Assembly: GCA_937871605.1 (NCBI GenBank)
Contig: CALMRM010000294.1
Coordinates: 1-35,708 of the forward strand
Source: an uncultured Terriglobus sp.
Lineage (GTDB): Bacteria > Acidobacteriota > Terriglobia > Terriglobales > Acidobacteriaceae
Direction of reading: 5' to 3'
Length of the DNA stretch: 35,708 nucleotides
Each line of letters opens with the position of its first letter. Position 1 is the stretch's first letter. Of this stretch, positions 1 to 35,708 are shown piece by piece. Both the position numbers and the translations under genes were made by a program. Below the pieces are notes generated by a model. That model had not been told where the DNA came from. It searched no databases and saw nothing but the letters and a program-made list of their open reading frames with translations.

Positions 1-1
1 C

Positions 2-160
2 GCGAAAGGTGGCGTTTTACTCAGGTTCGAGGCAGGCGCCGGGGCTGCTGTGCCGTTGACCGGATGGAGTACGGCATCGGAGTTCGCTGTGCCGCAGTCG
101 CTCGGTAGGCTGGTACGCCTGCAGCGTGCAGTGTTCCACGTAGAACACGATGCTGAGTGA
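2..160 (+). CDS. rsmG: Partial C-terminus of probable 16S rRNA (guanine527-N7)-methyltransferase RsmG (truncated by window start)
   Basis: Frame 2 is open from the window edge to TGA 158-160 (AKGGVLLRFEAGAG...VPQSLGRLVRLQRAVFHVEHDAE*). Position immediately upstream of parA matches the conserved rsmG-parA-parB order; too short for a firm domain call. Confidence 0.5.
   Translation, partial: AKGGVLLRFEAGAGAAVPLTGWSTASEFAVPQSLGRLVRLQRAVFHVEHDAE
132..147. promoter_or_regulatory. parS: parS-like centromere site (TGTTCCACGTAGAACA, one mismatch from a perfect palindrome)
   Basis: Close match to the parS consensus TGTTYCACGTGRAACA; adjacent to parAB. Confidence 0.75.
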
Positions 161-223
161 AGTGGCCTGCCGTGTGTGACAGTGTCGGCTTTGGCGTAGG
201 TGGCCAGAGCCATGGAACCTGCG

Positions 224-239
224 TGTTCCACGTGGAACA
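224..239. promoter_or_regulatory. parS: parS site (TGTTCCACGTGGAACA, perfect 16-bp palindrome)
   Basis: Exact palindrome matching the parS consensus, 22 bp upstream of the parA start. Confidence 0.9.
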
Positions 240-261
240 CTGCTAAGCTGAGCCAGGCACC

Positions 262-1092
262 ATGGGCAAGATCATCGCAGTCGTCAATCAGAAGGGTGGC
301 GTGGGCAAAACCACCACTGCCATCAACGTGGCAGCTACGGTTGCCCTGCACGGCTTGCGCACGCTGCTGGTGGACTGCGACCCACAGACCAACGCAAGCG
401 GCGGCCTCGGGATTGCCCGCAACTCTGCCTCCATCTCCACCTACGATGTGCTGCTGAATGAATCGAGCGCAGCAGACGCAACCACCTCGACCACGGTTCC
501 GCTGCTCGACCTCATTCCGGCCAGCAAAGACCTGATCGGGGCCAACTTCGACCTTCAGGGGCAGCCAGAGCGCGAGTTCCGGCTGCAGCAGGCCCTTGTA
601 CCCGTTCGCGAACAGTACCCGTTTATCTTTCTCGACTGCCCGCCTGCACTCGACCTGCTGACCCTCAATGCGCTAGTGGCTGCGGATACCCTGCTGGTGC
701 CTATGCAGGCGGAGTACTTCGCGCTGGAGGGCGTATCGGAGCTGGTCGGCACTCTGGATCGCGTGGCCGCAGCCTTCCAGCCAAATCTTGCCCTGGAAGG
801 CGTGGCGCTGACCATGTTTGACCCGCGTACGTCACTGTCACAGCAGGTTGCGGAGAACCTGCACGACTTCTTTGGTGAGAAGCTGTACCGCACCACCATA
901 CCGCGGAACGTCCGTGTCGCAGAGTCGCCGAGCCATGGACTGCCCGTTGTGCTATACGACCCAAAATCGCGCGGCGCAGACGCTTACTTTGACCTTACGC
1001 GCGAGCTGTTGCAGGCAACTGGGTATCGTGTTCTGAAAGGTGAGCCCACGGGAACGCTCGCAAAAACAACGACCACTGCATCGGCGGCCTGA
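262..1092 (+). CDS. parA: ParA/Soj family chromosome-partitioning ATPase
   Basis: MGKIIAVVNQKGGVGKTTTAINVAATVA deviant Walker A; LLVDCDPQTNASGGLG; FIFLDCPPALDLLTLNAL. Confidence 0.95.
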   Translation: MGKIIAVVNQKGGVGKTTTAINVAATVALHGLRTLLVDCDPQTNASGGLGIARNSASISTYDVLLNESSAADATTSTTVPLLDLIPASKDLIGANFDLQGQPEREFRLQQALVPVREQYPFIFLDCPPALDLLTLNALVAADTLLVPMQAEYFALEGVSELVGTLDRVAAAFQPNLALEGVALTMFDPRTSLSQQVAENLHDFFGEKLYRTTIPRNVRVAESPSHGLPVVLYDPKSRGADAYFDLTRELLQATGYRVLKGEPTGTLAKTTTTASAA

Positions 1093-1112
1093 GTGCCGCA
1101 GGAGACCTCACG

Positions 1113-2018
1113 TTGCAAACCCCTGCACCCACCACTGAGAAGCGTCGCGCCCTGGGTCGTGGCCTAGAGGCCCTCCTGCCTGCCAAGCCACACACTCTTG
1201 CAACACCAGCGCGCGACGATGCCAATCCTGCTGGCCGTCCGCTTGAAATTGAAATCGGCCAGATCGAGCGCAATCCGTACCAGACACGTACCCGCTTTGA
1301 TGAGGAGGCTTTGGAGGAGCTCTCCAGGTCTGTTGCCGCCACGGGCGTTGTTCAGCCGGTTGTAGTCCGGCGGCTTGCTGGCGAGCGATATCAGCTGATC
1401 GCTGGCGAGCGTCGATGGCTCGCCTCGCAGCGTGCCGGCAAAACAACGGTGCCGGCCATCGTTCGAGAGGTTTCGGACGAGCAGGCGATGGAGATGACCA
1501 TTGTCGAAAACCTGCAGCGGGCAGACCTCAATCCCATGGAACAGGCTCGCGCATACGAGCGTTTGGGCCGTGAGTTCAAGCTAACGCAGGAGCAGATGGC
1601 CAAGCGCACCGGCAAAGACCGTGCGTCCGTGGCCAACTTTCTACGGCTGATGAAGCTGCCAGAGGCGGTACAGGGTCGTGTCGAAAGCGGGGAGCTGTCC
1701 TTTGGGCATGCCAAGACACTGCTGGCGCTGGAGACCGCCGAGCAGATGCTGGCCGCCGCACAGAAGGTGGCAGTGCTGACCATGAGCGTGCGCCAGACGG
1801 AGAGCTATGTCAAAGGGTTGCTGGACCCGGAACGCAAGCTGGGCAAGCTGGAACAGGACAAGCCGAAGCTCGACCCAAATGTGCGCGAGGCTCAGCAGGA
1901 GCTGCAGCGCGTGCTGGGCCTCAAAGTGAAGATCGAGGACGTTGAAGGCAGAGGCCGCGTCATCATCGAATACAGCAACCTAGACGACTTCGATGCGCTC
2001 ATGGATGCGCTGGTCTGA
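1113..2018 (+). CDS. parB: ParB/Spo0J family partition protein (TTG start)
   Basis: N-terminal RRALGRGLEALLP, IERNPYQTRTRFDEEALEELSRSV, GERRWLASQRAG, ENLQRADLNPMEQA, HTH TQEQMAKRTGKDRASVANFLRLMKLP; directly follows parA. Confidence 0.95.
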   Translation: MQTPAPTTEKRRALGRGLEALLPAKPHTLATPARDDANPAGRPLEIEIGQIERNPYQTRTRFDEEALEELSRSVAATGVVQPVVVRRLAGERYQLIAGERRWLASQRAGKTTVPAIVREVSDEQAMEMTIVENLQRADLNPMEQARAYERLGREFKLTQEQMAKRTGKDRASVANFLRLMKLPEAVQGRVESGELSFGHAKTLLALETAEQMLAAAQKVAVLTMSVRQTESYVKGLLDPERKLGKLEQDKPKLDPNVREAQQELQRVLGLKVKIEDVEGRGRVIIEYSNLDDFDALMDALV

Positions 2019-2031
2019 CCCTGGTTCGCAA

Positions 2032-2045
2032 GTTCCACGTGGAAC
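2032..2045. promoter_or_regulatory. parS: parS site (GTTCCACGTGGAAC) downstream of parB
   Basis: Perfect 14-bp palindrome identical to the core of the 224-239 site. Confidence 0.85.
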
Positions 2046-2088
2046 AATTTACCTTGGGCCGACTCCGCGCGAGTGATACTAGATCAGC

Positions 2089-2859
2089 ATGCAAGCTTCT
2101 GCGTCTGAGTACCGTCATCGCTACCTGATCCATGGCCTCATTTATATTTTGGGCTTCGCTGCCCCCTGGACTGTGCTCCTTCCACCACCGTACCGCGCCC
2201 CCGTGTGGTCGTTCGTGCAAAACCACAGCACCTGGTTCCTGATCGCGAACTCGCTGTCGAAGCCTCTGTATACCGCCTTTGCAGCGTACTGGAACGTGCT
2301 GCTGGTCGTGCTCATTCTGTTTGCGGCTGCGGGGGCGTGGCTACGCACCTGGGGCGCGGCCTACCTGGGTGCATCCACGGTCCAACGTGGGGGTATGGTG
2401 GGTGACCGCGTGGTGGCAGATGGCCCCTACCGCTTTGTGCGGAACCCGCTGTACCTTGGCACGCTGCTCAACTCTGTCGCGCTTGCCTTCCTAATGCGGC
2501 CGGAGGCGGCACTGCTCACCATGGCGCTGCTCACCGCAGTTCAGTTGCGATTGATCGGGCGGGAGGAGCCGTACCTGGGTGAGCGCCTAGGGGAGCCGTA
2601 TCTTGAGTATCTAAAGACGGTGCCGCGCCTCATGCCGTCGTTGCGGCCAAGAGCCGCAGCGGGTGCGTATCGGCCCGACTGGAAGCAGGGAGTACTTAGC
2701 GAGGTGTATGTCATCGGCACGGCCATCACGCTGGCACTGGTGGGCTGGTCGCGCGGCTTTGGCTGGGAAGGCTCTGTGGTGCGCGTGATGCAGGGCATTC
2801 TGATTTCGCTGGGCCTGTCTGTGATGGCCCGCGCGTTCATCCCAAAGGCGACGTACTAA
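2089..2859 (+). CDS. Isoprenylcysteine carboxyl methyltransferase / phospholipid methyltransferase-like membrane protein
   Basis: Multiple hydrophobic segments plus GPYRFVRNPLYLGTLL and EEPYLGERLGEPYLEYLKTVPRLMP, typical of the ICMT/PEMT family. Confidence 0.75.
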   Translation: MQASASEYRHRYLIHGLIYILGFAAPWTVLLPPPYRAPVWSFVQNHSTWFLIANSLSKPLYTAFAAYWNVLLVVLILFAAAGAWLRTWGAAYLGASTVQRGGMVGDRVVADGPYRFVRNPLYLGTLLNSVALAFLMRPEAALLTMALLTAVQLRLIGREEPYLGERLGEPYLEYLKTVPRLMPSLRPRAAAGAYRPDWKQGVLSEVYVIGTAITLALVGWSRGFGWEGSVVRVMQGILISLGLSVMARAFIPKATY

Positions 2860-2869
2860 ATGGCTGTAG

Positions 2870-2916
2870 AGACAGAAGGGCAGCCGAGCGACGTGCACGC
2901 GGCTGCCCTTCTGTCT
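2870..2916. terminator. Hairpin between convergent genes (17-bp perfect stem)
   Basis: AGACAGAAGGGCAGCCG (2870-2886) and CGGCTGCCCTTCTGTCT (2900-2916), 13-nt loop, located between the convergent methyltransferase and HU genes. Confidence 0.8.
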
Positions 2917-2922
2917 GGTTCG

Positions 2923-3240
2923 CTAAGCTGACTTTTTGGCTGGGGCTGCCTTGACCGGTGCGATGGCATCCTTGGCGGACTTGGACACGCGGAACTTGAC
3001 CACGGTCTTGGCCTTGATCTTGATGGCCTCGCCCGTTTGCGGATTGCGGCCGGTGCGCGCCTTGCGCTCTGCCTTGACCAGCTTGCCGATGCCGGGAATG
3101 GTGAACTCGCCGTTCTTCTTGGTTTCCTTTACGGCGGTTTGTGCCATGGTGTCGAAGAACTGCGCCACCTGCTTGGTGGGCAGCTCCATCTGCTCGGCCA
3201 TGCTGCGGATCAGCGCGGTCTTGGTCAATCCTTTTGCCAT
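2923..3240 (-). CDS. HU family DNA-binding protein
   Basis: MAKGLTKTALIRSMAEQMELPTKQVAQFFDTMAQTAVKETKKNGEFTIPGIGKLVKAERKARTGRNPQTGEAIKIKAKTVVKFRVSKSAKDAI, the classic HU/IHF signature. Confidence 0.93.
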   Translation of the reverse strand: MAKGLTKTALIRSMAEQMELPTKQVAQFFDTMAQTAVKETKKNGEFTIPGIGKLVKAERKARTGRNPQTGEAIKIKAKTVVKFRVSKSAKDAIAPVKAAPAKKSA

Positions 3241-3298
3241 TGTGCTGTGTTGCTCCTTTGAGTTCGTTTCGGCTGCTGAAGCTCCGCCCACCGTGCCG

Positions 3299-3319
3299 TG
3301 CGGAGCTTTGGGCTCCGCA
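3299..3319. promoter_or_regulatory. Perfect 8-bp stem hairpin upstream of the HU start
   Basis: TGCGGAGC-TTTGG-GCTCCGCA, 58 bp upstream of the HU start codon; function unknown. Confidence 0.4.
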
Positions 3320-3570
3320 GAGAATTACCCAGTGTTTATGCGGGTTTTAGCAACCGTTCCGCATATCACGATGGACCCTTACCTGACGGATGTCAATGCG
3401 GTAGCGCCCGTTTTCCTCTGAAAATCGCGTATTTCCCAGCAAGAGGTGCCAAATGAGGTTCAAACCCCGTTGCTGGCGCACTCTAAACGGTGGCAAGCTG
3501 ATCCAGCCTGCAGCAGGACGCGCGCTTCAGCATGGCACCAGGCTGCTGTACAGCTACTGCCCAGGCTCGC

Positions 3571-4269
3571 TCAGAAGAGCGACTTGCGAGGCTTTGCCGC
3601 TGCCAGCAATGGGGCATTCAGCAACCGCACAACGGGGGCTGCGCTGCGAAATCGCTCCACCACGGCGTCGGGCAGGTGTGGCTTGGTTGCCAAGTCACCT
3701 GGCAGGGACACCGAGAGTGCCCACTGGCGGCACAGCAGCAGATCGGCAGCGGGGTCATCCGGTTGAAAGCCCTTGGGCATACGCGTGAGCGGATGGCTGT
3801 CAAAGTCAGGCAGCAGCAAGCGGCGCTGTTGGTCGGCCAGCAGCGTGCGCAGTTCCGCGTGGTGCCGCTGCAGATGGCGGCGGACGGTCAGCAGTTGGTC
3901 TGGCTGCGGCTGATAGACCCCCGCCGCCACAATCACCGCATCGGGCGACACCTGCGCGTAAAAGCCGCCGCCACTGGTGCGCACCTGCGTGGTGGTGGAC
4001 CACCAGGCACCTACGTGCGTTTTGTACGGTGCCTTGTTCTTGGAAAAGCGAATGTCGCGATAGATGCGCAGAGCAGCTTTACGCGCGGGCTTGACGTAGT
4101 CCGGTGCGAAGCCGGCCAAGGCTTCGTTCACCTCGTCGAGCAGCGCGAGCCACGGTGCCTGCACGTCACGTTCAAACGTGGCCTTGCGCTCGTTGAACCA
4201 GTCGCGGTCGTTGTGCGTCTTGAGCTGCTTGAGATAGCGGATACCTGCGGGTGAGAAGTGGGTGGGCAT
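3571..4269 (-). CDS. DUF2461 domain-containing protein
   Basis: FSPAGIRYLKQLKTHNDRDWFNERKATFE...RIYRDIRFSKNKAPYKTHVGAWW...GGGFYAQVSPDAVIVAAGVYQP pattern of the DUF2461/TIGR02453 family. Confidence 0.85.
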   Translation of the reverse strand: MPTHFSPAGIRYLKQLKTHNDRDWFNERKATFERDVQAPWLALLDEVNEALAGFAPDYVKPARKAALRIYRDIRFSKNKAPYKTHVGAWWSTTTQVRTSGGGFYAQVSPDAVIVAAGVYQPQPDQLLTVRRHLQRHHAELRTLLADQQRRLLLPDFDSHPLTRMPKGFQPDDPAADLLLCRQWALSVSLPGDLATKPHLPDAVVERFRSAAPVVRLLNAPLLAAAKPRKSLF

Positions 4270-4302
4270 CAGTCAGCAGTCATCCTGGCATTTAACGACA
4301 GC

Positions 4303-4569
4303 TCATCCCTTGCGCTCCAATACGTCCACCCTGCTCTCCAGACGGGTCACGATCTTGAAGAACTCACGCATGTCGTCTTCCATACGATCCAGACGAGCTT
4401 CTACCTTGTCAAAGCGCTTGTCGATGCTTTCGAAACGCCTTTCGAAGCCGTCCAGCCGCCTGTTCAGGTCGGCCTTGAACTCAAACAGCAGACGGTTGTT
4501 GAGCAAAATGCCGACCAGTACGGTGAGGCTGGGCACACCGATGGCGAGCAACAGCTGTGTGTTGTTCAT
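4303..4569 (-). CDS. Small membrane-anchored coiled-coil protein (hypothetical)
   Basis: MNNTQLLLAIGVPSLTVLVGILLNNRLLFEFKADLNRRLDGFERRFESIDKRFDKVEARLDRMEDDMREFF: one TM plus heptad coiled coil. Confidence 0.65.
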   Translation of the reverse strand: MNNTQLLLAIGVPSLTVLVGILLNNRLLFEFKADLNRRLDGFERRFESIDKRFDKVEARLDRMEDDMREFFKIVTRLESRVDVLERKG

Positions 4570-4643
4570 TGCAGCAGCCTCCCCGGCCATCATACCTCGC
4601 TTTCGAACTGTCACAGGCGGTACGCACTACCATAGATGCATCC

Positions 4644-5705
4644 ATGCACATGCTGCTCCCGCGCCTGATCTTCGCCTGCACAGTTTCAATTTTCATCGGC
4701 CCGCTTCCTGCACAAACGCAAAGTGTCATGCAGCAGGCTCCGCTGGAGCAGGTGGTGCGCACCGCTGCGGACAAGAGCACGCTGGCCGCGCCGGGTCGTG
4801 CGCCGTTTCACCTCAAGGCTACGATCTCGGATGAAAAGGCGCACGATCCGCAGTGGAACGCGACTGTGGAGGAGTGGTGGCAGTCACCCACTGTGTACAG
4901 GCGCGAGTTCCACTCCGCGGAATTTGCGCAGACGCTGCTTGTTGTCGGCGGTCAGGTTGAGGAATATGACTCACGTGGGGCGATGCGCCCGGCGATGCTC
5001 GACTCTGGGGCCTCGGACACGCTTGTGTTTCCAGAGCTGCTGCGCAATCTGGCCACGGAACTGGTGACCCCGGTGCCGCGCTACGACCAGCTAGCGGCGC
5101 TGCACCAGACCATGCTGCCACCCGACGGCCAACCAGGCCAGCGTGTCGCCACATGGGAGATTCCTGGCAGCAACGGTACGGTACACAAGGCGATTCAGGC
5201 GTCGGTCGCAGTCTCGCGCGAGACTGGGCTGTTTACCTATGGCGGCGACCTGGACTGGGATGTGGCGCTGCACGACTTCGCCGACTTCCACGGGCAGCAG
5301 ATTGCACGGCGACTGACGGCGCAGGCAGGCCAGGGACCGACGCTTACGGCGCGCGTCACACTGCTGGAGGACCTTGGCATGCAAATAGGACGTTTTCACG
5401 TGAAGCAGCCGACACCCCTGCGTCAGCAACTGCATGTCGTCGTGGTGAAGGAGGGAACCATGCGACAGTCGCTGGTCCACACCGTGACACCACAGTGGCC
5501 GGCGGGCACCAGGGCGGGTGCCATCGTGATGCGCGTGGTGGTAGATCGGACTGGGCAGGTGCGGTCGGTGGATGACTTTTACAGCGATGACCCGACTGCC
5601 CAGCCTGCCGCAGAAGCAGCGGTGCTGCAGTGGCGCTTTCAGCCAACCCTGGATCATGGTGCGCCCGTGCAGGTGATCTCTACTGTTACGCTGCCGCTGC
5701 CATGA
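4644..5705 (+). CDS. Exported protein with TonB-like C-terminal domain
   Basis: N-terminal signal MHMLLPRLIFACTVSIFIGPLPAQT; C-terminal AIVMRVVVDRTGQVRSVDDFYSDDPTAQPAAEAAVLQWRFQPTLDHGAPVQVISTVTLPL matches the TonB-C pattern. Confidence 0.7.
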   Translation: MHMLLPRLIFACTVSIFIGPLPAQTQSVMQQAPLEQVVRTAADKSTLAAPGRAPFHLKATISDEKAHDPQWNATVEEWWQSPTVYRREFHSAEFAQTLLVVGGQVEEYDSRGAMRPAMLDSGASDTLVFPELLRNLATELVTPVPRYDQLAALHQTMLPPDGQPGQRVATWEIPGSNGTVHKAIQASVAVSRETGLFTYGGDLDWDVALHDFADFHGQQIARRLTAQAGQGPTLTARVTLLEDLGMQIGRFHVKQPTPLRQQLHVVVVKEGTMRQSLVHTVTPQWPAGTRAGAIVMRVVVDRTGQVRSVDDFYSDDPTAQPAAEAAVLQWRFQPTLDHGAPVQVISTVTLPLP

Positions 5706-5714
5706 GCAGCCGGG

Positions 5715-6176
5715 TTACTCGTCTAGCTTGATTTCGCGCAGGTCCACGGTGTTCCACTCGCCGTTCACGATGCCGGTGCGGATCTCCGCGGGCGTCTTGC
5801 CCAGGCGGGTCTGCTGGTAGGCGTACGCCGCTTCCTTCATGCAGGTGGCGCACACGGCACCATGGCTGCCCTCAAAGCAGGAATGGAGGCTTTTGTGGCC
5901 CATGGCCTTGCTGCACCAGCAGTAACAGGGCTGTTGATAGAGCACCTGCGGCACGGCGTCGGCCATGCGGTAGGCCGTGTGCTGATAGCTATGGGTGAAG
6001 TACGGGCCCGTGCGTTCGCTGTCCGGCAGCAACGCGGGAAGGGCACCGGTTGCAGCAGCCTTGTGGAAGGCCGGTATGGCAGGGTCGGCGGGCGTCCACT
6101 GTGCGGACGCGGCGACTGCCAGGGCCGCGGTCAGCAGCAGCCCCATGCCACGCCAGGCCTGTACGGCATTCGCCAT
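5715..6176 (-). CDS. CYCXC/PCYCGC-type cysteine-rich exported protein
   Basis: Signal peptide; YQQPCYCWCSKAMGHKSLHSCFEGSHGAVCATCMKEAAYAYQQTRLGKTPAEIR. Confidence 0.75.
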   Translation of the reverse strand: MANAVQAWRGMGLLLTAALAVAASAQWTPADPAIPAFHKAAATGALPALLPDSERTGPYFTHSYQHTAYRMADAVPQVLYQQPCYCWCSKAMGHKSLHSCFEGSHGAVCATCMKEAAYAYQQTRLGKTPAEIRTGIVNGEWNTVDLREIKLDE

Positions 6177-6432
6177 GTCTGTATGCTACGCCTCCTTCCC
6201 ATTTGCAACCGGCCCATGGCAGGACACAGCTTCGGCGTAGCGCCGCACCGGCGCGGCAGGGATAATGCGTGGAGCAGGTGTTCTCAAAGTCGCGCCGCCA
6301 TGCGGCTGCCGAGGCACGGCCACTGTGGCTGCTAGCACTACACGACACGTCCAGAGAGCAGCTCTGTGCTTCGCCGTCTGCGTGCCTTGCCTGCTCACAG
6401 CAACAGGTACCCTGTAAGTTCTGGAGCGGACC

Positions 6433-7929
6433 TTGCCTGACGTGACATCCCTGAGCCCTGCCCTGCCGCACCGTCGTACGCGAACCTGGCTGCTGCTTAC
6501 CCTGCTGCTGTTTCTCCTGGAGGTGCTGCCCTGGCTTTCGCATCGCTGGGTCACGGATGAGAGCTGGTATGCGGGCCCGGGTGTGACGCTATCGCAGGAG
6601 CACGGGCTCACTGACCCGGGTATGGGTCCTAACGACCTGGAGCACACCGTGGACGTGCGGCCACCCGGCACCGCTGTGGTCATGGCGGGGTTCTTTCACG
6701 TGCTGGGAACCACAGAGGTGGCGGCTCGCATGGGATCGGTGCTGGCGGGCGTCGCGCTGCCTGTGCTCCTGTTCCTGCTGGTGCGTGACGTGTTTGGCGA
6801 CGTGCCTGCGCTGCTGTGCGCGCTGCTGGCGGCAACGGATAACTTCCTGGTCACTACGGCGCGAACGGCGAGGCCCGAGGCGCTGACAGCCTTCTGCATT
6901 GTGCTGGCCATGCTGCCGCTGAAGCGCTACTGGCGTACCGCGCAGTTGGGATGGGCGCTGCTGGCGGGGATGGTCATGGCGCTGGGTACCATGTTCCACA
7001 TCACTCTGCTGGGCTTCATCGTGGCCTACGGTGTGCTGCTGCTGGTGCTGGATTACCGCGCGGGCCGCATGCCGGTGCGCGGCGTGCTGCTGTATACCGT
7101 GGGCTACCTCGCCGGGCTGCTGCCCTACGCTGCGTGGGTGCTGCGCATGCCTGGCGGGCTGGGCCGCAGGAGCTTTCAGTTTGAGTTCCTCCATCGCACG
7201 GCGGGTGCCGGCCTGCCGGCGCGCCTCTTGCAGGAGTTGCCGCGCTACCGGGACTACTTCGGCTTCGGCATGCTGCACGGTCATGGCCTGGCGGCGCTGC
7301 CGGTGCGCCTGCCCATTCCGCTGGTGCTGCTTGTGGCGACGTACCTACTGTGGCGCTACCGCCGCAACTGGTTTTACGTGGAGCTGCTTCTGCTGCTGCC
7401 GTCCATGCTGTGGCTGGTATACACGGTCAACAAGTCGTCGCGGTACCTGGCCATCCTGGCTCCGGTGACGGCACTGGTGCTGGCAGGTGCGGTGGCCGCG
7501 GTGTGGCAGCGGGCACGGCTGCGGCGCTGGGCAGTCATGGTGGTGTTGCTGGTGTGCTGTGCGCAGTTTGGAGCCAACCTCTTGCTGCTGAACGGGGCAC
7601 GGCGAGCAAACTACCGCCAGGTCATTGCGCAGCTGAGCAGCGTCATTCCGCCGGGTGCGACAGCCTACGGGACGGTGACGTTCTGGTTCGGCCTGCGCGA
7701 TCACCCCTACGTCTCGTCAGAGCGCACGGACCCGCTGCAGGCCGCGCGCGACTACGGAGCCAGGTACTTCATCGCGGGTGACCGCATGATGACGGAGGGC
7801 TCCGCGACCGATGCCGCGTACTACGTCCTGCTGCGGCAGCAGTTCGCACAGGTCGAGGCCATGAGCACGCTGGTGGGAGAGATCGATGACCCCTACTATG
7901 GCGATCTGAAGGTGTACCGGCTGCAGTAG
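6433..7929 (+). CDS. GT39/ArnT-like membrane glycosyltransferase (TTG start)
   Basis: Many TM segments; VTDESWYAGPGVTLSQEHG, DVRPPGTAVVMAGFFHVLGTTEVAARMGSVL, ATDNFLVTTARTARPEALTAFC, NKSSRYLAILAPV. Confidence 0.8.
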   Translation: MPDVTSLSPALPHRRTRTWLLLTLLLFLLEVLPWLSHRWVTDESWYAGPGVTLSQEHGLTDPGMGPNDLEHTVDVRPPGTAVVMAGFFHVLGTTEVAARMGSVLAGVALPVLLFLLVRDVFGDVPALLCALLAATDNFLVTTARTARPEALTAFCIVLAMLPLKRYWRTAQLGWALLAGMVMALGTMFHITLLGFIVAYGVLLLVLDYRAGRMPVRGVLLYTVGYLAGLLPYAAWVLRMPGGLGRRSFQFEFLHRTAGAGLPARLLQELPRYRDYFGFGMLHGHGLAALPVRLPIPLVLLVATYLLWRYRRNWFYVELLLLLPSMLWLVYTVNKSSRYLAILAPVTALVLAGAVAAVWQRARLRRWAVMVVLLVCCAQFGANLLLLNGARRANYRQVIAQLSSVIPPGATAYGTVTFWFGLRDHPYVSSERTDPLQAARDYGARYFIAGDRMMTEGSATDAAYYVLLRQQFAQVEAMSTLVGEIDDPYYGDLKVYRLQ

Positions 7930-7933
7930 GGGA

Positions 7934-9067
7934 CTAGCCGATGGTTGCCGATACCTGTGTGTCGGGTGCGCCGCCCGAAGGCGAGGAGGGTACCTGCCGC
8001 TCCGGGTTGCGCTTGCGGCCAAAGCGCTGCAGCACGGCCACGCGCAGCGGCTCCTCAATCCAGTGGAAGCACAGGAGACCCACTGCCACCGCGGCAGCTG
8101 GCACCGTGACTGTGATCAAGGCACGAACCGGTGCAGTGTCCGGCAGGTGCAGTCGTTGCAGCAGCAGCTTGGACACCGTGAGTACAAAGCTTTGCAACAG
8201 GTAGATGGAGTAGGAGGCATCGCCCAGCCGCACCAGCAACCTGCTGTCGAACAGCTTCGATGTGACCGGGCCGGCCGTGTACAGACCGGTCAGCAGTATC
8301 ATCAGCCCGGGAACCAGCAGCCAGAGCTCTGCAGACGGCACGTAGCACGCCAGCAGCAAGAGCGCCGCACCCGTGGCAGCAACGGCGTCGCTGTGTCGAA
8401 GAGTGCGGCCATGCAAGAGCCGGAACAGAACATAGCCGGCCAGAAACTCCGGCAGGATGCGCACGATCCCCAGGGTGTCCAGTTCCGTCCAGCGAACGTG
8501 GAACATGGGCTCAGCCAGACCCATGGCTGCCAGCAAGATGCACAACGCGGCGCATAGCCAAGGCGTGGAGACACGCCGCAGCCACACGAGCATGGGCACC
8601 AGCAGCACGGCATACGCAAACCACTCCGCGCTGACAGACCACGAGGGCACGTTCCAGCTCAGGTTCGAGGTCAGGCCGAATGCATGGAGCATCAACGCCG
8701 AGCACAGGGCCGACCACGCCGAGTACTCTGCGCCGGAGGTAAAGCGATAGTGCAGCGCGCGCAGCACCAGCACCATGACTGCTGTTGCGGCAAGCGTCAG
8801 AAGGTGTAGGGGGTAAATCTTGGCTAGACGCTGCACAAGAAACGCGCGGTACGCAGGCGGGTGGAAATGCCCCGGCATGCGGTCGGCGTACACCAGCGAG
8901 AGCACAAATCCGCTGAGGACAAAGAACAGGTCTACGCCAAAGTGGCCGTGTGCAATGACCTGCCCCAACCTGCCACGGACGGGGGTCGGCAGCACCTGCA
9001 GGTGAAACAGCACCACCCACAGCGCAGCAAAGCCACGCAGGCTGGTGAGCGCATCGATGCGACGCAT
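7934..9067 (-). CDS. Acyltransferase family 3 (membrane-bound O-acyltransferase)
   Basis: MRRIDALTSLRGFAALWVVLFH...GHFGVDLFFVLSGFVLS...NVPSWSVSAEWFAY...YSIYLLQSFV. Confidence 0.9.
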   Translation of the reverse strand: MRRIDALTSLRGFAALWVVLFHLQVLPTPVRGRLGQVIAHGHFGVDLFFVLSGFVLSLVYADRMPGHFHPPAYRAFLVQRLAKIYPLHLLTLAATAVMVLVLRALHYRFTSGAEYSAWSALCSALMLHAFGLTSNLSWNVPSWSVSAEWFAYAVLLVPMLVWLRRVSTPWLCAALCILLAAMGLAEPMFHVRWTELDTLGIVRILPEFLAGYVLFRLLHGRTLRHSDAVAATGAALLLLACYVPSAELWLLVPGLMILLTGLYTAGPVTSKLFDSRLLVRLGDASYSIYLLQSFVLTVSKLLLQRLHLPDTAPVRALITVTVPAAAVAVGLLCFHWIEEPLRVAVLQRFGRKRNPERQVPSSPSGGAPDTQVSATIG

Positions 9068-9073
9068 GGGCGG

Positions 9074-10294
9074 CTAGCCCAGGAAGGCCGCAGCAATGGC
9101 AGCCGGACTCTGGTGCAGCAGCGTGTCGTTAAGGAAGAATGGCACCCGGCCGTCCTTGCCAATGCGCGCGAGGACATCTGCACTGGCCAGCCGTTGCTTT
9201 AACCCAGCGGCCTGCTGCGGTGTGGGTGTCACGTAGGCGATGTTGCTCTCGTTGGGGATGCGCTGCACGGTGTAGCCGCCTTGTTGCAGCTGGGCAAGCA
9301 CCTCGTTCGCAGCGGCGCGCGCCCGGGTAAAGCGGTCGTTAAAGCCGTTCAGCGCCTCCAGCGCGGGCAGCGCGGCTACCCAGCCGTGATAGATGAGGCC
9401 GCCAAAGACGTGCCGCAACTCGCGTGCCTGCGCCACCATCGGCATGGGACCTGCCAGCACCGCGCCAAAGGGCGCTCGAAGCGCTTTGTACAGGGAGCAG
9501 TAGACCGTGTCGAACTGCGCGGCGGTGCGCTTGAGGTCGAAGCCGGGCGTGCCCGTGAGCATGAACGCGCGGGCGCCATCCCAGTGCATGCCGATGCCCT
9601 TGCTCTTGGCTAGGGCGCACACCTTCTCCAGCGTGGCGAATGGGACCGACTCGCCATCGTGCCGCCGAACCGGGCTTTCGATGGAGATGGCACCCACTTT
9701 GATTGGGTAGGCGCGGTGCTCCGCGTCGTCGATGGCTGCGGAGAACTCTTCCAAGGTGGGTGCGGCTTTGCCGGCTGCTATGGGCTGCATGGTCAGGCCG
9801 CTCATGATGCTGGGCGCGTCACTCTCGTCGGCATACAGGTGGCTGTCCGTCTGCACAATGACGTGTCTGTGCTCGCCGCACAGGATGCGCACGGCCAGGT
9901 TGTTGGCCAGGGTGCCTGTGGGCAGAAAGCAGCAGTCTTCCTTGCCCAGCATCCCGGCGAACTTCTGCTCCAGCTCGGTGACAGCACCACCGGCCAGGTA
10001 GTTGTCCGCCTTCAGGTCGTGCTTCTGCACGGCCTCGGTCAGCACGCGCAGGTAGTCGGCCTGCGAGACGGGTGCCGCATCGCCTGCCAGGAAGACAGTC
10101 CTGGCCGTGATGGGCATGGCCGCGACTGGCGAGGCAGCAGCAGGCGGCCTGGAACCCTTCTCGGAAGGCGGCGGTGCCGGCTGGTATTGTTGCGCCAACA
10201 GCGTGGGCAGAGCGGCCTGCGCCATGGCCAGGGCGGCTGCGGCACTGGGCGCGGTGCCCAGCAGAAACGATCTCCGGTTTACCTGGGCCGTCAT
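9074..10294 (-). CDS. Threonine aldolase / beta-eliminating lyase family PLP enzyme with twin-arginine-type signal
   Basis: N-term NRRSFLLGTAPSAAAALAMAQ; NLAVRILCGEHRHVIVQTDSHLYADES; HWDGARAFMLTGT; FDTVYCSLYKALRAPFGAVLAG (PLP-Lys region). Confidence 0.83.
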   Translation of the reverse strand: MTAQVNRRSFLLGTAPSAAAALAMAQAALPTLLAQQYQPAPPPSEKGSRPPAAASPVAAMPITARTVFLAGDAAPVSQADYLRVLTEAVQKHDLKADNYLAGGAVTELEQKFAGMLGKEDCCFLPTGTLANNLAVRILCGEHRHVIVQTDSHLYADESDAPSIMSGLTMQPIAAGKAAPTLEEFSAAIDDAEHRAYPIKVGAISIESPVRRHDGESVPFATLEKVCALAKSKGIGMHWDGARAFMLTGTPGFDLKRTAAQFDTVYCSLYKALRAPFGAVLAGPMPMVAQARELRHVFGGLIYHGWVAALPALEALNGFNDRFTRARAAANEVLAQLQQGGYTVQRIPNESNIAYVTPTPQQAAGLKQRLASADVLARIGKDGRVPFFLNDTLLHQSPAAIAAAFLG

Positions 10295-10332
10295 AGAGTC
10301 CTTGAAAACTAGCTCACTTGGATAGCGTCAAC

Positions 10333-10346
10333 GGGTTCGCGAACCC
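10333..10346. promoter_or_regulatory. 14-bp perfect palindrome GGGTTCGCGAACCC upstream of the PLP lyase gene
   Basis: Perfect inverted repeat starting 39 bp from the start codon of the leftward gene; operator candidate. Confidence 0.4.
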
Positions 10347-10505
10347 TGTCATGTCCTGTAAAGCAGAAGGATACACACGAGCCTAGCAGTAACTGTCACA
10401 TAGTAGGCAGACGCGTTGGCTGAACTCTGGGGATGATGCGGTGTACCACCTGCTTCACCTGAAGGGCGAGCTGCGACGACGTTCTGCGCTGAGGAGAGTT
10501 CTACG

Positions 10506-11048
10506 ATGGCACACGGACACAACGAGGTTCAGGAAACGGATGGCACCTTTACCCTGCGCGATGCGCAGCTGGTGCAGGCCCCCATCGACCGGTGTTTTCA
10601 GCTGTCTTGCTCGCTGGAACTGGTGCACCAGGAGCTGGGCATGACCGCCGTTGGCGAGAAGAAGACAGGGCTGGTTACAGGCAATGACATTATTCGATGG
10701 GAGGGCTGGCAATTGGGCTTGAAGCACTTTCACGTGTCACACATCTCCGGCTTCGACTGGCCCGTGTTCCTTCAGGACACCATGCTGGATGGCCGTTTCA
10801 AAACCTTTCAGCACGACCACCACTTTCGCGAGGTATCTGCCAGAGCGCAGGGCTCTACATGGACGCAGCTGGAGGATGAGCTGCGCTTTTCCCTGCCCTT
10901 TGGCGTGGTAGGACGCATGGTGGCCCGGCGGATCATGGTGCCTCACATTCGCAAGCTGCTGCGCAGCCGCTTCGAGCGCATCCGGCGCATCGCCGAGGGC
11001 AACGACTGGCAGCAGTACCTGCCACCGCAGCCCTGCCCCACAACGTAG
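10506..11048 (+). CDS. SRPBCC-superfamily ligand-binding/cyclase-like protein
   Basis: FTLRDAQLVQAPIDRCFQLSCSLELVHQELGMTAV...VSHISGFDWPVFLQDTMLDGRFKTFQHDHHFREV. Confidence 0.8.
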   Translation: MAHGHNEVQETDGTFTLRDAQLVQAPIDRCFQLSCSLELVHQELGMTAVGEKKTGLVTGNDIIRWEGWQLGLKHFHVSHISGFDWPVFLQDTMLDGRFKTFQHDHHFREVSARAQGSTWTQLEDELRFSLPFGVVGRMVARRIMVPHIRKLLRSRFERIRRIAEGNDWQQYLPPQPCPTT

Positions 11049-11088
11049 CAGAGCGCAGGCGCATCATCACGTGGGGTAAGGTAACACC

Positions 11089-12003
11089 ATGAAAGCCATC
11101 CGCCTGCACGAGTACGGTCCAGCCAAAAACCTGAAGTACGAGACCAACGTGCCCGACCCAAAGCTGGCAGAAGACGATGTCTTGGTGGCCACGGCTGCTG
11201 CCGGCGTCAATCCGATCGACTGGAAGATGCGTTCCGGTGCCGCCAGGGAGCGGTTTCCGGTCACGTTCCCGGCCATCCTGGGCCGCGATGTGAGCGGGCT
11301 TGTGCGCGCAGTTGGCAGCAACGTGCAGGGTGTGGCCGTGGGCGACCGGGTGATGGCGCTGAGCACGGAGACCTACGCGGAGTTGGTGTCGGTCAAGGCC
11401 GCTGACCTGAGCCATGTGCCGGAAGGCGTGAGCATCACCGATGCCGCTGCACTGCCGCTGGTCATCTGCACGGGCGAGCAGCTGGTGCGCGAGGCGTGCG
11501 AGCTGCAGGCAGGGCAGTCGGTGCTGGTGACGGGCGCGCTGGGCGGCGTGGGCCGAGTGGCCGTACACACCGCCAGGAAGATGGGTGCCAAGGTCATCGC
11601 GGGTGTTCGTAAAAAGGACCTGGACCGCGCGAAGGAACTGGGCGTAGAGGCAGTCGCTCTGGACGATAAAGACGCGCTCGAGAGGCTGGGCCGCGTGGAC
11701 GCCATTGCCGACACGCTGGGCGACAAGGTCACTACGCCGCTGCTGAACCACATTCGCCTGGGCGGCGTCTGCGGCACGGTGGTTACACCGCCGCCAGACT
11801 GCTCACTGCACCCGGAGATCAAGCTGAAGCGCATGGTGGCTCACCCCGATCCGGCCAAGGTCCGCGAGTTTACCGAGGACTTCCGCGACGGCACCTTCGT
11901 TCTGCCCATCGCACGCAACTTCCGGCTGGACGAGGCAGCAGAAGCGCAGAGCTTTGCCGAGGACGGTGGCGCGGGAGGTAAGGTGCTGCTGCTGGTGGTG
12001 TAG
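11089..12003 (+). CDS. NADP-dependent zinc-less alcohol dehydrogenase/quinone oxidoreductase (MDR family)
   Basis: MKAIRLHEYGPAKNLKYE...GVNPIDWKMRSGAA...PAILGRDVSGLVRAVGSNV...SVLVTGALGGVGRVAVHTARKMGAKVIAGV. Confidence 0.9.
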   Translation: MKAIRLHEYGPAKNLKYETNVPDPKLAEDDVLVATAAAGVNPIDWKMRSGAARERFPVTFPAILGRDVSGLVRAVGSNVQGVAVGDRVMALSTETYAELVSVKAADLSHVPEGVSITDAAALPLVICTGEQLVREACELQAGQSVLVTGALGGVGRVAVHTARKMGAKVIAGVRKKDLDRAKELGVEAVALDDKDALERLGRVDAIADTLGDKVTTPLLNHIRLGGVCGTVVTPPPDCSLHPEIKLKRMVAHPDPAKVREFTEDFRDGTFVLPIARNFRLDEAAEAQSFAEDGGAGGKVLLLVV

Positions 12004-12053
12004 GGCGATATGTCGCTTGCATTCCCTTATACTGTCGAGCAGCGGAGGTATGC

Positions 12054-12848
12054 ATGGAAAAGTCGATATACCTCCGTATCGGCAACAGCAACAAAGTAGT
12101 ATTGCCTGACCTCATCAGCTCTCTGAGTGGATTCCTGCAGCTACTACGTGACTTCGACGCGGCTGTTTCTGGGCAGTCTGCTGGTACGCAGCAGTGGGAG
12201 GTCACGTCTCTCACAAAGAATAGTTCTGTCGTTATTGGCGTAACGCCCTACACGAAGCCTCAAATGGACGATTACAGCGAGGCTATCGAGACAGAACTGT
12301 TGGAAAGCTCCTCCGCTCTCACCCACAAAAAGGAACGAACGGCCAAAATGTCCGACTCGGCACTGGTCGGCATCGGTAAGCTCGCCAAGTTGAGCAAAAA
12401 ACTCGGCCCATCTGCAATCTTTATTCCGGCAAACGGACGACCTAAGCGTGAATCAGTCATCAGCGAATCGACAATGCGTATCGTTCAGGAGATGACTGGC
12501 GTGCAATATCAAGCGTTCGGCGCCATAAGCGGGGCCTTGGATGCAATCACCGTGCATGGGAAAAGCGAGTTTCGCATTTGGGATGAAGTTTCTGGGAAGG
12601 TCGTTCGCTGCAAATACTCTGACGATCTGGAGCCGCGCATCGTTAGGATGTTACGTAAAACGGTCACTGTATCCGGGATGATTTCCTCTAATGCTGTGGG
12701 GAATCCCATCTCAGTTGAAGTTGAGGATCTTCATGAAAAACCTGTGGATCATCAGTTACCGTCGATTCGACAGATGGCAGGTCTTATTAAGGACTACACG
12801 GGCGGCAGGCGGCTGAAAGACTTTCTGTCGGAGATTGCGGATGACTAA
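12054..12848 (+). CDS. Uncharacterised 264-aa protein coupled to a PIN-domain gene (possible antitoxin/partner)
   Basis: ATG preceded by GGAGGT (12044-12049) and TATACT (12028-12033); overlaps the downstream PIN gene by 8 nt; no standard DNA-binding antitoxin fold recognised. Confidence 0.7.
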   Translation: MEKSIYLRIGNSNKVVLPDLISSLSGFLQLLRDFDAAVSGQSAGTQQWEVTSLTKNSSVVIGVTPYTKPQMDDYSEAIETELLESSSALTHKKERTAKMSDSALVGIGKLAKLSKKLGPSAIFIPANGRPKRESVISESTMRIVQEMTGVQYQAFGAISGALDAITVHGKSEFRIWDEVSGKVVRCKYSDDLEPRIVRMLRKTVTVSGMISSNAVGNPISVEVEDLHEKPVDHQLPSIRQMAGLIKDYTGGRRLKDFLSEIADD

Positions 12849-13431
12849 TCGGCGCAAGCTCTACTGGGATTCAAACTGCTTCATTGCGTACATCAGTAGT
12901 GCCCACCCGTCCGAGGCACAACGCGCCTTAATCTGTGTCGATGTGCTTGAGAATGCCCAGCGGAACACAGTGGAGGTGTGGACTTCCGTGTTTAGTATTG
13001 CGGAAGTCATTCGCCGTAAACTTCCGCCTTCAAAGACCAAACCGTTGCCTCGTTGGACAAAGACCATTCAAGAGAAAGCTCCTGAAACACTGCCGCGTTT
13101 ACAGGAGTTGTGGGACTTTCATACTCGAAAGACCGCAGGTACAAAGGCTCTTAAACCAGAAGAAGTCACCCAGCTGCAAGATATGTTCTCTTGGATTTTT
13201 CTTGGCAAAATACAGCTTGACGAACGTATAGCTCGTAAAGCTGTTTCTTTGTCTCAGAAGTATGGACTGAAGGCTCCGGATGCTATCCACGCGGCTTCGG
13301 CACTAGAACGTGGCTGTGATTGCATTCAAACTTTTGACACAGATTACAGTTCAATTTCTCACCTCATCTCCATTGAAGAGCCCTCACAAATCTCAGCCCA
13401 AAGTAGCTTTCCTGGAATGGGTACACCTTAG
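12841..13431 (+). CDS. PIN-domain protein (VapC-like ribonuclease candidate)
   Basis: YWDSNCFIAY, SVFSIAEVIRR, YGLKAPDAIHAASALERGCDCIQTFDTDY: all four canonical PIN acidic positions are present. Confidence 0.85.
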   Translation: MTNRRKLYWDSNCFIAYISSAHPSEAQRALICVDVLENAQRNTVEVWTSVFSIAEVIRRKLPPSKTKPLPRWTKTIQEKAPETLPRLQELWDFHTRKTAGTKALKPEEVTQLQDMFSWIFLGKIQLDERIARKAVSLSQKYGLKAPDAIHAASALERGCDCIQTFDTDYSSISHLISIEEPSQISAQSSFPGMGTP

Positions 13432-13433
13432 GC

Positions 13434-14408
13434 TTAAGTGTCAGCTGCTACGTCTGTACTATAGGGCTGCGCTAGTGTTGATTTCTCGCCGCGTGTAGCA
13501 CGGTGCGTGCCGCCGCGCAGCCCGGCTAGGATCTGCTGCAGAAAGTCGTTGGCTGCGCCAGGGTTGTTGGGCAGGAACAGCGTATTGGTGCCGCTGCGAA
13601 CGCCGATGTCTTTGAGCGTGTCGAAGTACTGCGTGAGCAGCACCAGCGCCATCACGTCCTCGGCAGTGGCGCCGGGCACGGCCTCGCGAAAGTGCTCAAT
13701 GCTGGCGCGCAGGCCGTCGATGATGGCCTGCCGTTCAGACGCGATGCCCTTGCCCTGCAGCGCTTTGCTCTCTGCTTCGGCTTCGGCCTGCTTCACTTTC
13801 AAAATCTTTTCTGCCTCGCCCTTGGCCATGGCCGCCACCTGGCTGCGCTGCGCGGCATTGATGTCGTTCATGGCGGACTTCACCTTGGCATCCGGGATGA
13901 TGTCCGTGACCAGCGCCGTAAGGATGTTGAAGCCAAACTCGCGCATGGTGGCATCCAGCTCGACCTTGACGGCGATGCTGATGCCACTCATCTGCTCGAA
14001 CGTCTCGTCGAGCGTCAGCTTGGGCACGTGGCCCAGAATGCTGTTGAAGACGAAGCTCTCGATTTGCTTTTGGGGGCGCGACAGACGGTAGAAGGCGTCG
14101 AAGATCTTGTCGTCGAGTACCTGGTATTGAATGCTGACAGGGATCTGCACAAAGACGTTATCGCGCGTTTTGGTTTCCACCGCAAACTGCGCCTGCTGCA
14201 CCTGCAGGTCGACAAAGAAGACGCGCTCCGCGTAGGGGATGAGCAGGTGGATACCCGGCCGGGCGACGCGGTGGAACTTGCCAAAGCGCTCCACCACACC
14301 TGCCTGCGAGGTGCGCACGGTGTACAGCGTTTTAAGCAGCGTGACGATAACAATGATGGCGACAATGAGCAGGAGAACGCCTGCCACTGGACCGAACGAT
14401 CCATCCAT
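13434..14408 (-). CDS. SPFH/Band 7 (stomatin-like) membrane protein
   Basis: MDGSFGPVAGVLLLIVAIIVIVTLLKTLYTVRTSQAGVVERFGKFHRVARPGIHLLIPYAERV...LDETFEQMSGISIAVKVELDATMREFGFNI...GEAEKILKVKQAEAEAESKALQG. Confidence 0.92.
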   Translation of the reverse strand: MDGSFGPVAGVLLLIVAIIVIVTLLKTLYTVRTSQAGVVERFGKFHRVARPGIHLLIPYAERVFFVDLQVQQAQFAVETKTRDNVFVQIPVSIQYQVLDDKIFDAFYRLSRPQKQIESFVFNSILGHVPKLTLDETFEQMSGISIAVKVELDATMREFGFNILTALVTDIIPDAKVKSAMNDINAAQRSQVAAMAKGEAEKILKVKQAEAEAESKALQGKGIASERQAIIDGLRASIEHFREAVPGATAEDVMALVLLTQYFDTLKDIGVRSGTNTLFLPNNPGAANDFLQQILAGLRGGTHRATRGEKSTLAQPYSTDVAADT

Positions 14409-14520
14409 GAGGAGCGGCCCCTCCGGACCGTAGACGAACAACGTAGTCCAACGATACGCCTGGCGCAGCAACAGCCTGAAACCGATGTGGCTTCAGGCCG
14501 TGGCTGCGAGCCCGCTGGCA

Positions 14521-15042
14521 TTACTGGCCAGAGACGGCGTTGTCCTCTGCGTGCATATCCGGTTCGCGTGCGTCTGCAACCTGCAGCGTGGGTACCTCAC
14601 GCTTTGGCTGCACGTTCGGAATGGGTGCGGGCGTTACGCCGATGCCGGGCTGCGTCAAGCGGCCAGGTACGCCAACCAGGGCGGTGTTCAGCAACCGGGC
14701 CGCCGTGCCGTCCTGCTCTGCCAAGTGGCTGCCACGGATAAAGGTGACCTGCTGTTCCCGGTCGGTCTGAAAGTCGACGTTGTGCAGCGCCGTGGCTGCC
14801 TGGCTGGTCAGGGCGGCCACGTCTTGCCAGCTGCTCTCGTCACAGACGATGAGAAAGTGCCAGCCGCTGGGTGCGCCACGACGCCGCACGGCCTCGCGGA
14901 CTTCGGTCATCTTGGCGCGGCAGCTGGTCACCTCCGCCGGCGAAAGGTGGTCCAGGTCGCCACCCACGCAGAAGTGGGTTTGAGCGATGGCGGGAAGGGC
15001 GGCGGTGAGCAGGGCGGCAAACAGGTTCAGGGTGCGCGGCAT
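14521..15042 (-). CDS. Hypothetical exported protein
   Basis: Signal peptide MPRTLNLFAALLTAALPAIAQ; no recognisable domain. Confidence 0.6.
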   Translation of the reverse strand: MPRTLNLFAALLTAALPAIAQTHFCVGGDLDHLSPAEVTSCRAKMTEVREAVRRRGAPSGWHFLIVCDESSWQDVAALTSQAATALHNVDFQTDREQQVTFIRGSHLAEQDGTAARLLNTALVGVPGRLTQPGIGVTPAPIPNVQPKREVPTLQVADAREPDMHAEDNAVSGQ

Positions 15043-15279
15043 AGAAAGGCTCCAGAAACGGCCAAGTGGTCTACCCCTGTTTTCGGCTGCCGCAGGCGTG
15101 CCATAAGCCCGTTTTGGCACTTTGCCCCCATTTAAGACAGGGCACATTCGCCTCGCTCCAATTCATGTCGCCTACACAGCTGCCGATGACTCAAGTAGCA
15201 GGGCCAGATTGGGAACAGTGACAGGACCCAGACTAGGAACGTCAATCTGGTTTAGCTAACCCGTTCGTATTCATTGATA

Positions 15280-15298
15280 GAAAGGAAGACTTCCTTTC
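15280..15298. promoter_or_regulatory. 19-nt perfect palindrome GAAAGGAAG-A-CTTCCTTTC upstream of a PEP-CTERM gene
   Basis: 9-bp perfect arms around one central base, about 50 bp before the PEP-CTERM start codon. Confidence 0.5.
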
Positions 15299-15347
15299 CT
15301 ATAGGCTGTGAGTAAGGCCGAATCTTTCGTAATCGTGTTGAGGTGGT

Positions 15348-16037
15348 ATGCGTCTTCGACTGCTGGCAACGTCGTGTCTCCTGGTAGCGGTAAGCGCCGG
15401 CGGTGTAAAAACCCTGGCTGCCAGTCCGGATTGTGCTCGCTGGATTAAGGAATACCAGCAAGGCTTGGCCAAGCACGCAAGTGGTGCCAAACGGCACGTG
15501 GTGCGCGCGGCGCGGCACCTGGGCGTGGCCCGGGCGCACGTGGTGCATGCCAGCATGCCGGTCCATCGGTTGCGGCCGGCAAAACTCAGCCCGCAGGAAA
15601 TGTTGAAGCGCTTCCGCGTGCTGTGCGGCGAAGACCTGCCGGACGACGCCGTACCGGTTTCGTTTGTGCCCACAGGGCTTGAAACGTTGTTGGTGCCGCC
15701 TGCGCTGCCCGCGGAGGACCTGCCGGTGACGAACTTCAGCCAGCCCGCAACGTTTGCACCTGGCGCCACAGCCCCTGCGCCGCAGGCAAGCAATCCGGGC
15801 ACATTTGGCGGCAGTCCCAGCACTCCCATTGTCATACCGGGTGGCGGATCGCCGGGTGGCGGATCGCCAGGTGGCGGCGGTACGGGCCCTGGTACAGGCA
15901 CAGGCACGCCGCCGACCGTTGCGCCCAGCGTGCCGGTGACAACCCCCTCGCCGGTTCCGGAGCCAAGTTCCCTGCTCCTGGTGCTGACGGCGGTTGCGGG
16001 CGCGGCTCCGCTGCTTCGTCGTCGCCTGTCCGCATAG
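15348..16037 (+). CDS. PEP-CTERM sorting-domain protein
   Basis: N-terminal signal peptide; C-terminal VPEPSSLLLVLTAVAGAAPLLRRRLSA = PEP motif + TM + Arg-rich tail. Confidence 0.85.
   Translation: MRLRLLATSCLLVAVSAGGVKTLAASPDCARWIKEYQQGLAKHASGAKRHVVRAARHLGVARAHVVHASMPVHRLRPAKLSPQEMLKRFRVLCGEDLPDDAVPVSFVPTGLETLLVPPALPAEDLPVTNFSQPATFAPGATAPAPQASNPGTFGGSPSTPIVIPGGGSPGGGSPGGGGTGPGTGTGTPPTVAPSVPVTTPSPVPEPSSLLLVLTAVAGAAPLLRRRLSA
15840..15880 (+). repeat. 15-bp in-frame tandem repeat (GGTGGCGGATCGCCR, about 2.7 copies) encoding GGGSP
   Basis: Units 15840-15854 and 15855-15869, partial unit 15870-15880; encodes the GGGSPGGGSPGGGG linker. Confidence 0.85.
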
Positions 16038-16055
16038 ATCGTTGCAGCATGCGAT

Positions 16056-16082
16056 AGGGTGCCTGGCTCAGCCGGGCACCCT
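16056..16082. terminator. Hairpin between convergent genes
   Basis: AGGGTGCCTGGCT-C-AGCCGGGCACCCT, 13-nt arms with a single T/G wobble, between convergent PEP-CTERM and flippase genes. Confidence 0.75.
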
Positions 16083-16137
16083 GTGTTGCGTGTGCCTTGC
16101 CTTGTCAAGGGGGTCCACTTCTGCTCGCGTCTCGCGT

Positions 16138-17757
16138 TTACAGCAGTTCTTCTGTCTGCACTGGAGCGACGCGGCGGCTCAGCCAGCCGTAGGTCAGGTT
16201 GACCGGGGCTGCCAGTGCGGCGGGGCATGACTCCACCAGCACGCGGAACCGTATCAGATCCTCCTGCTCAAACACGCGCAAGAGACCGGCTAGCAGCACA
16301 AAGGTCAGAACAGACAATGTGCCACCCAGAACAAACCCCACCAGCGGTGTGGTCCGCATGACACACAGGTAGCCCACCAGGGACGCAAACACACTGATGG
16401 CGACCACGCGGCCGAAAAACGACCAGGGCAGCCGCACGTGGTAGGTGCGGATGGCCATGGCCCACAGCGCACCCACACACAGCATCTGCGCAACGCCGCT
16501 GCCGATGGCAGCCCCCAGCGCGCCGTAGTGCGGAATCAGCACCACGGCGACCGCCACGTCGATGACGGACGCCACCAGCGTCGCTGAGATGAACAGCGAC
16601 TGGCGCTCCAGCGTCTCGAACATGGTCTGTACGGGCGTCAGAAAGGCCTTTGCGATGCAGAGCATCGGTGCAGCCATCGCAACCGTGACCGCACCCGCGT
16701 ACCGGTTGCCGTACATGGTTAACAGTGCAGCCCCGGCCAGCGATGTGGCAATGATGTGCAGCGGTATGGACGTGAGCCCCAGGTACCGTGCGGATGCGGC
16801 GGTGAGTGCGGGCAGCCGGGTGCGGTCGCGCCCAAACTGCGCAAACATGCTGGCCCCTGTGGCCGAAGCAAATACGGTCGGAAACACCAGGAGCCGCTCT
16901 GCAAGGCTGAAGGCGACCGAATAGAAACTGATCTGCCGGATGTCCGTGGAAAAGTGCTTGAGCAGCAACACCTCGGAACGGTCCCACACCACCAGGGTCA
17001 ACAGCATGCCGGTCAGGCTCTGCAGGGCAAAGCTCCGCATGCGCAGGACAAGATCCGCAGGCACATCGCGCCCGGTCTTTGGCCACGCGTTCATACGCCA
17101 CCACGTGGGTACAAAGCGCACCAGGAAGTCTGTCATCCGCATGGATAGCATGGCGGCAGCCACGCCAACCACGCCCCAATGCAGGACGATGGTAAGCAGC
17201 GTCGTGACAAAGAAGACGGCGGTAGACGCCACCGAGCCCGGCAGGTTGGCCGAAAGATCTTCCGTTGCAATGTTGGCAAAGGCTGAAACGCTGTTGACCA
17301 TGGACGGCCAGATACTGAGCACCAGCAGGATGCTGGCCAGCCGATACTCCGGCTGCACATCGCGCAGCACCCATAGCAGCGCGCCCCCCGTGGCCACGGT
17401 GGCGGTCGCACACTGTGCCAGCATGGTCATGCGGTACACATGGAGCGCTGCCGCACGGTCGCCGCTACCCAGAAACTCCGCCATGAATTTTCGCGTCGTG
17501 GACGGGATCCCGAGGGCGCCCAGCGAGCTGCAGATGTTCACGATCCACAGCACATAGACGATGTAGCCCATTTGCGTGGGGCCGATCACCCGTGCAATCA
17601 GGATCGACGAGATCAGCGAAGCGCCAAAGCTGATCAGGTTTTCCAGCGCAAACCATAGCGTGTTGCGAAGTATCGTTTTGGTGTTCAACGCTGAACCTGT
17701 CGCCGCTTCTCCCCTGCGGTGTGGCGCAATGCTGCAGAGAGCAGCCCTGCGCGGCAC
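16138..17757 (-). CDS. Polysaccharide flippase (Wzx/MATE-like oligosaccharide exporter); exact start uncertain
   Basis: Multiple TM helices; NTKTILRNTLWFALENLISFGASLISSILIARVIGPTQMGYIVYVLWIVNICSSLGALGIPSTTRKFMAEFLG. Confidence 0.85.
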   Translation of the reverse strand: MPRRAALCSIAPHRRGEAATGSALNTKTILRNTLWFALENLISFGASLISSILIARVIGPTQMGYIVYVLWIVNICSSLGALGIPSTTRKFMAEFLGSGDRAAALHVYRMTMLAQCATATVATGGALLWVLRDVQPEYRLASILLVLSIWPSMVNSVSAFANIATEDLSANLPGSVASTAVFFVTTLLTIVLHWGVVGVAAAMLSMRMTDFLVRFVPTWWRMNAWPKTGRDVPADLVLRMRSFALQSLTGMLLTLVVWDRSEVLLLKHFSTDIRQISFYSVAFSLAERLLVFPTVFASATGASMFAQFGRDRTRLPALTAASARYLGLTSIPLHIIATSLAGAALLTMYGNRYAGAVTVAMAAPMLCIAKAFLTPVQTMFETLERQSLFISATLVASVIDVAVAVVLIPHYGALGAAIGSGVAQMLCVGALWAMAIRTYHVRLPWSFFGRVVAISVFASLVGYLCVMRTTPLVGFVLGGTLSVLTFVLLAGLLRVFEQEDLIRFRVLVESCPAALAAPVNLTYGWLSRRVAPVQTEELL

Positions 17758-17787
17758 ACCCCGGGGGAGGGTGCGCCGTGTCGCAGG

Positions 17788-20082
17788 CTAGCCAAGCTTG
17801 TCGAGTTCCGCCTGCGCCTTTTTGCCAGTATCAGAGCCGTTGGCTGCTTCCACGGCCTTCTTCAGGCTGGCCTGCGCGGCGGCTTTGTTGCTGAGCTTCT
17901 CGTACACCAGGCCCATGTGGTAGTGAATGCTCGCATTGTTCGGCGAGGTCTTGACAGCCCCCTGTAAGAGATCCAGGGCAGAGCTATAGACGCCCTTTTT
18001 GTAGTACACCCAGGCCAGCGTGTCACTGGTATCGGGCGAGTTAGGCATGGCGCGCTGCGCGGCCTGGGCCAGCGTGAGCGCCACGTCGGTGTTGCCGCCA
18101 CTGTCCGCCATCAGGTAGGCCAGGTTGTTTTCGACGACGGGCTGTTCTGGCTGCAGCTGCAGCGACTTCTGGTAGTAGCCGATGGCCTTGCCCTGGTCTC
18201 CCGAGGCCTCTGCCAGCATGCCCAGGTACGACTGCGCTTGCGCATCGTTTGGGTGGCTGCCGGCCCACTTGGTCCACACCTCGTTGGGGCCGTTCAGGTC
18301 GTTGGTGGCCAAACCGGCTTCTGTATAAATGCGCATGGCGTTGAGGTTGTCGGGCTGCACCTGCATGGCCCGCTGCGCAGTGCCCAGCGCAGACTTCGCA
18401 TCATGCGCCGCCATCTGCACCTGTGCCAACTGCACCAGCGCCGGCACGCTGTTGGGGTTGCGCTGCACCACAGATTGCATACGGGCGACGGCAGCCGCGG
18501 GCTGGTTGCCCTGCAGGTCCATGCCCACCAGCACGCCCAGGGCAGCACTGTTGGGGGCTGCCGCCAGAGCCTGCTCCAGCAACGACTTCCCTTCGGCAGC
18601 TTTGCCCTGCTTCACGCGAATCTGACCCAGCGTGGTGAGTGCCTGCGTATTCTTGGGGTCCAATTTAAGGGCCTCTTGCAGGTCGGCAGCAGCCTGATCC
18701 AGGTGGTTATCGTTGGCTTCGGCGGTGCCAAGCCAGATGTGCGGCGCAGGCGCGTTGGGGTAGAGCTTGAGCATCTGCTCCGACACCTGGCGCAAACCGG
18801 CCTGGTCGCCGCGGCGCGCTGCGATCTCTGCCACGCCTGCTGCCGCGGCCATGTTGCCGGGCGCGCGCTGCAGGGCTGCACGGAAGTTGGTATTTGCCGT
18901 GTCCAGGTCGCCGCGGTCGCGCGACACGACCGCATACAGCAGTTTCAGCTCCACACTATCGGGGTTGTTCTGCACGCCCTTTTGCAGCAGGGTACTGGCC
19001 TCGTCCTGCTTGCCGTCGTGCAGCAGCAAGCCCGCCTTGACCTGGACAAACTGCGGCTCGGTTCCGTGTGCCTCCGCCTGCTTACTAACCACCTCATTGG
19101 CCTTGGCAAAGTTGCCGCGGATGGCCAACACACGGGCATACGCCATCTGCACGGGAAAGCTCTTGGGATGCTTGCTCGCCAGATCGGCATAGGCCGCCTC
19201 TGCCTTGTCGGCCTGGCCATTGTGCAGGTAAAAGCGCTCCAGCACGGTGGCGCCTTCGGGGTCGTCGGCAAAGTCCTCACTCGTCTGGCGCACAACGCCT
19301 TCGGCTGCCGGCAGGTTGTTCTCTGAGATGTACAGCGTGGCCAGTGCCACGCGGGCCTGCAGGTTCTTGGGCGCAACGCTGATGGCGGTCTTCAGCTGCG
19401 CTTCAGACCCGGCGTAGTCCTTCTGTACGGTGAGCAGCCCTGCCAGCAGCAGATGCGCCTGGACGTTTTTGTTATCCAACTGCACGGCTTTTTCCAGTTC
19501 CGCGTGCGCGCCCGGCAGGTCTTTGCCGCCGCTGCCCAGCAGGGCACCCAGGGTGGCGTGGAGGTCTGACCGGTTAGGAGCCACAGCGAGTGCCTTTTGC
19601 ATATCGGCGATCGCCTCGTCACGGTTGCCCTTTTCCGCGGCCACATTGGCCTGCATCGTCAGCGCATCCGGGTCGTTGGCCTTGAGCTTCAGCACGGCGT
19701 CGGCCTGCTCCGCGGCGCGGTCAGGCAAGCGGCCCGCCAGCAGGAGATTACCCAGCTCCACGCGCGCGGGCACGTTGGTTGGCTGCAGACGGACAGCAGT
19801 CGCCAGTTCGGGATACGCCTGCGCCACCATGCCCAGCTTGAGCAAGGCGCGGCCGAGTTCGTAGTGCGCCGGGGCAAAGTTCTTGTCGGCCTTGAGTGCG
19901 TTGTAGTACTGCAGGGAGGCTTCCTTGTACTTGCCGTCGTTGTAGTAGCGCAGGCCGCTCTCCAGGTATTTCTGCTTGCGCACATTTGGGTCACGGTTGC
20001 AGCCAGAGGTGAGCAGCACGGCAGAGAGGGCAACGGCGGATGCGGCAAGCTGTACGGGGCGGGACAGTCGGTTCAGCGGCAT
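17788..20082 (-). CDS. TPR-repeat lipoprotein, PrsT-like (PEP-CTERM system associated)
   Basis: Lipobox LLTSGCNRD; long array of TPRs (YLESGLRYYNDGKYKEASLQYYNALKADKNFAPAHYELGRALLKLG...); adjacent to epsI/exosortase. Confidence 0.85.
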   Translation of the reverse strand: MPLNRLSRPVQLAASAVALSAVLLTSGCNRDPNVRKQKYLESGLRYYNDGKYKEASLQYYNALKADKNFAPAHYELGRALLKLGMVAQAYPELATAVRLQPTNVPARVELGNLLLAGRLPDRAAEQADAVLKLKANDPDALTMQANVAAEKGNRDEAIADMQKALAVAPNRSDLHATLGALLGSGGKDLPGAHAELEKAVQLDNKNVQAHLLLAGLLTVQKDYAGSEAQLKTAISVAPKNLQARVALATLYISENNLPAAEGVVRQTSEDFADDPEGATVLERFYLHNGQADKAEAAYADLASKHPKSFPVQMAYARVLAIRGNFAKANEVVSKQAEAHGTEPQFVQVKAGLLLHDGKQDEASTLLQKGVQNNPDSVELKLLYAVVSRDRGDLDTANTNFRAALQRAPGNMAAAAGVAEIAARRGDQAGLRQVSEQMLKLYPNAPAPHIWLGTAEANDNHLDQAAADLQEALKLDPKNTQALTTLGQIRVKQGKAAEGKSLLEQALAAAPNSAALGVLVGMDLQGNQPAAAVARMQSVVQRNPNSVPALVQLAQVQMAAHDAKSALGTAQRAMQVQPDNLNAMRIYTEAGLATNDLNGPNEVWTKWAGSHPNDAQAQSYLGMLAEASGDQGKAIGYYQKSLQLQPEQPVVENNLAYLMADSGGNTDVALTLAQAAQRAMPNSPDTSDTLAWVYYKKGVYSSALDLLQGAVKTSPNNASIHYHMGLVYEKLSNKAAAQASLKKAVEAANGSDTGKKAQAELDKLG

Positions 20083-20159
20083 AGAGTAGGTCGTCCTTGT
20101 ATCGCGGCAGGTTCGGTTTGGCGGCAGGTTCGCTGGGTCTTGTGGGGACAGAACAATCC

Positions 20160-20864
20160 CTAATCCGGAATGTAGGCAGGCAGCATGGCGGCCACCTCCC
20201 CGGCAAAGGTCGTTGCGCGCGCGTGGGCGGCACCTTCGGGCTCGCCCGGTAACAGCGGCGTAATCACCCGGATCAGCGCGCCGTCTGTCCGGTTGTAGCG
20301 GATGGCATCCAGCAGCATGAAGAGCTTGGCCCGGTAATCGTTGGCAATGCTTCTGCCGTGTGCCCGGTACCAGTACAGCACTTCCTGCTTCTGCGTGCCA
20401 TCCGTGATGACGTACTCGCCCACCTGGTATTTGTGGCCGTCCGCGCCGGGCAGGAGAATGGTCTTCTCCGATTCAAAGGTCCAGCCGGCGCCTGGCAGGC
20501 AGTTCTGCGGCGAGTGAATGGACTGGCCGGTGCGCTGGGTAGGAAAGTAGCCAATGAAGAGGCTCACCGGAATCGCGGCATCCTGGGCCGCCGCCGTGCT
20601 GGCTGCGGTTGCGTTGGCAAACGCCGCACCCCTGTCCGCATTGCCCTGGCTGGAATAGAGGCGATTCAGGAAGCGGCCCTTGCCCAGCAGCTGCAGGGTC
20701 ACGTCTGGAATGGTGATATCCACGGCGCTGCGACGGTCGATCTGGTGTGGCAGCAGTTCCAGCGGCACACTGTTGGGCACGTCGTCTGTCGCCCGGCGCA
20801 GGTAAATCATGCTTGCCGTGGCCGCCATCATGCCTGCCACCAGCACAAAGCGGGGCAGGTTCAT
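20160..20864 (-). CDS. EpsI-family exosortase-associated protein
   Basis: Single N-terminal TM; SLFIGYFPTQRTGQSIHSPQNCLPGAGW, YWYRAHGRSIANDYRAKLFMLLDAI: typical EpsI motifs; 4-bp overlap with the exosortase gene. Confidence 0.88.
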   Translation of the reverse strand: MNLPRFVLVAGMMAATASMIYLRRATDDVPNSVPLELLPHQIDRRSAVDITIPDVTLQLLGKGRFLNRLYSSQGNADRGAAFANATAASTAAAQDAAIPVSLFIGYFPTQRTGQSIHSPQNCLPGAGWTFESEKTILLPGADGHKYQVGEYVITDGTQKQEVLYWYRAHGRSIANDYRAKLFMLLDAIRYNRTDGALIRVITPLLPGEPEGAAHARATTFAGEVAAMLPAYIPD

Positions 20865-21766
20865 GCGGCACGCTCCCGGGGGTGGGTGCCGAGCGCCATG
20901 GCTTTCTGCAAGAGGTACACCAACCCAAGCGAGAACAGAAACATCAGCCAGCCAGAAAACTCGTGAAAAAAGCCCATTGCCTTCTCCGGGTCCCAATACT
21001 GCACGCACAGCCCGGTACCCACAATGCGTAAGACGTTGGCTGCAACCGCAATGGGAATGCTGCCCAGCGCCAGCCAGGTACGGCGCCAGGTGGAGGGCTC
21101 CAAGAGGTAGCCGTAGATGATGGCCACGGTAAACAGGCTCATCAGCGACCGTATACCGCTACAGGCTTCCGCCACCTCCAGCTTCATCATGGGCAACTCG
21201 ATTACGTTGCCCTCGCGCAAGACAGGCACGTTGAACCAGGGCAGCATGGCACTGGCCAGCCGAGACGCAAACAGCTGGAGGGGAAACGTGATCTGGTTGA
21301 AGACAACCGCGGGAAACGGGATGGCGAGCAGCAACACCAGCAGCGGAAACTTGAGCACCCGCAGCATGGGCAAGCCAGCAAACGTCCAGACCAGGCCACC
21401 CAGCACCATGAGTCCGGAGATGCGCGCCAGAAACAGTTCCGCACCGTAAATGCCCGTGATGTAGGTGAGGAGGCCCAGCAACACCAGCAGGGTACCTGCC
21501 CAGCTTGGCTCTAGCGGTGTGTTGCGCACTGCCTCACGCTTCTCCCACACCACCCAGGCGCAAAAGAATGGGATCAGGAAGCCATGCGCGTAATCGGGCG
21601 TCACGTACCAGTCCAGCAAGAGCTTGCCGCACACGCGCAGGTAGAGCACGACCAGCAGAGCAGCAAGCACGGCCACAGCCCAGGCCGGCAGTGCTGTCAC
21701 CGAGGACCGTACGGCGGTCCGTCCCTGTGTTGCTGTTGCCGGCACGGTTGCAGTCTCCATGGGCAT
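20861..21766 (-). CDS. Exosortase (EpsH/Xrt family)
   Basis: PDYAHGFLIPFFCAWVVW; VAEACSGIRSLMSLF (catalytic Cys), IPIAVAANVLRI (Arg), FFHEFSGW (His); multi-TM. Confidence 0.95.
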   Translation of the reverse strand: MPMETATVPATATQGRTAVRSSVTALPAWAVAVLAALLVVLYLRVCGKLLLDWYVTPDYAHGFLIPFFCAWVVWEKREAVRNTPLEPSWAGTLLVLLGLLTYITGIYGAELFLARISGLMVLGGLVWTFAGLPMLRVLKFPLLVLLLAIPFPAVVFNQITFPLQLFASRLASAMLPWFNVPVLREGNVIELPMMKLEVAEACSGIRSLMSLFTVAIIYGYLLEPSTWRRTWLALGSIPIAVAANVLRIVGTGLCVQYWDPEKAMGFFHEFSGWLMFLFSLGLVYLLQKAMALGTHPRERAA

Positions 21767-21782
21767 GCTACATTTCGCTCCG

Positions 21783-21817
21783 CGGCACTGCCGCTCTTTC
21801 TTATATCGGCACTGCCG
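21783..21817. promoter_or_regulatory. Tandem copies of the palindrome CGGCACTGCCG in the divergent promoter region
   Basis: Identical 11-mers at 21783-21793 and 21807-21817 (24 bp apart) between the exosortase and export-protein genes. Confidence 0.5.
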
Positions 21818-21965
21818 ATGGTGATACTAGCAATCCAGCGATATCAAACTGCTTTCCATTTCTACCGGCGAGTGCCACACTGATATGCAGTCAGAGGGCA
21901 ATGGCCTACAGCGCAGCCTGGTTCAGTTGTACCAACGTCCATCGTCTAGCAGGTCTGTTATTACC

Positions 21966-22613
21966 ATGAAGCCTAAATTCGCTCTTCGTTTCGTTCCAGC
22001 ACTTCCCTTACTACTGGCTGGTGCCCAGGTGGGTTCCCATCCCATTTTGACTGCGGCGCCGCAGGGAGCACCCTCCCGTGCACAGGCCCCGGCTGCACCT
22101 GCTGGTAAGAATGGTGCGTCCCTGGCGCTTTCACCGGAGTATCGCATTGGCGCGTACGACACGCTACAGGTAACGGTATGGAAAGAGCAGCAACTCTCTG
22201 GTACCTTTCCCGTGCGCCCCGATGGCATGATTTCGCTGGTGTTGCTAGGCGATGTATCAGCGGCAAACTTAACCCCGATGAAGCTGGGCGAGAATATAAC
22301 GGAAGGTCTAAAAAAATACATCCAGGATCCCCTGGTGACCGTTACAGTAACAGCCGTTAACAGCCAGAAGATTTATGTTGTCGGCCAAGTGGGCAAAGTA
22401 GGTCCGGTGGATCTGGCGCCCGGGATGACGCCGCTGGAGGCGATTGCCTCTGCCGGCGGTCTGGCACCGTTCAGCTCCGGCAAAAACGCGTACATCCTGC
22501 GCGGAGAGCCGGGCAAGCAAAAGAAGATTCCGTTTGATTACAAGAAGGCCCTGAAAGGCAAGGAAGATCACGCCGTCCTGCTGGAAACCGGCGACACGAT
22601 CGTTATCCCGTGA
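21966..22613 (+). CDS. Polysaccharide biosynthesis/export (OPX, Wza-type) protein, short and without lipobox
   Basis: EYRIGAYDTLQVTVWKEQQLSGTFPVRPDGMISLVLLGDV...DPLVTVTVTAVNSQKIYVVGQVGKVGPVDLAPGMTPLEAIASAGG...LLETGDTIVIP. Confidence 0.9.
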   Translation: MKPKFALRFVPALPLLLAGAQVGSHPILTAAPQGAPSRAQAPAAPAGKNGASLALSPEYRIGAYDTLQVTVWKEQQLSGTFPVRPDGMISLVLLGDVSAANLTPMKLGENITEGLKKYIQDPLVTVTVTAVNSQKIYVVGQVGKVGPVDLAPGMTPLEAIASAGGLAPFSSGKNAYILRGEPGKQKKIPFDYKKALKGKEDHAVLLETGDTIVIP

Positions 22614-23938
22614 AAGCTCTGCATACATTTCCGCACGTTGTCTGGGGCGTCCTGCTGCTCCCATCGCTCCTGTCCGCGCAAAGCGCTCCAAGCGAGGCTG
22701 TGGGCGGCACGCCCAGCAGTTCTGGCTCCCTGGCCACGGCAGGCCAGTTGACGTATAGCCTGAGCGTCTCCGACTCCGTCGTTACCGGCTACAACGGGGT
22801 GAACGGCGTCAGCGACAGTGTCAACCTGGCGGGCAGCGCAGCGTATGTGTCCGCCAGCGAGCGCCACCCCACCAGCTTTGTGTACTCAGGTGGATACCTG
22901 TTCGGCAACAATGGCCAGCCATCCACCGCGTTCCAGAACTTTGGCGTGTCGCAGGTGTTTAGCACGCGTAAGTGGACGTTTGTGGTGAGTGACATCATCA
23001 GTTTTCTACCCTCGACACCGGAGTTCGGCCTGGCGGGCATCCCCGGCGTGGGCGACTACGGCAGCACGCCCGTTGCAACCACCCAGCAGCCAACAGGTGC
23101 GGCCCTCACCAACTATGGCCAGCGCATCAACAATCTCACCAGCGGGTCTGCCTCGTACCGGTTTGACCAGCGCAATGACATCGACCTGAACGGTGCCTAC
23201 AACTTCCAGCACTACCTGGATGGCAATGGCGGGTTCACCGGCACCAACGGCAACCTGCTGAGTAACACGGGCGGCATCAACAATGATCTGCTGACCGCCG
23301 GCGCGCAGTACAACCACCGCCTCTCTGGGGCCACCACGGTGGGCGCGATCTATAGCTACAGTCTTTCGAAGTATCCTTCCCCGTATTCGTTCAGCTTCAC
23401 CTCCAATGCCGTGCTTGGCTCCGTGCAGCACACCTTCAGTCCACGGCTGTCGTTCAATGCGTCTGCGGGTCCGCAGTGGACAAATGGATCCAACGCACTC
23501 CTGTTCCCCAGCCGCCTGAGCGTAACGGCACAGGTCAGTCTGCTGTACACAGCGGGCCGTAACAATTACACCCTGGGCTACAACCGCAGCACCAGCACAG
23601 GTTCGGGCGTGGTGCTGGGTGCGGAAGTCGACAGTCTCACCTTTTCCGGGCAGCGCCGATTTTCTCCGAGCTGGAACGGCGGGTTTTCCGCGGGGTATGC
23701 ACGCGTGAACAGCCTGGCCACCGCGCCCACGCTTGCAACCTCACTTGACTCGTTCACTACGGGTGTACAGGCCAGTCGCCGGATTGGGGAACACTTCTCA
23801 GCCTTTGGCAGTTACGCCTTGCAGTACCAGTCTGTCGGCCAACTAGCCGCAACCGATAATGCATTCCATGGGGTGGCGCACGTGGTCAGCGTGGGTGTGA
23901 CCTACGCGCCGCGGCCCATCCATCTTGGCCGGAGGTAG
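22610..23938 (+). CDS. Outer-membrane beta-barrel protein of the EPS locus (GTG start)
   Basis: Signal peptide, alternating amphipathic strands with aromatic girdle residues (YSLSVSDSVVTGYNG, ASYRFDQRNDIDLNGAYNFQHYL, HRLSGATTVGAIYSYSLSKYP); GTGA overlap with the OPX gene. Confidence 0.7.
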   Translation: MKALHTFPHVVWGVLLLPSLLSAQSAPSEAVGGTPSSSGSLATAGQLTYSLSVSDSVVTGYNGVNGVSDSVNLAGSAAYVSASERHPTSFVYSGGYLFGNNGQPSTAFQNFGVSQVFSTRKWTFVVSDIISFLPSTPEFGLAGIPGVGDYGSTPVATTQQPTGAALTNYGQRINNLTSGSASYRFDQRNDIDLNGAYNFQHYLDGNGGFTGTNGNLLSNTGGINNDLLTAGAQYNHRLSGATTVGAIYSYSLSKYPSPYSFSFTSNAVLGSVQHTFSPRLSFNASAGPQWTNGSNALLFPSRLSVTAQVSLLYTAGRNNYTLGYNRSTSTGSGVVLGAEVDSLTFSGQRRFSPSWNGGFSAGYARVNSLATAPTLATSLDSFTTGVQASRRIGEHFSAFGSYALQYQSVGQLAATDNAFHGVAHVVSVGVTYAPRPIHLGRR

Positions 23939-23945
23939 TCCCCCT

Positions 23946-25484
23946 GTGTTAGGCCACCGTATCCTGAAAGCCAGCGACTACGTCGCCATTCTGAAGCGCC
24001 GCGCGTTGTGGCTCATCATCCCCGCCATCCTGTGCGCCGCGGCTGCGCTGGCCACCAGCTTCTTCATTGCGCCGCGGTACGTGTCGCAGACACTGGTGCT
24101 GATTGAGCAGCAAAAGGTGTCCGAAGACTACGTCAAGCCGGTGATCGCGGCGGACCTCGATGCCCGCCTGGCATCCATGAAAGAGCAGATCCTCAGCCGT
24201 TCGCGCATTCAGCCCATCATCGAGAAGTTCAATCTCTATCCCGGGGCAAAGATGGACGAGCGCGTGGACGCAACGCGCAAAAACATCGACATCAAGCCGA
24301 TTCGGTCAGAGATCAGCCGCGCCAACGGGTTGCCAGGCTTTTTCATCCTGTTTACCGCGGGCGACCCACGCACGGCGCAGCAGGTGTGCAGCGAAATCAC
24401 CAGCCTGTTTGTGGGTGAGGATCTCCGCGCACGTGAGCAGAGTGCCCAGGGCACGACGGATTTTCTGGAGTCGCAACTGGCCGAGGCCAAAAGTGCGCTC
24501 GACACCCAGGACCAGAAGCTGGCTGACTTTCAAACCAAATACGTGGGCAAGCTGCCCGGCCAGCAGGCACCCAACATGGACATGCTGACCAGCCTGAACA
24601 CGCAGCTGCAGGCCTCCACCCAGCAGCTGGCACAGATGGAGCAGAACCGCGCCTACCAGCAGTCGCTGCTGTCCAGCCTGCAAGCCAACACGCGGGATGC
24701 TACGGGGGCACCCACGACGCCTGCGGCACCGGACGAACGGCAGGCTCAGCTTGTGGCATTGCAGGCGCAGGAGGCTGACCTCGCCTCACGCTACACACCC
24801 GATTATCCGGATGTGATTTCAGTCAAGCGGCAGATTGCCGACCTGCAACGGCAGATCAAGGCCAAACCCGCAGGCTCCACAGCAGCGGCCGGCACCAGCG
24901 GCAAACCCACGGAGTCCGCAGGCGTTCTGCAGTTGCGTGCCGCAATGCAGGCGTCCGATACCGGCATCAATGCAAAGCGTGCCGAAGTCGCGCAGATCCA
25001 AGGCAACGTAAGGCTGTACCAGGAGCGCATTTCGTCCTCACCGCTGGTTGAGGAGCAGTACAAGGCGCTGACCCGGGATCAGGACACCGTCAAGAAGAAC
25101 TACGACGACCTGCTCAGCAAGATGAACCAGAGCAAGATGGCCACCAGTCTGCAGCGTCGCCAGCAGGGTGAGCAGTTCAGCCTGATGGACGCAGCCAACC
25201 TGCCTGATTCGCCCTCGTATCCCAAGCGGCCGCTGTTTGGCGTGGCAGGAGCTTTTGTTGGGGTGCTGCTCGGTCTCCTTGCTGCGGCCTTGCTGGAGTA
25301 CCGGAATACTGCGATCCGCACAGAAGATGACGTGTACGCGTTTCTGCAGCTCAATACGCTGATTGCAATTGAACAGGTAGGCGACAGGCCGATTGAACCC
25401 GCACCCCGACCGGACGCCTCCACCGAAAGCAAACCGGGCAAACGGTTCCGCAAACCTGTGCCTGCCGGAGTCGAACACTCCTGA
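23946..25484 (+). CDS. Polysaccharide chain-length determinant (Wzz/GNVR domain) protein; GTG start preferred
   Basis: N-terminal YVAILKRRALWLIIPAILCAAAALATSFFIAPRYVSQTLVLIEQQKV, long coiled coil, SSPLVEEQYKALTRDQDTVKKNYDDLLSKMNQSKMA, C-terminal TM; GGAGG at 23931-23935. Confidence 0.88.
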   Translation: MLGHRILKASDYVAILKRRALWLIIPAILCAAAALATSFFIAPRYVSQTLVLIEQQKVSEDYVKPVIAADLDARLASMKEQILSRSRIQPIIEKFNLYPGAKMDERVDATRKNIDIKPIRSEISRANGLPGFFILFTAGDPRTAQQVCSEITSLFVGEDLRAREQSAQGTTDFLESQLAEAKSALDTQDQKLADFQTKYVGKLPGQQAPNMDMLTSLNTQLQASTQQLAQMEQNRAYQQSLLSSLQANTRDATGAPTTPAAPDERQAQLVALQAQEADLASRYTPDYPDVISVKRQIADLQRQIKAKPAGSTAAAGTSGKPTESAGVLQLRAAMQASDTGINAKRAEVAQIQGNVRLYQERISSSPLVEEQYKALTRDQDTVKKNYDDLLSKMNQSKMATSLQRRQQGEQFSLMDAANLPDSPSYPKRPLFGVAGAFVGVLLGLLAAALLEYRNTAIRTEDDVYAFLQLNTLIAIEQVGDRPIEPAPRPDASTESKPGKRFRKPVPAGVEHS

Positions 25485-25654
25485 CAACGCACCGGGTACC
25501 TGGTCTGCATGGAGGGGCGTACGCTCTCAACGAGTACCGTTCGGCTGCAGTCAGCGCAGCGCGGCGCGCAACACAGCTCACGAAGAGGAGCTTGACTGCC
25601 GTAAGGCTTTTTACAGTGAGCAGGCTTTTTCTCGCTGAATGACAGGGATCGCAT

Positions 25655-26524
25655 ATGAACAGAACACATCAGGAACTGCTGCGAGCTGCACTGAACGACT
25701 CTGCCAGCACCAATGGCAATCCGACAAGCGCCACCCCCGGCCCACGCCTCACAGCAGACGCAGTGACTGAACCGGTGCCCGGCTACACCGGCACGATGCC
25801 TGGCGTGCCATGCCGCTGGAAAGCTTCCCTGATCGACCTGCCTTCACTGCAGCCGCGCACCGCCGTCGCAGAGCAGTTCCGCAGGTTGCGGTCTCGTCTG
25901 TTGGAGTACCGCGCCCAGCAGCCATTGAAGACCGTGCTGATGAGCAGTGCGAAGCCGCAGGAGGGCAAGAGCTTTGTGGCTGCGAACCTTGCGGTCGGAC
26001 TGAACCAGCATCGTGGCACACGTGTTCTTTTGATTGACGGTGACATGCGCCGCTATAGCCTGCAACGCTACCTGGGTACCACTTTCAAGCCTGGGCTTGC
26101 CGACTACCTGGCTGGCACACACAGTCCGGACGAGGTGATACAGCGTGCTGATGGGGAGACCCTGGACGAATTCCCAGGCTTGGCACACCTCTCGTTCATA
26201 CCCGGTGGTGGCCTGCGGGAACACGTGTCGGACCTGTCCGAAGATGCACACTTTGGCAATCTGATCCGGCATGTCAAGCCGCTCTTCGACTGGGTCGTGG
26301 TGGACTCGTCGCCTGTGACCCTGGTGTCGGACGCGGTCAACCTGGCACGGCATTGTGATGGCGTGCTGCTGGTGGTGCGCTCGGGGGTGACAAAGTACCC
26401 GGACGCACAGCGGGCGCAGGCAGAGCTGCAGGCCTCAAACCTGATTGGCGCGGTACTGAACGCGGTAGAAGACCGTCCCGCGCCCTCCTACTACGGCTAC
26501 GGCCCGGCGGGTGCTGACGCATGA
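25655..26524 (+). CDS. CpsD/CapB-family tyrosine-protein kinase (BY-kinase)
   Basis: VLMSSAKPQEGKSFVAANLAVGL (Walker A), VLLIDGDMRRYSLQRYLG (A'), FDWVVVDSSPV (Walker B), C-terminal SYYGYG tyrosine cluster. Confidence 0.88.
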   Translation: MNRTHQELLRAALNDSASTNGNPTSATPGPRLTADAVTEPVPGYTGTMPGVPCRWKASLIDLPSLQPRTAVAEQFRRLRSRLLEYRAQQPLKTVLMSSAKPQEGKSFVAANLAVGLNQHRGTRVLLIDGDMRRYSLQRYLGTTFKPGLADYLAGTHSPDEVIQRADGETLDEFPGLAHLSFIPGGGLREHVSDLSEDAHFGNLIRHVKPLFDWVVVDSSPVTLVSDAVNLARHCDGVLLVVRSGVTKYPDAQRAQAELQASNLIGAVLNAVEDRPAPSYYGYGPAGADA

Positions 26525-27891
26525 TCCGCCTGCTGAACGTCTACTATCCCACGCGAACCGTGTTTCTGCTGTTGTGCGAGGCGCTGATCATCAGCAGCTG
26601 CCTCTGCGCGGCCGTGTGGATGGTGATGGGCCGCGATGCCTACCTGGCGCTCTTCTACGAGTACGGCATGGCGAAGATTCTGGGGCTCACGGTCGGCACC
26701 ATGATGATCGCCTACTACTTCGACCTGTATGAGCCAGACCTCCTGTTTGACCGGCGCGAAATCTACTTCCGGATCGTGCTGGCGCTGGGCTGCGTCTGCC
26801 TGCTGGTCGCGGTTGTGGTGTACGTGTACCCCGAGTTCAGCATCACGCGCGAGGTGTTCCCTGTGGCCCTGCTGCTGCTGGGGCTGGTGCTCTGCGCGTG
26901 GAGGCGGTTCTACACGTGGGTGGCTGCACGCAGCATCTTTCGTGAGCGCGTGTGCGTACTGGGCAATGGGCCGCGTGCACACTTTATCGCCGAGACCATT
27001 ACCCGCCGTAAAGACCTGGGCATGGACGTCGTCAGCTGCGACTATGCCGTGGATGGCGTGCCGACGGGCGACGCGGCCAGTGCGGTACGCACGCTGGCTG
27101 CGCTGAAGCAGCCTGTCCATCACATTGTGATTGCCGTGGAGGATCGCCGGGGCGGCCTGCCGATGACGGATCTGCTGGCCTTGAAGCTGCGCGGCATCAC
27201 CGTGGAAGAAGATACCCAGCTGATGGAGCGGCTGAACGGCAAAATTCAGTTGGAGGGGCTGCAGCCCAGCACCTTCCTGTATGGCGAAGGCTTCCGCGTC
27301 AAGAGCTCGCAGCAGTTCACGCGGCGCGTGCTTTCCATGTTCGCTGCGGCTCTTGGCCTGCTGCTGTTTGCGCCGTTTTTTCCGATCGTCATGCTGCTGG
27401 TGCGCCTGACCTCGCCAGGCCCTATCTTTTTTAAGCAGGTTCGCGTGGGCGAGGGCGGCAAACCCTTCGACGTGTACAAGTTCCGCACCATGCGGCAGGA
27501 CGCCGAAGCGGCAGGCGCAAAGTGGGCCAGCAAGAACGACCCTCGCGTCACCAAGATCGGCCTGTTCATGCGCAAAACCCCCATCGACGAAGTGCCACAG
27601 CTGTGGAATGTTTTGCGCGGCGACATGGGATTTGTTGGGCCCAGGCCCGAACGGCCGGAGTTTGTGCCGTGGCTGTCGGAGCAGCTGCCCTTTTACGATC
27701 TGCGGCACATCATTCGGCCGGGCCTGACCGGGTGGGCGCAGGTGCGTTACGGGTACGGTGCAACGCTGGAAGAGGCGCGCGAGAAGCTGGCGTACGACCT
27801 GTACTACGTCAAGCACGCCTCGCTTGGGCTTGATCTGCTCATCATGTTCGAAACCATCAAGATCATCATCCGGCGCAAGGGCGCGCAATGA
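26521..27891 (+). CDS. Polyprenyl-phosphate sugar phosphotransferase (EPS-initiating sugar transferase, TIGR03013-like)
   Basis: C-terminal SPGPIFFKQVRVGEGGKPFDVYKFRTMRQDAEAAG...KIGLFMRKTPIDEVPQLWNVLRGDMGFVGPRPERPEF...RPGLTGWAQVRY. Confidence 0.93.
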   Translation: MIRLLNVYYPTRTVFLLLCEALIISSCLCAAVWMVMGRDAYLALFYEYGMAKILGLTVGTMMIAYYFDLYEPDLLFDRREIYFRIVLALGCVCLLVAVVVYVYPEFSITREVFPVALLLLGLVLCAWRRFYTWVAARSIFRERVCVLGNGPRAHFIAETITRRKDLGMDVVSCDYAVDGVPTGDAASAVRTLAALKQPVHHIVIAVEDRRGGLPMTDLLALKLRGITVEEDTQLMERLNGKIQLEGLQPSTFLYGEGFRVKSSQQFTRRVLSMFAAALGLLLFAPFFPIVMLLVRLTSPGPIFFKQVRVGEGGKPFDVYKFRTMRQDAEAAGAKWASKNDPRVTKIGLFMRKTPIDEVPQLWNVLRGDMGFVGPRPERPEFVPWLSEQLPFYDLRHIIRPGLTGWAQVRYGYGATLEEAREKLAYDLYYVKHASLGLDLLIMFETIKIIIRRKGAQ

Positions 27892-29093
27892 GTGCCGTCT
27901 GGCAGCCGCTGTTTGCCGGCTCCCTGCTGCTGGTGGTGTACACGTATGCCGGCTACCCCCTGATTGCGGCAGCTGCCGCGCGCCGAAATCCGCGGCTGTG
28001 GCGGCGTGGTGGCGGTCCGGTGCTGAGCGTCAGCGTTGTGATGCCCGTGCACAATGCAGCGGAGATTCTGCCTGCGAAGCTGCAACACCTCCTGACTCTC
28101 GATCCGGACATGGTGCGCGAGATCGTGGTCGTCTCGGATGGCTCGACGGACGGCACGGCAAACCTGCTGCACGCCTTTCCGGACCGCCGTGTACGGCCCA
28201 TTGCGCTGACGCAGCAGGTGGGCAAGGCAGAAGCGCTCAACCACGGCATGCGTACGGCCACTGGCGACGTGCTGCTGTTCGTCGATGTGCGGCCGCGGCT
28301 CCACGAGACCGCGCTGGAGCAGCTCATCAGTAACTTTGCCGACCCAGCCGTGGGCTGTGTGGCGGGCGAACTGCTGGTACAGACCAGTGCCCAGCACGAC
28401 GCCACGGGCAACGCCGTGGGTGGGGCCTACTGGCGCTACGAGCAGGGCATCCGCACAGCGGAAGCGCTCTGGGACTCGCCTGTGGGCGTCTATGGCGGCT
28501 TCTATGCGGTGCGTCGGACGCTGGCCACACCCTTTCCATCGGGGCTGATTCTGGACGATATGTTCCAGCCGCTCTCCGTCATACGGCAGGGCTATCGCAA
28601 CGTGCTGGACCGCGCCGCGGTGGTCGTGGATACCTGGCCCACCAGCAAGAAGGGTGAGTTCCAGCGGAAAGTCCGTACGCTGGCGGGCAACTTTCAACTG
28701 CTGCAGCAGGCACCCTGGCTCCTGTCGCGGGAAAACCGCGTGCGCTTCCAGCTCGTCTCGCACAAACTGCTGCGGCTGGTTGTGCCCTATGCGCTCGTGG
28801 CCATGGTGCTTTCCGCGGCTGCACTGGCACCGGGGCATCCTGGCTGGGGAGTGCTGGCCGCGCTGCAGGCCGCGTTTTGGCTCTTTGCGCTGCTGGCGTT
28901 GAAGGTGCGGATTCCCCTGCTGCACCGGGTGCTAGGCCCGGCCAGCGCTCTGCTGCTGCTGAATGCCGCGGCCGTGGCGGGGCTGTACCGCTTCCTGTTC
29001 ACCAGCGGTCCGCTTTGGAAGATGTGGCGACCCGCATCGAACGCCCTCGCGGAAAATCAGGCTGCGCTGTGGGGCGGCCCGGGGCGATCCTGA
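27888..29093 (+). CDS. Glycosyltransferase family 2
   Basis: LSVSVVMPVHNAAEILPAKLQHLLTL...EIVVVSDGSTDGTANLLHAF...VGKAEALNHGMRTATGDVLLFVD; C-terminal TM segments. Confidence 0.9.
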   Translation: MSAVWQPLFAGSLLLVVYTYAGYPLIAAAAARRNPRLWRRGGGPVLSVSVVMPVHNAAEILPAKLQHLLTLDPDMVREIVVVSDGSTDGTANLLHAFPDRRVRPIALTQQVGKAEALNHGMRTATGDVLLFVDVRPRLHETALEQLISNFADPAVGCVAGELLVQTSAQHDATGNAVGGAYWRYEQGIRTAEALWDSPVGVYGGFYAVRRTLATPFPSGLILDDMFQPLSVIRQGYRNVLDRAAVVVDTWPTSKKGEFQRKVRTLAGNFQLLQQAPWLLSRENRVRFQLVSHKLLRLVVPYALVAMVLSAAALAPGHPGWGVLAALQAAFWLFALLALKVRIPLLHRVLGPASALLLLNAAAVAGLYRFLFTSGPLWKMWRPASNALAENQAALWGGPGRS

Positions 29094-30181
29094 CTGTGCG
29101 CCGCAAACGCATCCTGCGAGGTGCCGCTGTAGAGCCGCAGGTACGCTTCGTGCATGGTACCCAGCGTAAAGTTCGCCTGGTACGCGGCGCGCGCCTGTTC
29201 GCCGCAGGCTTGGCGCAGAGCAAAGTCCGACGCCATGCGAACCATCGCCGCGGCCATGGCAGCGTCATCACCAACAGGCGTCAGCAAACCACCTTCGGAC
29301 AAGTGCAGCACTTCCTGCATGCCACCCACGTCTGTGACGATGCTGGGCAGGCCGATGGACATGCTCTGCAGCAGCGACATGGGCAGCCCCTCCGACACGG
29401 ACGACATTGCAAAGCAATCCGCTGCGCGGAACAGGCCTGCCGTGTCCAGCCATTGTCCGAAGAAGCGCACCTTGCCTGCAATGCCCAGCCGTTCCGCAGA
29501 CGCCTCGAGCTTCGCGCGTGCGGGACCATCGCCTACAATCCAGAGCCGCAGCTGCGGCACACGCTTCACGGCTTGCGCAAAGGCGCGCAGCATCGTCGGC
29601 ATATCTTTAATGTCGGCCACGCGGCCCACAAACAGCAGGACAAACGTGCCCGACTCCTTGTCGGCAGGTGGGGCTTCCCCCAGCGGAGCGGCACCGTTGT
29701 ACACCCGCACAATCTGCGCTGGATCGGCAAGCGGCGCACCGCGCAGGTTTGCGCACGTAATCTCGCAGATGCCGGCCACGCGATGCACAAAGGCACGCGC
29801 AATCACGCTGTACTTGACCTCGGCCGTGCGATCGTACGGCGGCGACACCAGGCTGTGCCGCGTGCTGATCACGCGCGCTCCTGCCAGCCGTGCACCCAGC
29901 GCGGCCTGCAGGGTGGGGGCCGGGTTATGGCAGTGCACCACGTCCGGCCGCATCTGCCGGAACAACGCGGCATACCGCAGCACCGTCTTCCACACGGGTG
30001 CTTCGCCCAGCACGTGGACGTGCAAGCCCTCCTCGCGCAGCACCTCGCCCAGCGGCCCCAGCGTGCTGTAGGCGCACACGGTCACATCATGCCCGGCGGC
30101 GCGTTGCATGCGGCCCAGCTGCGCTACCAGCATCTCAGCGCCACCCATCTCCATGCTGTACACCGCGTGCACAATCTTCAT
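29057..30181 (-). CDS. Glycosyltransferase family 4
   Basis: MKIVHAVYSMEMGGAEMLVAQLGR; FVLLFVGRVADIKDMPTMLRAFAQA; RLWIVGDGPARAKLEASAERLG; SVSEGLPMSLLQSMSIGLPSIVTDVGGMQEVL. Confidence 0.92.
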   Translation of the reverse strand: MKIVHAVYSMEMGGAEMLVAQLGRMQRAAGHDVTVCAYSTLGPLGEVLREEGLHVHVLGEAPVWKTVLRYAALFRQMRPDVVHCHNPAPTLQAALGARLAGARVISTRHSLVSPPYDRTAEVKYSVIARAFVHRVAGICEITCANLRGAPLADPAQIVRVYNGAAPLGEAPPADKESGTFVLLFVGRVADIKDMPTMLRAFAQAVKRVPQLRLWIVGDGPARAKLEASAERLGIAGKVRFFGQWLDTAGLFRAADCFAMSSVSEGLPMSLLQSMSIGLPSIVTDVGGMQEVLHLSEGGLLTPVGDDAAMAAAMVRMASDFALRQACGEQARAAYQANFTLGTMHEAYLRLYSGTSQDAFAAHSQDRPGPPHSAA

Positions 30182-30225
30182 CGCTCGTCACAGGGTACCG
30201 GAGAGAACTGTTCCGCCGATGAGCT

Positions 30226-31326
30226 GTGTCATGGGGTGCAGCAGTGAAGTTTCCCAAACACGCGGAGCAGTGGGTGCCGGGATACCTTGCCAGCCGTCTT
30301 GCACGTCTCCGAGCGACATCACGGCCCAGGCGGCTGTGGGTAGCCATCACAGACCACTACGAGCCCATGGGCGGCAACGTCTCACTGGCACAGGGCATGG
30401 CACGTGTGGAGCACTGGCTGCGCCGCTGGCCGGAGATCGCTGCCAGCGCGCCGCGCGATGCCGCAGGCAGTTCACCGAAATACACCTTCTTCTACCCACA
30501 GGAGGAGTATCAGCGCCAGGTGCTTACCGCTCTGGAATCCATGGTGCGAGCGGGCATCGCCGACGTCGACGTCCACATTCACCATGACAACGACACGAAC
30601 GCCGGTTTCCGCGGGAAGATGTCAGACTTCCTGCGGCGGCTACACGATGACCATGGATTTCTGCGGCATCACGCGGGGCGGCTCGTGTTTGGCTTCATCC
30701 ATGGCAACTGGGCGCTGGACAACGCGCGGCCAGACGGCAGGTTGTGCGGCGTGCAGGGCGAGTTGCAGGCGTTGCGAGATCTGGGCTGCTATGCCGACTT
30801 CACCATGCCTTCGCTGCCCAGCGCCACGCAGGGTGGCACCGTCAATCGCATCTTCTGGACGGATGGCGACCCGGCACAGCCCCGCGGCTTCGACAGGGGT
30901 ATCGATGCCAAACCTGGGACCGGTGTGCAGGGCAACGGCATCCTGATGGTGCCGGGGCCGCTGGGTCTGCGCTTTCGCGACCGGCTGCTGCCGCGTCTCG
31001 AAACCGGTGAGCTTGCCTCCTATGACGTGCCGACGCCCTACCGCGTCGAGCGCTGGATCGACCTGGCACCGCGCCTGGGCGAGGACATCTTTGTAAAGCT
31101 CTATGGCCATACTGCGCGAGAAGACAACGCCGGTGCGCTGCTGGGGGATCGGCCTGGCAGCGGCGCGTTTGAGCCCATGTTCCGCGCCATCCAAGCCGCC
31201 GCGGACCGGCGGGGGTTAGAGCTGCACTGGGCTACGGCGTACGAGCTGTTCTGCGCCATTGAGCGCGTCGCTGCACGTCCCGGCGAACCGCTGCTGCATG
31301 CCGCAGAGACTGGTATCTCTGCATGA
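30226..31326 (+). CDS. Uncharacterised His/Asp-rich protein of EPS locus, possibly polysaccharide-deacetylase-like
   Basis: LWVAITDHYEPMGG; ADVDVHIHHDNDTNAGFRGKM; RLVFGFIHGNWALDNARPDG; LGCYADFTMPSLPSATQ: metal-ligand-like motifs; no exact family recalled. Alternative start within MSWGAAVKFPK possible. Confidence 0.5.
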   Translation: MSWGAAVKFPKHAEQWVPGYLASRLARLRATSRPRRLWVAITDHYEPMGGNVSLAQGMARVEHWLRRWPEIAASAPRDAAGSSPKYTFFYPQEEYQRQVLTALESMVRAGIADVDVHIHHDNDTNAGFRGKMSDFLRRLHDDHGFLRHHAGRLVFGFIHGNWALDNARPDGRLCGVQGELQALRDLGCYADFTMPSLPSATQGGTVNRIFWTDGDPAQPRGFDRGIDAKPGTGVQGNGILMVPGPLGLRFRDRLLPRLETGELASYDVPTPYRVERWIDLAPRLGEDIFVKLYGHTAREDNAGALLGDRPGSGAFEPMFRAIQAAADRRGLELHWATAYELFCAIERVAARPGEPLLHAAETGISA

Positions 31327-32657
31327 ACGTGCTGCTGGTTACGTTCTCGTTTCCACCCGCGGGCGGCGTCGGCGTGCTGCGCGCGTTGAGTCTCGCGAAG
31401 TACCTGCCAGAGAGCGATGTTCTCGTAGACGTGCTGACTGCGCGCAACGCGCCTGCCGTGGTGCGCGACGAAGGTTTGCTGCGGCAGGTGCCCGCGTCTG
31501 TGACGGTCCACCGCACCTGGACACTGGACCTGCCCTTCTTCCTGCGGAAGGGAGTCAAGAAGATCCTGAGCCGAAACCGTGGCACGGCAGCATGCAGGGT
31601 GGCTCCGCAGGCAGCTACCGCAGCGAGCGCACCTGAAAAGGCAAACCTGCTGAAGCGATGGATCGCCGATCGCCTCCTGCCCGATCCGCAGGTGGGTTGG
31701 CTGCCCTTTGCCGGGCCCGCTGCGGAGCGCATCGTCCGAACACGGGGAATCGACGCGGTCATCATCACCGTGCCGCCGTTCTCCAGCGTGTTGCTTGCCA
31801 AGCGGCTGCGACGCGCCTTCCCAGACCTCACCATCCTGCTCGACTTTCGCGATGAATGGCTCGACACCACGCTGCAGCTCGTCAGCCTGAACAGCAACCC
31901 ACGGGCCCGACTCGTCGCGGAACAGACGGAACGCGACGCGGTAGCAGCCAGCACGGCCGTGGTCACCGTGACAGAGGCCGCACGAGAAGTCATCCGCGCT
32001 CGCTACCCCGCCGAACCTCCCTCCAAGTTCCTGAGTATCAGCAATGGCTTCGACGGCAGCCCACCCACTGCTCCCGCTCCGCAGCCGCACCAGGCTGCAA
32101 GCGGTCGTGTCACACTCACCTACCTTGGCTCGGTCTACGGCTCCACCGAACCCAGCACTTTTGTAGAGGCGGTGCTTGCCTTGCGACCGGAGTTGCGGGC
32201 AAGGCTGCGTGTCCGCTTTGTGGGCCACTGCGAGCGGCCTGAGTACCGCGAGACACTGCTGCGATTGGGTCCCACGGTCGAGCTGACCGGCTTTCTGCCT
32301 CAGGCCAAGGCGCTGCAGTTGCTGGACGAGACCGACTACGTGCTGCTGCTCTCGCATGATCCAGTCAACGTCTCTGCCAAGTTCTATGACTACCTGCGCG
32401 CGGCCCGTCCGCTGCTGGCCGCGGTGCACCCAGCGGGCGATGTGCGCCGCCGCATCGTGGAGACACGCGCCGGGCGCTGGGCCGACATCGGCAGTCCAGA
32501 GGCGATCCGCGCCATGCTGGTAGACGCGCTGACGACACCCGCTGCGGCGTGCTACCACCCGGACTTCACCGCCATTGCCCGCTACCATCGGCGACCGCTG
32601 GCACGGCAGTATGCGGAGTTACTGCAGGAGCTCGCGTTGGAGAGCAGGCAGCCATGA
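31323..32657 (+). CDS. Glycosyltransferase (GT4-like)
   Basis: MNVLLVTFSFPPAGGVGVLRALSLAKYLPE...LLDFRDEWLDTT...AEQTERDAVAASTAVVTVTEAAREVIRARYP...VTLTYLGSVYG. Confidence 0.87.
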   Translation: MNVLLVTFSFPPAGGVGVLRALSLAKYLPESDVLVDVLTARNAPAVVRDEGLLRQVPASVTVHRTWTLDLPFFLRKGVKKILSRNRGTAACRVAPQAATAASAPEKANLLKRWIADRLLPDPQVGWLPFAGPAAERIVRTRGIDAVIITVPPFSSVLLAKRLRRAFPDLTILLDFRDEWLDTTLQLVSLNSNPRARLVAEQTERDAVAASTAVVTVTEAAREVIRARYPAEPPSKFLSISNGFDGSPPTAPAPQPHQAASGRVTLTYLGSVYGSTEPSTFVEAVLALRPELRARLRVRFVGHCERPEYRETLLRLGPTVELTGFLPQAKALQLLDETDYVLLLSHDPVNVSAKFYDYLRAARPLLAAVHPAGDVRRRIVETRAGRWADIGSPEAIRAMLVDALTTPAAACYHPDFTAIARYHRRPLARQYAELLQELALESRQP

Positions 32658-33838
32658 GGGTCGCGGTTGTCACGCAGTATTTTCCCACCTCTGCGCAGCC
32701 CTGGGCCGGTCACTCTGCCTATCAAACACTCAAGCGCCTGGCTGCAGCATGCGAGGTCAAGGTCTTTTACCCGGAGGCAAACTATCCTGCGCTGCTGCGA
32801 CCGAAAACCGGTGGCACTGCACTGGACCCGGCCTGGCAGCCTGCGGGCATCGCTGTGGAGTACGTCCGGTACCCGGTGTTGCCGATCATCTCGCGTCCGC
32901 TGAATGGCTGGAACATCTATCGCACGCTATCACCGCGGGTTCGCGCCTGGCAGCCAGATGTGATCTTGAACTACGTCGTCTACCCGGACGGCTACGCAGC
33001 TGTGCGCATCGGCGAAGCCCTGCGCGTGCCGGTGGTGCTTACCGCCATCGGGTCGGACTTGAATCGTATTCCCGACAGGCTGGTGCGGCACTTCACCATT
33101 GCAGCTCTGCGCCGGGCTGCGTTCACCACAACGGTAAGCGGCGACCTCTTGCGCACGGCGCAACGGCTGGGCGCGGACCCCGCCCGCTCCTCTGCCATCC
33201 TGAACGGCTGCGATACCGCTGTGTTCCACCCCAGTGACAGGGCTGCTGCACGGCACGCGCTACAGCTCGACCCCGCGGCGAACATTCTGCTGTATGCGGG
33301 TCGCCTTGATGTGCGCAAAGGCCTGCGTGAACTCGTGGAGGCAGTTGCCGCGGTACGAGCGCGACAGCCGAAGTTGCAGTGCTATTTGCTGGGCGATGGA
33401 CCCGACCGTACGTTGCTGGAACAACTCATTGCCAAGCACACCGCGCAGGACACAATTCGGTTCGTTCCTGCCGCACCCACCGGCACGGTAGCGCAATGGA
33501 TGGCTGCCTGCGACGTGTTCACGCTGCCCAGCTACAAGGAAGGCTGCCCCAACGTGGTGCTGGAAGCACTCGCCAGCGGCAGACCCGTCGTTGCTACCCA
33601 TGTGGGCGGCATACCGGAACTGATGGACGAGCAGAGCGGACGGCTCGTGCCTGCGCGGGAGGCCGCTGCGCTGGAGCGCGCACTGGACGATACGCTGGGC
33701 GGGCAGTGGACGGCGGAGGTCATCGCCGCGCGCCACCACCGTAGCTGGCAAGACGTGAGCGACGACCTCTTGGCGGTCCTGCGCTCGGTCCTCACGCTCA
33801 GCAAGAATGTTCCCGCGACTACGGTCGAGCCCGTGTGA
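32654..33838 (+). CDS. Glycosyltransferase family 4
   Basis: MRVAVVTQYFPTSAQPWAGHSAYQTLKRL; NILLYAGRLDVRKGLRELVEAVAAVRARQPKLQCYLLGDGPDRTLLEQL; FTLPSYKEGCPNVVLEALASGRPVVATHVGGIPELM. Confidence 0.93.
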   Translation: MRVAVVTQYFPTSAQPWAGHSAYQTLKRLAAACEVKVFYPEANYPALLRPKTGGTALDPAWQPAGIAVEYVRYPVLPIISRPLNGWNIYRTLSPRVRAWQPDVILNYVVYPDGYAAVRIGEALRVPVVLTAIGSDLNRIPDRLVRHFTIAALRRAAFTTTVSGDLLRTAQRLGADPARSSAILNGCDTAVFHPSDRAAARHALQLDPAANILLYAGRLDVRKGLRELVEAVAAVRARQPKLQCYLLGDGPDRTLLEQLIAKHTAQDTIRFVPAAPTGTVAQWMAACDVFTLPSYKEGCPNVVLEALASGRPVVATHVGGIPELMDEQSGRLVPAREAAALERALDDTLGGQWTAEVIAARHHRSWQDVSDDLLAVLRSVLTLSKNVPATTVEPV

Positions 33839-33846
33839 GAGCGAGC

Positions 33847-34791
33847 TTACTCAGCCTTACGTATTGTCTCGCGATACCACGCAATCGTCTTCTCCAGCCC
33901 GTACTGCAGGTCCGCCACCACCTCGTAGCCAAGTTTGTCGCGGCTCAGGCTGATGTCGGCCAGCGAGTGCTTTACGTCGCCACTGCGTTCCGGCTGGAAA
34001 TTTACTCCGCCCTGGTAGCCAGTGACCTTCTTGATGACCTCGTACGCATCGAGCAGCGTAACCCGCTTGCCGGTAGCCACATTGAACACGCGCCCGCTTA
34101 CGCTTGAGGGTGCCTTGGCTGCCAGCAGGTTTGCGCTTACCACATTGTCGATGTAGGTAAAGTCGCGGCTGGTCAGGCCATCGCCAAAGATGGTGGGTGT
34201 TTCACCGCGCATCATCATAGAAATGAAGCGGGCCAGTACACCGCTGTACTGCGACGAGGGATCCTGCCGCGGCCCAAAGATGTTGAAGTAGCGCAACGAC
34301 ACCGTTTCCAGGCCGTAGGTACGCGCGTAGCTCGCCAGGTAGTGCTCGCCCGCCACCTTTTGTACGGCGTACGCACTCACCGGTTCGGGCAGCATGGTCT
34401 CTCGCTTGGGCTGCTCCGGCGCGTTGCCGTACGCTGCGGAACTCGCCGCGTACATCAGTCGCTTGACACCGGCATGCCGCGCCGCCTCCAGCACCTGCAG
34501 CGTGCCATTCAGATTGGTGTCGTTGGTACCCAGCGGATCTTCGACCGACTTGGGCACGCTGGCCACTGCCGCCTCGTGAAAGACGTAGTCCACGCCACGG
34601 CATGCATCGCGCAATGCCTCTCCATCCAGAATGCTGGCTTCTCGGAAGTCGAGGGCGACGCCATCCAAATTCTCGCGTTTGCCTGCGCTCAGGTCGTCCA
34701 GGCCGATCACCTCTGCACCCTCAGCAAGCGCCGCCCGCGCGAGGCTGGAGCCAATGAATCCTGCAGCGCCTGTGATCAGAATCTTTGCCAT
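33847..34791 (-). CDS. NAD-dependent sugar epimerase/dehydratase (extended SDR, UDP-glucose 4-epimerase-like)
   Basis: MAKILITGAAGFIGSSLARAALAEGAEVIGLDDLSAGKRENL; YAASSAAYG; SAYAVQKVAGEHYLASYARTYGLETVSLRYFNIFGPRQDP. Confidence 0.92.
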   Translation of the reverse strand: MAKILITGAAGFIGSSLARAALAEGAEVIGLDDLSAGKRENLDGVALDFREASILDGEALRDACRGVDYVFHEAAVASVPKSVEDPLGTNDTNLNGTLQVLEAARHAGVKRLMYAASSAAYGNAPEQPKRETMLPEPVSAYAVQKVAGEHYLASYARTYGLETVSLRYFNIFGPRQDPSSQYSGVLARFISMMMRGETPTIFGDGLTSRDFTYIDNVVSANLLAAKAPSSVSGRVFNVATGKRVTLLDAYEVIKKVTGYQGGVNFQPERSGDVKHSLADISLSRDKLGYEVVADLQYGLEKTIAWYRETIRKAE

Positions 34792-34905
34792 GCACTCTCC
34801 AAACGCCAGAACGTACCGCGTGAGCTGGCAGTTTGCTCCACCGATGATACGTGGTGAAGACGCATGCAGACGGGCTCTACGCCAGCAGTGATACTGCATA
34901 GTTCA

Positions 34906-34925
34906 TCGGCACCTGTCCGTGCCGA
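34906..34925. terminator. Hairpin TCGGCAC-CTGTCC-GTGCCGA downstream of the leftward PEP-CTERM gene (could instead be an operator for the epimerase gene)
   Basis: Perfect 7-bp stem, 6-nt loop, in the intergenic region; extends with a bulge to TCA/TGA. Confidence 0.45.
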
Positions 34926-34995
34926 ATGAGCAAAACGACAACCGGCACCGCGCCTTGCTGGCCGCGATGCCGGTGTGAGATGAAGCGGAGTGTGA

Positions 34996-35708
34996 CTACG
35001 CTTTTACGAAGCGGCGACGCAGGAAGCCCGCCGCGGACAGCACGCCAGTACCCAGCAGCAGGAACGAGCTCGGTTCAGGCGTAGGCGCAATCTGCGTTAC
35101 GGAGACACCGTCCAGCAGTGAGAAAGGAGGTTCGCCGTTGGGGGTGCCATTGGCTAGGAAGCTCAGCGTCTCGCTGGTACTGGTGGCGGTAAAGTTCAGC
35201 GTCTCATAGTTCCAGCCGGTAAAGCCGTGATTCTGGTTGGCCAGCATAGGGGTGGACTGGCTCTGCGTCGCTTTACCGTCGCCCAGGCTCACAGTGAATC
35301 CCTCGGTGGTCAGGCCATCGTACCCGTACTGCTGCGCACCCGCGTACCAGAACGAAACCTGAGTGTTCAGTCCGACGGTCAGCCCTGTCAGCACCTGCGA
35401 GATGGTCGATGGCTCGTACACGCCGTCCATGGCCAAGAAGTTGCCGCCGTCCGGGCTGGGTCCGATGCCATTGCTCTTGCCATTCTCAAGGCCCCAAAAA
35501 GAGACGGTGCCTGCGTTGCCATACGCGGTGGCGTACGCGCCGTTGCTGTTGGTGGTGCTGGTACCGCTAACGACAAAGTTATAACCGACGTTCTTACCAT
35601 CGTAAGTATTGTTAGTCCAACCGGCTAAGTGCTGTGAGTCGGCGGGGTTGTTATTAAATACGTAGTCCACCTGTGCCGAAACGCCCGAGTAGGTCGTCTG
35701 CTCAAAGC
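34996..35708 (-). CDS. PEP-CTERM protein, 5' end truncated by window edge
   Basis: Reading frame stays open past the listed GTG (35670) to the window end (...FEQTTYSGVSAQVDYVFNNNP); C-terminal TPEPSSFLLLGTGVLSAAGFLRRRFVKA sorting signal. Confidence 0.88.
   Translation of the reverse strand, partial: FEQTTYSGVSAQVDYVFNNNPADSQHLAGWTNNTYDGKNVGYNFVVSGTSTTNSNGAYATAYGNAGTVSFWGLENGKSNGIGPSPDGGNFLAMDGVYEPSTISQVLTGLTVGLNTQVSFWYAGAQQYGYDGLTTEGFTVSLGDGKATQSQSTPMLANQNHGFTGWNYETLNFTATSTSETLSFLANGTPNGEPPFSLLDGVSVTQIAPTPEPSSFLLLGTGVLSAAGFLRRRFVKA

Follow-up and report, generated by a model that had tools for sequence, protein, structure and literature searches.

The closest described counterpart of the locus analyzed here is EpsY/EpsX of Myxococcus xanthus, a composite OPX/beta-barrel translocon for which the main text of Schwabe et al. 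2022 (PMC9601211) presents genetic and pull-down evidence. EpsX and EpsY were shown there to bind and stabilize each other and to be needed for export, and VpsN/VpsM of Vibrio cholerae is listed as another such pair. An independent description in the main text of Saidi et al. 2022 (PMC9603273) concerns Class 3 OPX proteins with paired porins (WzaX/S/B with MXAN_7418/3226/1916) and reports homologues of the MXAN porins in myxobacteria only. The published criteria for a composite translocon are an OPX protein that does not exceed 280 aa and lacks a C-terminal helix, with a barrel of 16 or more strands and polysaccharide genes in its vicinity, and each of these features is present in a pair of overlapping genes that we examined in a 35,708-nucleotide stretch of DNA (the window) from an uncultured Terriglobus sp. 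We consider it very likely that the two products serve a Wzx-type exopolysaccharide pathway as its way out through the outer membrane, a two-part channel encoded in an exosortase/PEP-CTERM locus.

The OPX gene (21966-22613, + strand) encodes 215 residues followed by a TGA stop; the original prediction gave 216 aa by counting the stop, and the rest of that observation stood. Translation bore out the absence of cysteine, and with it of the Wza-type lipobox cysteine. The chain ends in LLETGDTIVIP, as had been read, and the AlphaFold2 model has no C-terminal helix: its last element is a beta strand (residues 211-214), and no helix occurs beyond residue 196. The model (mean pLDDT 82, first 56 residues of low confidence) contains D1 and D2 only, and a fold search against the PDB placed 9n9a, the Class-3 OPX protein WzaB of M. 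xanthus, at the top, with Wza entries next. Sequence models agree on the class, PF02563 (Poly_export) scoring 81 bits (cut-off 28) and SLBB_2 27.4 bits (cut-off 27). TIGR03027, the XrtA/PEP-CTERM export protein, matches over 158 residues at 137 bits, below its cut-off of 180, and by these scores the protein is a relative of that family and, under the model's own rule, not an equivalog; the EpsY model NF041843 also matches below its cut-off. The protein thus combines the PES motif of PF02563 and a length within 280 aa with the lack of a C-terminal membrane helix, as in composite translocons, and the marks of Class 1 (Wza-type) OPX proteins, a C-terminal amphipathic D4 helix and a lipobox cysteine, are both absent from it. 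On inspection its N terminus resembles a Sec/SPI signal peptide. An in-frame upstream ATG (21885) was set aside as the start because translation from 21966 opens with a signal-peptide-like stretch that recurs in the nearest named relative, an OPX protein of another uncultured Terriglobus (L067) with 91% identity.

The second gene (22610-23938, + strand) begins, as originally proposed, inside the stop of the first, its GTG (22610-22612) overlapping the TGA (22611-22613) in a GTGA read directly from the sequence at 22610-22613. There is no clear Shine-Dalgarno sequence upstream of this GTG, and 4-base overlaps of the same two genes recur in related genera; translation of the barrel gene is likely coupled to that of the OPX gene. 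The open reading frame does encode the 442 aa expected of it, and the original prediction had been staked on a closed barrel, which the AlphaFold2 model supplied (mean pLDDT 80.6, pTM 0.79, from 72 aligned sequences): it is an 18-stranded outer-membrane barrel of porin topology, with strands at residues 45-59, 67-81, 88-100, 106-118, 122-134, 171-184, 189-202, 225-237, 242-255, 261-277, 280-293, 302-315, 318-329, 338-350, 355-368, 378-391, 396-409 and 421-432. Turns of 2 to 6 residues alternate with mostly longer loops of up to 36 residues, and the protein would have the usual outer-membrane topology with both termini in the periplasm, the sides being our assignment on the model. Foldseek returned outer-membrane barrels throughout, including Occ porins and the polysaccharide porins AlgE (for alginate; 3rbh, TM 0.45) and PgaA (4y25). 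The TM-scores to known porins are modest, 0.45 at most, and therefore support the fold class of the barrel and no specific function. Searches with Pfam and NCBIfam gave no match for the barrel protein, to any EpsX-family model or otherwise, and a sequence search against PDB chains gave nothing useful. With 18 modeled strands in the gene next to the OPX gene, the proposed exit porin lies inside the published limits of at least 16 strands within five genes.

Genes for polysaccharide synthesis and export surround the pair. Next to the barrel gene is a polysaccharide co-polymerase of the Wzz/XrtA chain-length type (23946-25484, +; PF02706; TIGR03007 at 219 bits, cut-off 279), which probably starts at a GTG (23946) that on inspection is preceded by CGGAGG. 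It is followed by the partner tyrosine autokinase (25655-26524, +; TIGR01007, 111 bits, over cut-off) and by an initiating phosphoglycosyl transferase of the XrtA/PEP-CTERM type (26521-27891, +; TIGR03013, 438 bits, over cut-off). On the minus strand lie an XrtA/XrtD-like exosortase (20861-21766; PF09721 at 255 bits, TIGR02602 at 199 bits), EpsI/DUF3485 (20160-20864, start by inspection; PF11984 at 161 bits, TIGR02914 over cut-off), the TPR protein PrsT of the XrtA/PEP-CTERM system (17788-20082; TIGR02917, 314 bits, over cut-off) and a Wzx-type flippase with about 10 hydrophobic segments (16138-17757; PF01943 and PF13440 at cut-off). Beyond the phosphoglycosyl transferase gene come glycosyltransferase genes and a gene for a PEP-CTERM protein (34996-35670, −; PF07589 and TIGR02595 over cut-off). 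One glycosyltransferase gene (29057-30181, −) replaces an open reading frame on the opposite strand (28877-30247, +) that is probably spurious, and among the glycosyltransferases a 366-aa gene (30226-31326, +) has no Pfam or NCBIfam match. The exosortase and EpsI reading frames (20160-21766, −) were suspected of being one frameshifted gene from the 148-base overlap of their longest forms; this was rejected because EpsI starts at a separate ATG that shares an ATGA with the stop codon of the exosortase gene, a 4-base coupling in the same style as that of the OPX and barrel genes. Exosortase, EpsI, PrsT and PEP-CTERM protein, with models over their cut-offs, thus occur together with exopolysaccharide genes, the combination that characterizes the locus type described by Haft et al. 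2006 (PMC1569441). The proposed composite translocon likewise has polysaccharide genes nearby, in the adjacent Wzz-type co-polymerase and the flippase.

From these components a path for the polymer can be proposed. The OPX protein, with D1 and D2 only, would reach the periplasm through Sec, probably losing its signal peptide to signal peptidase I, and assemble there into a ring above the co-polymerase, whose gene lies downstream. Since it has neither a lipid nor a D4 helix, it would be incapable of crossing the outer membrane itself, and the 18-stranded barrel from the overlapping gene would substitute for the helix pore of Wza, with the D2 ring docking to the periplasmic face of the barrel. 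The polymer would then pass from the co-polymerase through the OPX ring and the barrel to the outside. We infer docking, octamer or ring formation, and transport by the pair; the barrel would also anchor the unlipidated ring.

The pore might instead be a full-length Wza-type OPX protein encoded elsewhere in the genome, leaving the short OPX protein as a periplasmic adaptor only. The genome does contain four further PF02563 loci, and in two of their proteins (C242 and C247, 328 and 345 aa) the C-terminal segment might be a D4 helix; of the remaining two, one encodes a long KpsD-like protein and the other is truncated at the edge of its contig. When we looked for a full-length lipidated Wza serving this locus, a finding on which the original prediction would have yielded, none of the four proved to lie here, but the two with possible C-terminal helices qualify that result. 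The C242 and C247 genes are on other contigs, the latter with its own adjoining co-polymerase/kinase gene, whereas the short OPX gene is accompanied by its own barrel gene in almost every related locus. We regard a Wza pore from elsewhere as highly improbable.

Co-occurrence across genomes, which had been named as a check on the two-part channel, was examined in two samples. Eighty loci were fetched from public genomes with an OPX alignment as bait, and one ended inside the OPX gene. A barrel homologue lies directly downstream of OPX in 75 of the 79 readable loci, in a set that leans toward coupled OPX genes because the bait alignment was built from them; the two genes overlap by 4 bases at the closest and stand about 108 bases apart at the widest, and the barrel from the window aligns with 71 homologues located downstream of OPX genes. 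Among the four exceptions, L146 carries another kind of barrel-like gene in that place, weakly matching TIGR03016 and EpsL, and in the other three the co-polymerase directly follows OPX. When OPX and barrel profiles were searched separately in a sample of 150 Terriglobia genomes, the barrel family was found in 100 of them and adjoined every OPX gene scoring at least 245 bits (61/61), compared with 11 of 40 more distant ones (200-245 bits). The pairing is, as judged from gene order, more than chance.

Ten of the 29 distant OPX genes without an adjoining barrel were read individually. In six of them (five in the genus of the window, plus L154) the place of the barrel is taken by a very divergent gene coding for about 430-450 aa, again overlapping by 4 bases. 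The five from the genus represent a second OPX type, ending in GDTVVIP, whose gene shares 4 bases with a highly divergent barrel-like one (about 428 aa) that no library model matches (L147:3444-4730, L148:2920-4212, L149:3555-4838, L150:3636-4922, L151:2822-4105). Profile comparison of this genus-type barrel with the first family aligns 362 columns at a probability of 96%, which suggests distant kinship. The other four, all from family f6, have the co-polymerase directly after OPX. In the f6 genomes read, the D1D2-like OPX gene is located away from a lone barrel relative that has no polysaccharide gene around it (L157:5189-6511, L158:5227-6636, L159:5133-6479, L160:5023-6369). Two acidobacterial-type OPX-barrel loci came from records titled Verrucomicrobia (L076, contig CAJCIP010000120.1) and Bacillota (L092, JAIMBE010000007.1), representing either mislabeled metagenome bins or gene transfer.

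The same gene order bears on whether the barrel could be an accessory outer-membrane protein, anchoring or organizing polymer in the manner of Wzi or releasing PEP-CTERM cargo, while the polymer exits by another route. The cargo of an exosortase locus must also pass the outer membrane, the name of TIGR03016 says no more than that it is an outer-membrane protein associated with PEP-CTERM systems and gives it no export role, and Wzi, as the main text of Saidi et al. 2022 (PMC9603273) has it, is likewise 18-stranded and comes from polysaccharide loci. However, an OPX protein without a membrane-spanning part needs some pore, the direct partner of the barrel gene in the 75 paired loci is OPX and not the exosortase, and barrels adjoin OPX also where the fetched flank shows no exosortase match. 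An accessory role is accordingly improbable in our estimate, and we retain the barrel as the likely exit porin.

Several genomes have two or three OPX-barrel pairs, and these allow inheritance to be examined within genomes. OPX and barrel distances correlate (Spearman 0.66, 49 pairs), and when barrels were exchanged at random only between paralogous pairs within a genome, so as to hold species history fixed, that value was reached in 1 of 500 trials (mean 0.44). OPX and barrel are, by these distances, inherited as matched units, even as paralogues in one genome. Because operon linkage explains matched inheritance equally well, this supports physical contact without proving it. The originally predicted arrangement of a periplasmic OPX ring and a dedicated beta-barrel porin thus gains support from structural prediction, near-perfect synteny and matched paralogous pairs, and the co-polymerase, kinase, phosphoglycosyl transferase and flippase genes near the pair speak for it as well. 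Counting against it are the f6 OPX proteins without an adjoining barrel, the modest porin TM-scores, and the fact that no Wzy polymerase was identified within the window.

A lipobox-like sequence was found by pattern and inspection in 1 of 74 OPX proteins (L068); the other 73 have a signal-peptide-like start, usually with an A-Q junction resembling a cleavage site ahead of a linker rich in Ala and Pro. According to the main text of Schwabe et al. 2022 (PMC9601211), the D1D2 OPX proteins of myxobacteria are predicted lipoproteins with a single exception, and that of Saidi et al. 2022 (PMC9603273) gives about 30% of Class 3 OPX proteins as Sec/SPI; the lack of lipidation here is therefore a clade-wide habit and not a novelty.

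TIGR03016 (XrtA/PEP-CTERM outer membrane protein) and EpsL (TIGR03014, XrtB) come, like the barrel, from exosortase exopolysaccharide loci. TIGR03016 (cut-off 90.85 bits) matches neither the barrel in the window nor any other protein of the genome, although 19 of the 72 sequences in the barrel family give weak matches to it at E ≤ 0.01, the best at 1e-9. We speculate, at somewhat less than an even chance, that loci of the exosortase type use a composite translocon in which the lipid anchor of the OPX ring has been lost clade-wide and nothing but its dedicated TIGR03016-like barrel keeps the ring at the outer membrane, so that TIGR03016 and EpsL, which so far have no assigned mechanism, would be polymer exit porins. 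A literature search found no papers on TIGR03016 or on acidobacterial exosortase loci, and neither this barrel family nor composite translocons tied to exosortase/PEP-CTERM systems appeared in the literature searched. The main texts of PMC9601211 and PMC9603273 name no Acidobacteria and, as far as searched, no exosortases, and their supplementary tables may list such genomes.

The analysis proposes a function for an unannotated barrel family and extends the idea of the composite translocon to exosortase/PEP-CTERM loci. Terriglobia, in which the family occurs, are abundant soil bacteria. An OPX protein without lipid or helix also offers a natural case for asking whether a barrel is enough to keep the ring at the outer membrane. 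Compared with Wza of E. coli, the OPX protein shares D1 and D2 (phmmer 1.6e-19 to 2j58) but has no counterpart of D3, of the D4 pore helix or of the lipidated cysteine. With the Class 3 proteins WzaX/S/B it shares the Poly_export-SLBB architecture and the absence of Wza_C, and the WzaB crystal structure is its best fold match; homologues of the MXAN porins are reported from myxobacteria alone, whereas the barrel is acidobacterial. The resemblance to EpsY/EpsX comprises a short D1D2 OPX protein without D4, a neighboring 18-stranded barrel like a polysaccharide porin, and a Wzx-type locus. The differences are that myxobacterial OPX proteins are nearly all lipoproteins while this one and its relatives are not, that the barrel sequence is recognized by no library model, and that the locus has an exosortase. 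The two-part export design has been known since its publication in 2022 (PMC9601211, PMC9603273), and the pair in the window is a widespread acidobacterial version of it.
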